Origin: Thermoguttaceae bacterium
Lineage (GTDB): Bacteria > Planctomycetota > Planctomycetia > Pirellulales > Thermoguttaceae
Length of the DNA: 64,000 nucleotides
Direction: 5' to 3'
Assembly (NCBI GenBank): GCA_017447865.1
Contig: JAFSMO010000046.1
Coordinates: 62,001-126,000, forward strand
The notes below the pieces were generated by a model. It saw only the letters and a program-made list of their open reading frames with translations. It did no database searches and had not been told where the DNA came from. Position numbers and translations under genes: made by a program. Shown here one piece after another: positions 1-64,000 of this stretch. Every line of letters begins with the position of its first letter. The stretch's first letter is position 1.

Positions 1-77
1 CAGCCGGGTTCCAGGGCCACGGGCTGGAAGAACTTTCCATTCTCAGAAAGGTTAATACGTAAAAAAGCTTTGGCCAT
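1..77 (-). CDS. N-terminal fragment of an unidentified protein, cut by the window edge
   Basis: An ATG on the minus strand at 77 opens a frame that runs off the left edge. The 25 visible residues begin MAKAFLRINLSENGKFFQP. There is no signal peptide and no motif I recognise. The AT-rich sequence upstream (78-300) would be its leader and promoter region. The fragment is too short to assign a function; it could also be a chance frame. Confidence 0.4.
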   Translation of the reverse strand, partial: MAKAFLRINLSENGKFFQPVALEPG

Positions 78-179
78 AATTTAATCCATTAATTTAAAAT
101 GAGTATATTGCTAGCAAAATTCGTTATTATTACAAGCATACACCAAAGCATTGAAAAATCAAGAAGCCCCTGCTTAATT

Positions 180-204
180 TTTTGGAATTTTTCCAAAATT
201 TTTT
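180..204. terminator. AT-rich stem-loop, possible weak terminator
   Basis: TTTTGGAA (180-187) and TTCCAAAA (191-198) form an 8-bp perfect stem with a TTT loop. T-rich runs flank it on both strands. It lies between the left-edge gene and the methyltransferase promoter. A terminator role is inferred; the stem is AT-rich and weak. The rest of 78-378 is AT-rich leader and promoter sequence. Confidence 0.3.
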
Positions 205-291
205 AAGAAAAGAGGTTTTCAGGGAGGCAAATCGGGAAAATTGACCAAATTTTGACGGAAGCGGAGAGTTTTCAGGAGATTCCTTTCCCTC

Positions 292-319
292 TTGACTTTT
301 TCCAAAAACGCAATATAAT
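292..319 (+). promoter_or_regulatory. Sigma-70-like promoter of the methyltransferase gene
   Basis: TTGACT (292-297), a 16-bp spacer and a consensus TATAAT (314-319) lie about 60 bp before the methyltransferase ATG. The same architecture recurs in this window before the genes at 17263, 35679, 38093, 49643 and 62892. Confidence 0.75.
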
Positions 320-378
320 ACTCTCGCATTTAATTAATTCCCCGACCCTGTTTTTCACCCCAGGAAGCTGAACACAAA

Positions 379-1098
379 ATGAAGAAAACAAATCGCCCGG
401 TGTGGCAGTACGATGAACTGAAAATCAACTCGACCATCGATTACACGATGGCGGCGGAGGCGGCCCGGTACGAGGAACGCCACGGTACCGTCCGGAAGAT
501 CGAGGCCGAAAACCGGAATATTCTGGAACGTCTGGAAACCCTGATCCCCGGCGGGCTGGCAAAGGCCAGGATCCTTGAGATCGGCACGGGAACCGGCGCG
601 TTCGCCCGGACTGCGGCCCCGAAATGCGCGTGGGTCACGGCTCTGGACGCTGCGGAGGCGATGCTGGCCGTGGCGAAGGAAAAGGCCGCGCCGCTGGGAC
701 TCCAAAATCTGGAGTGGGTCCATGCCGGTTTTTTGACCTTTGACTTCCCGGAAAACGCGTACGATGCGGTGGTCACGAGCCTGGCGCTTCACCATCTGCC
801 GGACGTCTGGAAGGGGGAGGCCCTCGTCAATATTCGCCGGACGCTCAAACCCGGCGGCGTGCTCATCCTCGTGGACGTCACGTTCCCGTGGGACTGCGGA
901 GAAATGGCAAAATGCGAGCCGGTTTTCCTGGATAAAATTGCGAGCGAGGACATGAAACGGCCGTTCATCGGGCACATTTCGAAAGAGTACAGCACGTTCA
1001 GCTGGATCATGGCCGCCCTGATTGAGCACGCGGGCATGAAACTGCTGGAACGCTCCAAATTCAGCACCGTTGCGGAGATTTTCGTCGCGAGAAAATAA
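379..1098 (+). CDS. Class I SAM-dependent methyltransferase
   Basis: A 239-residue cytoplasmic protein with a type 11/25 methyltransferase fold. The glycine-rich SAM-binding motif I (ILEIGTGTGAF) is at residues 65-75. An acidic residue ends strand 2 in the VTALDAAEAM stretch, and the region FPENAYDAVVTSLALHHLPD follows around residue 125. Substrate specificity cannot be read from these motifs. The start is supported by an AGGAAG ribosome site at 362-367 and a strong promoter at 292-319. The gene stands alone and converges on argG across a repeat-rich intergenic region. Confidence 0.85.
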   Translation: MKKTNRPVWQYDELKINSTIDYTMAAEAARYEERHGTVRKIEAENRNILERLETLIPGGLAKARILEIGTGTGAFARTAAPKCAWVTALDAAEAMLAVAKEKAAPLGLQNLEWVHAGFLTFDFPENAYDAVVTSLALHHLPDVWKGEALVNIRRTLKPGGVLILVDVTFPWDCGEMAKCEPVFLDKIASEDMKRPFIGHISKEYSTFSWIMAALIEHAGMKLLERSKFSTVAEIFVARK

Positions 1099-1122
1099 AC
1101 TCCGGAAGGATGGCGAATGGAA

Positions 1123-1156
1123 GGCGGTAATGGAGCGCGGAGCGCGGAATTACGCG
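1123..1156. repeat. Short palindromic repeat, family A, copy 1
   Basis: The unit begins GGCGGTAATGGAG and ends GGAATTACGCG. Near-identical units occur at 47732-47767 and 60412-60445. The outer arms GTAAT/ATTAC can pair, and the centre GCGC-GGA-GCGC forms a nested hairpin. It lies 24 bp after the methyltransferase stop codon. No open frame is present. Confidence 0.8.
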
Positions 1157-1161
1157 CTTTT

Positions 1162-1247
1162 AAATACGGAGGGCCGGCGTCCTCGCCGGTCAAGTTAATA
1201 AAAGGCTTAAAACCTCTAACTTGACCGGCGGGACGCCGGCCCTCCGG
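1162..1247. repeat. Long stem-loop, related to the ends of the SUMF1 cassette
   Basis: The arms 1167-1197 and 1217-1246 are reverse complements over 30 bp with one bulged T, separated by a 19-nt loop. The outer sequence TACGGAGGGCCGGCG is shared with the left inverted repeat of the element at 20350-21503. It sits between two convergent genes (methyltransferase and argG). It could act as a bidirectional terminator, although no clear T-run follows the stem, or be a non-autonomous mobile repeat. Confidence 0.8.
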
Positions 1248-1267
1248 ATCTTACTCACCAATCGTTC

Positions 1268-2485
1268 TCAGTCTTTCCCCCACGGGTGACGGCGGCCCTG
1301 AACGCGGCCGGGGAGGCTCTGGAGACGGATGAAGCCTTCCGCGTCGTCCTGATTGTAGCTTCCGCCGCCTTCCATAGTCGCGATCCCTTCGTCGTACAGC
1401 GAGTTCGGGCTGAAGCGTTCCGCCACGTCGATGTTCCCTTTGTAAAGCAAAAGTTTCACCGAGCCGGTCACCACTTTCTGCGCCTGGCGAATGAACGCAA
1501 GCAGCGCGTCCATCTTCGCGTGGTACCAGAAGCCGTAGTAGATCATTTCGGCCACTTCCGGCGCCAGACGGTCACGCAGGTGCGTCAGGTCGCGGTCCAT
1601 GCAGAGGCTTTCAAGCTGGCGGTGCGCCGTGTAGAGGAGCGTCATGCCGGGGGACTCGTAAACGCCGCGGGACTTCATCCCCACGAAGCGGTTTTCCACC
1701 ATGTCGATGCGCCCGACGCCGTTGCGGCCGGCGATCTCGTTCGCCTTGCGGATGATCTCCGCCGGGGAGAGTTTCTCGCCATTGATCGCGACCGGATTGC
1801 CTTCCACGAACTCGATCGTGACTTCTTCTTCCTGATCCGGAGCTTCTTTCGGAGAAACGCCCATTCCGAAATCGACGAGCTTCACGCCGCAGACGTTCAG
1901 GTCTTCAAGCTGGCCAGCCTCGTAACTGATGTGGAAGCAGTTTTCGTCCGAGCTGTACGGCTTGCTGACGCTGGCTTTCACCGGAATGTTTTTCTCGGCG
2001 CAGTACGCGATCATCTGCGACCGGCCCGGGAATTTGTCGCGGAATTTCTTCAGACGCCACGGAGCGATCACCGTGATCTCCGGGTCGAGCGCCTCAGCGG
2101 CGATCTGGAAGCGGCACTGGTCGTTTCCTTTGCCCGTTGCGCCGTGAACGAAGTACTTGGCGCCGACTTCATGAGCGACCCGCAGGCACGCGCGGGCGAT
2201 GATCGGACGGGCGATGGAAGTCCCAAGGAGGTAAATCCCCTCGTATTTCGCCTGCCACTGGATCATCGGGAACGCGAAATCGCGGCAGCACTCGTCGCGG
2301 ACGTCCACGACGCGGGCCGACTTCGCGCCGATTTTCAGCGCTTTCTCGATGATCGCCTGGCGGTCTTCGCACGGCTGACCAACATCAACGTACACGCAGT
2401 GCACTTCAAAGCCTTCGTCCATCAGCCAGCCAACGAGGACCGAAGTGTCCAGTCCGCCGGAATACGCCAACACACAGGATTTCAT
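1268..2485 (-). CDS. argG: Argininosuccinate synthase
   Basis: A 405-residue enzyme joining citrulline and aspartate with ATP to give argininosuccinate, the penultimate arginine step. The N-terminal ATP-pyrophosphatase P-loop is AYSGGLDTSVL (residues 6-16). Also typical are the segment HGATGKGNDQCRF and the C-terminal part with GFIRLQSLPGR. Length matches the family (about 400). The frame is open for 17 more codons upstream, but I chose the ATG at 2485, which starts MKSCVLAYSGG and follows a GGAAGG ribosome site. It is transcribed alone; other arg genes are not in the window. Confidence 0.97.
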   Translation of the reverse strand: MKSCVLAYSGGLDTSVLVGWLMDEGFEVHCVYVDVGQPCEDRQAIIEKALKIGAKSARVVDVRDECCRDFAFPMIQWQAKYEGIYLLGTSIARPIIARACLRVAHEVGAKYFVHGATGKGNDQCRFQIAAEALDPEITVIAPWRLKKFRDKFPGRSQMIAYCAEKNIPVKASVSKPYSSDENCFHISYEAGQLEDLNVCGVKLVDFGMGVSPKEAPDQEEEVTIEFVEGNPVAINGEKLSPAEIIRKANEIAGRNGVGRIDMVENRFVGMKSRGVYESPGMTLLYTAHRQLESLCMDRDLTHLRDRLAPEVAEMIYYGFWYHAKMDALLAFIRQAQKVVTGSVKLLLYKGNIDVAERFSPNSLYDEGIATMEGGGSYNQDDAEGFIRLQSLPGRVQGRRHPWGKD

Positions 2486-2542
2486 GGTTTTTGATCCTTC
2501 CATAAAATGTGACCGAAAATGATAGAAAAATATCAATTAACT

Positions 2543-2570
2543 ATTATGGCACGTTCCGCTTTTTTTGCAA
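2543..2570 (-). promoter_or_regulatory. Promoter of argG
   Basis: On the minus strand TTGCAA (2570-2565), a 16-bp spacer and CATAAT (2548-2543) precede the argG start by about 60 bp. No ARG-box-like palindrome is evident nearby. Confidence 0.6.
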
Positions 2571-2606
2571 GGGGGAGGGGAAAATTTTTTGCGGACTTTT
2601 CGGCCA

Positions 2607-2640
2607 TAAAAAAAGAATCGCCGGACAGACCAGCGATTCC
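2607..2640 (-). terminator. Rho-independent terminator after the SYLF gene
   Basis: Read on the minus strand, GAATCGC (2639-2633) and GCGATTC (2621-2615) pair as a 7-bp stem followed by seven Ts. It lies 60 bp beyond the stop of the SYLF-domain gene and would end the HAD-MFS-SYLF transcript before argG. Confidence 0.8.
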
Positions 2641-2698
2641 GAGGTTTTTAAATCGGTTTTGAGCCGTTTTTGAGGGAGAATTTAACGGTCGTACCCGC

Positions 2699-3754
2699 TC
2701 ATTTCCCCAAATAAAGTTTCAGCAGAGTACGCACCCGGTCAAACTCCGGCCGTGCGGTGAGTTCCGCGTATTTCGGGTCAGCGGCCACTTTTTCTAGGCG
2801 GTCGTAAAGCGACTGAAGATTCGGCGTCACCTCCGTGCTTCCCGGCGTCAGCGCTTCGGGCGGAAGGGCGAGCCATTTCTGCCATTCCGGCTCCAGAATC
2901 TTCATCAGATTCTCATGAGCCGGGACCAAAAGCACGCGCGCTGCCTCACGATCGGTCATAGGCTTATCCGCAGGCGGGGCAGGCAGGGGGTCAGATGACG
3001 ACGGCAGCTGAGAGTCCGCAGAATTCGGGGTGTCAAGCGTTTCCGGAGCTGGTGCAACGGGAGCAACCACCGCGTTCGGATCTTCGTTCTGCTCATCTTT
3101 TTTCACGTAGCTGGCCGTGAGTTCGACCACCCTTCGGGCCGGGTCGGGGATTCCGTCCGCGTAGAAGTTCCGATTCGTCTTTTCATCAATTTTCAGAACG
3201 CAGCCGTCCACCGCCACGCCGAGGAACAGACCGCGGGAGCGGGAGTAGGAGTAAAGCTCCGAGTTGAACTCGTAGTTGGTGCTGGCCAACGCCTGGCGCC
3301 CGACCGGGCCCGCGGCGACCGACGCATCCGCGCCGATGGTGAAATCGCCGTCCAGCGCCGCCTTGACACTGCGCGGCGTGCAGAAGATCAGAATGACGTC
3401 GGCCGACTGGATCCCGGCCTGAAAACCAATGCTTCCGCCGCTCATTCGGAGGAAACGGGGAGCTTCCCACTTCCCCTCACTGTTTTTCACGATGAAGATC
3501 CCGTACCCGTGTTGGCCGCCAATGACGAAGCTTCCCTTGATCAATCCCGGGAAAATCGCGACTCCATCCGCTTTTTCGAAAAGGGCTTCCGGGATCGAGT
3601 TGGCCGGGATCTCCATGATCTCTTTCAGGCAGCGGTACGCGTCGTTCAGCGTCGTTTCTTCACGATTCGCAGGCTTGGCAAGAAGCTGCGCCTGAACCGG
3701 GGCGGTGAGGGCGAGCAGGAGCAACCCCACAAAAAGGGAAAAATAGGATTTCAT
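2699..3754 (-). CDS. Exported SYLF (Ysc84-type) lipid-binding domain protein
   Basis: A 351-residue protein with a signal peptide (residues 1-22, ending in VQAQ). An SYLF domain follows at about 30-215, recognised by KADGVAIFPGLIKGSFVIGGQHGYGIF, DVILIFCTPRSVKAALDGDFTIGADASVAAGPVGR and the glycine-rich end. The family binds phosphoinositides in eukaryotes; the bacterial role is unclear. The C-terminal 130 residues are Pro-rich, then helical, with no known domain. The start at 3754 was chosen because it gives the signal peptide and follows GGAAAGGA. It is last in a minus-strand run with the MFS and HAD genes (70-bp gap). Confidence 0.8.
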   Translation of the reverse strand: MKSYFSLFVGLLLLALTAPVQAQLLAKPANREETTLNDAYRCLKEIMEIPANSIPEALFEKADGVAIFPGLIKGSFVIGGQHGYGIFIVKNSEGKWEAPRFLRMSGGSIGFQAGIQSADVILIFCTPRSVKAALDGDFTIGADASVAAGPVGRQALASTNYEFNSELYSYSRSRGLFLGVAVDGCVLKIDEKTNRNFYADGIPDPARRVVELTASYVKKDEQNEDPNAVVAPVAPAPETLDTPNSADSQLPSSSDPLPAPPADKPMTDREAARVLLVPAHENLMKILEPEWQKWLALPPEALTPGSTEVTPNLQSLYDRLEKVAADPKYAELTARPEFDRVRTLLKLYLGK

Positions 3755-3824
3755 CTGGAATTCCTTTCCGGAATGAAAAAGTTGGTTTTCAGGAAAATCA
3801 GGGAAAACACGCACTGCGAGCGAA

Positions 3825-5219
3825 TCATTCCAAATTCTTTTCCGCTGCGTTGCGGTCCCGATTGTAGAAAAGCACCATCGAGATCAAAACGAGCAGGGCG
3901 GAGCCGACATAAACCCACGCGAGCATCGAAAGGCCCGGGCCGAAATCGCCTTCGTACTGTTTCTCGAGGATGGCCAGGATCCACGGCGAGAAGGAACCGA
4001 GGACGAACGCGATCGCGAACATGAGCCCCGTGGCGGTCGAGCGGTACTTCGGCTCGATCACGTCAAAAAGGGACGCGACCAGGTTCGAGTCGTAGATCCC
4101 GCGGAAGAAACCGAAACCGGCAAGCGCGACGTACACGAGGATCAGGTTCTCCGTGGCGCCCATCCAGTAAATGAACGGCGCCCCGAGCAGAAGTCCCCAG
4201 AACTCGGTCTGCATGCGGATGTTCCGGACCTTCGACGCCAGGTAGTCGGAAACGCCCGCGGCGAGGAAGACGCTCATGTACGCCAGGAGGTGATGCCAGA
4301 ACGTCGCGTTGAAGCCCGCGACCGTGCCGCTGACGTTAAAATGCTCCTTCAGGTAGGTCGGCATCCAGGTCAGGAACCCGACGTTCACGAAGCACATTCC
4401 GGCAAACGCCAGCGAGAGCAGGTAAAACGTGGGCCGGGAAAGGACCGCCGCGCACGCGTGGCCCACGGAGATTTTTTCGGCCTGGACCGGCACGATTTCG
4501 GTTTGTGGGTCCAGTGCCGCCTTTTCCTGAGCCATGCGCAGAGCGTCCGCTTTATCGTTCCGGAAGAGGAAGTAAATGATCGCGGCCCAAACGATCCCGA
4601 TGGTACCGAAAATGCAGAACGCAGCGCGCCAGCCGTAGGTGAAGCCGACCCACGCGGAGAGGCTTCCGCCGAACACGACGCCCGTGTAGTTTGCCGTCTG
4701 GTGGATCGCCATGGCGGTGGCGCGGGTTTTGTCGTGGTAAAGCGCGATCAGCGAGTTGGCCGCCGGGTAGTAGAACGCCTCACCGATGCCCGTCGCGATG
4801 CTGCGCATGGCGATGAGGATTAGAAGCGAAAGCGTCGCGGCGCTGCACCAAGTGTAAACGCCGCCGGGGAGGTTGGCCGTGATCCATTCCGAGTTCGGAA
4901 CGATGCCCGTCGCGAGGGTCCCGAGGCTGAAGACCGTCAGGCTCAGGAAAACGACCATTTTTTTGCGGATCTTGTCGCCGGCGAAACCCGCGAACGGAAC
5001 GAAGATCCCGTAGAAAATGGTGAACCAGGTCGCGACTTTGCCGAGCGTCACTTTATCGAAGCCCAGGCCGCCTTCCGTGATCGGCGCGCCGATGAGCGGC
5101 AGCACGTTATTGAAAAGCTGGCGGTCGCCCTGATTCAGGAAGAAGGCGAGCCAGAGGAAGATCAGCATGTACCACTTGTAGTAGCGCGGGATCGGATTGG
5201 AGTTTGATTCGGTATTCAT
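3825..5219 (-). CDS. Major facilitator superfamily transporter
   Basis: A 464-residue inner-membrane permease with about 12 hydrophobic segments. The loop between helices 2 and 3 carries GFAGDKIRKKMVVF, the MFS signature region. The N-terminal RYYKWYMLIFLWLAFFLNQGDRQLFNNVLP resembles the anion:cation symporter subfamily (organic acids, sugar acids). The substrate is not determinable. It lies 77 bp after the HAD gene and 70 bp before the SYLF gene in one orientation, suggesting co-transcription. Confidence 0.88.
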   Translation of the reverse strand: MNTESNSNPIPRYYKWYMLIFLWLAFFLNQGDRQLFNNVLPLIGAPITEGGLGFDKVTLGKVATWFTIFYGIFVPFAGFAGDKIRKKMVVFLSLTVFSLGTLATGIVPNSEWITANLPGGVYTWCSAATLSLLILIAMRSIATGIGEAFYYPAANSLIALYHDKTRATAMAIHQTANYTGVVFGGSLSAWVGFTYGWRAAFCIFGTIGIVWAAIIYFLFRNDKADALRMAQEKAALDPQTEIVPVQAEKISVGHACAAVLSRPTFYLLSLAFAGMCFVNVGFLTWMPTYLKEHFNVSGTVAGFNATFWHHLLAYMSVFLAAGVSDYLASKVRNIRMQTEFWGLLLGAPFIYWMGATENLILVYVALAGFGFFRGIYDSNLVASLFDVIEPKYRSTATGLMFAIAFVLGSFSPWILAILEKQYEGDFGPGLSMLAWVYVGSALLVLISMVLFYNRDRNAAEKNLE

Positions 5220-5296
5220 GGCAGGAAATGGGAAAAAGGGGGTTCCTCGGAAACGTTTTCTTGACTTTGCTTCACTTTACGCTGGGTTACGCCGGT

Positions 5297-6160
5297 TTAC
5301 TTCTTGAGCCACGGCGGATCGACCGGCAGGTACGTGTTGAACTCGTCCAGAAGCTGCTGCTGGTACTCGCCCGCGAAGGTCCCGTTGAAGAAGCGGTCAA
5401 GGCCTTCGTCGTACAGACGCTTCCAGCTCGCCTCTTCCGCGCCCGGGTTGATCGGGTAGAAGAGCGTATTGTTCGCCTTCGCGGCTTTGTAATCGCCGGG
5501 GGCGTCGCCGACCATCAGCACGTGGTTCGGCGCGTATTTCACGGCATTCTGAAGCACTTCTTTCTTCGTGCCGTACTCCTGGCCGCAGATTTCCGTGACG
5601 TACTGCTCAATATTGTGCTCGCGCCACTCGCGGACCAGCGCCTCGTTCGGGGTCTGGCTCACGACGAGCGTGTCGGCCAGCGCCTGCATTTTCTGGAGGC
5701 ACTCGCGGACGAACGGGAACGGCGGGACGCCGTACACCATGTTCGTGACCGTCTCGTTCACGGCCAGCGACCACGCCAGAACGTTTTCCATTTCGGGGGA
5801 CGGATTCCGCTTCACTTCCTCGATCAGCGCGGGATTCCCGAGTTTGGTCTCCCGGGCGACCCAGTCTTTCAGCGCCTGCGGAACGACGATTTTCACGCCG
5901 CGGGCCTGCACTTCGGGGCGGCTGGCGGTCCATTCAAGCTCCTCGATGAGGGCCGGGAACCGGTTGATCCCGCGGCTCTGACTGTAGAGGTTCACGAATT
6001 CGCACGCCTCACGAGCGTATTTGCTGACGCCCTGAAGCCCGAAATACTTGATCGTGTTGGGGGTGAAGCACTCTTTCTGCTTGATTTCCATCGTGTCGAA
6101 AATGCAGCCGTCCGAGTCCAGACCGATGAAAAACTCTTTTGTGGGTTTTAAGTCGTACAT
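5297..6160 (-). CDS. HAD-superfamily hydrolase
   Basis: A 287-residue cytoplasmic phosphatase-like protein. Motif I is GLDSDGCIFDTM (DxD nucleophile pair, about residues 13-24). Motif II is the VVSQTPNEAL stretch with a threonine in place. Motif IV is MVGDAPGDYKAA, giving the GDxxxD acidic pair. A large helical cap lies between motifs I and II. The physiological phosphate ester is unknown. It heads the HAD-MFS-SYLF run, which could link import of a compound with phosphate removal. Confidence 0.85.
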   Translation of the reverse strand: MYDLKPTKEFFIGLDSDGCIFDTMEIKQKECFTPNTIKYFGLQGVSKYAREACEFVNLYSQSRGINRFPALIEELEWTASRPEVQARGVKIVVPQALKDWVARETKLGNPALIEEVKRNPSPEMENVLAWSLAVNETVTNMVYGVPPFPFVRECLQKMQALADTLVVSQTPNEALVREWREHNIEQYVTEICGQEYGTKKEVLQNAVKYAPNHVLMVGDAPGDYKAAKANNTLFYPINPGAEEASWKRLYDEGLDRFFNGTFAGEYQQQLLDEFNTYLPVDPPWLKK

Positions 6161-6217
6161 GATTCAGTCTTTAAAAGGGTTGAGTTTGGGTTTTCCGTGA
6201 GAATAAATATTTCCTTA

Positions 6218-6245
6218 ATTATAGCAGAAAAAAATCCTTTGAACA
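6218..6245 (-). promoter_or_regulatory. Probable promoter of the HAD-MFS-SYLF run
   Basis: A consensus TATAAT lies on the minus strand at 6223-6218, about 58 bp before the HAD start codon. The -35 region is weak (TGTTCA at 6245-6240 with 16 bp spacing). Confidence 0.45.
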
Positions 6246-6381
6246 GAGGGCGGGAGAAAAAAATTTAAATTTTGTGGGGGGCCTTTCTTAAATTTCGGTT
6301 TTGTGATAAAATCGGGATTGGCGTGAATCCGCGCCCCGCTTTTTTTCAGCTTTTTACCCGCCTTTTACTTCAGGAGATTTT

Positions 6382-8370
6382 ATGAAACGCTTCCTTTGGA
6401 CGCTCTGCGTGCTCTTCTGCTTCGCGGTTTCGCTTCGCGCGGCGGAGTTTTCCTTTTTGTATGACGGCCAGCCGCAGGATCTGAGCCGGTTCCAGGTCCA
6501 GACCCGGCAGGAGGGCGAGGTCGTGACCGAAACGTTCACCGCCCCGGACGGAAAACTGCAAATCGAGGTCAAAACCCGCAAGTACGCGGATTTTCCGGTT
6601 CGGGACTGGACCATTCGGCTCCGGAACCTCTCGGCGGCCGAATCGACCGGGATCGTTTCCGATTTCCAGTCGCTCGACCTGAATGTTCCGGTGCAGGGGG
6701 ACGCGGAACTCCGGGGTTTCCTGGGCTCGACCAACAGGCCGGAGGATTTTTCCGCTTTCCGCGAAACGCTGGAGGCCGGGAAGAACCGCGTGTTCATGAA
6801 CGAGGGCGGTCGGTCGTCGGACCCGTTTTTCCCGTTCCTGGAGCTTTGCGTGAACGACCGGAACGGCTTCATTTTCGCCCCGGCGTGGACGGGCGGCTGG
6901 AAGGCCGAGTTCGTCAATGACGGCCAGCGGGTGAACGTGAAAGCCGGGCTGATCGCGACGAATTTCAGGCTTTTGCCCTCCGAATCGGTGAAACTCCCCG
7001 GAATGGCGGTTTTTTGCCGGGAAGATCAGCCGCGCGCGGCGTTCCAGACGCTCATTCACCGCTTCATGCTGGTGCACCGGGTCCCGCGGGACCGTGAGGG
7101 AAAGATCCTTCCGCCCATCACTCCCGTCACGGCGGGCGGCGGGAACAAAACCCCCGAAATGATGCAAAAAGTGCTGGACTGGGCGGTGCAAAACGCGCTC
7201 CCGTTCGATACTTACTGGGTCGATGCCGGCTGGTACGGGCCGCCGCACGAGGACGAGCACTACACGAACTGCGGCCCGAACTGGTGGAAGTACGTCGGCG
7301 ACTGGCGCGTGAACACGACGACGCACCCGACGGGCGACCTGAGGCCGATCTCCGACGCGGCGCATCGGGCCGGGATGAAGTTCCTCCTCTGGTTCGAGCC
7401 GGAGCGGGTCCAAGTCAACGAGATCGAAGTGGCCCCCGGCGTCGTCTGGAAGAATCCGATCCTCGAGGAGCATCCGGATTTCGTCAACGAAAACCTTTTC
7501 GACTACGGAAACCCGGCGGCGCTGAAGTGGATGCAGGAAACGATTTACGGGATCATCGGGAAAAACGGCGTGGACATTTACCGCCAGGACTTCAATACTT
7601 CGCCGGGCGGCGTCTGGCGCATGCTCGACCAGAAGGACCCCGAGCGTGTGGGGATCGCCGAGATGAAGCACATTGAGGGGCTTTACCGCTTCCTCGACGA
7701 GATGCGCGAGCGGTTCCCGAACATCGCACAGGAAAACTGCTCGTCCGGCGGCCGGCGCATCGATTACGAGATGATCTCCCGCGCCCAGGTTTACTGCCGG
7801 AGCGACTATTTCATCGGCCGGAAACCCGGCGACCTGGCGTTCATTCAGGGCCAGAACGCGACGCGGAACACGCTGGCGTTCCTGCCGTTCCAGGGGGGCG
7901 AGGGAAACGGAGTCCCGATCGGCGACGTGTACGCGATGCTGAGCGTCTTCGCGCCGGGAACGGTTTGCACTCCGACCGACTTTGACGGTGCGCTGGTCAA
8001 ACGGGAATTTTCGGCGGATGAGACGCACTGGTTCCAGAAAATCTACGGGCTTCTGGACCGCATCAAGCCGTACTGGAGCGCGGACTTCTACCCGCTGACG
8101 GAGGACGCGACCACGTCCAACGCCGAGTGGTGCGCGTGGCAGCTCGACGACCCGGCGACGGAGTCTGGCGTGGTTCAGGTTTTCCGCCGCGCGGAAGCCC
8201 CGGACGAAAGCCGGGTTTTGGAGCTTCAAAGCATCGACCCGGCCGGGCGCTACGAGCTTGAAAACTACGCGGGCGAAGTGAAGGAAGTGGGCGGCGCGGA
8301 ACTGCAGAAGTGGACCGTGACGCTCCCCCAGCGCGGCGCGGAGCTGATTTTCTACAAAAAGAAGAAGTAG
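6382..8370 (+). CDS. Exported alpha-galactosidase, glycoside hydrolase family 36
   Basis: A 662-residue secreted or periplasmic enzyme cleaving terminal alpha-1,6-galactosides such as melibiose, raffinose or galactomannan side chains. A signal peptide covers residues 1-20 (MKRFLWTLCVLFCFAVSLRA). An N-terminal beta-sandwich leads to a TIM barrel with the nucleophile Asp403 in YRQDFN and the likely acid/base Asp475 in CRSDYF, followed by a C-terminal beta domain. Length matches GH36/melibiase. Ribosome site AGGAG precedes the ATG. It converges on a symporter gene and belongs to a galactoside locus with the GH2 enzyme at 9961. Confidence 0.93.
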   Translation: MKRFLWTLCVLFCFAVSLRAAEFSFLYDGQPQDLSRFQVQTRQEGEVVTETFTAPDGKLQIEVKTRKYADFPVRDWTIRLRNLSAAESTGIVSDFQSLDLNVPVQGDAELRGFLGSTNRPEDFSAFRETLEAGKNRVFMNEGGRSSDPFFPFLELCVNDRNGFIFAPAWTGGWKAEFVNDGQRVNVKAGLIATNFRLLPSESVKLPGMAVFCREDQPRAAFQTLIHRFMLVHRVPRDREGKILPPITPVTAGGGNKTPEMMQKVLDWAVQNALPFDTYWVDAGWYGPPHEDEHYTNCGPNWWKYVGDWRVNTTTHPTGDLRPISDAAHRAGMKFLLWFEPERVQVNEIEVAPGVVWKNPILEEHPDFVNENLFDYGNPAALKWMQETIYGIIGKNGVDIYRQDFNTSPGGVWRMLDQKDPERVGIAEMKHIEGLYRFLDEMRERFPNIAQENCSSGGRRIDYEMISRAQVYCRSDYFIGRKPGDLAFIQGQNATRNTLAFLPFQGGEGNGVPIGDVYAMLSVFAPGTVCTPTDFDGALVKREFSADETHWFQKIYGLLDRIKPYWSADFYPLTEDATTSNAEWCAWQLDDPATESGVVQVFRRAEAPDESRVLELQSIDPAGRYELENYAGEVKEVGGAELQKWTVTLPQRGAELIFYKKKK

Positions 8371-8386
8371 GCGGGGGCATTAAGAG

Positions 8387-8427
8387 TCCGTGGACGCGGC
8401 CGCCACTCGGGGAGCCGCGTTCACGGA
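8387..8427. terminator. GC-rich stem-loop between convergent genes
   Basis: TCCGTGGACGCGGC (8387-8400) pairs with GCCGCGTTCACGGA (8414-8427) with one mismatch, and T-rich sequence follows on the plus strand. It lies between the convergent GH36 and symporter genes, so it likely terminates the GH36 transcript and perhaps both. Confidence 0.65.
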
Positions 8428-8462
8428 GTTTTCAGTTTCTGGTTTTCAGTTTTCAGTTTAGA
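8428..8462. repeat. Heptamer tandem array (GTTTTCA)
   Basis: Five 7-bp units follow one another: GTTTTCA, GTTTCTG, GTTTTCA, GTTTTCA, GTTTAGA. The last overlaps the stop codon of the symporter gene (8458-8460 on the minus strand). Similar heptamer arrays with other sequences occur at about 43.0, 48.5, 49.4 and 60.5 kb. Confidence 0.65.
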
Positions 8463-9924
8463 ATTCCGTGGCTTCTTCCGGTTTTTCTTCTTCCGGTTTT
8501 TCTTTTCCGAAGACCCCAGCGCAGTAAACCACGACGCTCGTCACGACCGGCCAGAAAAGCGACGCGCTCAGTGGAGCGGCCAGGTACTCGCAGATGAAGA
8601 ACGCCGCAATCCCCAGGATCACCGAAAGGTTCGCGATCACGACGCCGCACCGTTTAAATGCGGGCAAAAGGCCGAAGATCAACGGGACGGAGATCGGTCC
8701 GAGGAGGCCCGAGAACCACTTGACCACGAGCCCCACGATCCCGCCGAAGACCGAATTGTTCAGCGAGATCAGAATCACCGCGGCGGCGAAAAGGAACGAA
8801 ACGGTCCGAGCGAACCACATCGGGGTCTGGCCCTCCGCGTCGAGGAGCTTTTTGGAAAAGTGCGGCGCAATGTCCCGTGAGATCACGCCGGCCACCGCGT
8901 TGCAGTCGCCCGCGATCGTCGAAATGCTGGCCGCGAACATGGAGGCGAGGACGATCCCGACGAAGCCGTGCGGGAGGAACGCAAGCGCGAGTTGAGTGTA
9001 AACCGTTTTCTGAGCCGCTGTATCCAGACCCGGGATGATGATTGGCGCGGCCCACATCGGGGCGAAAATGACCAGCGGCCAAATGATGTACAAGCAGCCG
9101 GAAAGCCACGCGGTCCGTCGGGCGTGCGCGCCTGAAGGGGCGGCCATGAAACGCAGGCCCGCGCTCCAGTTTCCGCCGGTGGTCCCGAAGAAGATCGCCA
9201 GTCCGAAACCGATGGCGAAGAAAAGATTGCACTCCTCACTCAGCGCGGTGAAGTGCCCCTGAAGCGCCTCCGTGTGCCACATCGTGAAGTAGTTCACGCC
9301 GTAATTCGTCACGAGTTCCCGCAGGACGAAAACGAACATGAAGATCCCGCCCAGAAGCTGAACGAGGAACTGAAAAACGTCGTTTCGTGTGCTGGCGAAG
9401 AAGCCGCCCAGCGTATTGTAGATCAGCGTCACGGTGCCGGTCAGCAGGACCCCGTACACGAACGAAAGCCCCGTAAAACCCTGGAGGATCAGCGCCATCG
9501 CGACGGTTTTCCCGGCCAGGTCGAGGAGTTTCAGAAAAACGCCGGACCAGACGATGATCTGCTGCGTGCTCAGGCCGTAGCGGATGGTCAGGTACTCGGT
9601 GGGGGACTGCACGCCGAACTTTTCGCGGACTTCCGACCATTTCGGGGCGATGAGCCAGCCGCAAACGAAGCAGGAAATGGCAAAACCGAGTGCCCACCAG
9701 ACGTAAGTCGAAAAACCATCCCGGTAGTTGTACATGGCCCAGGCGGTGAAAATGACCGCGCTGTAGCCGCCGACGTGATGCGAGATCCCGCCGATCCACC
9801 ACGGCAGTTTTCCGCCGCCGACGAAAAAGTCGCCGCTCTTGCGCACTTTGAAAATGGAATAAACGCCAATCCCGATGAGCGTCAGGAAAAAGAGCGCGAT
9901 CATTAACCAATCAAGCTGGGACAT
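8458..9924 (-). CDS. Sodium:solute symporter (SSS family)
   Basis: A 488-residue inner-membrane protein of the SSS/SGLT type with about 13 transmembrane segments. The start MSQLDWLMIALFFLTLIGIGVYS, then SGDFFVGGGKLPWWIGG and GQFGVQSPTEYL-like sequence (KFGVQSPTEYLTIRYG), are typical of the family's first helices. Na+-coupled sugar uptake fits the galactosidase neighbours, but the substrate is inferred. The tail is charged (EKPEEEKPEE). It lies 36 bp after the GH2 gene, likely in one transcript. Confidence 0.9.
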   Translation of the reverse strand: MSQLDWLMIALFFLTLIGIGVYSIFKVRKSGDFFVGGGKLPWWIGGISHHVGGYSAVIFTAWAMYNYRDGFSTYVWWALGFAISCFVCGWLIAPKWSEVREKFGVQSPTEYLTIRYGLSTQQIIVWSGVFLKLLDLAGKTVAMALILQGFTGLSFVYGVLLTGTVTLIYNTLGGFFASTRNDVFQFLVQLLGGIFMFVFVLRELVTNYGVNYFTMWHTEALQGHFTALSEECNLFFAIGFGLAIFFGTTGGNWSAGLRFMAAPSGAHARRTAWLSGCLYIIWPLVIFAPMWAAPIIIPGLDTAAQKTVYTQLALAFLPHGFVGIVLASMFAASISTIAGDCNAVAGVISRDIAPHFSKKLLDAEGQTPMWFARTVSFLFAAAVILISLNNSVFGGIVGLVVKWFSGLLGPISVPLIFGLLPAFKRCGVVIANLSVILGIAAFFICEYLAAPLSASLFWPVVTSVVVYCAGVFGKEKPEEEKPEEATEF

Positions 9925-9960
9925 TTAAAACTCCTTAAAAATGCAAACGGTTTTTTATTC

Positions 9961-12900
9961 TTAATCTTCAAAATTCCTCAACGGGTTCAGGGCGAACCAC
10001 CGTAAGCTTCCGCTTCCGAGGGATTTCACGGTGATTTGGGCTGTGCCGTTGGAAAGGAGCGAGGCGGTGGGGACCGTCAGGCTGAACCGGCCGAGAAAAT
10101 CTTCGCCGTGAGATTCGATCTTCACCACTTCAAACCGCAGCGTGACGGAACCGTCGTCGGACTTCCACTCCGCGCTTTTCGCGCCGGCTTCCGGAAGGTC
10201 GAAACGCAGGACCGGGCGGTCGTTCACCGAGAGTTCAAACCCTTCGGTGGCCGGCTGAGAGATCCACCCCAGACCGCCGGCGAAGAGGAACGTCGTGGTC
10301 GGCGCGCCCGGCGTGGCTGTCGGATTGGTCTGCCACGTGACCAGGTCCCCGGCTTCTTTCTGCCGCGCGATGAACATCGGGGCGTTCGGCGAGTAGTACG
10401 CTTTGCCGGACGTGCAATGCGGCGCGTTGAGCACTTTCCGGAAACCGAGCGTCAACCCCTCCGGGAGCGCGTTTTTCGGCACGAGGAACTCCACAGGCCA
10501 CACTGGAATCGACGCTTTGGCCTCTTTTTCTGGAACGGGGCGGAGCATTTCCCGAACGAGCCACGTGTTGAGCGGGTTTTTCTTCGCGCCGTCCGAGAAA
10601 TGGTTCAGGCCGGAAACCGTCAGAAGGCCGGAGCCGACGCGGACCCGGAAGACGAGCGGCGTGTTCTGGACCAGCACGAGGCTCGGCAGAGCGCGGATCA
10701 GCGTCTGCGGCGCGGCTGGAGCGGCTTCCGCCTTGAATTTGTTCGCGCCGTCCAAAAGCTCGCACCACGCGCCGTCGCACCAGTGGTCCCGCGTCACGGC
10801 GTCGGTCAGCGGGTCCGAATAAACGAACGTCCCGCAGTGGTTTTGGCTTTCCGAGTCGCCCGCCTTCCACCACGTTTGCTTGTACGTGATCCGGATCGAG
10901 TCGAGATTTTCCAGGTCGCCCAGCAGGACGCACCGCGCGCCGCGGTTTACCGCCTCGGCAATTTCCGGATTCAGCCAGCTCACGACGTAAACCGCGTCGG
11001 TTGGAAGCGTCTTTTCGTTCTGCGCGTCGCCCGATTCCGGAATGGGCTGGAGGTTCCAGTCGGGGAAAAGGTCGCGGATCATTTCGTCGGCGTAAATTGC
11101 CGGGGCGATCGTGGCGTCCGGCCGGATCTCTGCCGGGAAGAACCAGCTGGTCCAGAAGTTCTGGTTGATCGGCGCGTTCGCGGTCAGCGAAACGGCGATT
11201 TTTACCTGCTCGGGCTTTTCCAGCGCCGGGACCGGGAGCGTGACCTCGCCGATCGTCGAGACTTCACCGATCGGCGCGTCTTTCACCGGGAATTTCCGGA
11301 TTTCTTTCCGGTTTCCGAGCGTGATTTCCGCGGTGAACTCGCCGTTGAGCGGAGCCTCCGAGAAATTCGAAACGCGGAATTTCAGCGTCATCGTCTCGCC
11401 GGAGCGGTACGTGCGTTCCAGACCGTCCGCCAAAAGGACGACCGGCGCGTTGACCATCCGGACCTCATCGGGCCGGACCGATTTGGGACGGAAGAAAAGG
11501 TCCACCAGACCGTTCGAGGTGGTCCAGTAGTCCTGGATCAGCCACCAGTGGTAGCCGGAAATCGTCGGGTTTTTGCGGAGGGTCTCAAGCCCCGATTTGT
11601 GCAGGAAGAAGTACAAACGCTCGGACGCAAGCGCCCACGCTTCCACTTCATTCAGAAGACCCAGCTCCTCGAGTTTCGCCTTTCCGTTGACCATCCAGAA
11701 CGGTTTGAACGCGGTCCCCTCAAAAAGGTCGATCTGGTCCGGCCGCGAAAACGTCAGGAAATTCCCCATTTCGTGCGCGATCACGGGCTTTCCGAGGTCT
11801 TCCAGGTCGAATTTCTGCAGGTTCGTGACCGGGTTGGACCATTCGTCGAACAGAACGGAGTGGAAATCGGTGGTTTCGCGTCCCGCCCGGGCAAGTTTCG
11901 GCCAGTCGCCGTCCAGGTCCATGAACGGCCGGGTCGGGTCCAGACGCTTTGCAGTTTCCCACGACTGCGTCCTCAAGTCCATTTCGTCCCACGGCGGGCC
12001 CATGTTCAGCTCATTCCCGAAAACCCACGCGAAAATGCACGGGTGGTTTCTGTACTCGCGGATCACCTGGCCGAAACGCTCGATCATCGTCGCGTTGGCG
12101 ACTTCCTTCGGAAGGTTTTCGGGGTTTCCGTTCTTCCAGAGGCTCCCCCAGCCCGGGAGCTGCGCCGGGTAACCGATCAGAAATTCCGCGTTGGGGAGGA
12201 TCCCGATCTCGTCGCACGCCTCGTAATATTCGTGCGGGAGGACCGTGCTGTGGTGGCGCACGTGGTTGAAGCCGAACGATTTGATGATCCGCAGGCGGCG
12301 CAAGTACATTTTCTTGTCGCACGACATCGAGTACTCGACCGGGTAAATGTGATCGTCGCCGTAGCCGCGCAGGAAGAAACGCTTCCCGTTGAGCAGGATC
12401 TTCGAGCCGTCAAAACGGATCTCGCGCATCCCGAAGCGGGTTTCCAGCGAGTCGGTTTCCTGGCCGTCTTTCAGAAGCGTGACGCGGGCGACGTAGAGAT
12501 TCGGCGAATCGGGCGTCCAGAGTTTCGCGCCGGGGATCGGGACCGTGACCGCGGCGGTTTGGTTTTCGCCGAGGCTTTCCTGAATGGAACGCTCCACGGC
12601 CGCAGTGGCGCTTTGCGCCTTGGGCAACTCGAAGACTTCCACCTTCACGGCGTCCGCCAGACTCCCGCCGACCAGCTCAAACTCGACGGCGATTTCCGAC
12701 TTCTGAATGTCCGGCTTGATGAAAACGTCCTTTAAATACTCCGCCGACCGGGCCTCCAGCCACGCGTGGCCCCAGATCCCGCCCCAGACGATCAGCATGT
12801 AGTCGTTCAGCTGGGCCGCGCCGAGCAGGGGGTCGATCCCCCACCGCTGGCGGGAGTCCACGTCGATTTCCAGCAGGGCGTTCTTCCCGGGCTCCAGAGC

Positions 12901-13308
12901 GCCGGTGAGGTCCCATTCGTGCGAGCCGATGCAGCCGACCGCTTCCTTTCCGACGGGTTTTCCGTCCACGCGGACCGTGGCGTAGCGCGAAATGCCGCCC
13001 AAAACCAGAAAAACGGAGCGGCCTTTCCACGATTCCGGCACGGAAATGACCCGGTGGTAGTGTCCCACGCCGATGTAGTTGAACCGGACTTTCTCGTTTT
13101 CCGGCCCGAAGCCCTGATTATTCCAGATCCCCGGGACCTGAATCTTCCCGGTCTGCGCGGCATAGGAACCGTCGGGGTACGAGTCGGTCGCAAATTCCCA
13201 CTCACCATCGAGCGAAACGGTTTCCCGAGCACAGAGCGAAGCGCTTAACGCGGAGAGGGTCAGGAAAAAGGCGGGGAGGAAAAGCAGCCAGCGGAATGAA
13301 CGTTTCAT
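9961..13308 (-). CDS. Exported glycoside hydrolase family 2 enzyme (beta-galactosidase-like)
   Basis: A 1115-residue secreted enzyme with signal peptide at residues 1-27. The N-terminal jelly-roll sugar-binding domain begins VSLDGEWEF, followed by an Ig-like domain and a TIM barrel. Catalytic residues are visible: acid/base Glu433 in GNELNMG and a nucleophile candidate Glu513 in AHEMGNF, 80 residues apart as in GH2. About 480 residues follow the barrel, with further beta domains and no catalytic motif I recognise. The substrate could be a beta-galactoside, beta-mannoside or beta-glucuronide. It is flanked by a Tat protein gene (48-bp gap) and the symporter. Confidence 0.88.
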   Translation of the reverse strand: MKRSFRWLLFLPAFFLTLSALSASLCARETVSLDGEWEFATDSYPDGSYAAQTGKIQVPGIWNNQGFGPENEKVRFNYIGVGHYHRVISVPESWKGRSVFLVLGGISRYATVRVDGKPVGKEAVGCIGSHEWDLTGALEPGKNALLEIDVDSRQRWGIDPLLGAAQLNDYMLIVWGGIWGHAWLEARSAEYLKDVFIKPDIQKSEIAVEFELVGGSLADAVKVEVFELPKAQSATAAVERSIQESLGENQTAAVTVPIPGAKLWTPDSPNLYVARVTLLKDGQETDSLETRFGMREIRFDGSKILLNGKRFFLRGYGDDHIYPVEYSMSCDKKMYLRRLRIIKSFGFNHVRHHSTVLPHEYYEACDEIGILPNAEFLIGYPAQLPGWGSLWKNGNPENLPKEVANATMIERFGQVIREYRNHPCIFAWVFGNELNMGPPWDEMDLRTQSWETAKRLDPTRPFMDLDGDWPKLARAGRETTDFHSVLFDEWSNPVTNLQKFDLEDLGKPVIAHEMGNFLTFSRPDQIDLFEGTAFKPFWMVNGKAKLEELGLLNEVEAWALASERLYFFLHKSGLETLRKNPTISGYHWWLIQDYWTTSNGLVDLFFRPKSVRPDEVRMVNAPVVLLADGLERTYRSGETMTLKFRVSNFSEAPLNGEFTAEITLGNRKEIRKFPVKDAPIGEVSTIGEVTLPVPALEKPEQVKIAVSLTANAPINQNFWTSWFFPAEIRPDATIAPAIYADEMIRDLFPDWNLQPIPESGDAQNEKTLPTDAVYVVSWLNPEIAEAVNRGARCVLLGDLENLDSIRITYKQTWWKAGDSESQNHCGTFVYSDPLTDAVTRDHWCDGAWCELLDGANKFKAEAAPAAPQTLIRALPSLVLVQNTPLVFRVRVGSGLLTVSGLNHFSDGAKKNPLNTWLVREMLRPVPEKEAKASIPVWPVEFLVPKNALPEGLTLGFRKVLNAPHCTSGKAYYSPNAPMFIARQKEAGDLVTWQTNPTATPGAPTTTFLFAGGLGWISQPATEGFELSVNDRPVLRFDLPEAGAKSAEWKSDDGSVTLRFEVVKIESHGEDFLGRFSLTVPTASLLSNGTAQITVKSLGSGSLRWFALNPLRNFED

Positions 13309-13356
13309 TTTTTTGTCCTTTAATTCAGTCGTTTTTTCATTTTCCAGGGAAAGGAG

Positions 13357-14310
13357 TTAAATCTTCTGATTAGGGGTTTCGTCTTTCGTTTCCTCGATCC
13401 ATTTTTTCGAGTACTCCACCGCCTCCAGCCCTTTATTGCAGAGCGGCGTACAGTGGAAGATCGTTCCTTCGATCTCGCCCTTGCGGAAAAGCTCAAGCGC
13501 AAAATCGAGCTGGTACTTCATGAACTCCAGGTCGATTGGCTGACGGCCGCCGAAGTCCCACATGTAGAGGCCCAAAAGCGTGCGTTTGTTTGGGCACATC
13601 TCGCGAAAAGTCCGGAAGTTTTCGCGCAGCTTCATCACGTCTTTTCCGGTCCACGTCCAGAACGACGTGAGCTCCGCCTGGTTGAGCATCGGCACGATCG
13701 ACGGCCGGAGCTGGTGCGAGTAAAGCACGATCGCCAGGTCCACCGCGTTGGGACGGTCGGCCTGCGGTTTGAGTTCCTCGTGCAGCGCGCGGATCTCGTC
13801 GTAAGAAAGCAGGGCCGGACACGTGGCGATCTCGCCCGCCTCGGTCTGGACCTTCAGATCCTCCCCGCCGCGGAAGAAATCATCGAGGTAAACCCCGGTC
13901 AAATTCGGCATTTCGTTGAAGAGCGAAAACACGTAATTCTTCTGACTCACGTACGAGTCGTGCGACCCCATGGCGATCGTCCACGCGATGCGCTTCACGT
14001 CGCGGAACTGGGAGCGGTACTCCTCGCCCGGATGGCCGGGGCGAATTACGCAGACGTTGGGAATATTCATGTACCGGATCGCTTCCGCCATCGTAATTTT
14101 GGGACTGAGCGGAATATTGTACACGCCGTTCGGACCGTCGTACTGGCCGGAATCGTGGCCCCACATCCAGTGGCGGTCGGAGAATTTGGCCGCGTACGGG
14201 ATCCGTCCTGCGCCGGTCGTCGCTTCGGCCCGGGAGACGAAAAGGTTGGAGCAAAGAGTCAGGCCAAGCCCGAAGCCGGCCGTGGTTTGAAGAAAGTTTC
14301 TGCGGTTCAT
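13357..14310 (-). CDS. Conserved-looking Tat-exported protein of unknown function
   Basis: A 317-residue protein with a twin-arginine type start (MNRRNFLQTTAGFGLGLTLCS), so probably exported folded. The body contains RHWMWGHDSGQYDG, TGVYLDDFFRGGED and TIFHCTPLCNKG. The YLDDFF segment and the alternating pattern suggest a TIM-barrel glycosidase-like fold, but I cannot name a family. It is first in a minus-strand run with the GH2 enzyme and the symporter, so a role in handling the same glycan is a reasonable inference. Confidence 0.75.
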   Translation of the reverse strand: MNRRNFLQTTAGFGLGLTLCSNLFVSRAEATTGAGRIPYAAKFSDRHWMWGHDSGQYDGPNGVYNIPLSPKITMAEAIRYMNIPNVCVIRPGHPGEEYRSQFRDVKRIAWTIAMGSHDSYVSQKNYVFSLFNEMPNLTGVYLDDFFRGGEDLKVQTEAGEIATCPALLSYDEIRALHEELKPQADRPNAVDLAIVLYSHQLRPSIVPMLNQAELTSFWTWTGKDVMKLRENFRTFREMCPNKRTLLGLYMWDFGGRQPIDLEFMKYQLDFALELFRKGEIEGTIFHCTPLCNKGLEAVEYSKKWIEETKDETPNQKI

Positions 14311-14431
14311 GATTTCTCCTTTAGAATGGGTGGGAGGAAAGGAAGGTTTCAGGAATTAAAATATTCAAGGGAAGGAGGCGCCTATTTGTCGTCTGGCGGT
14401 TTCCAGGAACGTCAGACCTTTTCGCGGGCGT

Positions 14432-15643
14432 TTAGCGAAACACGAAAATTCCGATCACGGGGATCAGAATAAACACGCAAACGCCCCACATGATCACGTA
14501 AATGCGATGCTGACCCAGGATCGGGCTGAGCCGTTCTGTCAGGAAAACCGGAAACCGGAGGGCCGGGATCGGGTACAAAAGGCCGACGCCAATCGCGTTG
14601 AACAGGAAATGCACGAGCGCGATCGCCATCGCAGAAAGTCCGGCCGGAGTTCCAAGGAAGGCCATGGCCGCCAGAATGCCCGTAATGGGCGTTCCAAGTT
14701 TCGCGCCGAGAATGAGCGGGTACGCCGTCCTAATTTTCAAAATGTTCGACGAAACCAGCGGAACGCACAGCGACGTGGTGATCCCCGACGACTGAATGAT
14801 CATCGTGACGATCCAGCCAATAAAAAGGCCGAGGAAACCGTTTTTGGAAAGGACCGCGTTGATCCACGCCTCCACTTTGTCCGCCATCAGGATCTTCATG
14901 TTTTTGGTCATGTTGATCAAAGCGAAGAACAAAATGAAGAGGCCCAAAATCCCCATCAGGATCGCACAGGCGGTTTTGGAAAACTGAAGCAGATCAATGA
15001 ACAGGAAATGGACCAGTTTTACGGGCAATTCCACCAGTACAGGGAGCGGGTTGCACAGCCACGAGCCTGACGATCCCGCCGCGGCTTCTCCCGCCGTTTC
15101 TGCGGCTTCGGACGCGGAACCCCCCAATTGAACCAGCAGACCGGCGAGCCACATCGCGGCGCGGCTCATAAAGTGGAACGAAAATTCCAGAGAGAGGCAA
15201 ACTGTCGCGGTGATGATGCTGTACCAGTCCTGAATAAATGGAACGCCGTACCCGCGGATGAACGCTTTTTTGTCCGTGATGTTTCCGAGGGAAACCACCA
15301 TGCTCGTGATGGACGCGCCAATATTCGCCCCAATGACGACCGGCACGGCGCTTTCGATCGGAATGACATTCATCGCGACCAGAGCCACCACGAGACTGGT
15401 CGTGGCCGAGGAACTGTTCATCAGCGCCGTGGCGAAAATCCCGATACAAAGACCCACGAAGGGATTCTGCATCCCGGAAAACAAAGCATCAACGGAGGCT
15501 TTATACTCATTCCGAAGCAAATCCGTGGAAGCGCCAAACATTTTGACGGAACACAGGAAAAGGTAAATCAGAAGGAGAAAAAGCAGGGAACGAAGCCAGA
15601 TTTCCAACCGGCTCAGTGCGCTTGAGTCAACGTGATTACTCAT
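14432..15643 (-). CDS. Na/Pi-cotransporter family protein
   Basis: A 403-residue membrane protein of the NptA/PhoU-associated Na+/phosphate cotransporter family. The two internal repeats each carry the family's Ser-rich motif: ATALMNSSSATTSLVVAL in the first half and MIIQSSGITTSLCVPLV in the second. It has about 9-10 hydrophobic segments. The C-terminal PhoU-like cytoplasmic domain found in many homologues is absent. A TATAAT sits on the minus strand at 15704-15699, 56 bp upstream. No phosphate-regulon neighbours are seen. Confidence 0.88.
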   Translation of the reverse strand: MSNHVDSSALSRLEIWLRSLLFLLLIYLFLCSVKMFGASTDLLRNEYKASVDALFSGMQNPFVGLCIGIFATALMNSSSATTSLVVALVAMNVIPIESAVPVVIGANIGASITSMVVSLGNITDKKAFIRGYGVPFIQDWYSIITATVCLSLEFSFHFMSRAAMWLAGLLVQLGGSASEAAETAGEAAAGSSGSWLCNPLPVLVELPVKLVHFLFIDLLQFSKTACAILMGILGLFILFFALINMTKNMKILMADKVEAWINAVLSKNGFLGLFIGWIVTMIIQSSGITTSLCVPLVSSNILKIRTAYPLILGAKLGTPITGILAAMAFLGTPAGLSAMAIALVHFLFNAIGVGLLYPIPALRFPVFLTERLSPILGQHRIYVIMWGVCVFILIPVIGIFVFR

Positions 15644-15759
15644 AATTTCCGGACGCGTAACGTGACGCCCTCCCTAAGTTCAATTCATGGACGATTCCAT
15701 TATAACAAAAAAGAACGGGAAAAAAAGGGGGGGCTTTTTTCTCCCGCGGGCCGGAAAAT

Positions 15760-17070
15760 CTATGGGGACAGAAAAACGTTGAGCCAGTTCACTGCCGCGC
15801 CTCCCGGTACGGGTTTTCCGGTTTCGGAAAGATTCGTCGTTTCCAAAACCAGTTCTTTGGCATTTTCCACCTTCACCAGAACAAGCTCCGGTCCGGAATC
15901 CGGTTCCAGGATCTGCTCGGCAGCCGTTTTCCCATCCACCAGAATTCGGCATCTCACTCTTGGAACGGCCAAGGCTCGATCCGAATCGGCCAGAACCGGC
16001 AGAACCCCAAAATGTCGAAAATCCCCTTCAAGATTCCATTTCAGCGACGTCCCCGCCGTCATCCCCAGGCCGTGACGCCAGATTTTCCCGCTGGAGTGAA
16101 GCCGCTTTCCATCGGGTTCCGCCCCGGCTTTCCAGGACGGCCAAATCTCACGACCGCGGGTTTTCGCCTCTGCGGGTTTCAGCTCGTCGAGCCAGCAGCG
16201 CTCCTCGATTTTTTCCGCCGCGGAGGTCAGAGACTCATTGAAAAATTTCTGGGATTTTTGAGGTGATTCCACGTAAACAATTTGATCTGGCGGGATTTCC
16301 TGAAAATTGAACCGGTTTTCATTCGTCTGGAATCGTATGAGTGAACCATCGGCCAGCCCAAACCAGAAAAACTTCTGGGCGGCAGGAGCAGGCTTCGACT
16401 TGAGATGCAGCGTCCCGGAAAAAAACAGAGCGGCCAGCTGATCCATCGCGACGTGCATCTGGCGGAGTTCAGGAAGCAGTTCCTCCGAAACTCCAGACGC
16501 CAGTTCCCGGGTTTGAAACGTCACCGTGTTCTCTTCAAAAGTCAGAAATTCACCGAAAATTCTTTCGCCGGTCTTGAAAATCAGAACGTCTTCCTCAAAA
16601 TGCGCCTCGCGCAGTTCGGTCAGAAAACGTTCCTGCGTGCCCGTTGGAACCCCGGGAAAAAGGATTCCAGCCGCGTCGTCCAGAGGAAAATCCAGCGCTC
16701 CGAGGTTGATCGTTTCCCACTCGATTACCTCGGAGTCCTGTGCTTTGGAATCCTGCCCGTTTTTCATTTTGGGAGCCTCGCCAGCCCAGGCACTTCCATC
16801 CGTCAAAACAAGAGTGAAATCGGTCAAAGAAAATTCAGCCGGCGCGCCCCAGCAAAGAAATGAGGAAAATTCAATCTGGAAACTGTTTCCCTGCTGCTTG
16901 AAAAACATCTGATCGGATTGGGGGTCCCATCTGTCAAACGTAACGTCGAAGACCATCCCTTCCGACGTAAAAAAGGTTCCGGCCGGTCGCTCGTCCTGGG
17001 CCAAGGAAAAAAGACTCCAGGAGGATACAAAGAACCAGGAGCAAAAAATAAAATAAAAAACTTTGCCCAT
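15760..17070 (-). CDS. Exported NPCBM-domain protein
   Basis: A 436-residue protein with a signal peptide (residues 1-25, MGKVFYFIFCSWFFVSSWSL). The C-terminal 140 residues look like an NPCBM carbohydrate-binding module: SGKIWRHGLGMTAGTSLKWNL, then the VRCRILVDGKTAAE and VLVKVENAKELVLE strands. The first 290 residues are beta-rich, with no family I can name. The domain is common next to planctomycetal glycosidases, but here no enzymatic domain is fused. It is divergent from the coiled-coil gene at 17263. Confidence 0.72.
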   Translation of the reverse strand: MGKVFYFIFCSWFFVSSWSLFSLAQDERPAGTFFTSEGMVFDVTFDRWDPQSDQMFFKQQGNSFQIEFSSFLCWGAPAEFSLTDFTLVLTDGSAWAGEAPKMKNGQDSKAQDSEVIEWETINLGALDFPLDDAAGILFPGVPTGTQERFLTELREAHFEEDVLIFKTGERIFGEFLTFEENTVTFQTRELASGVSEELLPELRQMHVAMDQLAALFFSGTLHLKSKPAPAAQKFFWFGLADGSLIRFQTNENRFNFQEIPPDQIVYVESPQKSQKFFNESLTSAAEKIEERCWLDELKPAEAKTRGREIWPSWKAGAEPDGKRLHSSGKIWRHGLGMTAGTSLKWNLEGDFRHFGVLPVLADSDRALAVPRVRCRILVDGKTAAEQILEPDSGPELVLVKVENAKELVLETTNLSETGKPVPGGAAVNWLNVFLSP

Positions 17071-17095
17071 TTTCTTCTTTTTTTTATGGAATTAG

Positions 17096-17123
17096 TTGCA
17101 AATCTGAAGTTTTGAGTTATAAT
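17096..17123 (+). promoter_or_regulatory. Promoter of the coiled-coil membrane protein gene
   Basis: TTGCAA (17096-17101), a 16-bp spacer and TATAAT (17118-17123) lie 140 bp before the ATG at 17263, in the region between divergent genes. The long leader between them shows no obvious structure. Confidence 0.65.
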
Positions 17124-17262
17124 TAATATATGGTACTGGAACGAATCGCGGAACGACCACTTACCAAATCGATTTTACCCCAATCTTCGAAATTTGCAAG
17201 CGTTTTCCGAAGATTTTCCTGAAATTTTTGTTCATTTCCTTCACTTTCCACGGGATCCTGAA

Positions 17263-18018
17263 ATGCGCGCTTTATTATTACAAGTCATCGTCATCCTGAT
17301 TCTGCTCCTTACGGGTTTTGTACTGTTTAAAAAGTGGGGCCTCTCTGATTCAAAAGAACTGGGACGTCTCCAGTCGGAACTTCAGTCGCTGAACTCGAAA
17401 AACGAGGAACTTTCCAAGCTCAATCAAAAACTTGAGACGGAAAACGACCAGTTGAAACTTGCGAACCGTTTTTTGAAAACCGATCATCGAAAGGCCAGAA
17501 TTGAAGTCCTGGAGCAGAAAACGGCAGAGGGGACGGATGGTCAGCCCCCGCGTATTCTGGAAACGAAAATCCGTTTCACCGAGTTTGACCCGGTTACGGG
17601 GGCGATCATCGCGAAACCGCAGGAATTTACCGTTGCAGGCGATATGGTTTACGTTTCGGCGCTGGTCGTCAAATTCGATGATATTTTCGTGGAAACGTCA
17701 GATCCCCTGAAGAATTGCTCACTCGTTTCGTTCCAGCGGATCTTTGGTGAGAATCAGCCGCCTTCCGAAGGGTTCCGGATTGACGCAGAAGATCGTATTC
17801 CTTCGGTATATTCCAGTGGGAATGAAAATGAGGAAGCCAAGGCGATTGAAAAGAAGATTTGGGATCATTTCTGGGAATTTTCCAACAGTCCGGAAGCCCA
17901 GAAAGAGATGGGGATCCGCGCGATCCACGGCGAAGCGCCCTTCCAGCGCCTTGAACCTGGAAGAATCTACAATTTGTATCTTCGTGCAAGCGACGGTCTG
18001 ACTTTCACTGTTCAGTGA
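17263..18018 (+). CDS. Membrane-anchored coiled-coil protein, unknown function
   Basis: A 251-residue protein starting MRALLLQVIVILILLLTGFVLF, a single N-terminal membrane anchor. A coiled coil of about 45 residues follows, rich in Leu/Glu/Lys (LGRLQSELQSLNSKNEELSKL). A soluble C-terminal domain of about 170 residues contains ETKIRFTEFDPVTGAIIAKPQEFTV in strand-like pattern and ends in a beta-rich tail. The frame is open for 23 codons upstream, but the ATG at 17263 gives the clean membrane anchor. I do not recognise the family. Confidence 0.72.
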   Translation: MRALLLQVIVILILLLTGFVLFKKWGLSDSKELGRLQSELQSLNSKNEELSKLNQKLETENDQLKLANRFLKTDHRKARIEVLEQKTAEGTDGQPPRILETKIRFTEFDPVTGAIIAKPQEFTVAGDMVYVSALVVKFDDIFVETSDPLKNCSLVSFQRIFGENQPPSEGFRIDAEDRIPSVYSSGNENEEAKAIEKKIWDHFWEFSNSPEAQKEMGIRAIHGEAPFQRLEPGRIYNLYLRASDGLTFTVQ

Positions 18019-18048
18019 GCCACTCCTTTTCAAAAAAATGAAATCTGG

Positions 18049-18054
18049 TATAAT
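18049..18054 (+). promoter_or_regulatory. -10 element before the sulfotransferase-mqnE pair
   Basis: A consensus TATAAT at 18049-18054 lies 56 bp before the sulfotransferase ATG, just after the previous gene's stop. The -35 region is poor. Confidence 0.5.
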
Positions 18055-18109
18055 GGGGGCCTGTATTTCAAATGGGGCCCTCATTTAATAATTAATAAAG
18101 GAAAATAAA

Positions 18110-19258
18110 ATGGCAGAAAATCTTCCCGGAAATGTGAAGGTCGTTGAGGCCGGTGGTCAGAAAGACCGGATGATGGATCCGCGAATGTGGAACGGTATGC
18201 GTCTCCCCCCCTTTATGAAACTCCTCGCCCGTAACGGGTTTCTGATCAATCCCATCCGCTGGCCAATGGCCGCAATCAACATTTTTGCGGGCTGCGTCTG
18301 CTCGACCTTGACCTTTAGCCAGCACCTTCAGCTCGGTTCTGCCGTTGAAAAGACGGAGATTCAAAAGGATCCCATTTTCATCGTGGGCCACTGGCGTTCC
18401 GGAACCACCATGCTTCACGAGATTCTGATGCGTGACCCGCAATTCTCGTGTCCATATACTTTCGCGTGCTTTGCCCCTGATTTCTTTTTGACCTCGCGCA
18501 AGCTCATCACGTCGATTCTTCGCCTGCCGGAAAAGCGCCCGATGGATAATATGGCGTTCGGGTGGGACACGCCGCAGGAGGATGAATTCGCACTGCTCGC
18601 GATGGGGCTTCCGTCGCCGTACGTTCACCTCGCGTTTCCGAACAATATGAAGTGGAAAGGGCGTCAGGAGCGGATCCTGGACTGCCTCGACCTGAACCTC
18701 ACCGAAAAAGAACTGGCGAAGTGGAAGAACGGTCTGATCTGGTTCATTAAGGCGCTGACTTATCACGACGGCCGCCAGTTGGTCATGAAGTCTCCGACGC
18801 ATACGGCCCGGGTGGGGATCCTGCGCGAAATGTTCCCGAACGCGAAGTTCATCCACATTTCACGCAGTCCGTACACGCTGTACGCTTCGACGATCAACCT
18901 CTGGAAGCGCTTCCTCGCCCGCGACGCGTTCCAGTTCTCGAACGGCGCGTACCTGGAGGAACTGGTTTTCATGTCGCTCATCCGCATGTACGAGGCGTAT
19001 TTCCGCGACACGCAGAACATTCCGGCCGAAAACCTGATCGAGATCCGCTACGAGGACCTCTGCGCCGACAAAGTGGGCACGATGGAAAAGGTTTACGCCC
19101 AGTTGAACCTCGGAGATTTCGAGAAAATGCGCCCGGGTCTGGAACGGTACGCCGAGGAGCACAAAAACTACAAAAAGAACAAATTCGAGATCGACGACGA
19201 ACTGCGCGCCCGCATTTCGGAGCGGTGGAAACTTTACATCGACCGGTTTGGTGAATGA
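18110..19258 (+). CDS. Sulfotransferase-family protein
   Basis: A 382-residue protein with PAPS-dependent sulfotransferase motifs. The 5'-phosphosulfate loop is FIVGHWRSGTTMLHEIL (about residues 89-105). The 3'-phosphate-binding part is KSPTHTARVGILREMFPNAKFIHISRSPYTLYAS, with the conserved Arg-Ser pair. It resembles the Sulfotransfer_3 group. The acceptor (glycan, lipid or peptide) is not evident. There is one hydrophobic stretch near residue 55 and no clean signal peptide. It is followed after 26 bp by mqnE, probably in the same transcript. Confidence 0.85.
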   Translation: MAENLPGNVKVVEAGGQKDRMMDPRMWNGMRLPPFMKLLARNGFLINPIRWPMAAINIFAGCVCSTLTFSQHLQLGSAVEKTEIQKDPIFIVGHWRSGTTMLHEILMRDPQFSCPYTFACFAPDFFLTSRKLITSILRLPEKRPMDNMAFGWDTPQEDEFALLAMGLPSPYVHLAFPNNMKWKGRQERILDCLDLNLTEKELAKWKNGLIWFIKALTYHDGRQLVMKSPTHTARVGILREMFPNAKFIHISRSPYTLYASTINLWKRFLARDAFQFSNGAYLEELVFMSLIRMYEAYFRDTQNIPAENLIEIRYEDLCADKVGTMEKVYAQLNLGDFEKMRPGLERYAEEHKNYKKNKFEIDDELRARISERWKLYIDRFGE

Positions 19259-19284
19259 GTCCGGGGCTTGACGCGGTTTGAACC

Positions 19285-20352
19285 ATGAACATTTTGAACT
19301 TCCAGCAGTCCCTCGACCTTTTCGACCGGGAGAAAACTCCGCTTCACGATCTTGGGATCCGGGCGGACGAACTGCGTCAGGAAAAGTGCGGCAATACGGT
19401 CTTCTTCAACGTGAACGCCCACATTAATCCGACGAACGTCTGCCAGTACCGCTGCGCTCTTTGCGCGTTCAGCACGGACCCCGGCACGCCCCGCGCCTAC
19501 CGGATGAGCATGGACGAAATTCTCGCCAAAGCGCAGGAAGCGGCCGACGCGCGCTGCTCGGAGCTGCACATCGTCAGCGGCGTGGACCCGGAACTCCCGT
19601 ACGAGTGGTACGTGGATCTGGTCCGGACGATCCATCAGGCGTTCCCCCAGCTCGAGATCAAGGCCTTCACGGCCGTGGAGATCGCGTGGATGGCGGAGAT
19701 CAGCGGGAAATCTTTCTCGGACGTTCTGACCGACCTGCGTCTTGCCGGGCTTCTGACCCTTCCCGGCGGCGGGGCGGAAATTCTGGTCGATGACGTGCGC
19801 AGGATCATCTGTAAAAAGAAGCCCATGACCGAAACGTGGCTGGAGGTGCATCGCACGGCGCACCGTCTGGGGATCCCCTCGACTGCCACGATCCTGTACG
19901 GCCACATCGAAACGATGGCGCAGCGGGTCGAGCACCTGATGAAACTCCGCGCGCTTCAGGACGAGACGGGCGGCTTTATGGCGCTCATCCCGCTCGCGTT
20001 TCATCCCGGCCGCACGCCGCTTCTGGAGCTTGGGACCGTTTCGGACCGCAAAACGACGGCGGAAGACGATTTGCGGATGATCGCCGCCGCGCGTCTGATC
20101 CTGCATAATTTCCCGCACATCAAGGCGTACTGGATCTCGCTGGGGATCCAGACCGCGCAGATCGCGCTGGCGTACGGGGCGAGCGACCTGGACGGGACGG
20201 TGCGTCAGGAAAAGGTCCACCACGACGCGGGTTCGCAGGCGCCGGAGTGCCTGAGCGTGGAAGAAATTCAGCGCCTGATCCGCGAGGCTGGCCGCGTCCC
20301 GGTGGAAAGAGATTCGATCTACCGGCCCAGAGGCGCGGAGAGTTTTGGTTAA
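19285..20352 (+). CDS. mqnE: Aminofutalosine synthase, radical SAM
   Basis: A 355-residue radical SAM enzyme of the MqnE/MqnC/CofH group. The 4Fe-4S motif is CX3CX2C at Cys53, Cys57 and Cys60, within INPTNVCQYRCALCAF. That motif context, and the LPGGGAEIL and GFMALIPLAFHP segments, favour MqnE, which adds the 3-enolpyruvylbenzoate derivative to SAM in the futalosine route to menaquinone. CofH is excluded only by context. Its stop codon (20350-20352) coincides with the outer end of the SUMF1 cassette's left inverted repeat. Confidence 0.85.
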   Translation: MNILNFQQSLDLFDREKTPLHDLGIRADELRQEKCGNTVFFNVNAHINPTNVCQYRCALCAFSTDPGTPRAYRMSMDEILAKAQEAADARCSELHIVSGVDPELPYEWYVDLVRTIHQAFPQLEIKAFTAVEIAWMAEISGKSFSDVLTDLRLAGLLTLPGGGAEILVDDVRRIICKKKPMTETWLEVHRTAHRLGIPSTATILYGHIETMAQRVEHLMKLRALQDETGGFMALIPLAFHPGRTPLLELGTVSDRKTTAEDDLRMIAAARLILHNFPHIKAYWISLGIQTAQIALAYGASDLDGTVRQEKVHHDAGSQAPECLSVEEIQRLIREAGRVPVERDSIYRPRGAESFG

Positions 20353-20446
20353 TACGGAGGGCCGGCGGCCCGCCGTCCGCGGCCGGCTCGGCCGCCCCCA
20401 ACCGCTTTAGCGGTTGAATGTTAATAGCCGTGGGTGAAACCCACGG
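20350..20446 (+). repeat. Left inverted repeat of the SUMF1 cassette
   Basis: It contains TACGGAGGGCCGGCG at its outer end and a GC-rich middle able to fold several ways. An 8-bp-stem hairpin lies at 20399-20416 and a second 8-bp-stem hairpin with GAA loop at 20428-20446. The last hairpin ends 3 bp before the SUMF1 stop codon. Confidence 0.85.
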
Positions 20447-20448
20447 AA

Positions 20449-21378
20449 TTATGAGGCATCTTGATTGGAAACTAAAACAGGACGAAAGCCAAGAATGGCG
20501 CTTTGGAGGTCAGGCGCACTCGAGCAGCGGCACGCCGACCGGCAACTCTCGGCGGGATAGAACCAGCAGCTGCCGCGAAACACTCGGAACCAGGACTCGG
20601 CGGTGTTTTCTGGGTCGCACTCTGGTGACTTGGCGTAAAATTCTTTATCATACCAATCTGCACACCATTCCCACACGTTACCGTGCATATCGTAAAAGCC
20701 CCAGGCGTTTGGCTTCTTCTGAGCTACTTCGTGGGTCGTGCCCCCTGAATTTTTTTCGTACCACGCCATCTCATCAAGGTCCCCGGCGTAATCGCTCGTG
20801 GTGCCCGCGCGGCAGGCGTATTCCCACTGCGCTTCCGTAGGAAGCAGGACTTGCTGGCCGAGTTTCTGACTTAATTTCAGACAGAATTCCTGGCACTCGT
20901 CCCAGTTCACATAATACATCGGATAATTCGGACCTTTCCCATACAGGGGCCAACTTTTGTCTGCCTTGTCCCGCTGCTGCTCTATTGACTGGCCCATCAC
21001 GCTCTGCCACATTGCCTGCGTGACTTGCGTTTCCAGCATCCAGAAGCCCTTCGTCAGCTTTACCTTGTGCAGAAGTTCATCCTGATTGATTAAATCCCGC
21101 TCTGTTTTGGTATCCGGTTTTCCGATGGCCCACTCGACCCAAGTTCGTTGGATTTTAACTTTCCGGGTTTCATATCTGGGTTCAGCCCCCATCATAAACT
21201 CGCCCGGCGGACACCAACGAAAGGCGTACTCTATCCCGTCCACCGTCAGAACCTTACGCTCACCCGCTTTTAACGATGGCGCTGGAAGTGCCGGTCCCAT
21301 AGTGTTTTGCGCCTCGCATGGGCATACAAAAGAGAGCAGCAAAAACACTAAAAAATAGGAAATCCCCACTTTTTTCAT
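20449..21378 (-). CDS. Exported SUMF1/formylglycine-generating-enzyme-like (C-type-lectin fold) protein
   Basis: A 309-residue protein with signal peptide (residues 1-23, MKKVGISYFLVFLLLSFVCPCEA). The FGE-sulfatase domain shows FRWCPPGEFMMG, LETQVTQAMWQSVMG, LPTEAQWEYACRAGT, DMHGNVWEWCADWY and a C-terminal GFRPV. The paired Cys of true formylglycine-generating enzymes are not in the right spacing, and no sulfatase is nearby, so ligand binding is as likely as catalysis. The last 40 residues have an atypical set of residues (C, F, Y, S, A, L, I) at positions usually Asn or Arg, as in retroelement-diversified proteins. The start at 21378 follows an AAGG site. Confidence 0.85.
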   Translation of the reverse strand: MKKVGISYFLVFLLLSFVCPCEAQNTMGPALPAPSLKAGERKVLTVDGIEYAFRWCPPGEFMMGAEPRYETRKVKIQRTWVEWAIGKPDTKTERDLINQDELLHKVKLTKGFWMLETQVTQAMWQSVMGQSIEQQRDKADKSWPLYGKGPNYPMYYVNWDECQEFCLKLSQKLGQQVLLPTEAQWEYACRAGTTSDYAGDLDEMAWYEKNSGGTTHEVAQKKPNAWGFYDMHGNVWEWCADWYDKEFYAKSPECDPENTAESWFRVFRGSCWFYPAESCRSACRCSSAPDLQSAILGFRPVLVSNQDAS

Positions 21379-21416
21379 GGGTTTGAGCCTTAAAATGAAA
21401 CGCGTGTCCCCGTAAT

Positions 21417-21503
21417 CCGTGGGTTTCACCCACGGCTATTAACATTCAACCGCTAAAGCGGTTGGTGCGGCTGGGCCGCACCGCCGTCCCTCCGTATTAA
21501 TTA
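21417..21503 (-). repeat. Right inverted repeat of the SUMF1 cassette
   Basis: This is the reverse-orientation partner of 20350-20446. Hairpins lie at 21417-21435 and 21447-21464, then a GC-rich stretch and CCTCCGTATTAATT at the outer end. The outer end overlaps the stop codon of the DUF1080 gene. The middle GC-rich part differs in sequence from the left copy. Confidence 0.85.
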
Positions 21504-22271
21504 TTTCTCCAGCGGCAGGATCGTGACGCGGCGGAATTCAAGACCCGCGTACTCGGATTGGATCTGGATCTTGCCCTTGGCCGGCTTTACGTTGTACGCC
21601 CGGTTCGCGACCACGCCGTTCACGATGTTCGTGATCGTGTCGCCGTCGCAGATGATCTCCAGCGTGTTCCACTCTCCGACCAGATTATCAAGGTCTTTCT
21701 CACCGCGGAAGCCCTTTTTGTCTTCCCAGTTCGGGTCGCGGCCCCACCAGTCGATGCGGCCGCCGTTGATCGTGTACGGCTTGCCGTTCGGGTCGTAGAT
21801 CCCGCAGTTGTGGCGGCTTTTCTCGTCTTTGATGTTGCACGTGATGGAGAATTCGTCCGTGTGATTCCCCACGACGATGAAGTCGCCGGTGCCGCCCTCG
21901 ATGATGTTGCACTCGATCGAGTACATCCAGGTCTTGCCCCAGGCGCCATCTTCGCCGACGGAGTGAACGAGGATCCCGCAGTCGCGTGTGTTGTTCTCGC
22001 GGGGAGGATTGGCCACGCCGGTGAAGCGGTACTCAACGATGAGGCGGTAGTTCTCGAACTCCTCGTTCGTCGTGATGCAGCCCATCTTCTCGCCGGAGAT
22101 GCAGATCTTGCCGTCTTTGACCGTGAAAACGCCGGTCGGGTCGTTATTCTTGCCCTGGCCCTGGACGAACGTGTACCAGTTGGTCAGGTCCTTGCCGTTG
22201 AACAGTTCGCGGGCCGAGGCGAAATTAAGCGCAAAAAACAGAATGGTCAGTGTGGTGATTAATCTTTTCAT
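21501..22271 (-). CDS. Exported DUF1080 (3-keto-disaccharide hydrolase domain) protein
   Basis: A 256-residue protein with a signal peptide (residues 1-20). One DUF1080 beta-sandwich domain fills the rest: ELFNGKDLTNWYTF at the start, GVFTVKDGKICISGEKMGCI, YRLIVEYRFTG, DCGILVHSVGEDG and the end GLEFRRVTILPLEK. The family resembles concanavalin-like lectins; some members hydrolyse 3-keto-glycosides. The substrate is unknown. It is last in the ribokinase-Maf-nucleoside hydrolase run (57-bp gap) and its stop codon touches the SUMF1 cassette. Confidence 0.88.
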   Translation of the reverse strand: MKRLITTLTILFFALNFASARELFNGKDLTNWYTFVQGQGKNNDPTGVFTVKDGKICISGEKMGCITTNEEFENYRLIVEYRFTGVANPPRENNTRDCGILVHSVGEDGAWGKTWMYSIECNIIEGGTGDFIVVGNHTDEFSITCNIKDEKSRHNCGIYDPNGKPYTINGGRIDWWGRDPNWEDKKGFRGEKDLDNLVGEWNTLEIICDGDTITNIVNGVVANRAYNVKPAKGKIQIQSEYAGLEFRRVTILPLEK

Positions 22272-22328
22272 GGGTCGAAATTTGAAAAAAAGGTTGGGGA
22301 GGCATGGGTTTCGGGCGAATAAAACGTT

Positions 22329-23408
22329 TTATTCAGTTTTCCCATGATTCATGATGAAAATGAGGTTCACGAACGCTTCCTGAACGCGGGCGTTCTGGAC
22401 CGGTGACGTCAGAAAAACGCGGTGCTTGCCGTTCTCGCACGGGGTGAATTTCGTCACGCCGTTTTCCAGGACCGTGACTTTTCCCGGCTCGGAAAGGGTG
22501 AAGTAGTCGCGCCCTTTTTCCGGACGCAGCACGAAAAGGACGCTCGTCAGGTCCCAGCACGGCCGCGCGTGCGTCGGCGGCATTTTGTTCGACGCGCACC
22601 ACGCGACGTACGAGTCCCAGAGGAAATTCGGCGACGGGTGGCTCAGGTCGTTTTCCAGCCCGCAGACCGAGAGGCGGATCGCGTCGCCGGTCTCGTAGCC
22701 GCTGAAAACGATCTCGCCGGGCCATTCGGCGCAGACTTTCTGCGCGGCGGGGAGGTCCATGATGATGTTATGCTCCCGGTGGGAAGCGTATTTCGGATCC
22801 TGGAACCCGAACGCGCCGCCCATGACGGAAAGAAGCCGGACCTTTTTTTCGGCCAGTTCCCGACCCGAAAGCGGGGAAATGTCGTCCGGGCCGGAGGCGA
22901 GCAGGGCCGCGGCGTTCGTGGACTCGCCGACCTGGATCCAGACGATGGAGTGGTCTTTCGCGTCTGCGAGGATCTTCCGCTGGAGGCGCAAAGTATTTTC
23001 GCACGTGTACGGCGTGACGGGGTAACGCGGCGTCCCGTCCGGGTTTTTCAGGGCCAAAGTCTGGTCCGAGTACGCCCCGCGGTTCGTGTTCAGCGGACAG
23101 TTGGCGTCCCAGCCGATCGGAACGTCGGGGTGGCCGAACGCGAGATTCTGCGCCCGAACGTAGTCGGCGGAGTTCCCCCGGCTGCGGGAGATCGTGACGG
23201 CCAGAAGGTCGCATTTCCCGCGGTCCGCCATCAGATGCAGGATCCCCAGCGCGAACGCATCGTCAATGTCCCCGCCGATGTCCGTGTCGAAAATCACCGG
23301 GACCGGCTCCGTGGCGGCGTCGCGCACATCGAGCAGGTCTTCCGCCTGAACGGGTACCAGGGCGGAAAAGGAAAGAAGCAAAGCGAAAATGAAAAGGAAG
23401 CGCGTCAT
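22329..23408 (-). CDS. Exported inosine-uridine nucleoside hydrolase family protein
   Basis: A 359-residue protein with signal peptide (residues 1-22), which is unusual for this mostly cytoplasmic family. The Ca2+-binding active-site motif is VIFDTDIGGDIDDA, with Asp41, Asp43 and the DIDD acidic set at 47-50. Family members hydrolyse nucleosides to base and ribose, and some act on other N-ribosides or sugars. The start at 23408 gives the signal peptide; an upstream extension exists but overlaps maf. Co-directional with maf and ribokinase, it suggests ribose release outside the cytoplasm and phosphorylation inside. Confidence 0.88.
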   Translation of the reverse strand: MTRFLFIFALLLSFSALVPVQAEDLLDVRDAATEPVPVIFDTDIGGDIDDAFALGILHLMADRGKCDLLAVTISRSRGNSADYVRAQNLAFGHPDVPIGWDANCPLNTNRGAYSDQTLALKNPDGTPRYPVTPYTCENTLRLQRKILADAKDHSIVWIQVGESTNAAALLASGPDDISPLSGRELAEKKVRLLSVMGGAFGFQDPKYASHREHNIIMDLPAAQKVCAEWPGEIVFSGYETGDAIRLSVCGLENDLSHPSPNFLWDSYVAWCASNKMPPTHARPCWDLTSVLFVLRPEKGRDYFTLSEPGKVTVLENGVTKFTPCENGKHRVFLTSPVQNARVQEAFVNLIFIMNHGKTE

Positions 23409-23434
23409 GGAATTTTTGGATCGTAAAAGGTGAA

Positions 23435-24046
23435 TTAAAGGTGGAACCAGCCCCCTTTGGGCTTCAAAAGTTCTTCCAGGCGTTCGATGGGAAGGCCCAC
23501 GACGTTGGACTCCGTGCCGGAGAGAATGTGGAGCCAGGCAATTCCGTCCTGGTAGCCAAACGCGCCGGCTTTGCCCTGCCACTGGTTCGAGTCGAGGTAC
23601 GCCTGCAGGTCTTCGTCCGAAAGCTGGTCCATCACGAGCCGCGTGACGACCGATTCCACGAGCGTCGCGTCCGGAAGTGCCGGGTTGAGGAGGCAAAGGC
23701 CCGAAATGACCTCGTGCTCACTGCCGGAAAGGAGGCGCAGCATCCGCTCAGCGTCCGCCCGGTCGGAGGGTTTTCCGAGGATCTCACCGGCACAAACCGC
23801 CACCGTGTCGCAGCCGATCACGACCAAGTCTTCCTCCGGGAAGCGCCGCGCCACGTTTTGGGCCTTGAGCAGCGCCTCACGGCTGACGTAATCGGCCGGA
23901 GACTTGAATTTTGCGGGGTCGTACGGCGTTTCGACGTTTCCATCGGCCGGAAGCACCTGAAAGCAAAATCCCGCCTGGGTCATTAACTCCCGCCGCCGCG
24001 GCGAGTTGCTTGCGAGGATGATTTTTCTGTTCTGGAATGGATTCAT
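23435..24046 (-). CDS. maf: Maf-family nucleoside triphosphate pyrophosphatase
   Basis: A 203-residue cytoplasmic enzyme that hydrolyses non-canonical nucleoside triphosphates (dTTP/UTP or m7GTP types). The N-terminal ASNSPRRRELM is the family signature. The acidic motif ILGKPSDRADAERML and SGSEHEVISG follow. Length fits the family. It lies 16 bp after ribokinase and 26 bp before the nucleoside hydrolase, so the three are very likely one operon. Confidence 0.93.
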   Translation of the reverse strand: MNPFQNRKIILASNSPRRRELMTQAGFCFQVLPADGNVETPYDPAKFKSPADYVSREALLKAQNVARRFPEEDLVVIGCDTVAVCAGEILGKPSDRADAERMLRLLSGSEHEVISGLCLLNPALPDATLVESVVTRLVMDQLSDEDLQAYLDSNQWQGKAGAFGYQDGIAWLHILSGTESNVVGLPIERLEELLKPKGGWFHL

Positions 24047-24062
24047 GATTTTTGAAAAGTAG

Positions 24063-24983
24063 TCAGCCCTCCACTTCGTTTCGCGTCGGCATGGACTGCT
24101 GGGCGCCGAGTTTCGTGACGCTCAGACCGGCGGCGCGGCTTGCGAAACGGGCGGCCTCGACGAGCGTTTTGCCCTCGGCCAGCGCACAGGCCAGCGCGCC
24201 GCTGAAGCAGTCGCCCGCCGCGGTGGAATCGACCGCCTCGACCTGGATCGCCGGGACGTGGACCGGTTCGCCCGTGCCGTCGCTGACCAGAACGCCCTCT
24301 TTTCCGAGCGTGATGATCACCTGCTTCACGCCGCGCTGGTGCAGATTTTCGACCGCCCGGGCCGCACTGGAGCGGTCCGTCACTTCGATCCCCGTGATGT
24401 AGGAGGCCTCGGTCTCATTCGGTTTCAGAAGCGTCAGGCGGGCGAGCAGCTCGTCCGGAAGGCCCTCTTTCGGCGCCGGGGCCGGGTCGAGGATCAGCGG
24501 AATATTGAACTTTTCGGCCAGCTCGGCCGTGTGGAGGAGCGTCGCCATCGGGGTTTCCAGCTGAACGACCAAAATGTCCGCGCCGGAAATCAGACCGAAC
24601 TTTTCCTCCGCCTCGTCCACGTCGGCCGGGGAGAGGTTTTCGTTCGCGCCGGAAGCGACCGAGATCGAGTTTTCCGCGTTTTCATCAACGAGGATCAGGG
24701 CGATGCCCGTCGCGGCGTCCGGGTCGGCTTTGACACACGAAACGTCGATCCCCTCGGCGGCGAGACCATTTCGGGCCTGCTCGCCAAAAACGTCGGCGCC
24801 TACCCGGGCGATCATGGCGACGTTTCCGCCCAGGCGTGCGGCCGCGACGGCCTGATTCGCGCCTTTCCCGCCCGCGTTGCAGACGAATTTCCCGCCGATG
24901 ACCGTTTCACCGGGGCGCGGGATCGTTCGGGACTTGATCACCATGTCGGTGTTGGAGCTTCCAATGACGACGATTTTTGCCAT
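24063..24983 (-). CDS. rbsK: Ribokinase
   Basis: A 306-residue PfkB-family kinase phosphorylating D-ribose to ribose-5-phosphate. Signature 1 is the GGKGANQAVAAARLGG stretch near residue 42. Signature 2 is DSTAAGDCFSGAL, with the catalytic Asp of the GD pair. The N-terminal SSNTDMVI is typical of ribokinase. It is the first gene of the operon ending in DUF1080 and has its own promoter at 25058-25086. Confidence 0.92.
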   Translation of the reverse strand: MAKIVVIGSSNTDMVIKSRTIPRPGETVIGGKFVCNAGGKGANQAVAAARLGGNVAMIARVGADVFGEQARNGLAAEGIDVSCVKADPDAATGIALILVDENAENSISVASGANENLSPADVDEAEEKFGLISGADILVVQLETPMATLLHTAELAEKFNIPLILDPAPAPKEGLPDELLARLTLLKPNETEASYITGIEVTDRSSAARAVENLHQRGVKQVIITLGKEGVLVSDGTGEPVHVPAIQVEAVDSTAAGDCFSGALACALAEGKTLVEAARFASRAAGLSVTKLGAQQSMPTRNEVEG

Positions 24984-25057
24984 GATGTTTTTTCCTCCAG
25001 CAAAGGTTGAAAGGGCGGCCGTTCAGGCTGCGCGTGCATTTTCTTTCATTTCTCCTC

Positions 25058-25086
25058 ATTTTACCCTTTCATTCCTTTTTATTCAA
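25058..25086 (-). promoter_or_regulatory. Promoter of the ribokinase operon
   Basis: On the minus strand TTGAAT (25086-25081), a 17-bp spacer and TAAAAT (25063-25058) lie 75 bp before rbsK. The 300-bp region to 25289 also holds the divergent promoter at 25147-25174 and little else. Confidence 0.55.
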
Positions 25087-25146
25087 GGAGGGGGAAAGAC
25101 CTTTTCGGAAATTTCGGGATTTTTTTCCAAATTCCCCCGGGGTCTC

Positions 25147-25174
25147 TTGCAGAAAAAAGGATTTTTCGTATAAT
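25147..25174 (+). promoter_or_regulatory. Promoter of the Gfo/Idh oxidoreductase gene
   Basis: TTGCAG (25147-25152), a 16-bp spacer and TATAAT (25169-25174) lie 115 bp before the start codon and are divergent from the ribokinase promoter. Confidence 0.6.
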
Positions 25175-25289
25175 GAATGAAACAAGCGAAACAGAGAGGA
25201 CCGGGAACCGTGGGAGCTGGAGCCAGTTTCCGCTTTTTCTGCCGTCACTCTCGTAAAATCCTGACTTAACCTAACCCAAGGAGAAAATC

Positions 25290-26666
25290 ATGAACCTTTC
25301 CCGCCGTTCTTTCCTGAAGCAGAGCGCGCTGGCGCTCGCCGCCACGAACGTCGCCATGCCGGCTTTCTGTGAGTCGAAAAACCCGAACGAAAAGCTGAAC
25401 CTCGCGTTCGTCGGCGTTTGGGGCCAGGCCCGTGAGACCATGGCGAACATGAGAAGCGAAAACATTTACGCCCTTTGCGATGTGGACGCCCGCCGCCTCG
25501 GAATGGCCGCTGAAGTTTACAAAGGCGCGAAGCATTACGCCGACTACCGCAAAATGTACGAGGAACTCGCGAATGAGATCGACGCGGTGATCGTTTCCAC
25601 GCCGGACCACTCGCACGCCCCGGCCAGTGTGCAGGCGATGAAAATGAAGAAGCACTGCTACTGCGAAAAACCGCTGGCGCACGAAGTCTTCGAGGCCCGC
25701 CGCATGGCGCAGATCGCCGCGGAAAACCACCTCGCCACCCAGCTCGGGACCCAGCCGAATGCGTACAATAATTACTACGAAGCGGAAGAACTCGTGAAAT
25801 CCGGCGCGATCGGAAAGGTGAAAGCCGTTCACGTCTGGACCTGCACCGGGAACACCACGGGCTACGTCAAGGGCGTCGGCGGAAACGTGGACGTTGGAAT
25901 GCCGCTGGGCTGCGGCTGGGGTCAGGATCCTTCCCAGACTCAACCCCCGGAACAGCCGGTTCCCGCCGGTCTGGACTGGGATCTTTGGGTCGGTCCGGCC
26001 AAAAAACTCCCGTACAACGAAGTGTACGTCCCGGCCAACTGGCGCCGCTGGTGGAACTTCGGCTCCGGCCAGCTCGGTGATTTCGGCTGCCACTACATGA
26101 ACCTCCCGATCCGTACGCTCTCGCTCCTGAACGCGAAGACGGTCAAGACGCAGGGCCCGGCGGTGAACAAATGGGCGTGCCCGGAATGGCTGCGCGTCGA
26201 GTACACGTTCCACTCCGCGAACGAGTGGGCGGCTCCGGGGATCACCCTGAACTGGTACGACGGCGCGAAGATCCCCGAAATGGAAGCGATCTGCGCCGAG
26301 CACAAGATCCCGTACCGCGGAAATGGTATTCTGTTCATCGGGACCGAAGGCGATCTGTACGCGAACTATAACGAGCACATTTTGTACCCGGAAGAGAAGT
26401 ACGCGGACTTCAAAGCGCCGGATCCGTTCATCCCGCGCTCCATCGGCCACTACAAGGAATTCCTCGAAGCGATCAAGCAGAATAATCCGAAGCTTGCCCG
26501 CTGCGCGTTCAGCTACGGCGGGCGCCTGACGGAAACGGTCCTTCTGGGCGTCGTTTCGTACCGTTCCGGCACGTCGTTCGAGTGGGATCCCGCCAATTTC
26601 CGGACAGATTCGCCGGAAGCGAACGAATTCCTGCAGCGCGTTTACCGCGAAGGCTGGAGCCTGTAA
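25290..26666 (+). CDS. Tat-exported Gfo/Idh/MocA-family oxidoreductase
   Basis: A 458-residue NAD(P)-dependent oxidoreductase with a twin-arginine signal (MNLSRRSFLKQSALALAATN). The Rossmann domain starts at EKLNLAFVGVWGQ, and the family EKP motif is in CEKPLAHEVFEARRM. The C-terminal alpha/beta domain includes NFGSGQLGDFGCHYM. Exported members are very frequent in planctomycetes. The substrate, likely a sugar or inositol derivative, is unknown. An AAGGAG site precedes the ATG. Next downstream, past a terminator, is a GH127 enzyme. Confidence 0.9.
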   Translation: MNLSRRSFLKQSALALAATNVAMPAFCESKNPNEKLNLAFVGVWGQARETMANMRSENIYALCDVDARRLGMAAEVYKGAKHYADYRKMYEELANEIDAVIVSTPDHSHAPASVQAMKMKKHCYCEKPLAHEVFEARRMAQIAAENHLATQLGTQPNAYNNYYEAEELVKSGAIGKVKAVHVWTCTGNTTGYVKGVGGNVDVGMPLGCGWGQDPSQTQPPEQPVPAGLDWDLWVGPAKKLPYNEVYVPANWRRWWNFGSGQLGDFGCHYMNLPIRTLSLLNAKTVKTQGPAVNKWACPEWLRVEYTFHSANEWAAPGITLNWYDGAKIPEMEAICAEHKIPYRGNGILFIGTEGDLYANYNEHILYPEEKYADFKAPDPFIPRSIGHYKEFLEAIKQNNPKLARCAFSYGGRLTETVLLGVVSYRSGTSFEWDPANFRTDSPEANEFLQRVYREGWSL

Positions 26667-26729
26667 TTTCAAGGACGCGGCGGGGCGTGACGATCGCTCC
26701 GCCTCAGTTTGAACCTCACCTTAATTCCC

Positions 26730-26758
26730 GGCGTTCCCTTGCGGAACGCTGGTTTTTT
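26730..26758 (+). terminator. Rho-independent terminator after the oxidoreductase gene
   Basis: GCGTTCC (26731-26737) and GGAACGC (26743-26749) pair across a 5-nt loop, followed by TGG and six Ts. It lies 65 bp past the stop codon. Confidence 0.75.
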
Positions 26759-26847
26759 CCGGGGCTTCCGTTCAGGCGGGGCTCCCGGAACCGTTTCCTC
26801 CTTTCATTTCCTTCCATTCCATTTCACTTCTTTTTAGGACCCCTCCC

Positions 26848-29304
26848 ATGAAAAAATGGTTTCTTGCTCTGGCGTCGCTCCTTCTGGTGTGCGTCAGTCC
26901 GGCTTTTGCCGATCCCGCTTCCCACGAGTACAATATTTCCCCCGTTCCATTCACCCAGGTCGAAGTCCCGGACGGCTTTTGGAGGCCGCGTCTGGACGCC
27001 GTGCGCCAGGAAACGATCCCATTCTCGTTCCAGAAGTGCGAGGAAACCGGTCGAATCAGCAATTTCGCGAAGGCCGGCGGGCTGATGGAAGGGAAATTCC
27101 AGGGGATCTATTTCGACGACTCGGACCTTTACAAAGTGATCGAAGGAGCCGCGTACGTGCTGGCGCTTCAGAAAGATGAAAAACTGGACGCGTACCTGGA
27201 CGAGATCATCGCGAAAATCGCCGCGGCGCAGGAACCGGACGGCTACTTGTACACGTCGCGAACGATTTACCAGAAGGCCAAGAATAAGGAGGGCCAGTAC
27301 GTCCCGCCGGGAGGTGAAAAACGCTGGAGCGCCACCGGAGGCCATGAACTTTACTGCGTCGGCCATCTGTACGAGGCGGCGTACGCCCACTACCTCGCGA
27401 CCGGGAAGCGGAATCTGCTCGACGTCGCGCTCAAGTCGGCGGACCTGATCTGCGAAACGTTCGGCGACGGGAAATTCCAGAACTGGCCGCCGGGGCACCA
27501 GGAAATTGAAATCGGACTTTCCAAGCTCTACCGCCTGACCGGCGAGAAGAAATATTTGGACGCGGCCAAGCACTTCCTCGATCTGCGCGGACGGAATGAA
27601 GGCCGGACGTACCCGATGTACGGGACGTACAATCAGGACCACCAGCCGGTCGTCGAGCAGAAAGAGGCGGTCGGTCACGCCGTGCGCGCGTGCTACATGT
27701 ACTGCGGCATGGCGGACGTCGCGGCCCTGACCGGCGATAAAGCGTACACCGACGCGATCCTCGCCATCTGGAAGGACGTGGTCGAGCGGAAACTCTACAT
27801 CACCGGCGGCGTCGGCGCTTTGCCCCACGGCGAAGCGTTTGGCCCGGCCTATTTCCTCCCCAACGACACGGCATACTGTGAGACCTGCGCGCAGATCGCC
27901 GCAGTTTTCTGGGCGCACCGCATGTTCCTCGACTCGGGAAAAGCCGAGTACTATGACGTCCTGGAGAAGATCCTCTACAATGCGTTGCTCTCGGGGATCA
28001 ATCTCGAAGGGAACCGCTTCTTCTACCCGAACGTTCTGGAAGTTCCGGTCGGCGGGAGAGAGCGCAGCCCGTGGTTCGGGTGCTCCTGCTGCCCGAGCAA
28101 CCTCTGCCGGTTCCTCGCCTCGATGCCGGGGTACATTTACGCGGTGAAAAACGACGCGGTGTACGTGAACCTTTTCACCAACTCGAAAACCACCCTCGAC
28201 GCGCAGGTGGACGGGAAGCCCGCGAAGGTGACGCTCGAACAGAAGACCAACTATCCGTGGGACGGAAAAATTGCCGTCACGACGCAGACCCCGGGGCGGT
28301 ACACTCTGAAACTCCGCGTCCCGGGCTGGGCGCAGGGAGTCGTGACGCCCGGCGAGGAAAGACTCTACTCGTTCGTCGAAAAGGAAACGCCGGCGTGGTC
28401 CGCCTCGCTAAACGGCGAAGCGATCGAAACGCCGGAACTGGTGGATGGTTTCCTGACGCTGACCCGTGACTGGAAGGCGGGCGAAACGGTCACGCTTGAC
28501 TTCCCGATGCCGGTCCGCCGGGTCATCGCCGACGAACGGGTGGAAGCCGACCGCGGCAAAGTGGCGATCCAGCGCGGCCCGATCGTTTTCTGCGTCGAGC
28601 AGCAGGACACCGACACGAAATCGCTCGCGGCCCTTCAGCTCGACGACGAGTCGCCGATCTCGGAAAAGTGGGAACCGGAGGAACTCGGTGGAATCATGAC
28701 GCTCAGCGTTCCGGTTTCCGAGTATTTCCAGGCTCAGGCCGAAACGGACCCGGACGACACGAAAACGATGATGCGCAGCACGAGCATCCGGATGATCCCG
28801 TACTACGCCTGGGCGCACCGCGAGCCGCGTCAGATGACGGTCTGGCTTGCGCGTAAGGAAAGCGCCGTCAAGCCGCTGAGCGTTCTTTCGGGCGCGGAGA
28901 TCGTGACCTCGGATTTCGTGAGAGACCCGGATTTCATGCGTGACGGCAAGGTCCCGTCGGACCCGAAAGACCGGAACCACCCGCGGATGCACTGGTGGCC
29001 GCAGCTCGGCACGAGCCTCTTCATGGAGTACCACTTCCCGGCCGTCGTGAGGCTGAAGAGCACGCGCATTTTCTGGTTCGACGATCGGGACTACGGCCAC
29101 TGCCGCGTGCCGGAATCGTGGAAGCTTTTCTACCAGACCTCCGACGGAAAATGGGAGCCGGTCCCGAACCCGAGCGGTTTCGGCGTGGAGTACTTCAAGT
29201 GGAACGAAACGACGTTTGACGAGATTTCCACCACGGCGCTGCGCGTTGAGATCCAGTCCCAGAAAAACTGGGCCGGCGGCGTGTACGAGTGGGAAGTGAA
29301 GTAG
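26848..29304 (+). CDS. Exported GH127 beta-L-arabinofuranosidase-like enzyme
   Basis: An 818-residue secreted protein with signal peptide (residues 1-21). The alpha/alpha-barrel (formerly DUF1680) carries the Zn-Cys active site seen in GH127: CETC near residues 342-345 and the CSCCPS cluster near 411-416, where the first Cys of the CC pair is the nucleophile in the family. Beta-sandwich domains follow. The last 130 residues (FMEYHFPAVVRLKSTRIFWFDD, SWKLFYQTSDGKWEPV) look like an F5/8-type carbohydrate-binding module. It probably removes terminal beta-L-arabinofuranose from plant glycans. Confidence 0.92.
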   Translation: MKKWFLALASLLLVCVSPAFADPASHEYNISPVPFTQVEVPDGFWRPRLDAVRQETIPFSFQKCEETGRISNFAKAGGLMEGKFQGIYFDDSDLYKVIEGAAYVLALQKDEKLDAYLDEIIAKIAAAQEPDGYLYTSRTIYQKAKNKEGQYVPPGGEKRWSATGGHELYCVGHLYEAAYAHYLATGKRNLLDVALKSADLICETFGDGKFQNWPPGHQEIEIGLSKLYRLTGEKKYLDAAKHFLDLRGRNEGRTYPMYGTYNQDHQPVVEQKEAVGHAVRACYMYCGMADVAALTGDKAYTDAILAIWKDVVERKLYITGGVGALPHGEAFGPAYFLPNDTAYCETCAQIAAVFWAHRMFLDSGKAEYYDVLEKILYNALLSGINLEGNRFFYPNVLEVPVGGRERSPWFGCSCCPSNLCRFLASMPGYIYAVKNDAVYVNLFTNSKTTLDAQVDGKPAKVTLEQKTNYPWDGKIAVTTQTPGRYTLKLRVPGWAQGVVTPGEERLYSFVEKETPAWSASLNGEAIETPELVDGFLTLTRDWKAGETVTLDFPMPVRRVIADERVEADRGKVAIQRGPIVFCVEQQDTDTKSLAALQLDDESPISEKWEPEELGGIMTLSVPVSEYFQAQAETDPDDTKTMMRSTSIRMIPYYAWAHREPRQMTVWLARKESAVKPLSVLSGAEIVTSDFVRDPDFMRDGKVPSDPKDRNHPRMHWWPQLGTSLFMEYHFPAVVRLKSTRIFWFDDRDYGHCRVPESWKLFYQTSDGKWEPVPNPSGFGVEYFKWNETTFDEISTTALRVEIQSQKNWAGGVYEWEVK

Positions 29305-29339
29305 AACGGTGCTTTTCCCCCGGTCAGAGTATCGTGTAG

Positions 29340-29540
29340 GGAGAATATGAAGAGGTTATGGGAGTATTCTTCCTGCACGACGAAATAGATTATACTGGTG
29401 AGTATGGTTCTGGATTTATCCCTTCGTCCCCAATAGCTGTCCCATTCTCACCCTTTGCCGAGCAGAAGAGACTCGTTGCCCGGTTGGAAGAATTGTTACC
29501 CCTAAGTAATAAACTGAAACGAGGTGTAAAATGCGAATAA
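29340..29540 (+). pseudogene. C-terminal remnant of a type I restriction specificity subunit (hsdS)
   Basis: A frame open from 29340 has a possible ATG at 29358. It ends with PFSPFAEQKRLVARLEELLP and SNKLK, matching the C-terminal conserved helix start of HsdS proteins (PLPPLAEQKRIVAKLEELL type). The target-recognition domains are missing, and no hsdM or hsdR is present. A stop at 29337 bounds it. The stop TAA (29538-29540) overlaps the next gene by 10 nt, so the pair were originally coupled. The sequence is visibly AT-richer than its neighbours. The family call rests on a short motif. Confidence 0.6.
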
Positions 29541-30346
29541 TTGGACATGGCACTGAAACCTATCTTTATTTAAGTGGATTATCCACTTTAAAAGAGATCC
29601 CTCTGCGTGATGGCATTGTTCTCGCTCCAGTAATGTCAGATTTTCATTATGGAAAAGTCTCGAAGCTACTGGAAAATGATGTTGATTTTGCTGTTGCAGC
29701 GGTGAGTGCAAGAAATATAGGATCTCAACTTCGGATTAGTGCTTCAGATGCGAAGCAATTAGCAATGAGTGCCTGGAATGCAGGGTGGGATTGTATTTTG
29801 CTTGGAGCGATATTTCATTGCGAAGTTATGGGAAATATACAATGTGACAAGCCGGTAGAAGATTTGGCGAATGCAACATCTGTAAATGTGACAAATCATG
29901 CTTTTCGAGCGGTGCTTTCAAAGCCTTATCAATTAACCGATGATGATGAAAACTGGATTGCCGCCCACTATGCTAAAGCATATAAGTTACTTGATAATGA
30001 TGCTTTCCGTACCGCAGTCCACGCGATGGCTAGTTACAAATGGCACTCAATGCCGAGAGTTCAACTGGCAATATTATGGTCAGGAATAGAAGCGTTGTTT
30101 GAAGTTCGTTGGGATATCCGTTCTCGTTTAAGCTCGTATGTCGCTAATTATTTGGCGGGAGGTGATACAGAAAAAGTACAGGAAATCATTGATAGGGTAA
30201 AAAAATTATATAATACTCGCTGTGAAGCCGTACACGGAAGTAGGATCAAAGGTGATGTAGGGGAGCTGATTGCAAAGTCTGCCCATCTTCTTAACCTTAT
30301 TATAAGACGATGTGCAGAATATGGCAGCTTGCCGGATACGGAATAA
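29531..30346 (+). CDS. HEPN-domain protein with Rx4H motif (defence-type RNase candidate)
   Basis: A 271-residue cytoplasmic protein. The C-terminal half has the HEPN signature: LYNTRCEAVHGSRI, with Arg230 and His235 spaced Rx4H, flanked by helices as in Apea-like HEPN domains. The N-terminal 130 residues are not recognised. The ATG at 29531 follows GAGGTG and overlaps the hsdS remnant stop, so translation is likely coupled. Codon use is AT-rich, unlike surrounding genes, and it sits at the 3' side of a tRNA gene, both signs of transfer. HEPN proteins in restriction loci are often toxins or abortive-infection RNases; activity here is inferred. Confidence 0.7.
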   Translation: MRIIGHGTETYLYLSGLSTLKEIPLRDGIVLAPVMSDFHYGKVSKLLENDVDFAVAAVSARNIGSQLRISASDAKQLAMSAWNAGWDCILLGAIFHCEVMGNIQCDKPVEDLANATSVNVTNHAFRAVLSKPYQLTDDDENWIAAHYAKAYKLLDNDAFRTAVHAMASYKWHSMPRVQLAILWSGIEALFEVRWDIRSRLSSYVANYLAGGDTEKVQEIIDRVKKLYNTRCEAVHGSRIKGDVGELIAKSAHLLNLIIRRCAEYGSLPDTE

Positions 30347-30429
30347 CTTGTTTTCCATGTTCTTATGGTACTGCTGAATCTTGAACCACTCTTAACGTAT
30401 CCTACTGTTTCTACTTTGCGACTTGCTAA

Positions 30430-30482
30430 AATAAAAGAAAAAGACCACACCAAAGGCCTCTGCCAATGATGTGGTCTTGAAG
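30430..30482 (-). terminator. Terminator of the tRNA-Ser transcript
   Basis: Read on the minus strand, AAGACCACA and TGTGGTCTT pair around a 23-nt middle, then T-rich sequence follows. It lies just downstream of the tRNA 3' end (30493). Between 30347 and 30430 I see only AT-rich sequence. Confidence 0.75.
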
Positions 30483-30492
30483 TTTTACGAAG

Positions 30493-30575
30493 CGGAGGAC
30501 ATGGGATTCGAACCCACAACCGGTAAAACCGGCAACTGATTTCGAGTCAGTCTGCTAGCCATTCGCGTATCCTCC
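30493..30575 (-). tRNA. tRNA-Ser (anticodon CGA)
   Basis: The acceptor stem GGAGGAT/GTCCTCC closes with a G-U pair. The anticodon stem-loop ACTGA-CTCGAAA-TCAGT gives CGA. A long variable arm (CCGGTTTTACCGG) and the T-arm GTGGGTTCGAATCCCAT are typical of serine tRNA. The 3' CCA is not encoded. The anticodon reads UCG codons. The neighbouring AT-rich HEPN/hsdS patch lies at its 3' side, the usual side for island integration, but I see no duplicated 3' end. Confidence 0.93.
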
Positions 30576-30646
30576 CCAAATGACTCCCCAATTATAACAG
30601 ATTCGATTTTTTCCGCAAGGGGGGGAGCCATGAAAAGGAGGAAAAT

Positions 30647-32224
30647 CTATTTCATGCTTTCCGGCTGGGCATTTCTCCACGCCAGTTCACGGATTTTCGT
30701 GGTGTAAAAATCAGGATTGGCGCGGAATTTCTCGAGGTTTTCTGCGGAAGAGAAAACAAAATTCTGCTCCTCATAACGCACGCCGAATCGGCGGTCCCCT
30801 TCCACTTTCCGGGAGGATTCGGCCAGAATCACGACGTCGCAGCCGCCTGAGACCAGAGCGTAGTAACGCGGATTCTGAAGGAACTTTTCCTTTTCACCCT
30901 CAGAAGCGAAGCAGTACTGCGCGCTTTCAAAATCGGCGGTGAGGTTTTCATTTCCGGGGACCCAGCGGTTTTCATCCACCAGCGCGACCGGGCTGAAACC
31001 TTCCAGAACCGGCTTCGTTTCCTGCGAGAAACTGGTCGGATTGATGCTCGGACGAGGATTCGTGTTTTCCCGGGCGTTCACTACAAGAGAGTCGGAAGCC
31101 GCGATCACGTGATCGATCGAGCTTTCCAGAACATTTTTACGTTGAATTTCCTGTTTGGTGCTCAACGCCATCAGGTCCAGTTCCTCGCCAAGCGGCAGAG
31201 TTTCTTTCAGCGTCCCGGCTTTTGCGGGAGCCGCGGGTGACGAAAGCGCGAAAAGGTCATGCTCTTCGACCGCATTTTCCTGCTTTGCGGAATCCTCCTG
31301 CGGAGCCGGCGGATCCAGGGCTGGCATTTCCAGCGCCGCGGTCATTTCGGGACTCGGCTCTTTGGGCTGCGCGGGAGCCTGGGGTTTCGCGTGGGCCTGG
31401 GCGAGCTGGAGTTTCTTCTGCCAGTTCGGGCCGACCGGTTTGTTCATCGGCGGAAGTTTGACCTGATTTGCCGCGGCCGTCAGGAATTCACTGTAGTTCC
31501 AAACCTCCTGACGCCCTAAACTGTGCGTAATGTATTTTCCGTCCGCCGAAACAATGACGTCGGCCGGGAAAGACGCGATTCCCAGACGGGAGCAAAGATC
31601 CGGATTTTCATGGCCGTTCAGTTTGACCATCACGAAATACGAGCCAGCCAGTTTCTGGATCTGCGCCTGAGTGAAAACCTGATGTTCCATCCAGTTGCAC
31701 GGACCGCAGTTTTCAATATAAAAGTGGATCAGCATCGGGCGCCCCAAAGAAGAAGCGGCCTTGCTGGCTTCTTTCAGGTCCTGGAACCAGTAGCACAGAA
31801 TTTCCGGGAGTTTCTCAGGCGCAGGGGCAACGGGAGCCGCCGCGGGATCCGTGCGCAAGGCCAGATTCAGCCCGGCCGGTTTGGTTTCTGAACCCTTGGG
31901 ATTTTCCGCGGTTTTGGGGGTGGCGGCCGAAGCGGTCTGGGGTGCCGACTTCACTCCTGATTGGGGGGCGTTTTGGGGGGGAACTGCAGGAGTTTGAACC
32001 GCAGCAGGAACTTCGACCGGTTCCGAATACTGGATGGAGTCGGAGTAAGAGAACTCCATGGGGTCCGAGTAACCGGAGTACATCTGACTGTTACGGACTC
32101 GACCGCGGCGGCCGACGGCGAAAGCGGAGTCCGTACAGAAAAAGGTTTCAAAACCAAAAGCGAGAATCGCGCACCCGAAAATGCACGCGAAACGGCATCC
32201 CAACCGACTGGAAAATTTGAACAT
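30647..32224 (-). CDS. Exported thioredoxin-like and YHS-like domain protein
   Basis: A 525-residue protein. The start at 32224 gives a long signal sequence (MFKFSSRLGCRFACIFGCAILAFGFETFF). A Pro/Ala-rich linker precedes a thioredoxin fold with active site NCGPCNWMEHQVF and the cis-Pro in IASFPADVIV. A second low-complexity region (AHAKPQAPAQPKEP) follows. The C-terminus carries FASEGEKEKFLQNPRYY and VFSSAENLEKFRANPDFY, two YHS-like segments. It is probably a periplasmic thiol-disulfide or metal-handling protein, but partners are unknown. The gap 32225-32636 holds divergent promoter sequence only. Confidence 0.78.
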   Translation of the reverse strand: MFKFSSRLGCRFACIFGCAILAFGFETFFCTDSAFAVGRRGRVRNSQMYSGYSDPMEFSYSDSIQYSEPVEVPAAVQTPAVPPQNAPQSGVKSAPQTASAATPKTAENPKGSETKPAGLNLALRTDPAAAPVAPAPEKLPEILCYWFQDLKEASKAASSLGRPMLIHFYIENCGPCNWMEHQVFTQAQIQKLAGSYFVMVKLNGHENPDLCSRLGIASFPADVIVSADGKYITHSLGRQEVWNYSEFLTAAANQVKLPPMNKPVGPNWQKKLQLAQAHAKPQAPAQPKEPSPEMTAALEMPALDPPAPQEDSAKQENAVEEHDLFALSSPAAPAKAGTLKETLPLGEELDLMALSTKQEIQRKNVLESSIDHVIAASDSLVVNARENTNPRPSINPTSFSQETKPVLEGFSPVALVDENRWVPGNENLTADFESAQYCFASEGEKEKFLQNPRYYALVSGGCDVVILAESSRKVEGDRRFGVRYEEQNFVFSSAENLEKFRANPDFYTTKIRELAWRNAQPESMK

Positions 32225-32565
32225 TTGGCCCCCCAGTGTTTGAAAAACACATCCCTTGAATTCAGAAACTGAAACGTATTGTTTTGGGATATCGGAACCT
32301 TTAGGATTTAAGCCCAAAAACTTTTCAAATTCACGTCTGAGCCAATTAAACGGTCTGTTCCAGTAAACCTTCGGAATCCTAACTTGACGGTCCACCGATT
32401 TGTCTGGATTTTAGGGTTTGGAATGATTTTTTTGGCCTAAGTGACTTTTCCATAAAACGAGACCAGAGAGCCTGAACGGATTTCTGGTGTGGTTCGTCTG
32501 CCGGGGCGGGGTTTTGAGACCTTGGGACCCCCGGAGATTTATGCGATTAAATTTCTCCTCTCCCC

Positions 32566-32600
32566 TTGCGAAAATTTTGATTTTATGCTATTATATAGCA
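32566..32600 (+). promoter_or_regulatory. Promoter of the TGS-GTPase gene with overlapping palindrome
   Basis: TTGCGA (32566-32571), a 17-bp spacer and TATTAT (32589-32594) form the promoter. The -10 box is embedded in the palindrome TGCTATTATATAGCA (32586-32600), a possible operator. Confidence 0.55.
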
Positions 32601-32636
32601 AATCGAACGAGACGAAATCAACAGAAAGGTTTTAAT

Positions 32637-33632
32637 ATGCCCGCGAATTTGACCCCCACGTATTTGAAGGCGGAACAGGCGTACCGCCAAGCCCAGTCGC
32701 TGGAGGAGGAATACCGCTGCCTGCAGGTCATGCTTCAGGAAATCCCGAAGCACAAAGGGACGGACCACCTTCAAGCCTCCCTGAAAGCCAAGATCGCCAA
32801 GACCAAAAAAGACATGGAGCTCGAAAAATCGAGCGGGAAAAAGAGCGGGCTGAGCATCCGGATCCCGCGTCAGGGGGCCGGCACGGTGGTGCTCCTCGGC
32901 GGGACCAACGCGGGAAAAAGCCAGTTAATGGCCAGCATGACGAACGCCAAGCCGAAAGTCGCGCCGCACCCGTTCACGACGCAGCTCCCGCAGCCGGGCA
33001 TGATGCCGTGGGAGGACGTGCTGGTGCAGATGATCGACACGCCGCCGATCACGCCCGATTTTCTGGAGCCGAGCACGTACGGCTTCATTCGCAGCGCCGA
33101 TCTGGCCCTTCTGATGCTCGATCTGGGGGACGATGACGGCGTGGAAAACTGCCTCGCGGTGATGGAGCGGCTCAATGCGACCCGGACCCGGCTCGGAAAA
33201 GAGTCGTGCCTCGATGAAGACGACATTGGGCTCTCCTACACGCAGACGTTTCTCGTCCCGAACAAGATCGACGTCCCCGGCGCGATGGACCGGCTGGAGA
33301 TTTTCCACGACTTGGCCGATTTCCAGTTCCCGGAATTTCCGATCAGCGCGACGGAACTGACCGGCGTGGAGGAACTGCGGAACGCGATTTACCACGCCTT
33401 GCACGTCGTGCGCGTCTATACGAAACTCCCGACTTCCAAGACCGCCGACATGGATCGGCCCTTCACCCTGCGCGAGGGGAGCACGCTGCTCGATCTAGCC
33501 GGGCTGATCCACAAAGATTACATCGAAAAGCTCAAATTCGCCCGGATTTGGGGTTCTGCGGTTCATGACGGCACGCCGATGAAGGGGGATTACGTTTTGA
33601 ACGACTGCGACATTTGCGAGCTGCACTGCTGA
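32637..33632 (+). CDS. DRG/Obg-related GTPase with TGS domain
   Basis: A 331-residue cytoplasmic GTPase. A helical N-terminus (residues 1-75) precedes the G domain: P-loop GGTNAGKSQL, G4 NKID and G5-like SATELTG. The G3 site reads MIDTPPIT, so the usual DxxG Gly is replaced by Pro. The last 65 residues (TLREGSTLLDLAGLIHKDYIEKLKFARIWGSAVHDG) form a TGS domain, as in DRG-type ribosome-associated GTPases. The ATG at 32637 follows AGAAAGG. It is first of a probable operon with the membrane protein gene and tcdA. Confidence 0.85.
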   Translation: MPANLTPTYLKAEQAYRQAQSLEEEYRCLQVMLQEIPKHKGTDHLQASLKAKIAKTKKDMELEKSSGKKSGLSIRIPRQGAGTVVLLGGTNAGKSQLMASMTNAKPKVAPHPFTTQLPQPGMMPWEDVLVQMIDTPPITPDFLEPSTYGFIRSADLALLMLDLGDDDGVENCLAVMERLNATRTRLGKESCLDEDDIGLSYTQTFLVPNKIDVPGAMDRLEIFHDLADFQFPEFPISATELTGVEELRNAIYHALHVVRVYTKLPTSKTADMDRPFTLREGSTLLDLAGLIHKDYIEKLKFARIWGSAVHDGTPMKGDYVLNDCDICELHC

Positions 33633-33655
33633 AACATAGGGAAAAGGGCTCCGTA

Positions 33656-34819
33656 ATGCGTTCCAGGTTTTGTAAATTCGTGCTTCCTTTTCTCCTCATC
33701 GAGCTGCTGGCTTTCCTCTTTGCCTCGGAGGTGAATCTTCAGGCGCGGTGGTTTGGGGCGCTCGTCGGGCTTGTGGCCGGGCTGGTCCTTTGGCTGATTC
33801 GCCGCCCCGCGTGGCGGTTTACGTTTTGGGCCGGCTATTTGTCCGGGACGATTTGCGATTTTTTGTATCTCATCGTTTTCGGCTCGACGTACCACTGCCT
33901 GCTCCTGATCCTCTGGGGCGGTTTGGTGGCCGTTCTTTTGAAAAACTCGGGGGAAAACCGTTTTTCCTGGGTTCGTGGTCTCATCGCTCTGGGCATTCTG
34001 ATCGTCACCGCGTACTTTGCCCTGCCGGACCTGCAGATCGAGCGCCGGGAGATTCCGGAGGGGATTTACGTTTACGCGAATGACGTCGTGTATAATATTC
34101 CAGTCCTGAACCTCATTTCGTCCCGGTTTGGGGTCATGGTACACACGGGGATCTGTTACGTGACGCGCGACCCGGACAGTTTCGACCGTCAGCGTCTTGC
34201 GGCCGGACTTCCCAAACTGGATTTCGAACCCATCGGTTACGGTTACAGCATTAGCGATTTGAACCTGGAGGTCCGAGACCGGGACAGTTTCGCGAATTAT
34301 GCCAGCCGAACGGAACTGGACGTTCAATCCTTTCCGTTTGACCTGGAGCACATGGGATACTACCTCGAGGGGCGTTCCGTGAATGACCTCCCGAAGCCTT
34401 CCATTCGATTCGTGCCGCTTAACGTCCCCAACCCTCGCGAGGCCTGGAATCGGATCCTGAAGTTCCGCAAGCAAATCAACGCCCAGTACCCGGATGGTTT
34501 CATTTACAGTCCGATCGCTTATGACGGTCATTTTGTGCGCCTGTATAATTGTAACACGCTTACGGTTGGGATCGCGGATGAATTTCTGGACCGCGGCAAA
34601 GAAGCGGAAGTCCTCACGAACCTCCCTTTGAATGTCGGTCGTCAGAAAATCGAGGACGGGCGCCGCCTGATGAAAGACTACAGAGAAGACGATTTCCAGA
34701 GCCGGATCAATCAGGAGCGTGAGTTCTGGAAATCGCAGCCGTTCTTCAAGCAGTACTGGCTTCACCTGCTTCTGCTCAGAAAGTTCCCCAGCGACGAAAC
34801 CCCTGACAAAACCCCCTGA
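33656..34819 (+). CDS. Membrane protein of unknown function
   Basis: A 387-residue protein with about five N-terminal hydrophobic segments (residues 1-125), followed by a soluble part of about 260 residues. The latter begins with a strand-like segment (RREIPEGIYVYANDVVYNIPVLNL) and has two Asp/Arg-rich stretches. I recognise no family. An in-frame upstream ATG at 33614 overlaps the GTPase gene; I prefer 33656, which follows AAAAGGG. It lies 23 bp after the GTPase and 20 bp before tcdA. Confidence 0.7.
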   Translation: MRSRFCKFVLPFLLIELLAFLFASEVNLQARWFGALVGLVAGLVLWLIRRPAWRFTFWAGYLSGTICDFLYLIVFGSTYHCLLLILWGGLVAVLLKNSGENRFSWVRGLIALGILIVTAYFALPDLQIERREIPEGIYVYANDVVYNIPVLNLISSRFGVMVHTGICYVTRDPDSFDRQRLAAGLPKLDFEPIGYGYSISDLNLEVRDRDSFANYASRTELDVQSFPFDLEHMGYYLEGRSVNDLPKPSIRFVPLNVPNPREAWNRILKFRKQINAQYPDGFIYSPIAYDGHFVRLYNCNTLTVGIADEFLDRGKEAEVLTNLPLNVGRQKIEDGRRLMKDYREDDFQSRINQEREFWKSQPFFKQYWLHLLLLRKFPSDETPDKTP

Positions 34820-34838
34820 CGTCCACGCGAGAAATTGA

Positions 34839-35606
34839 ATGTTTGATCCCGAAAATCCCCGCTACTCCCGAATTCTGCGCTTCGTTGGCGAGGCCGGCCT
34901 GAACCGCCTTCACGCCTCGCGGGTGGTCGTCGTGGGGCTTGGAGCCGTGGGAAGCTACGCCGTTGAGGGCCTCGCCAGAGCCGGCGTCGGGCACTTGCGG
35001 CTCGTCGATTTCGACCTCATTGCCCCGTCGAATATCAACCGTCAGCTTTACGCCCTGGAGAGCACCATCAACCGGCCCAAGTGCGAGGTCGCGCGGGATC
35101 GGGTCCGGGACATTAATCCCGACTGCGAGGTGGAGGCCCTTCGGACGTTCGTTCACGCCGACACGATGGAGGAAATTTTCGGTGGCATCCAGCCGGATTT
35201 CGTCGTGGACGCGATCGACTCGCTGAACCCGAAAGTTGAACTGATCGCGTGGCTCATGGCGCACGAGATCCCGTTCATTTCCAGCATGGGCGCGGCTTTG
35301 CGTTCCGACCCGACCCAGATCCGGATCGGGCCTCTGAAGAAAATCGCGGGGGATCCGCTGGCCAAGATGGTAAAAAAGCGTTTCCGAAAGCGTGGTCTTC
35401 CGATGAAATGCCTGTGCGTGTACTCGACGGAGGACATTTCGTCGGTCCGGCGGGCCTGCCTCGGTGACCCGGACGAAGACCCCACGATCGAGCGCAAGGG
35501 CCGCGTCCGGCACGTGCTTGGAAGCCTCCCGACGATCACCGGGATTTTTGGCCTGACGATCGCGAATTATGTGATCCACCGGCTGATTGAGGAGAAAACG
35601 CCTTGA
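34839..35606 (+). CDS. tcdA: tRNA threonylcarbamoyladenosine dehydratase (ThiF/E1-like)
   Basis: A 255-residue E1-like enzyme that cyclises t6A to ct6A at position 37 of ANN-decoding tRNAs, using ATP. The adenylate-binding Rossmann motif is VVVVGLGAVGSYAVEGLARAG. The LVDFDLIAPSNINRQ and DAIDSLNPKVELI segments and the C-terminal catalytic region MKCLCVYSTED are typical of TcdA/CsdL. It lacks the C-terminal membrane helix seen in some homologues. The stop overlaps the -35 box of the histidine kinase promoter. Confidence 0.88.
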   Translation: MFDPENPRYSRILRFVGEAGLNRLHASRVVVVGLGAVGSYAVEGLARAGVGHLRLVDFDLIAPSNINRQLYALESTINRPKCEVARDRVRDINPDCEVEALRTFVHADTMEEIFGGIQPDFVVDAIDSLNPKVELIAWLMAHEIPFISSMGAALRSDPTQIRIGPLKKIAGDPLAKMVKKRFRKRGLPMKCLCVYSTEDISSVRRACLGDPDEDPTIERKGRVRHVLGSLPTITGIFGLTIANYVIHRLIEEKTP

Positions 35607-35630
35607 CTTTTTCTCCGCGTGTGTTATAAT
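35603..35630 (+). promoter_or_regulatory. Promoter of the histidine kinase-recR pair
   Basis: TTGACT (35603-35608), a 16-bp spacer and TATAAT (35625-35630). The -35 box overlaps the tcdA stop codon. Confidence 0.75.
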
Positions 35631-35678
35631 ATATAAAATGGTCTGAAATTAAGAAAACTGGGATTTTAACTCACTTCC

Positions 35679-37343
35679 ATGCCGCGTCGTTTTACCAAAA
35701 CCGGCTTTTCGAGCCTCGAGGTCAAGTGCCTCCTTTTGTTCAGCGTCTTCCTCATCGGCGTCATGACGGTGAGTTTTCTGCTGTACTGGTACGTCACGGA
35801 GTCCGTCGTGGCCCAGCGCGACCCGGACACGGCACGCCTTCTGGCCGATCGCGCGCTTCTGATCAAGCACTGGGGGAAGCTGGAATCCAAGAAGGAGTTC
35901 CTCTGGATCGTGAACCAGCTCACGGACCAGCTCTCGGAGCAGCAGTACGAGTGGCGCATGGTCTCACCGGACTCTCCAGAAGCCGAAAAAGACGTTTATG
36001 TGCGGAAACTGATCGCTCGAGCTGAGGAACATCCGGAAACCCCGGTTGAACCGGTTGGACGACTCGTCAGGGACAAATATTTGTACTATAAACCGGTGTA
36101 TGCCGAACAGACGTGCCTGGATCTGTGCCATAATGACCTGGACGCGGTAAAACGTTTGGAAGAGGACGATTCCCAGCCCGGCCGAATGCTTCAGGTGGGC
36201 GATCTGATGACCGTCCTCTGTGTGCAAATCCCCAACGGACCGACCCAGGCCACGATGACGTGGTTTTGGAACATGCTCCTGACGGTGGCCGTCCTGACGG
36301 TTTTCCTCGGAATTTTCGTTTTTTACCTGACGATTCGCTACGTCATCATCCGGCCTTTGCACCACCTGAGGGAGGTGAGTACCGCCATCGCCCACGGCAA
36401 TATGGAGGTCCGGGCCAAAATTCATACCGGGGACGAATTTGAGTCACTCGGACGGGCGTTCAACCGAATGCTCCACGGGTTGATCACTTCCCAGCGTGAA
36501 TTGCGTGTCGCGAACAAAGATCGAGACCGAAAAATCGAGGAATTGGGCCAGGCGAATATGCAGCTCAAAGAGTTGAACCGAATCAAGAGCGATTTCCTCG
36601 CGACGATGAGTCATGAACTGCGTACACCGCTGAACAGTATTTTGGGCTTCAGTGAAGTTTTGGGCGGGATCCAGTCGCTGGACGCGAAGCAGAAACGTTA
36701 CGTCCACAATATTCAGAACTCCGGCCGGCTCCTGCTTGGGATGATCAACGACGTTCTGGACCTCGCCAAGATGGAAAGCGGTCAGGCTCAGGTCCATCTC
36801 ACGGATTTTTCTCTGGAGTACATCATTTCCGCCCAGTGCGACCTGGCGCGCCCGCTGGCGGAAAAAAAGAATATTTCGCTTTCGTATGAAGTCCCGAAAA
36901 ACCTTCCGATGGTTCATCTGGATCAGAACCGCTTCCAGCAAATCCTGACGAATCTCCTCTCCAACGCGATCAAATTCACGCCGGAAGGTGGGGTGGTGAA
37001 GGTCCTCGTGACCCCGGAAACCGATCCGGAATCGGGAGAACTGAACCCGGAAACGGCCTTTTTCCGCATGGCGGTGAGCGATACGGGGGTCGGAATGACC
37101 GAAGAGGACATGAAAAACATTTTCGAGAAATTCCGCCAGGGGACCTCGGCGACGGGTGAGAACATGATGACGCGCGAGTACTCCGGCTCGGGCCTGGGGC
37201 TTTCGATCGTGAAGGAGATTTGCCACCTGCTTCATGGTGAAATTTCCGTGGCCAGCACTCCGGGCGTTGGCTCCACGTTTACCGTTCATCTTCCGTGGAA
37301 GGTGAAAGACTCGAGCGAGCGAGAGGAAGAGATTTACTTTTAG
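35679..37343 (+). CDS. Membrane sensor histidine kinase with a DUF3365-like sensor domain
   Basis: A 554-residue inner-membrane kinase. Membrane helices lie at about 17-39 and 205-228. Between them is a periplasmic domain of the DUF3365/Tll0287 type, with PVYAEQTCLDLCHND giving Cys146, Cys150 and His151. The spacing is CX3CH, not the CXXCH of heme-c sites. A HAMP domain follows, then HisKA (FLATMSHELRTPLNSILGFS) and HATPase_c with N box (NLLSNAIKFTPEG), G1 (DTGVGM) and G2 (GSGLGLSIVKEI). No response regulator adjoins it. Redox or ligand sensing is inferred. Confidence 0.9.
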   Translation: MPRRFTKTGFSSLEVKCLLLFSVFLIGVMTVSFLLYWYVTESVVAQRDPDTARLLADRALLIKHWGKLESKKEFLWIVNQLTDQLSEQQYEWRMVSPDSPEAEKDVYVRKLIARAEEHPETPVEPVGRLVRDKYLYYKPVYAEQTCLDLCHNDLDAVKRLEEDDSQPGRMLQVGDLMTVLCVQIPNGPTQATMTWFWNMLLTVAVLTVFLGIFVFYLTIRYVIIRPLHHLREVSTAIAHGNMEVRAKIHTGDEFESLGRAFNRMLHGLITSQRELRVANKDRDRKIEELGQANMQLKELNRIKSDFLATMSHELRTPLNSILGFSEVLGGIQSLDAKQKRYVHNIQNSGRLLLGMINDVLDLAKMESGQAQVHLTDFSLEYIISAQCDLARPLAEKKNISLSYEVPKNLPMVHLDQNRFQQILTNLLSNAIKFTPEGGVVKVLVTPETDPESGELNPETAFFRMAVSDTGVGMTEEDMKNIFEKFRQGTSATGENMMTREYSGSGLGLSIVKEICHLLHGEISVASTPGVGSTFTVHLPWKVKDSSEREEEIYF

Positions 37344-37369
37344 ACCAGAAACGATTTTCATTCAAAACC

Positions 37370-37975
37370 ATGGCCGACCTGACCGAAAGCATCAAAAACC
37401 TGACCACGCTGTTCCAGAAACTCCCCGGAGTGGGGAAGAAGACCGCGGAGCGCTTCGCGTATCACGTCCTGATCGCCAAAAACGAGGACATTTTGGGGCT
37501 TGCCGACGCGATCCGTGAGGTGAAAACGAATATTCGCTACTGCGAGCAGTGCTACAATCTCTCGGTGGATGAACTCTGCGACGTATGCCGGGACCCGGGC
37601 CGGGATCACTCGCAAATTTGCGTGGTGGAGCAGCCGCGGGATCTGGTCGCGCTCGAACAGACCGGCGTTTTTCACGGTCTGTACCACGTTCTGCTCGGCC
37701 GACTCTCCCCGACGGATAACATCGGGCCGGACGATTTGACGATCGCCGCGTTGGAGAAACGGGTCGCCTCGGGCGAGGTGAAAGAGATCATCATGGGGAC
37801 CAACCCGAACATTGAGGGGGACGCGACGGCGTTCTACATCACGCGCCTCCTGCACGAGTACCCGGTCAAAATTACGCGTCTGGCCCGCGGCGTCACGTCG
37901 GGAAGCGTCCTGGAGTTCGTGAATAAAGACATTTTGCGCGACGCTCTGGAAGGCCGGCAGAATTACGGGAATTAG
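37370..37975 (+). CDS. recR: Recombination mediator protein RecR
   Basis: A 201-residue protein that with RecF/RecO loads RecA at gaps. A helix-hairpin-helix (QKLPGVGKKTAERFAYH) is followed by a four-Cys zinc finger (CEQCYNLSVDELCDVC). The Toprim domain carries ICVVEQPRDLVALE and GTNPNIEGDATAFYI. Length and order match the family. The start at 37370 gives the canonical N-terminus. It lies 26 bp after the kinase gene. Confidence 0.95.
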   Translation: MADLTESIKNLTTLFQKLPGVGKKTAERFAYHVLIAKNEDILGLADAIREVKTNIRYCEQCYNLSVDELCDVCRDPGRDHSQICVVEQPRDLVALEQTGVFHGLYHVLLGRLSPTDNIGPDDLTIAALEKRVASGEVKEIIMGTNPNIEGDATAFYITRLLHEYPVKITRLARGVTSGSVLEFVNKDILRDALEGRQNYGN

Positions 37976-38015
37976 AAAAAAGAAACCGCGGGGCCAGTCT
38001 GATTCCGGGGGGGGC

Positions 38016-38044
38016 TTGCGTCTTTTTGATTTTTAGGGTAAAAT
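38016..38044 (+). promoter_or_regulatory. Promoter of the hopene cyclase gene
   Basis: TTGCGT (38016-38021), a 17-bp spacer and TAAAAT (38039-38044) end 48 bp before the start codon. Confidence 0.6.
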
Positions 38045-38092
38045 AAAGTTTTCGTTTTCCAGAATATTTTACCATCCCCCCCAGGAAACCCG

Positions 38093-40030
38093 ATGGACGC
38101 ACTGCAGACTCTCGTTCAGGAAAAGATCACCCGCTCCCAAAACTGGTTTTTCGCCCGTCAAAATCCGGACGGCCACTGGCGCGCCGAGCTGGAAGGGGAC
38201 GCGCTGCTTCAGGGCGAACTGATCATCATCCTCGCGTTTCTCGGGAAAGAGGACTCGCCGCTGGCGAAGCGTCTGGCGCAGCAGCTCATCAATACGCAGG
38301 CCCCGGACGGCGGCTGGCCGATGTTTCCGGGCGGGAAAAGCACGGTCCCGAACACGGTGAAGGCGTATTTCGCACTCAAACTGACGGGCCACCCGCTTTC
38401 TGCTGACTACATGCAGCGGGCGCGCCGGTGCATCCTCTCGATGGGCGGGGCCGACAAAGTGAACAGTTTCACGCGGTTTTACCTCGCTTTGCTTGGTCAG
38501 ATCCCGTACTCCATCTGCCCCGCGGTCCCGCCGGAAATGGTGATGCTTCCGCGCTGGTTCCCGATCAACATTTACGCGATGAGCGCCTGGACGCGGACGA
38601 TCGTCCTGCCGCTTTCCATCGTCTCGGCCCTGCGACCCGTGCGGAAGATTCCGGTTGAACGCGGGATCCGTGAGCTTTTTATCGAGAAACCGGAAAATTG
38701 GGGTCCACTCCGCGCGCCGGGCAAGCCGGAACATCCGGGACTTTTCAGCTGGGACTCGTTTTTCCGCGTGATGGACCGGGCGTTGAAATTTTACCAGAAT
38801 CTCCCGTGGAAGCCGACCCGCCGGATGGCGCTGAAGCGGGCGGAGCGCTGGGTTTGGGACCACTGCCAGAACAGTGACGGGCCGGGCGCGATCCAGCCGC
38901 CGATCATGTGGGGCCTCGTCGCGATGAAGGCCCTGGGCTACGGCGACGACCACGAGAAAACGCGTTACTTCTGGGACCAGCTCATGAATCTCGTGATCGA
39001 CTGCCCGGAAGAAGGGACCGCGCGCTGCGAGCCGTGCCTTTCGCCGGTCTGGGACTCGATCATCACGATGCGGGCGCTGGCGGCGGGCGGCGTTCGGGCC
39101 GACTCGGATCCGAGGGCGCGAAAAGCCGTGGATTGGGTGCTCGACCATCAGATCCACGTGAAGGGGGACTGGAGCCTGAACGTCAAGGCGAAGCCCTGTA
39201 TGTGGTGCTTCGAGTACCGGAACGATTTCTACCCGGACTGCGACGATACGGCGATGGCGATCATGGCCCTGCGGAACATGGTGCCGGAGCGGGGGGCGGA
39301 CCCGCGCGTGGACGAGGCGATCGACGGCGCGCTGGCGTGGCTTCGGGCGATGCAGAACTCCGACGGCGGCTGGGGCGCGTTCGACCGGAACAATAATAAG
39401 GAGTTCCTCACCCAGGTCCCCTTTGCGGACCATAACGCGATGACCGACCCGAGCACGCCGGACCTGACGGCCAGGATCCTCGAGTGCTTTGGGACGCTCG
39501 GCTTCCGTGTGGGGCAGGGGGATCGGAACCTCGACCGGACGATCGAATACATCCGCAAGAATCAGCGCGCCGACGGAAGCTGGTTTGGCCGCTGGGGCGC
39601 GAATTACATTTACGGGACCGGCGAGATCCTGGCCGGAATGGCGGCCGTAGGCGTTCCGAAAGACGACGAGATGGTCCGCGCCGGGATCAACTGGCTTCTG
39701 GCGCACCAGCAGCCGTGCGGCGGGTGGGGCGAGACGCTTCAGTCGTACGAGGACGTTTCCCTGCGCGGGACCGGAACCGTCACGCCGAGCCAGACCGCCT
39801 GGGCGCTTCTCGGGCTGATCGGTTTCGGAATGGCGGACGACCCGGCAGTTCGTGCGGGGATCCTGTGGCTTGCGGAGAATCAGCGGGAAGATGGCGGCTG
39901 GGAGCAGACCGTCTTCACCGGAACGGGCTTCCCGGCCGTTTTTTACCTGCGCTACCATTTTTACCATCAGTACTTCCCGCTCATGGCGATTTCCAAATGG
40001 CTGAAAAACGTCAGTGAGCCGAACCAGTAA
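38093..40030 (+). CDS. shc: Squalene-hopene cyclase
   Basis: A 645-residue enzyme cyclising squalene to hopene for hopanoid membrane lipids, acting at the membrane surface. The protonating DXDD motif is DCDD at residues 382-385. QW-type repeats recur (QNSDGGWGAFD, QPCGGWGETL, QREDGGWEQTVFTGTGFP). The catalytic-pocket context WSLNVKAKPCMWCFEYRNDFYPDCDDTAMA is typical. Length matches the family (about 630). An AGGAAA site precedes the ATG. No squalene synthase (hpnCDE) genes lie nearby. Confidence 0.95.
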   Translation: MDALQTLVQEKITRSQNWFFARQNPDGHWRAELEGDALLQGELIIILAFLGKEDSPLAKRLAQQLINTQAPDGGWPMFPGGKSTVPNTVKAYFALKLTGHPLSADYMQRARRCILSMGGADKVNSFTRFYLALLGQIPYSICPAVPPEMVMLPRWFPINIYAMSAWTRTIVLPLSIVSALRPVRKIPVERGIRELFIEKPENWGPLRAPGKPEHPGLFSWDSFFRVMDRALKFYQNLPWKPTRRMALKRAERWVWDHCQNSDGPGAIQPPIMWGLVAMKALGYGDDHEKTRYFWDQLMNLVIDCPEEGTARCEPCLSPVWDSIITMRALAAGGVRADSDPRARKAVDWVLDHQIHVKGDWSLNVKAKPCMWCFEYRNDFYPDCDDTAMAIMALRNMVPERGADPRVDEAIDGALAWLRAMQNSDGGWGAFDRNNNKEFLTQVPFADHNAMTDPSTPDLTARILECFGTLGFRVGQGDRNLDRTIEYIRKNQRADGSWFGRWGANYIYGTGEILAGMAAVGVPKDDEMVRAGINWLLAHQQPCGGWGETLQSYEDVSLRGTGTVTPSQTAWALLGLIGFGMADDPAVRAGILWLAENQREDGGWEQTVFTGTGFPAVFYLRYHFYHQYFPLMAISKWLKNVSEPNQ

Positions 40031-40084
40031 AATCCTTTGTAGATTTGTAAGCCTACCAGAAAAGAAACCTGAAAGGAAAATCTC

Positions 40085-41731
40085 ATGTACATCATCGCGT
40101 TTTTATGCCTGTTTACGGCGGCGTGTGTGTGGCTGGTTGGAACCCGGTCGTGGAAGGCGGAATTTCAGCCGGTTTCCTGGCGTGAGTTCCTGGCTGCGCT
40201 TTGCGGCGCGGCGGCGTTCATCTATTTCGTGTACAACTGCAGGATCACGTATCGGACCGTTCACGCCGGGAGCGCCGTTTTTCTGGCCCTCATGATCCCG
40301 GTTTTTGTACTGGGCGGAAGTTCACGAAAGAACTGGAAGCTTCTGCTCGCGCTGAGCCTGATGCTCGCTTTCTCCGCGTTTCGGATCCTTTGCATCGGCT
40401 GCGTGGACGGCAATGTGACGGAGCTCTGCGCTTTGCTCCTCGTTTTTGTTTTGGCGGCGGTCTGCTGCGAAACGCCCATGAAACGCGAGGTTTTGTCCCG
40501 GTATTTCTTCTCGTCGGTCTGGCGTGCTGTGCCTCGCGGATTGAGGAATTTCCAGTTCGTTTTGCACCTCCCGCAGTTTAATCTTTTCTCACGGGTCGGC
40601 TGCGCGGCAGTTTTGGTCCCAGCGTTCCTCGTGCTGGTTTTTGGGACGATTTTTGCGCTTGCGAACCCGGCGATACTGGAGTGGTTTAGGGCGATTTTCA
40701 CCTGGCTCGACCACATTCTGAAGCACTTTGATGAATTCATCCGTTGGCTGCTGGACCAGCATATTTGGCGCCAAGTGTTCGTTTTCCTCGTCGCCTTCTG
40801 CGGCCTGTGCGGTTTACTGGCTCCGAGGATCTGGACGCCCGCTCCGTCTTGTTCCCAATTCCCGGAATTGGAGCTTAAGCCAGAGTCCGCCCCCGTGACG
40901 CCCGCGCACATCGCGATGTACTGGAACTCGCTGTTCGCGCTCATCATTCTGTTTGCCGTGGAGCTGACTTACGAGTTTTCCTCGCTTCTGACGTGGAAGA
41001 TCCCGGAAGGCTTCGATTATGGACGGTACTGCCACGAAGGCGCGTTCTGGCTCACGATGGCGCTCGGGCTCGCGACGCTGGTCCTTGCGGGAATTTTCCG
41101 CCAGAAAGTCTGCAAGCATGAGAAAATCAACTCGCTGAAACGCCTGGCGTTCATCTGGATCGCGGAAAACGCTCTGCTGGCCGTGACGATCTATATTCGG
41201 CTCGGGATCTACGTCCATCGCAGCGGCCTGACCTGCCTGCGCGTCGTGGGTTTCTTCGGGACGACGGCCGTCGCGGTGGGGATCGTCTGGATGGCTCTGA
41301 AGCTCCGAAAAGACCGCCCCGCCGGCTGGCTCCTGAGCCGCTACACGTGGACCGTCGCCGCGATCATCTGGATTTACTCCGTGCTGCCGGTCGATTTCAT
41401 CGTCTGGAAGTACAACGTGGCGGCGCTCCAGGCCGGAAATAAAGCGGTGCTCGTTCACGTCACGGATCAGCCCATTTCCGCGGAGGGGCTCATCCCGCTT
41501 TTCGACCTGCTGCAGTCTGAAGACGCCGTCGTGCGCAACGGCGTGGCGGCAGTGATTGCAATGGATGAGCCAAAGAAAAACTCGGGAGACTGGCGGAATC
41601 ATTTTCTGCTGGAAGCCCGGCTTCGCCAACTGTACGAGGACCCGAACAATCAGAAAATTCTGGAAGAGTTTCGTGGGAACGAAAGCGCCTCGGGGGAAAT
41701 GAGGCAGTACGGCGAGCGGCACTACAGATGA
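40085..41731 (+). CDS. DUF4153/DUF4173-type polytopic membrane protein
   Basis: A 548-residue protein with about 12 hydrophobic segments. The second half has the pattern of the DUF4173/DUF4153 family, including YGRYCHEGAFWLTMALGLATLVL. The last 110 residues are soluble, rich in acidic and helical sequence, and resemble the C-terminal tail of such proteins. Function unknown for the family. It lies 54 bp after shc and is followed by a strong terminator. Confidence 0.65.
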   Translation: MYIIAFLCLFTAACVWLVGTRSWKAEFQPVSWREFLAALCGAAAFIYFVYNCRITYRTVHAGSAVFLALMIPVFVLGGSSRKNWKLLLALSLMLAFSAFRILCIGCVDGNVTELCALLLVFVLAAVCCETPMKREVLSRYFFSSVWRAVPRGLRNFQFVLHLPQFNLFSRVGCAAVLVPAFLVLVFGTIFALANPAILEWFRAIFTWLDHILKHFDEFIRWLLDQHIWRQVFVFLVAFCGLCGLLAPRIWTPAPSCSQFPELELKPESAPVTPAHIAMYWNSLFALIILFAVELTYEFSSLLTWKIPEGFDYGRYCHEGAFWLTMALGLATLVLAGIFRQKVCKHEKINSLKRLAFIWIAENALLAVTIYIRLGIYVHRSGLTCLRVVGFFGTTAVAVGIVWMALKLRKDRPAGWLLSRYTWTVAAIIWIYSVLPVDFIVWKYNVAALQAGNKAVLVHVTDQPISAEGLIPLFDLLQSEDAVVRNGVAAVIAMDEPKKNSGDWRNHFLLEARLRQLYEDPNNQKILEEFRGNESASGEMRQYGERHYR

Positions 41732-41745
41732 TCTGATCTCAACGC

Positions 41746-41800
41746 AAAGAGCGGCGAATGAAACCTTAACGTTTGATTCGCCGCTCTTCTTTTTTCTTTT
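41746..41800 (+). terminator. Rho-independent terminator after the membrane protein gene
   Basis: AGAGCGGCGAAT (41747-41758) pairs perfectly with ATTCGCCGCTCT (41776-41787), followed by a long T-rich tract to 41800. It separates the shc pair from the convergent RNase D gene and lies 15 bp after the stop codon. Confidence 0.9.
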
Positions 41801-41822
41801 AAGCCAGAAGCACGAAGAACAT

Positions 41823-43004
41823 TTACACGAACTCGATTGGGAACGGGTCTTTCGGGTCCGTAATGTGGATCATTTTCTCGCCCGTCAGCAGGGCGTCGAA
41901 GGTTTTGCCGACGATTTCCGCCCGCCAGCCCGTCGCCAGCAGGGGGACCTCGTCCGTCCCTTCGAGAAAGCCGAGCCGCCACGCGACCCACTCCCGAACG
42001 TCCGACGGAGTCCCGACGAGCGCCGGCGCGAGACCGTGCTGGTGGCAAATCGTTCCCAAAACCGAGAAAAGCAGCGAGCCAAGCACCGTCAGCTTCGCGT
42101 AATGGACCGGCTTGTGAGGCGCGGGGCACTGCGATTCCGGGAGCTGAAGCGCCTCGGAAATGCAGCTGGAAATCTCCTCGAGATGATTTTGCAGGTCCGA
42201 ACGTTCCATTCCGCGGATGTTGCGGATGCTCCGAACGTCGGCGATCTTGCGGCGGGCAAGCTCCAGGATCAGGTCGTCGCGCAGCACGTGGCGTGACGAG
42301 CAGTTCCGGGTTTGGGCCACATGGTCCCGCCAGGTCCAAAGGGCTTTCACGATGGCCAATTCCCGGGAGTCCCAGCGCGAACCGTTCAGGATCCTCTGCC
42401 AGCGTTCCGGCGAGAGAAGCTGGTAAATCGAGTCCTGCCAGCTCTGAATTTCATCCTGAAACCACCCTAAACGCCCGGTTTCTACGAGTTTTTTGTGCAG
42501 AACATCCCGAACCGGATGCAGGTACTGAATGTCGTCCACCGCGTACTCAAGCTGGCGGTCCGTCAGGGGGCGGGATTTCCAGTTCGAGCGGGATTCCGTG
42601 CCGGGCGTCTGGACCCCAAGGCATTCAGAAACCACCGTCCCGTAACCGGCGGGGTACTCGTTCTGGACCAGACCGGCCGCGAGCTGCGTGTCGAAAACGT
42701 TTTTGGGGAATTTGCCCGTGTGCCACCAGCAGAACTCCAGCTCAAGCCTCCCGGCATGAACGATCGTTTCCTGCGGGCCGTCGGCGATGATCTCCCAGAA
42801 CGGAGTCATGTCCATGTGGCGGGAAATCGGGTCAAAGATGAAGTGCCCCTCCGGCGTCGCGGCCTGCACAAGGCATAAAAGCGGCCTGTAGTAACGTTCC
42901 GCAATGAACTCCGTATCAATGCCGATCCATTCGGTGCTGGCGAAACGCTGGCACCAGGAAGCAAGCTGGGACGAATCGGTGATGAGTTCGAAAGGACAGG
43001 ACAT
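41823..43004 (-). CDS. rnd: Ribonuclease D-like 3'-5' exonuclease with HRDC domain
   Basis: A 393-residue protein. The DEDD exonuclease domain has Exo I IGIDTEF (Asp30, Glu32) and Exo III YAVDDIQYL. In Exo II (IVHAGRLELEF) the usual Asp is replaced by Glu88. An HRDC domain covers about 205-290. The C-terminal part (GWRAEIVGKTFDALLTGEKMIHI) matches the end of bacterial RNase D-like proteins. The role is tRNA 3' trimming and RNA turnover. The start ATG at 43004 gives the canonical N-terminus. A heptamer repeat lies just upstream. Confidence 0.87.
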   Translation of the reverse strand: MSCPFELITDSSQLASWCQRFASTEWIGIDTEFIAERYYRPLLCLVQAATPEGHFIFDPISRHMDMTPFWEIIADGPQETIVHAGRLELEFCWWHTGKFPKNVFDTQLAAGLVQNEYPAGYGTVVSECLGVQTPGTESRSNWKSRPLTDRQLEYAVDDIQYLHPVRDVLHKKLVETGRLGWFQDEIQSWQDSIYQLLSPERWQRILNGSRWDSRELAIVKALWTWRDHVAQTRNCSSRHVLRDDLILELARRKIADVRSIRNIRGMERSDLQNHLEEISSCISEALQLPESQCPAPHKPVHYAKLTVLGSLLFSVLGTICHQHGLAPALVGTPSDVREWVAWRLGFLEGTDEVPLLATGWRAEIVGKTFDALLTGEKMIHITDPKDPFPIEFV

Positions 43005-43028
43005 AGTGAGGGGGAAATGAGGGAAAAA

Positions 43029-43113
43029 CGAATAATGAATAACGAATAACGAATAATGAAGAGAAAGAGTTCGGCCTCCCCATTATTCGTTATTCATTAT
43101 TCGTTATTCATTA
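43029..43113. repeat. Inverted heptamer arrays (GAATAAC/GAATAAT), copy 1
   Basis: Tandem 7-bp units GAATAAY fill 43029-43060, and their reverse complement (ATTATTC/GTTATTC) fills 43081-43113, leaving a 20-bp loop. The right arm overlaps the nhaD stop codon (43111-43113). A second, longer-spaced copy is at 49353-49500. Confidence 0.85.
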
Positions 43114-45216
43114 CAGGAAAATAAAGGTCATAACAAGCAGGATCGGGAAGAGGATCCCGAGGCTGTAAACCATGTAGCCGAAGAAGCTCGGCATCTTGAC
43201 GCCTTCTTCTTCCGCGATGGCTTTCACCATGAAGTTCGGGCCGTTGCCGATGTAGGTCATGGCCCCCATAAACACGGCGCCCAGCGAAACGGCCACGAGC
43301 AGTTTGCTCGCGCAGCCAGCCTCGGTCGAAATGGCCTCGATCTTCAGCTCGTCCGCCTTCTGTTTCGCGGCGGCTTTCACTTCCGGCGCGGCTTCTTCGG
43401 TGAAGGTCACCAGTTTGCCGGCCTTTTCGGCGTCACTCGTCGCGGTCTTGCCGACCGTGCTGAACACGACGTACGTCGGCGCATTGTCGAGGACCGAAGA
43501 GAGCGAACCGGTCGCCCAGAAGAACGACTTCGTATTATCGACGCCCATCCCGAGCTCGCCGCCTTTTTCGTTCAGGATCTGGAGCGGGACCTGCATGCAG
43601 ATGAAGATGCCGAAGAACAGGGCCGCGACTTCGGTGATGGCGCCGAAGTTGAACCGGTTGTTCAGACGGACCTGAGTATTGCCGCAGACCAGCGAGATCC
43701 AGACCAGACCGAGCTGGACGATTTCGCGCAGGTACATCGGGGCGTGCCACTCGGTGCCCGGGACGGCTTTGGACGGGTCAAGCATGGCGACGGCCAGAAT
43801 GACGCAGATCAGAAGCGGAACGTTCGGGAACAGACCGAGGAACTTGAGTTTCCCGGCGTCAATGTCGTCGATCGCAATGTCGAGGCCGGTTTCTTTCGGG
43901 TACGCGATGAACGCATCCCAGCAGAAGTAAACGAGCAGCAGCAGAATGTTCGTGAAGAGCCATTCCTTCCACAGGCACATGGTCCACGTGAAACCGACTC
44001 CCGCGAGGTAGCCGAGGAAGAGCGGCGGGTCACCCGTCGGCAGCAGACAGCCACCGCAGTTGCAGACGGCAAAGATGAAGAAAATGACCGTGTGAACTTT
44101 GTGCTTGCGCTCTTTGTTCGTTTCGAGCAGCGGACGGATTAGAAGCATGGCGGCGCCGGTCGTTCCGATGAAGCTCGCCAGAAACGTGCCGATCGCGATG
44201 AAGATCGTGTTGGTGAGCGGTTTCGCCTTGAGGTTTCCTTCAACGCGGATGCCGCCGGCGATCGTGAACAGAGCGAAAAGCAGAACGATGAACGGGATGA
44301 ACTCGTCGAAAATCGCGTTCGCGAAGATCGTCCACATACGCGCACCGGAGGTCGCTTCGCAGTAATGGGCCGCGGAAAGACCGTGCCAGTGCGAGGCCAA
44401 AACGCCCTGGTGGAAGAAACCGTAGTAAATCAGCGTGATGATTCCGAGGAACGCCGCGACGTAGAAGCGGTGCAGATTGCTCTCCCACCACTCTTCCGTG
44501 GCCGGGATCAGCGGCAGAACGGCGATCGCCAGAAGAAGGAGAACGAACGGGATCGTCATGAAATACGGAGGAAGGACCGGGGTCCCGTGCGCGTGCTCGT
44601 GGCACTCATCGCAGCATTCGCCGTCGTGATGATGGTGGCCCTCATGATCGTGGTCGTGTTCGCAGGCTTCGCCGGGGGCGTGATTGTGGCCCGCGTGGGC
44701 GTCTGCTTCTTCAGTCGTGGAGGTGCTTTCCGAGGCCGGAACAGCTTCTTCAACGGCTGGAGCGGCTTCTTCAACGGCCGGAGCGGCTTCTTCAACTGCC
44801 GGAGCAGCTTCTTCAACGGCCGGAGCAGCTTCTTCAACTGCCGGAGCAGCTTCTTCAACTGCCGGAGCAGCTTCTTCAACTGCCGGAGCAGCTTCTTCGG
44901 CGGCTGGAGCGGCTTCTTCAGCGGCTGGCGCAGCTTCTTCAGCGGCTGGCGCAGCTTCTTCAACGGCTGGCGCAGCTTCTTCAACTGCCGGAGCGGCTTC
45001 TTCAACGGCCGGAGCGGCTTCTTCGGCGGCAGTGGCGGGAGTTTCAACAGCGGCTTCCTCATGACCACCGTTGGCTTCCTGAATATACTGAGTCCCTTTC
45101 TGCGGGAAACCGAGGCAAAGGGCGATAATATACGCGACGATGATCACCGCGATGGAGACGGACGCAAGTTTGTACGACTTGCTGGGGTCCTTGGCGGCAT
45201 GAGTCTCTTCACTCAT
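43111..45216 (-). CDS. nhaD: NhaD-type Na+/H+ antiporter with repeat and His/Cys-rich insert
   Basis: A 701-residue membrane protein, about 200 residues longer than usual NhaD. One N-terminal helix (residues 17-36) precedes an insert: 14 tandem heptapeptides, mainly EEAAPAV (65-162), then a His/Cys-rich metal-binding-like segment (174-211, with HDHDHEGHHHH and CCDECHEHAH). From about 220 the antiporter core follows with the typical LLPTGDPPLFLGYLAG and GNGPNFMVKAIAEEEGVKMPSFFGYM. A second Lys/Glu-rich insert lies before the last helices. The start at 45216 follows AAGGAG. Na+ expulsion in exchange for protons is the family role. Confidence 0.85.
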   Translation of the reverse strand: MSEETHAAKDPSKSYKLASVSIAVIIVAYIIALCLGFPQKGTQYIQEANGGHEEAAVETPATAAEEAAPAVEEAAPAVEEAAPAVEEAAPAAEEAAPAAEEAAPAAEEAAPAVEEAAPAVEEAAPAVEEAAPAVEEAAPAVEEAAPAVEEAAPAVEEAVPASESTSTTEEADAHAGHNHAPGEACEHDHDHEGHHHHDGECCDECHEHAHGTPVLPPYFMTIPFVLLLLAIAVLPLIPATEEWWESNLHRFYVAAFLGIITLIYYGFFHQGVLASHWHGLSAAHYCEATSGARMWTIFANAIFDEFIPFIVLLFALFTIAGGIRVEGNLKAKPLTNTIFIAIGTFLASFIGTTGAAMLLIRPLLETNKERKHKVHTVIFFIFAVCNCGGCLLPTGDPPLFLGYLAGVGFTWTMCLWKEWLFTNILLLLVYFCWDAFIAYPKETGLDIAIDDIDAGKLKFLGLFPNVPLLICVILAVAMLDPSKAVPGTEWHAPMYLREIVQLGLVWISLVCGNTQVRLNNRFNFGAITEVAALFFGIFICMQVPLQILNEKGGELGMGVDNTKSFFWATGSLSSVLDNAPTYVVFSTVGKTATSDAEKAGKLVTFTEEAAPEVKAAAKQKADELKIEAISTEAGCASKLLVAVSLGAVFMGAMTYIGNGPNFMVKAIAEEEGVKMPSFFGYMVYSLGILFPILLVMTFIFL
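44584..45024 (-). repeat. 21-bp coding tandem repeat plus His/Cys-rich segment inside nhaD
   Basis: Fourteen 21-bp units encode EEAAPAV/EEAAPAA (44731-45024), and the adjoining 44584-44697 encodes the His/Cys-rich stretch. The unit length makes slippage-driven copy-number change likely. The opposite strand gives a long phenylalanine-rich spurious frame. Confidence 0.9.
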
Positions 45217-45403
45217 CTTGAACTCCTTGAAAAAATGAACTTCCATAGCCAATCGGGCAAAACAAAAATATTTTTGCTAATTTAAACACATTTTCAGGAA
45301 AATTTCAAGCCCCCCCTAGGAAAGATTTTAGAGATTTTTAGAAAATTGGAGGTTTTTTATTCCATTTTGCGCATTTTGTCTGTTTTGCAAAGAGGGCCAA
45401 GAA

Positions 45404-45442
45404 AGAAAAAAACCGAAACGCCAGTGGTATATAACGTTTCGG
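45404..45442 (-). terminator. Terminator after the two-helix protein gene
   Basis: On the minus strand CCGAAACG (45442-45435) pairs with CGTTTCGG (45420-45413) across a 14-nt loop, followed by TTTTTTTCTTTC. It separates the 45480 gene from nhaD. Confidence 0.8.
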
Positions 45443-45456
45443 AGAGTGGAGGATAT

Positions 45457-45494
45457 TCAGGTTTGGCCTGATGTTTTGGTCAGGTTTGGCCTGA
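45457..45494. promoter_or_regulatory. Duplicated palindrome, possible operator
   Basis: Two identical copies of TCAGGTTTGGCCTGA (arms TCAGG/CCTGA) lie at 45457-45471 and 45480-45494, 23 bp start to start, close to two helical turns. The second copy overlaps the stop codon of the 45480 gene. They lie 240 bp upstream of nhaD. Operator function is inferred. Confidence 0.45.
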
Positions 45495-46073
45495 AGTATG
45501 AAGTGCCGTTTGGCAAATTACAACAAAAACGAGCATTAAAAGCCCGGAAATTGTAAGGGAAAGACCGAATGAGGTCATGGCATGGCTTCCCGATTTGGCA
45601 AGGATTGACCACGCCGTCAGGGAACCGCCGCAAAGAACTCCTAAGATTCCAAAGCAGCACGTGTTCATCAGCCAGCCGCCCAGTTTCGGAAGACTCCAAG
45701 TCAAGCCGGAGCCTTTCCGGGACATTTTGGCGAATGGGTTTTCCTGATTTTCAACGGAATTTAACGCAAAAATGCTCGAAACCGGAGATTTCTCAACCGT
45801 CTGTTCCACCGGAGCAGTGTATTCGGATTTCGTTTCGGAACAAGTCCTCGGTTTGCTTTCGTTTTTAAAGGACGATCCGCAACTGGCAGAAGTGCCGGAA
45901 TTGTTCCATGAGGACATGAAATCACTAAGCCGATCGGACTGGAAAGAGGGCTCGTCAGTCATTGCAAGCTGTGATTTTTCCTTTGGCCAAAGGTCTGAAA
46001 GCTGCAATTCGTCCTCCAGAGTCACGCTCCGGAGCCGCGCTAACAGGTCATTGGATTTCGAAATCGTTTCCAT
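45480..46073 (-). CDS. Small membrane protein of unknown function
   Basis: A 197-residue protein. The N-terminal 125 residues are polar, Ser/Glu-rich and probably disordered. Two hydrophobic segments follow at about 132-156 and 166-188, leaving a short tail. The layout resembles a cytoplasmic regulator anchored by C-terminal helices, but I see no zinc-binding HxxxCxxC as in anti-sigma factors. The start follows a CTGGAG site. Its codon use is less GC-rich than neighbours. It is transcribed alone. Confidence 0.62.
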   Translation of the reverse strand: METISKSNDLLARLRSVTLEDELQLSDLWPKEKSQLAMTDEPSFQSDRLSDFMSSWNNSGTSASCGSSFKNESKPRTCSETKSEYTAPVEQTVEKSPVSSIFALNSVENQENPFAKMSRKGSGLTWSLPKLGGWLMNTCCFGILGVLCGGSLTAWSILAKSGSHAMTSFGLSLTISGLLMLVFVVICQTALHTSGQT

Positions 46074-46238
46074 TTTAGTCTCCAGGGGTAAAAATAAACA
46101 GATGTCTCTGTTAATTATATCGTCAAAATGGAGTGTTAAAATGAATCAATTATAACGATTTTAACAAAAAAACAGGAATGAGTCCGAATTTGAAACCAGC
46201 CCTTGGCAAAAATAAAAAATATTTCTTTAGAGTACCCA

Positions 46239-46266
46239 TTGCAGAAGTTTGATTCTGTGATAAAAT
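46239..46266 (+). promoter_or_regulatory. Promoter of the ketosynthase-like gene
   Basis: TTGCAG (46239-46244), a 16-bp spacer and TAAAAT (46261-46266) lie 75 bp before the start codon. The region 46074-46340 is AT-rich with no other feature. Confidence 0.6.
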
Positions 46267-46340
46267 ATAAAATGACAAAAAACAGTTTGTAATCACAACC
46301 AGGGGGTTAAATCATCCCCACAAACTTTTGGAAAACAAAA

Positions 46341-47669
46341 ATGAGAACAGTTATAACCGGGATTGGTGTCATTACTCCTTTAGGAAACAGCCAGGAATCT
46401 CTTTGGGAAGGCCTTTACTCCGGTAGAGGTGCCGTCGAAACGCTTCCTGAAGAATGGTCTGCCCTGAACGAAATCATTCATTTTGGCTCGTTCTGCAAAG
46501 ATTTTAAAGGAGAAATTGACGATTTCGGCGAATTGGAAAAAGAACTGAAACGTAATATCCGCAAAAGTGCGAAAATCATGTGCCGGGAAACCCAGATGGC
46601 CGTAGCCACTGCCCAGAAAGCACTGAACCATGCGGGCCTGGCCTTCACTGAGCCGCAGCAGCGTGTTGGTATTATGTTCGGAAGCGATTATATGCTCTCG
46701 GACCCCCGGTCAACGTTCGGAGCTTTTGCCGCCTCCCGCGATGAAAACGGGGAATTTACCATCAAAAAAATGGGGACCGAAGGGAAAAAAATGGTCGCGC
46801 CGCTCTGGCTGCTGGTTTGGCTCCCGAATATGCCGGCGTGCCACATCTCGATTTTGAACCAGTTCCTCGGCCCGTGTGATTCGCTGACGATGAACGAGGC
46901 TGCCGCGAACGCGACGCTGAAATACGCTCATGAGACCATCGCTCGTGGTTGGGCGGATGCAATGGTGGCGGGCGCGACGGGGACCCGAATCCAGGCGATC
47001 CGTACCTGGCAGACGGTCATTTCCGAACAGATCGCCCCCAAAGACGCGGATCCGGAAACGGCATCGTGCCCCTTCGACAAACGCCACGCCGGTCAGGTGC
47101 TGGGTGAGGGCGCCGGCGCGTTCATTCTGGAGTCGCTCGAATACGCTCAGGCCCGTGGGGCGAAGATCGAGGCGGAATTTCTTGCTGGTGTCGACTCGAT
47201 GGCCGGAACGCATACGACTGATCCAAACGCGAAATTCAAGCTCGTCCCGGATTATCGTCAGGCGTTCGTGAACGTTTTGAAGAGAGTCTTGGCCGACTCC
47301 GGGAAATCCGTCGATGAGATCGGCTTCATTCACGCGCACGGGCTGGGAGTTCCGGAAGTGGACCGGGCGGAAGCGGAAGCGATCCGCGAAGTGTTCGCAG
47401 GTCGTTCGACCCCGATCCCGGTCGTGGCGGCAAAGGCCGCGTTCGGAAACCTCGGCGCGGGGTCAGGGGCGGTGGAAATCGCCGCGGGAATCGGGGCGCT
47501 GAATCATGGCGTTCTGTTCCCGACTCGGAATTTCCAGGAACCGGCAGAAGGCTGCGAACTGAATATTGTGACCGACACACAGACGCCGGCGGGAGATTGC
47601 TTCATCAATCTGAGCACCAACTTCCAGGGCCAGACGTCCGCGGCGTTGATTGGGAAATTCAGAGCGTAA
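46341..47669 (+). CDS. Beta-ketoacyl synthase-like protein lacking the active-site Cys
   Basis: A 442-residue thiolase-fold protein, full length for KAS II (FabF-like). The N-terminus MRTVITGIGVITPLGNS and KxGAGA-like end regions are normal. The nucleophile position reads LTMNEAAAN instead of xTACASS, so Cys becomes Glu186. The first catalytic His is present (His333 in HAHG), while the second is Asn370 (FGNLGAGSGAVE). This Glu-His-Asn set resembles non-condensing partners such as chain-length factors. It is a single gene, with its own promoter and terminator, and no partner KS or ACP is adjacent. Confidence 0.85.
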   Translation: MRTVITGIGVITPLGNSQESLWEGLYSGRGAVETLPEEWSALNEIIHFGSFCKDFKGEIDDFGELEKELKRNIRKSAKIMCRETQMAVATAQKALNHAGLAFTEPQQRVGIMFGSDYMLSDPRSTFGAFAASRDENGEFTIKKMGTEGKKMVAPLWLLVWLPNMPACHISILNQFLGPCDSLTMNEAAANATLKYAHETIARGWADAMVAGATGTRIQAIRTWQTVISEQIAPKDADPETASCPFDKRHAGQVLGEGAGAFILESLEYAQARGAKIEAEFLAGVDSMAGTHTTDPNAKFKLVPDYRQAFVNVLKRVLADSGKSVDEIGFIHAHGLGVPEVDRAEAEAIREVFAGRSTPIPVVAAKAAFGNLGAGSGAVEIAAGIGALNHGVLFPTRNFQEPAEGCELNIVTDTQTPAGDCFINLSTNFQGQTSAALIGKFRA

Positions 47670-47683
47670 TTCGAAAAAGCGAG

Positions 47684-47710
47684 CGGTGGCAGTGATGCCA
47701 CCGTTTTTTT
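47684..47710 (+). terminator. Rho-independent terminator of the ketosynthase-like gene
   Basis: CGGTGGCA (47684-47691) and TGCCACCG (47696-47703) form an 8-bp stem with a GTGA loop, followed by seven Ts. Confidence 0.9.
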
Positions 47711-47731
47711 AGGTAAGTCCACGGAATGGGA

Positions 47732-47767
47732 GGCGGTAATGGAGCGCGGAGCGCGGAATTACGCGCC
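47732..47767. repeat. Short palindromic repeat, family A, copy 2
   Basis: This unit matches 1123-1156 base for base across the core and extends to GCGCC, so outer arms GGCG/CGCC also pair. It lies between the terminator of the ketosynthase-like gene and the convergent ruvA. Confidence 0.8.
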
Positions 47768-47818
47768 GGATTCCATGGCTGGGAGATTCTGGGAACCTCC
47801 CAGCAATTTACCTCGGAC

Positions 47819-48439
47819 TCACTGCGAAACGCAGGCCCGAATGACATCTTCCACGGTTTTGAATTCAGTCTTGGATTTGGCGGCTTTCTCGACCCGCTTT
47901 CGGGCTTCGGTTTCCGAGTAGCCAAGGACGAGCAGGGCCTGGAACGCGTCGGCCATGATCCCCTGAGCCGCAGCGGATTGGGCGCCGAAATCACCAGACG
48001 CCGGGGCGAGAAGCGCGAATTTGCCGACCTTGCGGCGCAGCTTGGCGATCACCCGTTCAGCCATCGCGGGACCAATCCCCGGCAGCGTGGCGAGCGTCTT
48101 GGCGTCCTGCTCCTTGATCGAGTACGCGACCTCCTCCACCGGGTAGATCATCGCGCGCAGGGCCTTCTTCGAGCCAACGCCGTCCACCGAGCAGAAAAGC
48201 TCGAAAAACTCGCGCTCCAGCTCGGTCTGGAAGCCGATCAGCTTCGGCGTGAGTTTCCCTTGGGCCGGGTTGCCGTCGAGGTAGAAAATCGTGAAAAACG
48301 AGACTTCCTGCCCGACGAGCGTCTGCATCTTGCGGCGCGTGAACTCCGGGATCAGGACCTCGATCTGCAAAAATCCCGCCTGCAGGATCACGTATTCTTC
48401 GAAAACTTCTTTGAGTGTGCCGGTTATGCCTGAAATCAT
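47819..48439 (-). CDS. ruvA: Holliday junction branch-migration protein RuvA
   Basis: A 206-residue DNA-binding subunit of the RuvAB complex. An OB fold ([19 protein letters not shown]) is followed by the helix-hairpin-helix domain ([16 protein letters not shown] and [18 protein letters not shown]). The C-terminal RuvB-interacting domain contains [16 protein letters not shown]. Length fits the family. The ATG at 48439 follows GGAGC; the frame extends upstream through repeat DNA, which I excluded. ruvB and ruvC are not in the window. Confidence 0.94.
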
Positions 48440-48455
48440 CTTGGCGCTCCGCTTT

Positions 48456-48573
48456 TGGAGTGTGGAGTGTGGAGTTGGAAAAGCCTTCGGCTTTTTATGG
48501 GGTGAAGTCTTTCTAAAGCCAGCGTTACGCGCCAGCGTCAACTCCACTCTCCACACTCCACACTCCACCCTTT
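48456..48573. repeat. Composite heptamer hairpin element, family B, copy 1
   Basis: The left arm has GGAGTGT heptamers (48457-48477) and the right arm their complement, ACTCCAC (48539-48568). The centre holds the hairpin AAAAGCC-TTC-GGCTTTT (48479-48495), the segment GAAGTCTTTCTA and GTTACGCGCCAGCGTC. It begins 2 bp after the stop of the EEP gene. The same layout recurs at 60466-60584. Confidence 0.85.
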
Positions 48574-48574
48574 C

Positions 48575-49318
48575 CTAAAATTTCACTTTTACGTAGATGG
48601 GTCTGTGGTCGGACTGGCTCGGGGCGTCCACGACTTCGGCTTCCAGAACTTCGACGTTGGCGCCGGTTTCTTTCCAGGTCATCACGTAGTCGATCCGGAT
48701 GGTCGGGTCACTGGCCGGGAAGGTGTACTCGTCGGGGGTGAGGATCCGCCACGTTTTCTGCATTTCCTGGATCGTGGTCGAATTGGGGTACGCGTTGAAG
48801 TCCCCCACGATGAAGATCGGCTTGCCGGTGAATTTTTTCGCCTCGGCGTTGATGATCGGCACCGACTCGGCCTGGCTCGCCGCGGTCAGGGAGAAGTGCG
48901 TGCAGAAGAAAACGTAGTCCTCAAACTCGAGGACCTGGAGCGTGCGCTGCTCTTCTTTTCCCGGCAGTGGAATATTGTACGCGCGGATCGGCTCGGCTTT
49001 CGTCAGCGTTCCGACGCCGTATTTTCCACCCTGGAAGTCGATCGCCGGGGCGAAGTAGGACTTCATCTTGCACAGTTTGCCGAATTCTTCCGGGATGTCG
49101 CGCTGGTCGCTGCGGGTCGCGTGCCAGTCCATTTCCTGAATGCCCGCAATATCAGGATCGACGCCCAGAACGATTTTGGCCGGTTCTTCCAGAACGATTT
49201 CCGTTCCGGTCAGCAGCTTTCCGTTCCGGATGTTGTAGCTCATAATTTTCAGCTCCGCGGCAGAAAGATCAGCGCAGAGAAAAACCAAAACGGCAAGGAA
49301 AACGAGGACTTTTTTCAT
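48575..49318 (-). CDS. Exported endonuclease/exonuclease/phosphatase family protein
   Basis: A 247-residue protein with a signal peptide (residues 1-21). The EEP/DNase I-like fold shows LKIMSYNIRNG at the start, then PDIAGIQEMDW (metal-binding Glu), IFIVGDFNAYPNS and the C-terminal QSDHRPIYVKV (catalytic His). Secreted family members in this phylum are often phosphodiesterases or nucleases acting on environmental substrates; the real substrate is unknown. Repeats lie on both sides of the gene. Confidence 0.87.
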   Translation of the reverse strand: MKKVLVFLAVLVFLCADLSAAELKIMSYNIRNGKLLTGTEIVLEEPAKIVLGVDPDIAGIQEMDWHATRSDQRDIPEEFGKLCKMKSYFAPAIDFQGGKYGVGTLTKAEPIRAYNIPLPGKEEQRTLQVLEFEDYVFFCTHFSLTAASQAESVPIINAEAKKFTGKPIFIVGDFNAYPNSTTIQEMQKTWRILTPDEYTFPASDPTIRIDYVMTWKETGANVEVLEAEVVDAPSQSDHRPIYVKVKF

Positions 49319-49352
49319 GGTTGACTCCGTAGGAAGGGGGGAATGAGGGAAA

Positions 49353-49500
49353 AATGAATAATGAATAACGAATAACGAATAATGAAGGGAATGAGGTTAA
49401 ATCAAGCGTGAGGGGAGAAAAAAAGACCCGCGTGAAGCCGTGCCTGAAACGGTCAAACTCTTTCTCCTCATTATTCGTTATTCGTTCTTCATTCTTCGTT
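49353..49500. repeat. Inverted heptamer arrays (GAATAAY), copy 2
   Basis: GAATAAC/GAATAAT units fill 49353-49386, and inverted units (ATTATTC, GTTATTC, then degenerate GTTCTTC) fill 49468-49500. The 80-bp spacer shows no gene. It lies between the divergent EEP and gltX genes. Confidence 0.8.
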
Positions 49501-49553
49501 CCGTATTTTACTCCAACCCGAAAATTTTTTCAAGCTCCCCCCCCTCCCCGCTC

Positions 49554-49581
49554 TTGCAATAAATTGAAAAAAGAGTAAAAT
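49554..49581 (+). promoter_or_regulatory. Promoter of the gltX operon
   Basis: TTGCAA (49554-49559), a 16-bp spacer and TAAAAT (49576-49581) lie 62 bp before gltX. Confidence 0.65.
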
Positions 49582-49642
49582 AGAAGGGATTAATACGATT
49601 AATTTTGTTTTACGAGTTTTTGAATCCACGGAAAACCAGATC

Positions 49643-51106
49643 ATGACTAAAGTCAAAACCCGTTTCGCCCCGTCACCCACGGGCTATATGCACATCGGAA
49701 ACCTTCGCACCGCGCTCTACGCCTACCTGACGGCCAAAAGCCAGGGCGGCGATTTCATCCTCCGCATCGAGGACACGGACCAGGACCGCAAGGTCGAAGG
49801 CGCCGTTCAGGTCATTTACGACACGCTGAAGATCGCGGGCCTCAAAAACGACGAAGGGCCGGACTGCGGCGGGTCGAACGGGCCGTACGTGCAGTCGGAG
49901 CGTTTGCCGATCTACCGCGAGTACGCGCAGAAACTCGTCGATCAGGGCGACGCCTACTACTGCTTCTGCACGAAAGAGCGCCTCGCGCAGCTTCATGAGG
50001 AGCAGGAAGATCCCAATTTCAAGGGCCGCCACGGGTACGACGGGCACTGCCGCAATCTCCCGAAGGAAGAGGTGGACGCGCTGCTGGCCGCCGGCACGCC
50101 GTACGTGATCCGCCAGAAAGTCCCGCAGACCGGTACCACCGCGTACCACGACGTCGTGTTCGGGGACGTTTCCGTGAATAACGCGGAGCTGCAGGACATC
50201 GTGCTGATCAAGGCCGACGGTTTCCCGACGTACAATTTCGCGCACGTCGTGGATGATCACCTGATGGAAGTCACGCACGTGACCCGCGGAAGCGAGTACG
50301 TCGCGCAGACCCCGTCCTACATCCTGATCTACCGCGCGTTCGGATGGGAGCACCCGACGTACATTCACCTGCCGCTGATCATGGGGAAGGACGCGGAAGG
50401 AAACGTTTCCAAACTTTCGAAGCGTCACGGCGCGGTGAGCTTCCAGGACATGATGCAGGACGGCTACTTGCCCGAGGCCGTGATCAATTACATCGCGCTG
50501 CTCGGCTGGAACCCGAAAACGGACGAGGAAATGTTCACGCTCGCCGAGCTGGAAAAGCGCTTCACGCCCGAAGCGATCAACAAATCGCCGGCCATTTTCG
50601 ACTACGAAAAGCTCCTCTGGTTCAACGGCCAGTACATCCGCAAGCTTTCGCCCGAGGAATTCTACGAAAAAGCGCTTCCGTTCATTCGTCAGGCGGTGAA
50701 GAACGAGTCGTACGACTGCCGCAAGATCGCGGCTCTGCTTCAGCAGCGGCTCGAAAAACTGACGCAGATCCCCGGCCAGCTCGGCTTCTTCGACGAACTG
50801 CCGGCGTACGAGACCGACATTCACGTGAACAAAAAGAGCAAAGCGACGCTGGAAACCGCTCCCGTGGCCCTGGCGAAGAGCATCGAAACCCTGGAGACGC
50901 TCGAAGACTGGACGAACGAAAAGCTCTACTTCGCGCTGAAAGAAGTGGCCGACGGGCTGGGCTTCAAGGCGAACACGGTGATGTGGGCCGTGCGGATCGC
51001 TGCGACCGGGACCGTCGTCACCCCCGGCGGCGCGACGGACATTTTGGAGATTTTGGGGAAAGAGGAATCACTCCGGCGCCTGAAGGACGGCTTGAGCCGG
51101 TTCTGA
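49643..51106 (+). CDS. gltX: Glutamyl-tRNA synthetase
   Basis: A 487-residue class I synthetase charging tRNA-Glu (and possibly tRNA-Gln). HIGH-type motif: FAPSPTGYMHIGNLRTALYA near residue 17. KMSKS-type motif: KLSKRHGAVSF. The zinc-binding region of the E. coli enzyme is partly replaced (CFCTKERLAQLHEEQ and CRNLPKEE). The C-terminal anticodon-binding helical domain is complete. It heads a run with the PHP-domain gene (32-bp gap) and dnaX (29-bp gap). Confidence 0.96.
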   Translation: MTKVKTRFAPSPTGYMHIGNLRTALYAYLTAKSQGGDFILRIEDTDQDRKVEGAVQVIYDTLKIAGLKNDEGPDCGGSNGPYVQSERLPIYREYAQKLVDQGDAYYCFCTKERLAQLHEEQEDPNFKGRHGYDGHCRNLPKEEVDALLAAGTPYVIRQKVPQTGTTAYHDVVFGDVSVNNAELQDIVLIKADGFPTYNFAHVVDDHLMEVTHVTRGSEYVAQTPSYILIYRAFGWEHPTYIHLPLIMGKDAEGNVSKLSKRHGAVSFQDMMQDGYLPEAVINYIALLGWNPKTDEEMFTLAELEKRFTPEAINKSPAIFDYEKLLWFNGQYIRKLSPEEFYEKALPFIRQAVKNESYDCRKIAALLQQRLEKLTQIPGQLGFFDELPAYETDIHVNKKSKATLETAPVALAKSIETLETLEDWTNEKLYFALKEVADGLGFKANTVMWAVRIAATGTVVTPGGATDILEILGKEESLRRLKDGLSRF

Positions 51107-51138
51107 TTTCGCCCCTGCCGCAGAAAGGTTTTTGATCC

Positions 51139-52542
51139 ATGAAATCATTTTGGAAAAACTTCCGGTTTAACCGGCGCGATTTTATGAAAACCTCCGCCGT
51201 GCTGACCGGCGCCGCCCTGGTTTCCCCGCTGAGCGCAGAGGAGGCGGACGCGAACCAGCCGCTCGTCCCGTTTCAGGACGCCGTGCCGTATTCCAGCCCG
51301 CGGGACGGCAAAACGTGGTTTCGCGGAAATACGCACATGCACACGTTCCGGAGTGACGGCCGGGCGTTCCCCGACGAAGCCGCCGCGCTTTACAAACGCC
51401 TCGGGTACAATTTCGTCGTGCTGACCGACCACAATTCGACGCACGAGGACCCGGACCGCTGGGTTCAGGTCGGGACGCGGAACCTGGCGCCGGAAATGAT
51501 CGAGCGTCTGGAGAAAAACTTCCCGGACCTGATGCCGGAAAAACGCCTCAACGCGGACGGCGTGCCGCAGTACCGCCTGCGCACGTTCGACGAAATGTCG
51601 GCCGAACTGAACGAGCCGGGGAAATTCCTGCTGATGAGCGGGAACGAAGTGAGCGTCCCGGCCAAAAACGGTGACGATTTGCACTGCAACCTGATCAATA
51701 CGCGCTCCGGCTGCAAGACCGTTTCGCTCGCCAACACGTCGGAGCTTCTGGACTGGATGGTCGAAATCCGCGACCAGCTCGTCGGAAGTTTCAATCCCGA
51801 GGCGCTTTTCACGGTGAACCACCCGCTTTGGAAGTACTTCGACGTGGACCCGATGGACCTCGTGCGAATCCCGTCGATCCGCTTCTTCGAGGTGGCGAAC
51901 GTGGAGGCCCGCCCGCTCTTTCCGGTCCCGCCGAAAGCCTGGACGCACGATAAATTCTGGGACGTGGTGAACGCTTTCCGCGTCGTTCGGGGCCTTCCGC
52001 TCCTTTACGGCGTGGGCTCGGACGATACGCACGACTACACGATGTTCTACGACCGCCCGCGTTTCATCGGCTACTCGATGGTTCTGGCCGAAGAACTGAG
52101 CGTTCCGGCGCTGATGAAGGCGTTTTACTGCGGAAATTCCTACACTTCGACCGGCCTGACGCTCCGGGACGTGCGTTTCGACGCCGATTCCCGCACTTTG
52201 AGCGTGGAAGTCGATCCGGTGCCGGGCTTCGAGTACACGATCCAGTTCATCGGGACGCGCCGCGGCTTCGATCCGAACGTTCAGGAGTGGTTCGAGCATC
52301 AGGCCGAGGGCGAAATCCCGCCGTGGCTCATCAAGTCCGGCTTCCGGCCGAAGCGGCGTTTGCCGGTCTACTCCGAAAAAATCGGCGAGGTTTTCCAGGA
52401 GACGCAGGGGTTGAAAGCTTCGTACACGCTGAAGCCCGAGGACCTGTACGTCCGCGCGAAGATCTTCACCCAGAAGGCGACGCAGACCGAGGACGAGCAC
52501 CCCATGACGCCGATTGCGTGGACCCAGCCGATCAAAAACTAA
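51139..52542 (+). CDS. Tat-exported PHP-domain metalloenzyme-like protein
   Basis: A 467-residue protein with a twin-arginine signal (FNRRDFMKTSAVLTGAALVS). A PHP phosphoesterase-type domain follows, with GNTHMHTFRSDG (first metal-binding His pair) and VVLTDHNSTHED, and later GVGSDDTHDY. Exported PHP proteins are typical of planctomycetes and related phyla. The substrate is unknown. It lies between gltX and dnaX, and the association is probably only transcriptional. Confidence 0.85.
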   Translation: MKSFWKNFRFNRRDFMKTSAVLTGAALVSPLSAEEADANQPLVPFQDAVPYSSPRDGKTWFRGNTHMHTFRSDGRAFPDEAAALYKRLGYNFVVLTDHNSTHEDPDRWVQVGTRNLAPEMIERLEKNFPDLMPEKRLNADGVPQYRLRTFDEMSAELNEPGKFLLMSGNEVSVPAKNGDDLHCNLINTRSGCKTVSLANTSELLDWMVEIRDQLVGSFNPEALFTVNHPLWKYFDVDPMDLVRIPSIRFFEVANVEARPLFPVPPKAWTHDKFWDVVNAFRVVRGLPLLYGVGSDDTHDYTMFYDRPRFIGYSMVLAEELSVPALMKAFYCGNSYTSTGLTLRDVRFDADSRTLSVEVDPVPGFEYTIQFIGTRRGFDPNVQEWFEHQAEGEIPPWLIKSGFRPKRRLPVYSEKIGEVFQETQGLKASYTLKPEDLYVRAKIFTQKATQTEDEHPMTPIAWTQPIKN

Positions 52543-52571
52543 AACCGAAAGCTTTTTCAAAGGAACGAATC

Positions 52572-54437
52572 ATGGCCGCCGAAAACGAATACCAGGTCGT
52601 CGCACGCCGCTACCGCCCGCAGAAATTCAGCGAGCTGGTCGGCCAGGAGCATATTGCCCGGGCTTTGAGCAATGCGATCCAGAACAATCGGATCGGCCAT
52701 GCGTACCTTTTCACAGGTGCACGAGGCGTGGGGAAAACCTCCACCGCCCGCATTTTCGCCAAGTCGCTGAACTGCATTCACGGCCCGACCTCCGACCCGT
52801 GCGGTCAGTGCGAGATCTGCGAGGCGATCACGGCGGGCGAGGACCTCGACGTCATTGAAATCGACGGCGCGAGCAACCGCGGGATCGATCAGGTCCGGAC
52901 GATCATCCAGAACGTGAACGTCCGCCCATCGCGCGCCCGGTTCAAAATCTACATCATCGACGAAGTTCACATGCTGACGGACGAAGCGTTCAACGCTTTG
53001 CTGAAAACGCTCGAAGAGCCGCCGGAGCACGTGAAGTTCATCTTTTGCACGACCGAAGTCAACAAGATCCCAATCACGATTTTGTCCCGGTGCCAGCGTT
53101 TCGATTTTGCGGGGATCAGCATCCCGGAAATCGCGCGGCGGCTTCAGCTCATCGTCGATTCGGAAGGGCTGAACGCGGAGCCGGAGGCGATCAACCTCCT
53201 CGCGCGGCGGGCGAACGGCTCGATGCGTGACGGCCAGTCGCTGCTGGAGCAGCTTCTGGCGTTCACGTCGGGGACCATCACGCTTCAGGACGTTCATCAG
53301 CTCCTCGGAACGGCCAAGGATGAAGTTTTGGTCGAGATTCTGCGCGCAGTCTCGCGGAATGAACCGGCAGTGATCCTGCGGACGCTCGACGTGATGTTCC
53401 AGCAGGGGACCGACCCGGGCCAGCTTTTGGAGCAGCTTTTCGGCTGCCTGCGCGACCTGATGGCGATTCTGGCCGGCTGCGGGAGTGAAAGTTTCCTTTT
53501 CCTGCCGCCCGATCTGGAGGAAGAAGCGCGTGAAATGGCCGGGAAAATGGGCCTCGACGTGATCCTCGCCGCGATGCAGGTCGCCGACCACACGCTCACG
53601 CGGATGAAGGTCAGCACGCAGAGCCGCCTTCTGGTCGAAATGGCGTTCATCCGGATCTGCTCGCTCCAGAGCCTCGTCAGTCTGGCGGACGTCGTGACGC
53701 ACGTGCAGAGCTCGGACTCCCTGAAGCACGAACCCGCGGGAATGATTTCCTCTTCGGAGCCTGAGCAAAAGCCGCAGATCGTGCCTCCGCCGGGAGTGCG
53801 CCGTTCCTTCGTGGAAGAGTCGGCCGACGCTCCGATTAAAAAAAAAGATTTGAGTGAGGCTCCGGCCCAGGTTTCGCCGAACGCCCAGAATCCCCCGGCG
53901 GCTTCTGCGCCTTCGGTTCCTCCGGTTTCCAAACCGGTCTCGGAGCTGCCCGACGGACCGATGGATTCCACGGAAACCGACCTTCCGACCGATGCTTTCT
54001 CGGTTTACCACTCGGAACCGGCAGGAGGAGGGGGATCTCCGCGTTCCGGCGCTCAACCGGACGTTCAGACGGTTTGGAACCGCTTTCTCTCGGCGCTCGA
54101 AAAATTCCCTCACGAACATGAAGCCACGATCTCCACTTTGCGGGATCTGAAGGACCTGCAGCTGAGTCCCGACGGTGGGACCGTGACGGTCGTTTACCCG
54201 TCCCGCTGCGCGTTCGATCTTCACCAGTTCCAAAGAAATCCGCAGGACGTTACGCGGCTGGAGCAGATGCTCGGCCTGAAGGTAAAACTGACGGTGGAAG
54301 AATCTGGCGGCGAAACCTCTGGGGCGCCCAATGGAGGGATGGGCCTGCGCCAGAAGTACGAAAGCCCGCTTCTTTCGGCAGCGGAGAAACTGTTCGGCGC
54401 GACGATCCAGCGGGTCGAAAAAAGAAAAAAGCCGTAG
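52572..54437 (+). CDS. dnaX: DNA polymerase III tau (and probable gamma) subunit
   Basis: A 621-residue clamp-loader ATPase. Walker A GARGVGKTST, a zinc module (four Cys in CIHGPTSDPCGQCEIC), Walker B IIDEVHML and the sensor region ILSRCQRFDF lie in the first 200 residues. A Pro/Ser-rich linker (about 395-495) precedes the C-terminal tau domain. In the linker, codons 423-425 are AAA AAA AAA, a run of nine As (53838-53846). Both alternative frames stop within four codons. Slippage would yield a gamma-like protein of about 426-428 residues, near E. coli gamma's size. The ATG follows AAAGGAA. Confidence 0.95.
   Translation: MAAENEYQVVARRYRPQKFSELVGQEHIARALSNAIQNNRIGHAYLFTGARGVGKTSTARIFAKSLNCIHGPTSDPCGQCEICEAITAGEDLDVIEIDGASNRGIDQVRTIIQNVNVRPSRARFKIYIIDEVHMLTDEAFNALLKTLEEPPEHVKFIFCTTEVNKIPITILSRCQRFDFAGISIPEIARRLQLIVDSEGLNAEPEAINLLARRANGSMRDGQSLLEQLLAFTSGTITLQDVHQLLGTAKDEVLVEILRAVSRNEPAVILRTLDVMFQQGTDPGQLLEQLFGCLRDLMAILAGCGSESFLFLPPDLEEEAREMAGKMGLDVILAAMQVADHTLTRMKVSTQSRLLVEMAFIRICSLQSLVSLADVVTHVQSSDSLKHEPAGMISSSEPEQKPQIVPPPGVRRSFVEESADAPIKKKDLSEAPAQVSPNAQNPPAASAPSVPPVSKPVSELPDGPMDSTETDLPTDAFSVYHSEPAGGGGSPRSGAQPDVQTVWNRFLSALEKFPHEHEATISTLRDLKDLQLSPDGGTVTVVYPSRCAFDLHQFQRNPQDVTRLEQMLGLKVKLTVEESGGETSGAPNGGMGLRQKYESPLLSAAEKLFGATIQRVEKRKKP
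53838..53859 (+). promoter_or_regulatory. Nine-A slippery run in dnaX
   Basis: Nine As at 53838-53846 are followed by GATTTGAGTGAG. A -1 shift or one extra A reads AGA TTT GAG TGA. Loss of one A reads ATT TGA. Both stop at once. The layout resembles the A9 transcriptional-slippage site of Thermus dnaX and the frameshift site of E. coli dnaX. Confidence 0.7.
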
Positions 54438-54490
54438 CGCGGAGGGCTGCGGCCTGAAATTAAAGGGAAACTCTGGGAATTCTTGAAACT

Positions 54491-55774
54491 CTAAACTCTC
54501 AGGAACGTCTTCGTCCTGTACAAATGCCAGAGGAAGAACCAGAAGAGCAGGGCGGCGCCGAGGGCCTTGACCGTCGGGTACCACGCGCCGAAAAACGGCT
54601 CCGTCCCGTACAGAAACGCCTGCGAAATGGCGGCGAATCCGACGAATTTCGGCATCATGTACGCCGTGATCGAGTTCATGCCCGGAACCGTCAGGACGAT
54701 GCTCCACGCGCGGAAGTTCAGCACGTCGATGATCTCGTAAAAAACGGCCAGCAGGACGATGCTCCAGCCGCTCGCCCACAAAACCATGGTCGGCGTCCAG
54801 ATGTGCTTCACCAGCGGGCAGTAGAAGCAGGTCCCCTCCGGGACTTTGGACCAGCCCCAGCCGACGATGAGCATGGCGAAGCCGATGATCAGCAGACGCA
54901 CGAAAATCTGCGTGCCGGAAAGCATTTTGGTGGGGGATTGGACCTCAGCGGGCGGCAGGACTTCCGAGGCGTTTTCCGCCTGGGTCTCGGGCCGGGAAAG
55001 GGGATTCCGCCGGATCAGCTCGCCCGAGAAAACGCCGGTCAGAGCCGTGCAGATGAACGTCAGGCTGCTCAGGATCCAGGTGTAACGGTAAGACTCCGAA
55101 AACGCCCAGGTCCCGTCTTCATTGAACGAGACGCAGTCGCGCCACGGGCCGAGGACCACGCGGTCCACCCACTCGCAGAGATTGGAGTCGGGGGCGTAAC
55201 TTCCCGCGCCGTACACGATCCCATCCGCGCCCGTCATGGAGACGAACGCCATCAGGGCCCAGTACGCGAGCATCAAAACGACGCAAATTCCGACCTGAAA
55301 ACGCACGCGGAAGTGCAAATAGAAAATCGAGGCGAACAGGTAGCCGACCGCGATGGTTTGCAGCGTGTTCGAGAAAAGACGCAGGCCGTGCGACCAGTGG
55401 AAGTCGAGGAAATTCCCCTGCATGATCATGCCGAAGATCCACAAAACGACGACGCGGCGCAGGATGCGGAGGTAAATTTTCAGGTAGTTCGGCGAGCCGT
55501 CCTGGGTGCGGTATTTCGCGAACTGGAACGGAATGCTCAGCCCCGCGCAGAAAACGAAGAGCGGCATGAGCAGGTCCCAGAGCACGAAACCCTCCCACGG
55601 CACGTGACCGAACCAGCCGGAAATCGTAGAGCCGATCCCTTCGCTGGAGAAAAAGTCGGCCAGTGGGCTTTCTTTCCGGACGACCGAGAAAAACGGGCCA
55701 AAAATGACCAGCAGGAACATGGTAAAACCACGTAAAGCGTCGATCGACGCCAGGCGTTTGGTGGGGGTGGGCAT
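54491..55774 (-). CDS. Polytopic acyltransferase-like membrane protein (DUF5009/HGSNAT type)
   Basis: A 427-residue membrane protein with about 10-11 hydrophobic segments. The start RLASIDALRGFTMFLLVIFGPFF is the signature of the DUF5009/heparan-alpha-glucosaminide N-acetyltransferase-like group (DxxRG). The sequence PWEGFVLWDLLMPLFVFCAGLSIPF follows. These proteins are thought to move acyl groups across the membrane to glycan acceptors; specificity is unknown. It lies downstream of the ceramidase-like gene in the same orientation, with a stem-loop between. Confidence 0.82.
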   Translation of the reverse strand: MPTPTKRLASIDALRGFTMFLLVIFGPFFSVVRKESPLADFFSSEGIGSTISGWFGHVPWEGFVLWDLLMPLFVFCAGLSIPFQFAKYRTQDGSPNYLKIYLRILRRVVVLWIFGMIMQGNFLDFHWSHGLRLFSNTLQTIAVGYLFASIFYLHFRVRFQVGICVVLMLAYWALMAFVSMTGADGIVYGAGSYAPDSNLCEWVDRVVLGPWRDCVSFNEDGTWAFSESYRYTWILSSLTFICTALTGVFSGELIRRNPLSRPETQAENASEVLPPAEVQSPTKMLSGTQIFVRLLIIGFAMLIVGWGWSKVPEGTCFYCPLVKHIWTPTMVLWASGWSIVLLAVFYEIIDVLNFRAWSIVLTVPGMNSITAYMMPKFVGFAAISQAFLYGTEPFFGAWYPTVKALGAALLFWFFLWHLYRTKTFLRV

Positions 55775-55796
55775 AAAATGGGGTCCTTCTTGGGGC

Positions 55797-55831
55797 GGAC
55801 GGTTTGAAAGTCTGAAACTTTCGGACCGTCC
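55797..55831. other. Stem-loop between the ceramidase-like and acyltransferase-like genes
   Basis: GGACGG (55797-55802) pairs with CCGTCC (55826-55831), and GAAAGT with ACTTTC inside, around a CTGA loop. There is no T-run, so it may be a processing or attenuation structure rather than a terminator. Confidence 0.4.
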
Positions 55832-55850
55832 TTAAAAACACTTCAAAATT

Positions 55851-57272
55851 CTACTCGAACAGACTGTTCACCATTTCGACCAGCTTCGTGCGGATCTTCT
55901 CCTCGGCCTTCGGCTCGCAGCAGCTGCTCATCGTGCGCCAGGTCGTGTACCCGCCCAGCTCGAAGTCGGCCTCGGTGGGCAAGTAGCCGGCGTAGTCGTT
56001 TGCCAGCGCAATCGTGTAGGTCATCGGAGCCTTGGACGCGGCGCGGATCTTGTGGCCCGTCGCACTGTACACTTCGTTCGGGAGGATCGTGATCCCCACG
56101 TCGCCGATCCGGACCGCCTGGAGCGTCAGCGCCCGCTCGGCCGGCCAGGAGTCCATCAGGACCGTGTCCAGTGCGTAAACGTCGGTCATGGTCCGAATCT
56201 CCTTCCCTTCGGCTTCGAGGTCCGCGAGGTACTTCTTTGCCTTTTCGACCTGGGCCGGCGTTCCTTTGCGGACTCCGACGGTCAGTTTTTCTTCCGTCAT
56301 TTTGACCGGGACCCAGTCGGTGAACTGCATCCGTTTGCAGGCCCGTTCCGCTGCGTCGGCGACCGAGTTGGCGACGGTTTCCATCGTGAATTTGCGCGTC
56401 TGATTGAACGGGTCGATGCAGTTGCAATCGCCGCTCGTTCCGTTCGTCATGACGGCGAAAAAGTTTTCATCCCCGCCCAGACGTTTGGCCATTTCCGAGC
56501 AGAAAACGCCGAAATAGTCCGCCGAAATGTCCGGCGCGCCGGCGTAGTGGGTCGAGTAGTTCGCCATCAGCGCGAGCGGTTTTCCGTCCGGCGACTGGAA
56601 CGCGACCACGTAAACCGTCGGGTTCGGGATCCCCGTCCGGCAAATAATATTCGCGGTCCCGGGATTCATCTGCGCGATGTTGCATTTCGCTCCGGTGAAA
56701 TCGGGGTCCACCGTCAAGGCCGTTCCTTCTTTCAGAATGTAGCGGCGGCAGTAAACGTTTTCCGGGTCGAAATCCCTTCCCCACGCGACGCGGGCGTCCT
56801 GGCGGTTCTGGTACGCGGCGACGACCGCCTCGACCAGTTTTTCACGGAAGAGGGCCGGGTAGTGCTCGTCCACCGGCGTCCCGAGGAGCGGCATCAGCGA
56901 TGGGCACGAGTGGCAGTGCGTCGAGGAAACCATGATCCGGTCTTTCCTCAAGGGGACCTTCTTCACGATCTGGTCTTTGGCCCACTCGATCAGCTCGCCG
57001 GGAATGACGCAGGCGTCGGCCGTCGCCATGGCGATCTGGGTCTCGCCGTCATCGATCACGATCGCGCGGATGTGGAGCGGGTCGTTCACCTTGCTGCAGT
57101 ACCAGGCCGTGAAACCGCCGTTCATCACGCACGGGAACTGGGTCGGGGAGGAATCCACCACGGCCGTTCCGACCTTGAGGAATTGCGGGTGCGCCGGCTC
57201 CTCCGCGAAAAGAGAAACCACGAAAGAAAAAAGACTCAGGGCGAAAATCAGAAAATGGGTGGGGCGAAGCAT
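55851..57272 (-). CDS. Exported neutral ceramidase-like (alkaline non-lysosomal ceramidase) protein
   Basis: A 473-residue secreted protein with signal peptide (residues 1-23). Neutral ceramidase N-terminal features: FLKVGTAVVDSSPTQFP at the start, HIRAIVIDDGETQIAMATADAC, the metal-binding SSTHCHSCPS, and the nucleophile-region sequence MTNGTSGDCNC. The C-terminal Ig-like domain of true ceramidases is missing. The family is common in planctomycetes, where activity on other amides or lipids is possible. A strong promoter with an overlapping palindrome precedes it. Confidence 0.85.
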   Translation of the reverse strand: MLRPTHFLIFALSLFSFVVSLFAEEPAHPQFLKVGTAVVDSSPTQFPCVMNGGFTAWYCSKVNDPLHIRAIVIDDGETQIAMATADACVIPGELIEWAKDQIVKKVPLRKDRIMVSSTHCHSCPSLMPLLGTPVDEHYPALFREKLVEAVVAAYQNRQDARVAWGRDFDPENVYCRRYILKEGTALTVDPDFTGAKCNIAQMNPGTANIICRTGIPNPTVYVVAFQSPDGKPLALMANYSTHYAGAPDISADYFGVFCSEMAKRLGGDENFFAVMTNGTSGDCNCIDPFNQTRKFTMETVANSVADAAERACKRMQFTDWVPVKMTEEKLTVGVRKGTPAQVEKAKKYLADLEAEGKEIRTMTDVYALDTVLMDSWPAERALTLQAVRIGDVGITILPNEVYSATGHKIRAASKAPMTYTIALANDYAGYLPTEADFELGGYTTWRTMSSCCEPKAEEKIRTKLVEMVNSLFE

Positions 57273-57353
57273 AAAAAACTCCTTGGGTTAAAATGGAAAT
57301 GGCGGGTGGTTGGGGGCCGCTCGACTTTTCAGCGTCAAAATCGCGGCAGTCTG

Positions 57354-57390
57354 AATTATAGCATACGGGACCGGAAAAGTCAAGTTTCCG
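57354..57390 (-). promoter_or_regulatory. Promoter of the ceramidase-like gene with overlapping operator-like palindrome
   Basis: On the minus strand TTGACT (57382-57377), a 17-bp spacer and TATAAT (57359-57354). The -35 box is inside an inverted repeat with arms CCGGAAA (57370-57376) and TTTCCGG (57384-57390), a likely repressor site. Confidence 0.65.
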
Positions 57391-57428
57391 GAAACGTTTT
57401 TTCCAAAAATTTTCGGGCGGATCGTCCC

Positions 57429-57457
57429 TTGACTTTTCGTCCGTTTCTGAGTAGAAT
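57429..57457 (+). promoter_or_regulatory. Promoter of the GNAT-nucleotidyltransferase gene
   Basis: TTGACT (57429-57434), a 17-bp spacer and TAGAAT (57452-57457) end 47 bp before the start codon and are divergent from the ceramidase promoter. Confidence 0.65.
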
Positions 57458-57504
57458 GATCAGGTCGTTCCGATCGTCAAGAAAACACCACTGAGGAAGA
57501 TCCG

Positions 57505-58602
57505 ATGGAATTTCAGCCCCAACCCACCAATGAACCTGAACTGCGCACGGCGCGTCTGACGCTCACTCCCATGACGCCGGGCGAGCTGGAGGAAATGATC
57601 GCGAAAACCCGGCGCGAGGTCCCGGAACTGAGCCGGGCGTACGAAGAAATGCTCTCGAACTGCCGGCGCTTTCCGAAAGATTTTTTGTGGAATACTGCCT
57701 GGAAAATGGCGCTTTCCAAAGACGGCGCCGAGGTCGGAAACGCGGGCTTCAAAGGGCTTTCCGACTCGGGGGTGGTTGAGATCGGCTACGGGATCGAGGA
57801 AGAATTTCAGGGAAAAGGTTTCGCCACGGAAGGGGCCGCGGCCCTTTGCGCCTGGGCTTTGGACCAGCCGGGAATTTCTGCCGTGGAAGCGGAAACGGAG
57901 CCGGAAAACCGGGCCTCGAGGCGCGTTCTGGAAAAAATCGGATTCCAACCCACCGGAGAAAACGGAGCCGAAGGCCCGCGTTTCAGGCTGACCCGCTCCA
58001 CGCTCCCGGACCTTTTGAAACTTTCCGACGAAAATCTCCGCCGTGCGCGAAAAGTCGTTCAGGAGGCGGGGATCCTCCCGGCGTGGGAGAAGATCGGCGC
58101 GGTGGTGAACCCGGTCGGGTCGTGCGCGATGGGGCTGATCATGACGCACCGCGACGTGGATTTTCACGTCTATTTGCCGGAGCTGAACGCAGCGCAGAGT
58201 TTTCAGGCCATGACCGAAATTTGCTCCCGACCCGGCGTCACGCGGATGGAATTCCGGAATCTGGCGAACACGCCGGAAGAGTGCTTCGAGTTCCACGTCT
58301 GGTTTGCGGAAAAACTCCCCGACGGCTCGGAGGAAGAGTGGCAGATCGACCTGATCCAGATCCTGCCCGGCTCGCGGTTCGACGGTTTCTTCGAGCGGGT
58401 AGCGCAGCGGGTCCGGGACGTTCTTACGCCGGAAACCCGACTGGCGATTTTGCGGCTGAAATACGAAACGCCGCCTGGCGAGCACATCATGGGGATCGAG
58501 TACTACCAGGCGGTTTTGGAAGGCGGCGTCCGTACGTGGGACGAATTCCGTGCGTGGCGTGCGGCCCGCGGCGAGGCGGGGATCATCGAGTGGATGCCGT
58601 GA
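57505..58602 (+). CDS. GNAT acetyltransferase fused to a nucleotidyltransferase-like domain
   Basis: A 365-residue cytoplasmic protein. The N-terminal GNAT domain (about 14-170) starts LRTARLTLTPMTPGELEEM and has VVEIGYGIEEEFQGKGFATEGAAALCAWAL, the acetyl-CoA loop region, and ENRASRRVLEKIGF. The C-terminal part (about 185-360) begins VNPVGSCAMGLIMTHRDVDFHVY, the GS...DxD pattern of minimal nucleotidyltransferases. The acceptors are unknown. The ATG follows GAGGAAG. It converges on the GH110 gene with a 14-bp gap. Confidence 0.75.
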   Translation: MEFQPQPTNEPELRTARLTLTPMTPGELEEMIAKTRREVPELSRAYEEMLSNCRRFPKDFLWNTAWKMALSKDGAEVGNAGFKGLSDSGVVEIGYGIEEEFQGKGFATEGAAALCAWALDQPGISAVEAETEPENRASRRVLEKIGFQPTGENGAEGPRFRLTRSTLPDLLKLSDENLRRARKVVQEAGILPAWEKIGAVVNPVGSCAMGLIMTHRDVDFHVYLPELNAAQSFQAMTEICSRPGVTRMEFRNLANTPEECFEFHVWFAEKLPDGSEEEWQIDLIQILPGSRFDGFFERVAQRVRDVLTPETRLAILRLKYETPPGEHIMGIEYYQAVLEGGVRTWDEFRAWRAARGEAGIIEWMP

Positions 58603-58616
58603 GGCCGTAAAACTCG

Positions 58617-60380
58617 CTACTTGATCTCCATGCTCAGCGGAACTTCGGACTGATTCTTCTCGATTTTGACGTTCACCGCGCGCTCCAGCAGGAAGGAGTG
58701 CGTGTTCCAGTGGAAGGCCGGGAAATCCTGCGTCTTTTCGACCGTATTATTCCGGAACGTCAGCCCGTCGATCGACTTCGCGTAAACGAGCGGGTGGTCG
58801 AACGTCTTGAAAACGTTTTCCTCGATCAGGATCGCGTCCGGTTTCCCGCCGTGGAAGTACTTCTGCTGGTCCTTCAGGTTCGGGATCTCCGGGTAGATCG
58901 AAATGATCCCGTTCGTGAACTGGAACTGGTTGGTCAGGGCGTTCTGGAAAATATTGGCGCGGATCACCACCTCGCGGCAGGCGCCCGTCTCAAACCAGCC
59001 GTTGCAGTCGCCGCAGAGCAGGATCGCCGTCCCGGACGTGTGGTCGAAAAGGTTCTGCTCGATGAGCGTCCGGCGGGGCGTGGAGAAAAGAGCGCCGCGC
59101 GCCCGGTTGTTCCGAATCACGTTTTTGCGGAAAATGACCTCCGGGGTCCACGTCAGGTTTTCGATCCCGAACGTTCCCGACTCGGAAATCTCGGCCGGGA
59201 CCGGCTTCTCGAAACGAATACGGAAGCGCTTCGCGCCCTGATCGACCGGCGCGTCCACGGCCTGGATCTCCGCCACGTGGTTCGACTCGCCCAGAATTTC
59301 CATCGTGTTGGAACGGATGAACTGGACCTCATCGCCCGCCTCGCCCCAGAAGAAGCCGTACGCCTGCGGGTGCATGTACGCCGCCTCGAGCGTGGAATCG
59401 TCGATCCGCTTTTGGACCTTCAGGTACGTGCCGTGGACGTTGATCGCGTCGTCCATCATCGACTCGTAAAGGCCGTTTTCCGAGAGGATCAGCCCCTTGC
59501 AGCCCGAAAAGTGCGTGGCGTCGGCCTGGGTCGTGAAGTACCGCGTGTCGTTTTCCCCGCGCAGGCAGACGGAAAGACCGTTCAGGTGAATGTTTTCGCT
59601 GATTTGGGCCAGCACGCCCATCCCTTCGGCGTAGTGGATCTGAATGTTTTCCAGCGTCGTGTTCAGCGCGTGATACACGAAGATCCCGCAGGCCGGGCGA
59701 CTGTACGGGCGCAGCGTGACGATCGTGCCGGGGACGAGCTTTTCGTTCTTCCAGTTCGGGCAGAAGAAAACGCGCTCGCGCAGCTCCTTCACCTGATTCA
59801 GATCGACGCGGACGTCCGACGTGTTGAAGACCAGGTTCCGCTTTTGCGGGTCAAACGCGATGCCAGTCCCGGCGGAGTAGCGCCAATATTCGGGTTTCTC
59901 GCCGTAAAACCAGAGCGTGCCGTTTTGGTCCAGCTCGTAGTTCACGTCCGGCGCCAGCTCGACCGTCAGCCCCTCCGGCGTGTTTTCGAGGACCTTGACC
60001 TGGCAGATGGCCGGGTGGTCAAAATCGATCTGAAAGTTTTTCAGCGTGCAGTTTTCGCAGTTCTTCAGAACGACCGGGAGCATTTTGCCGTGGAAAACGA
60101 ACGTTGAGCCGTTCCCGTCGAACGTGACGTTCTTCAGATTCTGGAACGAAAGGCCCACGGACTTCGGGTTTTCCTGGTCGTGATTCGAGACGAAGTGGGT
60201 CTGGACCAGCCCTTTCTCGAAGTAAAAGTGGTACATGCCCGTGGGGATCTGCACGACGGTCGGCTCGGCGTTTTCCGAATTGGCCAGCGCGTTGAGCTTT
60301 TCCTGAAGGCCGGGGATCTGCGCCTGTGCCGAGGCAAGAAGCAAGAGAAAAATGGAAACGATGGTGAGGAAACGGTTCAT
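58617..60380 (-). CDS. Exported GH110 alpha-1,3-galactosidase-like enzyme
   Basis: A 587-residue secreted protein with signal peptide (residues 1-20). A right-handed beta-helix with repeated NxTLKN/NVTFDG patterns fills it. The GH110 active-site context is visible: TQADATHFSGCKGL and ENGLYESMMDDAINVHGTYLKV, with the Asp pair that serves as catalytic candidates. The family removes alpha-1,3-linked galactose, as in blood-group B and linear B antigens, which would fit growth on host glycans. No partner glycosidase adjoins it. Confidence 0.85.
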   Translation of the reverse strand: MNRFLTIVSIFLLLLASAQAQIPGLQEKLNALANSENAEPTVVQIPTGMYHFYFEKGLVQTHFVSNHDQENPKSVGLSFQNLKNVTFDGNGSTFVFHGKMLPVVLKNCENCTLKNFQIDFDHPAICQVKVLENTPEGLTVELAPDVNYELDQNGTLWFYGEKPEYWRYSAGTGIAFDPQKRNLVFNTSDVRVDLNQVKELRERVFFCPNWKNEKLVPGTIVTLRPYSRPACGIFVYHALNTTLENIQIHYAEGMGVLAQISENIHLNGLSVCLRGENDTRYFTTQADATHFSGCKGLILSENGLYESMMDDAINVHGTYLKVQKRIDDSTLEAAYMHPQAYGFFWGEAGDEVQFIRSNTMEILGESNHVAEIQAVDAPVDQGAKRFRIRFEKPVPAEISESGTFGIENLTWTPEVIFRKNVIRNNRARGALFSTPRRTLIEQNLFDHTSGTAILLCGDCNGWFETGACREVVIRANIFQNALTNQFQFTNGIISIYPEIPNLKDQQKYFHGGKPDAILIEENVFKTFDHPLVYAKSIDGLTFRNNTVEKTQDFPAFHWNTHSFLLERAVNVKIEKNQSEVPLSMEIK

Positions 60381-60411
60381 CTTTAGTTAGAAGTCAGGAG
60401 TTAAAATGAAA

Positions 60412-60446
60412 GGCGGTAATGGAGGCCGGAGGCCGGAATTACGCGT
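60412..60446. repeat. Short palindromic repeat, family A, copy 3
   Basis: Same frame as copies 1 and 2, but the inner tetramers are GGCC instead of GCGC. Both inner blocks changed together, so the nested hairpin GGCC-GGA-GGCC is preserved. It sits 30 bp upstream of the GH110 start codon and 20 bp from a family B element. Confidence 0.8.
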
Positions 60447-60465
60447 CGGTAGAAGGGGGGAAGAA

Positions 60466-60584
60466 GTGAGGAGTTAGGAGTGAGGAGTTAGGAGTTGAAA
60501 AGCCTTCGGCTTTTTCGGGATGAAGTCTTTCTACCGGCGACGTTACGCGCCAGCGTCAACTCCACTCTCCACCCTCCACACTTT
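60466..60584. repeat. Composite heptamer hairpin element, family B, copy 2
   Basis: The left arm has GTGAGGA/GTTAGGA heptamers (60466-60497), and the right arm has CAACTCCACTCTCCAC and CCTCCAC units (60557-60582). The centre shares AAAAGCCTTCGGCTTTTT, TGAAGTCTTTCTA and GTTACGCGCCAGCGTC with 48456-48573. It ends 2-3 bp before the stop codon of the DUF1559 gene. Confidence 0.85.
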
Positions 60585-60586
60585 CG

Positions 60587-61567
60587 TCACTCTTCCCACG
60601 TGGTTTCTTTGCCGCAGCGAGTCGCCAGGTTGCGGTAGAGGTGGTAGTCAATATTTTCATTAACGAACGAGGTGCTCGCGTCCGCCCGGCTGAAATAAGC
60701 GCCGCCGGAGTGGTAGCTCCCGAACGCCTGGTAGTTGAATTTACTCGAAGAGGTTGGATTGTTCAGCTTGCACTCCACGACTTTGGCCGAGTAAAACCCA
60801 CGGTTTCCGCCGGTGTTCAGGCCAACGATCCAGGCCCGCGCGTAGTACGGGTACTTGTTCCAGGAGTTCGTCGTCATCTTCGAAATGTCCGACGCGGGGA
60901 TCTCGCCGAGCATCAGCGTGTTGCTCGTGCCGTCCACGATGGACCCCATTTTCACGGATTTGAGGACGAAAAAGCACCCGTTGTTCGGAATGTTACCCTC
61001 CGCGCATTTGTAAAGCTGGGAATCCGGCGTCGGTTTGTACGTGTTTTTGTCCGCGGCAGGTTTGTTATTATTGTCGCTCGAGGTATGCACGGCCCCGGCG
61101 ACCCCATTATAAAGCGAGAGCGCGCCACAGTAGTACATTCCCCTGGAAGTGTCCGAATTGACGGCATTCTCCGGGAACGTGGGGCAGATGTACGACCCTA
61201 TGCGTGTGTACGCAATCGACTTGGTATTGTCCTGGTAGGAGGTGGACATTTTGTTTTCCATGTCGATTTGCTGGTACAGTGCCCCCTGGTCCATGTATGG
61301 AAGAATCAGCGTGAAAAGCCCGTAGCCGCCGTAGCCCGGCTGGAAGTAGCTGTACTGTTTGTCCCGAACTCCCGGCGGGAGCTGGTTGTTATTCGACGAC
61401 GCGTAGTTGTGGCAGGCGAGGGCGATCTGGTGCAGATTGTTCGTGCACTGCGAACACCGCGCCGCCTCACGAGCCATCTGGACCGCCGGAAGCAGCAGAC
61501 CGACCAGCATGCCAATGATCGCGATGACGACGAGCAGCTCAACGAGCGTGAATCCTTTTTTTCGCAT
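60587..61567 (-). CDS. DUF1559 prepilin-like protein
   Basis: A 326-residue protein with a class III prepilin signal: KKGFTLVELLVVIAIIGML, cleaved after Gly5 with the Glu at +5 of the mature part. DUF1559 features follow: LLPAVQMAREAARCSQCTNNLHQIALACHNY. The usual C-terminal HxnDG motif is degenerate (YHSGGAYFSRADAS). This family is greatly expanded in planctomycetes. The ATG at 61567 follows GGGGG; a TTG at 61579 is less likely. It lies 67 bp after the next pilin-like gene. Confidence 0.9.
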   Translation of the reverse strand: MRKKGFTLVELLVVIAIIGMLVGLLLPAVQMAREAARCSQCTNNLHQIALACHNYASSNNNQLPPGVRDKQYSYFQPGYGGYGLFTLILPYMDQGALYQQIDMENKMSTSYQDNTKSIAYTRIGSYICPTFPENAVNSDTSRGMYYCGALSLYNGVAGAVHTSSDNNNKPAADKNTYKPTPDSQLYKCAEGNIPNNGCFFVLKSVKMGSIVDGTSNTLMLGEIPASDISKMTTNSWNKYPYYARAWIVGLNTGGNRGFYSAKVVECKLNNPTSSSKFNYQAFGSYHSGGAYFSRADASTSFVNENIDYHLYRNLATRCGKETTWEE

Positions 61568-61634
61568 GAGATCCCCCAAATTTAATTTAATGAAACGGGG
61601 ACGGCTCTGAAGCGTCGTCCCCGAAAATCTTTTC

Positions 61635-62639
61635 TTACCTTGTACGGAAGTCCTGCCCTACCCGGAACTGCCGGATCGTGCCGGAATCCGGGTCGAACGA
61701 GCGCACGATGATGCGCAGGCCGGGAAGGAACGCGGTGGTCGTTGACAAATCGGTTCGTTTGTAAATGTTAGGATTTACGTAAGTATTGTCCTGGGTCGCG
61801 GAACCGGTCGAACTGGTTTCCGAAAGGTAGGACCCTGTGTCGTAATAAGCCGTGAAGGAGGAAATGGTTTTGGACTGAACGCTGCCGCCGCTCCCTTTGA
61901 AGTAGGTGCCCATGGACGGGATCTCGTTGTAATCTTTGTCGATCGGGTTATAGACCTGAACGCAGAAATTGCAAACGTTGGGGAGCACCATGAACTGCCG
62001 GATCTGGTTGTTATTAATATAACTGTTGATCGTGTTCATGATGCGCTTGGTGGGGACTCCCAAAAGGGCCGGGGAGATCATCCGGACGCTCGGCCAGCCC
62101 GAGTTCGGGTAGTTCCGGGCAGTTTCCGGAGAGTTCACAAACGGAACGACCACACGGTACAGATCGTACTTGTAAACGAACCAGACGACTTCCGCGTAAG
62201 GAGTCTGAAGCGTGCGCGTGGTGTCGTTCGGGTCGGTGAATGTAAACGGGTTCTCACGATTAAAGACCGTGAATGCCGCGTAATGATGTTTGCCGTCGTT
62301 CAGAATATCAGCATCGACCAGTACAATACCACCGCGGGACGTTTTATTGCCGTCCGCAAACGTGAGGTTGGAAACGCCGAGGCTTAAGTACCCGTCGTCG
62401 GCCTGCGTCGGACGCGGCGGCTGCGGGTTCACGGAAATGTGCGAAAGGTCGTTCTGCAGAAGCATCTGCGTACTTCTGCACCGGTTTTGCAGGTCGATCA
62501 GCACGCGAGTGTCCGAGAAACTGGTGTTCACCATCGCGACGATTTGCACCAGGCCGCCGAGCAGCATCAGGCCCAGCGTCGTGGCGATCATGAGTTCGAT
62601 CAGCGTGAAACCTTTTAATTGTGTACGATGAACGTTCAT
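61635..62639 (-). CDS. PilW-like prepilin with N-terminal methylation site
   Basis: A 334-residue protein starting MNVHRTQLKGFTLIELMIATTLG, a type IV prepilin/pseudopilin signal with cleavage after the Gly and the following hydrophobic helix. The remainder is beta-rich, with VDADILNDGKHHYAAFTVFNREN and a C-terminal LPGLRIIVRSFDPDSGTIRQFRVGQDF typical of PilW/PilJ-type minor pilins. It probably is a minor component of a type IV pilus or type II secretion pseudopilus; the assembly genes are not in the window. Confidence 0.8.
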   Translation of the reverse strand: MNVHRTQLKGFTLIELMIATTLGLMLLGGLVQIVAMVNTSFSDTRVLIDLQNRCRSTQMLLQNDLSHISVNPQPPRPTQADDGYLSLGVSNLTFADGNKTSRGGIVLVDADILNDGKHHYAAFTVFNRENPFTFTDPNDTTRTLQTPYAEVVWFVYKYDLYRVVVPFVNSPETARNYPNSGWPSVRMISPALLGVPTKRIMNTINSYINNNQIRQFMVLPNVCNFCVQVYNPIDKDYNEIPSMGTYFKGSGGSVQSKTISSFTAYYDTGSYLSETSSTGSATQDNTYVNPNIYKRTDLSTTTAFLPGLRIIVRSFDPDSGTIRQFRVGQDFRTR

Positions 62640-62824
62640 GTTATTTTGATCCCCAAAAGTTGATAAACTGGTTCATTTCTCACATTTTACCAAAAAACCG
62701 GAATAATTTCAAGGAAAACCACCCGCATTTTTGGAAAAAAACTCAAAAATTTCAAAATAAATACGCAAAAACTTCCGCCTTGGTTCCGGCCGGGCCGAAA
62801 ATCGGAATTTTTTCCCGCGGGGGC

Positions 62825-62852
62825 TTGAAATATTCCTCTAAAAGGGTAAAAT
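62825..62852 (+). promoter_or_regulatory. Promoter of hisD
   Basis: TTGAAA (62825-62830), a 16-bp spacer and TAAAAT (62847-62852) end 39 bp before the start codon. No attenuator-like His-rich leader peptide is visible in the short leader. Confidence 0.65.
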
Positions 62853-62891
62853 ACTCAAAGGTTTAGGCTCTTTTCATCACTGGAGGTTTAT

Positions 62892-64000
62892 ATGGCACTC
62901 AATATTGCGTGGTTTGACAGTTCGACGGACGATATTTCGGCAAAAATGGCCCAGCTCCGCAAGCAGCTCAGCCCCCGCGGCGACGTCGTGTCCGAGGCGG
63001 GAAAGAAGAAAACGATGGAAATTTTCGGCGAGGCCCTCACGCCCCAGCAGGTCGTCGCGAAGATTTGCCGCGATGTGGACGAAAAAGGTCTGGAAGCCGT
63101 ACTGGACTACTCGAAGCGGATCGACGGCGCGGACCTGAAGCCCGAGGACCTTCGTGTCCCGCTGGAAGAACTGGAACGCGCGCATCGTGAGGCCGATCCG
63201 GCCCTGGTCGAGGCGGTGCGGAACATCAAGAAAAATATTGTGGCGTTCCAGTCGGCGCTGCTCCCCGAAGACGTCCGGGTCGAAGTGAATCACGGCTACT
63301 TGTGCCAGAAGTACCGCCCCATGAAGCGCATCGGGATCTGCTGCCCGGGCGGCGCGGCGGCGTACCCCTCCACGATCCTCATGACGGCCATCCCCGCCCA
63401 GGTCGCGGGCGTCGAGGAGATCGCGGTCGTGGCGCCTCCCACCCCGAACGGCGCGTATAATATTAATATGCTGGCGACCTGCTACGAGATCGGCGTCCGC
63501 GAAGTCTATCGTGTTGGCGGCGCGCAGGCCGTCGCGGCCATGGCCTACGGCGTCGAGGGGCTTCCGAAAGTCGATAAAATCGTCGGACCCGGGAACCTTT
63601 TCGTCGCGCTGGCGAAAAAACTCGTGTACGGCGACGTCGATATTGACTCGATCGCGGGCCCGTCCGAGGTGGTCGTCATCGTGGACCACACGACCGACAC
63701 GCGGTTCACGGCCCTGGACCTCATCGCTCAGGCGGAGCACTCGCCCGGGGCCAGCATCCTGATCGGGCACGAGCGCGAAGTGCTTGAAAAAGCGTGCGCG
63801 TCGCTCGATGAGGAACTGAACCGCCTGGAGCGCGGGGCGCTTGCCCGCACGGCTCTGGAAACCTACGGGGCGGTGATCCTGGCGAAAGACGAAGACGAAG
63901 TCTGCGCCCTGACGGACCAGATCGCGCCGGAGCATTTGCACATCGCGACGGACTCGGCGGCCAGACTCGAAGAAAAGATCAGGAATGCCGGGGCGGTGTT
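62892..64000 (+). CDS. hisD: Histidinol dehydrogenase, cut by the window edge
   Basis: The first 369 residues are visible of a family about 430 long. It oxidises histidinol to histidine in two NAD-dependent steps. Recognisable parts: [62 protein letters not shown], the metal-binding region AGPSEVVVI with AQAEHSPGA, and the catalytic APEHLHI. The ATG at 62892 follows GGAGG at 62882-62886. The 3' end lies outside the window. Confidence 0.96.

Follow-up and report, generated by a model that had tools for sequence, protein, structure and literature searches.

REP, BIME, and REPIN sequences with RAYT (TnpA-REP) transposases, described in E. coli, Pseudomonas, and Stenotrophomonas (PMC2817692, PMC3116915, PMC8266576), are short, dispersed intergenic hairpins near gene 3′ ends and stop codons, with some copies in ORFs, and the REPtrons of these bacteria combine one cognate Y1 gene with copies clustered around it. 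From REP biochemistry (PMC8266576), the transposase is expected to cleave REP hairpins in single-stranded form and to mobilise them, and REPs of other bacteria have been found to hug 3′ ends, supply stop codons, and sit in ORFs (PMC3733652). Among the Y1 transposases, TnpA-Y1 subclass 1.2, whose signature is Y...Q..HH (Quentin et al. 2018, PMC6006769), occurs mostly in Bacteroidetes and Cyanobacteria and has been tabulated without REPs or IS-type hairpins. The IS200/IS605 elements share the Y1_Tnp catalytic family and carry hairpins near the gene, and MITEs and TIR-associated tyrosine transposase elements (PMC3733652) have inverted ends with no transposase inside.

The locus considered here lies in a 64-kb window (the whole stretch of DNA that was analysed) from a Thermoguttaceae bacterium, in which a SUMF1 gene (20449..21378, minus strand) stands between an MqnE/CofH-like radical SAM gene labelled mqnE (19285..20352, plus strand; Radical_SAM and CofH_C) and a gene for a DUF1080/3-keto-disaccharide hydrolase (21501..22271, minus strand). 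The 309-aa SUMF1 product has an FGE-sulfatase domain (Pfam, E 1.8e-38) and a signal-peptide-like start, and resembles a secreted enzyme. The gene is enclosed by inverted arms, as the sequence-only reading had reported: the inner parts (20398-20447 and 21416-21465) are 100% complementary over 50 nt at a spacing of 968 nt, and the outer parts (20349-20368 and 21481-21500), whose ends are TTAATACGGAGGG and CCCTCCGTATTAA, agree at 95% over 20 nt. The length of about 100 bp given there for both repeats applies to the left arm (20349 to about 20449, or 20349-20447; about 100 nt) and not to the inverted right arm (21416-21500; about 87 nt), which lacks part of the outer GC module.

The element copied in both arms has a GC-rich outer module of 46 nt followed by hairpin A, then AATGTTAATAG, then hairpin B. 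On the left, the outer module (20349..20397, plus strand) starts on the mqnE stop codon, contains two hairpins, and belongs to a dispersed repeat family (OUT). It is followed on the same strand by the REP core, composed of hairpin A (20399..20416), whose stem varies with compensation between copies, the conserved single-stranded stretch AATGTTAATAG (20417..20427), which fits a motif, RAATRTTnnTAG, found beside relatives of the Y1 gene, and the almost invariant hairpin B (20428..20446). The right core, on the minus strand, comprises hairpin B (21417..21435), AATGTTAATAG (21436..21446), and hairpin A (21447..21464), with the shortened outer module beyond it (21465..21500, minus strand). The hairpins CAACCGCTTTAGCGGTTG and CCGTGGGTGAAACCCACGG occur exactly once in each arm and nowhere else in the window, the chance expectation being 0.07 and 0.01 matches with up to three mismatches allowed, and the left arm folds as DNA into four clean hairpins (-36.4 kcal/mol, z -5.3). 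The left arm overlaps the TAA stop of mqnE (20350-20352) and the right arm lies directly next to the stop codon of DUF1080 (21501-21503); SUMF1, intact and ending 2 nt from the left hairpin B, is the sole gene between the arms, with no transposase there. On the repeats, the neighbouring stop codons, and the lack of a transposase, the initial description was accurate. No target duplication was found outside the arms.

The SUMF1 gene was also correctly described as less GC-rich (GC 0.526, GC3 0.60) than its neighbours (0.55-0.62 and 0.74-0.85). As a sign of a cassette this was rejected, because paralogues without repeats are likewise low (GC3 0.61-0.75) and lower GC is common to the SUMF1 family. 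The idea that flanking inverted repeats are a general SUMF1 trait was rejected as well: among 24 SUMF1 genes tested, only the window gene has them in its immediate flanks, a SUMF1 pair on contig C92 having them at a wider distance.

Across the genome (4.83 Mb, 110 contigs), about 26 core copies are present (25-26 when hairpin B or the spacer plus B is counted), and 15 copies match the 47-nt core with at most three mismatches. The outer module is also found alone, separately from the core; the arm thus combines two repeat families whose members often, though not always, occur together. About 11 copies are full-length composites, and the repeat occupies 46 places in all. In hairpin A, five of seven pairs have changed on both sides while 98.7% of cells remain paired, and covariation over the whole core is 0.203 compared with 0.087 in shuffled controls (0/500). 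The repeat is thus a short palindrome in many dispersed, mainly intergenic copies, as REPs are. The core was absent from 39 relatives, as REPs specific to one species would be, and no viral contigs with the repeat were found. Roughly half the copies of the core, and almost every copy of the outer module, are solitary intergenic insertions; the earlier view that the hairpins mark cassette boundaries therefore largely fails, by the very observation it had named as contrary to it. A different abundant repeat, TTCGGAGGGCCGGCGTCCCGCCGGTCAAGTTAA, forms close inverted pairs and a 127-nt tandem array (window:1167-1246; L092:1871-2379; L095:1698-1833).

A tendency to start on stop codons belongs to the outer module in general. 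Where the surroundings were readable (26 copies), the 3′ end of a gene lies on the outer side in 13, seven copies begin exactly on a stop codon, and five are inside ORFs. Because the habit belongs to the repeat, the stop-codon starts at the window locus are uninformative about SUMF1. One of the in-ORF copies (L222:3601-3643) lies within an uninterrupted 1664-aa HrpA-like helicase ORF (DUF3418), between the helicase and OB domains, and further such copies are present at L153, L225, and L227.

The genome contains a single Y1 transposase gene of this kind, on contig C70 (C70:193046-193507; Y1_Tnp E 3e-25), which is bordered by the same repeat, with ten copies of the core in a stretch of about 7 kb (C70:186817-193566). 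Its translation reads DHIH, WQ, and YVLNQEEHH, and the enzyme shares with TnpA-Y1 subclass 1.2 (PMC6006769) the Y...Q..HH signature, the DH[IV]H and WQ motifs, a length of about 150 aa (154 aa for the C70 enzyme, about 148 aa in the subclass), low copy number, and nearest kin in Bacteroidetes. The nearest 80 Y1 loci in public genomes (L248-L327), nearly all from Bacteroidetes and at best 57% identical, carry Y...Q..HH without exception (80/80). Reading the flanks of two of these relatives, one of which had a hairpin followed by AAATATTGGTAG, supplied a motif, hairpin plus RAATRTTnnTAG, with which all 80 loci were scanned, one mismatch being allowed and positions within 320 bp of the gene being counted as near. 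The scan returned 73 copies at most 320 bp from the gene, distributed over 45 of the 80 loci, corresponding to a density of 1.43 per kb near the gene versus 0.0096 far from it (149x) and to none in shuffled flanks; with the exact motif, the densities were 0.19 near and 0.004 per kb far. The copies face the gene in 62 cases and point outward in 11, with 40 plus and 4 minus upstream and 22 minus and 7 plus downstream. The Chryseobacterium form, hairpin-AACTGTTAATAG, is almost the same as GAATGTTAATAG of the window. This agreement in motif and in gene-side position identifies the window core as the REP of the TnpA-Y1 family with Y...Q..HH. Although the subclass has been published as lacking REPs and IS-type hairpins, REP-like hairpins adjoin its gene in this genome and, with RAATRTTnnTAG, at 45 of the 80 related loci. 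Among the 73 copies beside relatives, none showed a second hairpin immediately following TAG, and the double-hairpin core is accordingly a variant. ATAG or TTAG precedes hairpin B in this genome, and GGTAG or ATAG follows hairpin A in the relatives, a stretch that may correspond to the conserved guide tetranucleotide (GTAG type) beside REP hairpins.

Set against the known systems, the window arms are a REP pair of a known kind, the new features being the double-hairpin core and the outer module. The statement that no named element matches is therefore superseded, the repeat being a REP of a TnpA-Y1 REPtron. Unlike the REPs of RAYTs, the window repeat has two hairpins with a TAG stretch between them and an additional GC-rich outer module, and unlike REP doublets or REPINs, in which inverted REPs around a short loop form one unit, the two window copies are separated by 968 nt that hold a gene. 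True doublets of the same polarity, with loops of about 32 nt, do occur elsewhere in the genome (C70:186816 and C34:2117). Identity with IS200/IS605 was rejected, as a transposase between the ends is required and the window arms hold SUMF1 only; the REP is also far more numerous than the gene. In contrast to MITEs and TIR-associated tyrosine transposase elements, the arms also occur alone and in pieces, with no target duplication seen. An integron cassette would have directly oriented attC sites and an integrase, and was rejected on orientation, the window arms being inverted.

Facing copies enclose genes at two further places. On contig C92 (L096:1907-4174), two tandem SUMF1 genes lie between facing composite copies of the same polarity, whose arms share the A-stem subtype and linker; about 18 nt are missing from the right copy, some of hairpin B among them, and this copy does not follow a stop codon. 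Beside the Y1 transposase, at C70:190833-193567 (L041:12833-15567), facing triple REP arrays enclose an exonuclease gene with a BRCT domain and a gene for a 229-aa unknown protein. With a GC content of 32-36% versus 53-59% in the sampled loci of the genome, this pair is clearly foreign by composition; the unknown gene had no match in plasmids or phages and no PADLOC hit. Under random placement, two facing pairs among about 11 composites have a P of about 0.00015, and facing pairs among all 46 repeat places a P of about 0.02, both post hoc. Both facing composite pairs contain genes of the SUMF1 family, which numbers about 18 copies, and the statistic favours some link between pair and content. 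The three enclosed SUMF1 genes formed a clade in 0/200 bootstrap trees, and the window gene shares only about 64% identity with its nearest relative; these genes diverged long ago and do not represent one lineage.

The reading that we consider probable, with some reserve, is that the arms are REP copies placed at gene ends and that SUMF1 is resident or arrived separately, rather than having been carried. The spread of the REP is most likely due to one single-strand-DNA transposase in the same genome. A Y1 HuH transposase of the TnpA-Y1 subclass 1.2 type would cleave single-stranded DNA at the core, rejoin it, and so disperse copies, which would settle mainly at gene 3′ ends and often exactly on the stop codon, a settling habit that is observed. 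One copy would have settled after mqnE and another after DUF1080, leaving SUMF1 between them by position, and the two copies would face each other because mqnE and DUF1080 converge. The sequence-only reading had instead proposed a cassette moved in trans, in which the facing REPs would be ends recognised by the Y1 transposase and the cargo, SUMF1, would replace tnpA in a non-autonomous unit. The enclosure itself stands, an enzyme acting in trans is plausible given the one Y1 transposase bordered by the same repeats, and the REP of the relatives flanks the transposase gene facing inward (62 vs 11), a polarity that recurs around SUMF1, at the C92 pair, and at the low-GC pair on C70. Against carriage, most REPs bound nothing, the SUMF1 genes found inside repeats do not group as a clade, facing repeats frame just 2 of the roughly 18 SUMF1 loci in the genome, and no second copy of the window SUMF1 with the same arms was found. 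Nor was an empty site found among the congeners, where gene order is strongly scrambled: homologues of mqnE, DUF1080, and the C92 sialidase exist there, but their neighbours are not shared, and maf, which adjoins mqnE directly in five of the six congeners examined (L085-L090), is separated from mqnE and inverted in the window genome (window 18110-24046). With gene order varying across the genus, no comparable empty site is available, and we regard the cassette as a tentative and on balance unlikely explanation.

SUMF1 could also have been inserted, by ordinary recombination, into a REP doublet (REPIN) that already lay between the converging mqnE and DUF1080, landing in its loop. Without SUMF1, the arms would touch both stop codons, which is the usual place of REPs between converging genes (PMC3733652), and the true doublets mentioned above have the same polarity; a composite doublet with an empty loop was not found in the genome, however, and an indel distinguishes the outer halves of the arms, which leaves this course of events improbable. 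The resemblance of the outer ends TTAATACGGAGGG and CCCTCCGTATTAA to terminal inverted repeats might suggest a DDE insertion sequence or MITE with no connection to the Y1 system, an origin that we judge very improbable given that the outer module and core also occur separately, that the core fits the Y1 REP motif, and that target duplication is lacking outside the arms. SUMF1-fold proteins are known targets of diversity-generating retroelements (DGRs), and the hairpin after the SUMF1 stop codon would suit a variable end of this kind, but a reverse transcriptase match is absent from the 92%-complete assembly, and in place of a template-like near copy of the SUMF1 3′ end there are only paralogues at 67-75%, so that a DGR target seems scarcely credible. 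Two congeners (L168/G003 and L169/G004) have reverse transcriptases of about 350 aa, absent from the window genome, which, in view of the many SUMF1 genes, might belong to a DGR or a retron.

Placement of REP copies at gene ends thus remains our preferred account of the arms. The recognition of a REP class for a Y1 subclass listed as being without REPs makes the substrate of these enzymes testable. A bolder proposal, which we hold to be doubtful, is that TnpA-Y1 subclass 1.2 has its own REP class whose facing pairs serve as cassette ends, moving SUMF1 genes or foreign low-GC pairs in trans as single-stranded REP-gene-REP units. If facing REPs could move together with a gene between them, bacteria would possess a minimal means of transferring genes in trans, invisible to annotation pipelines.
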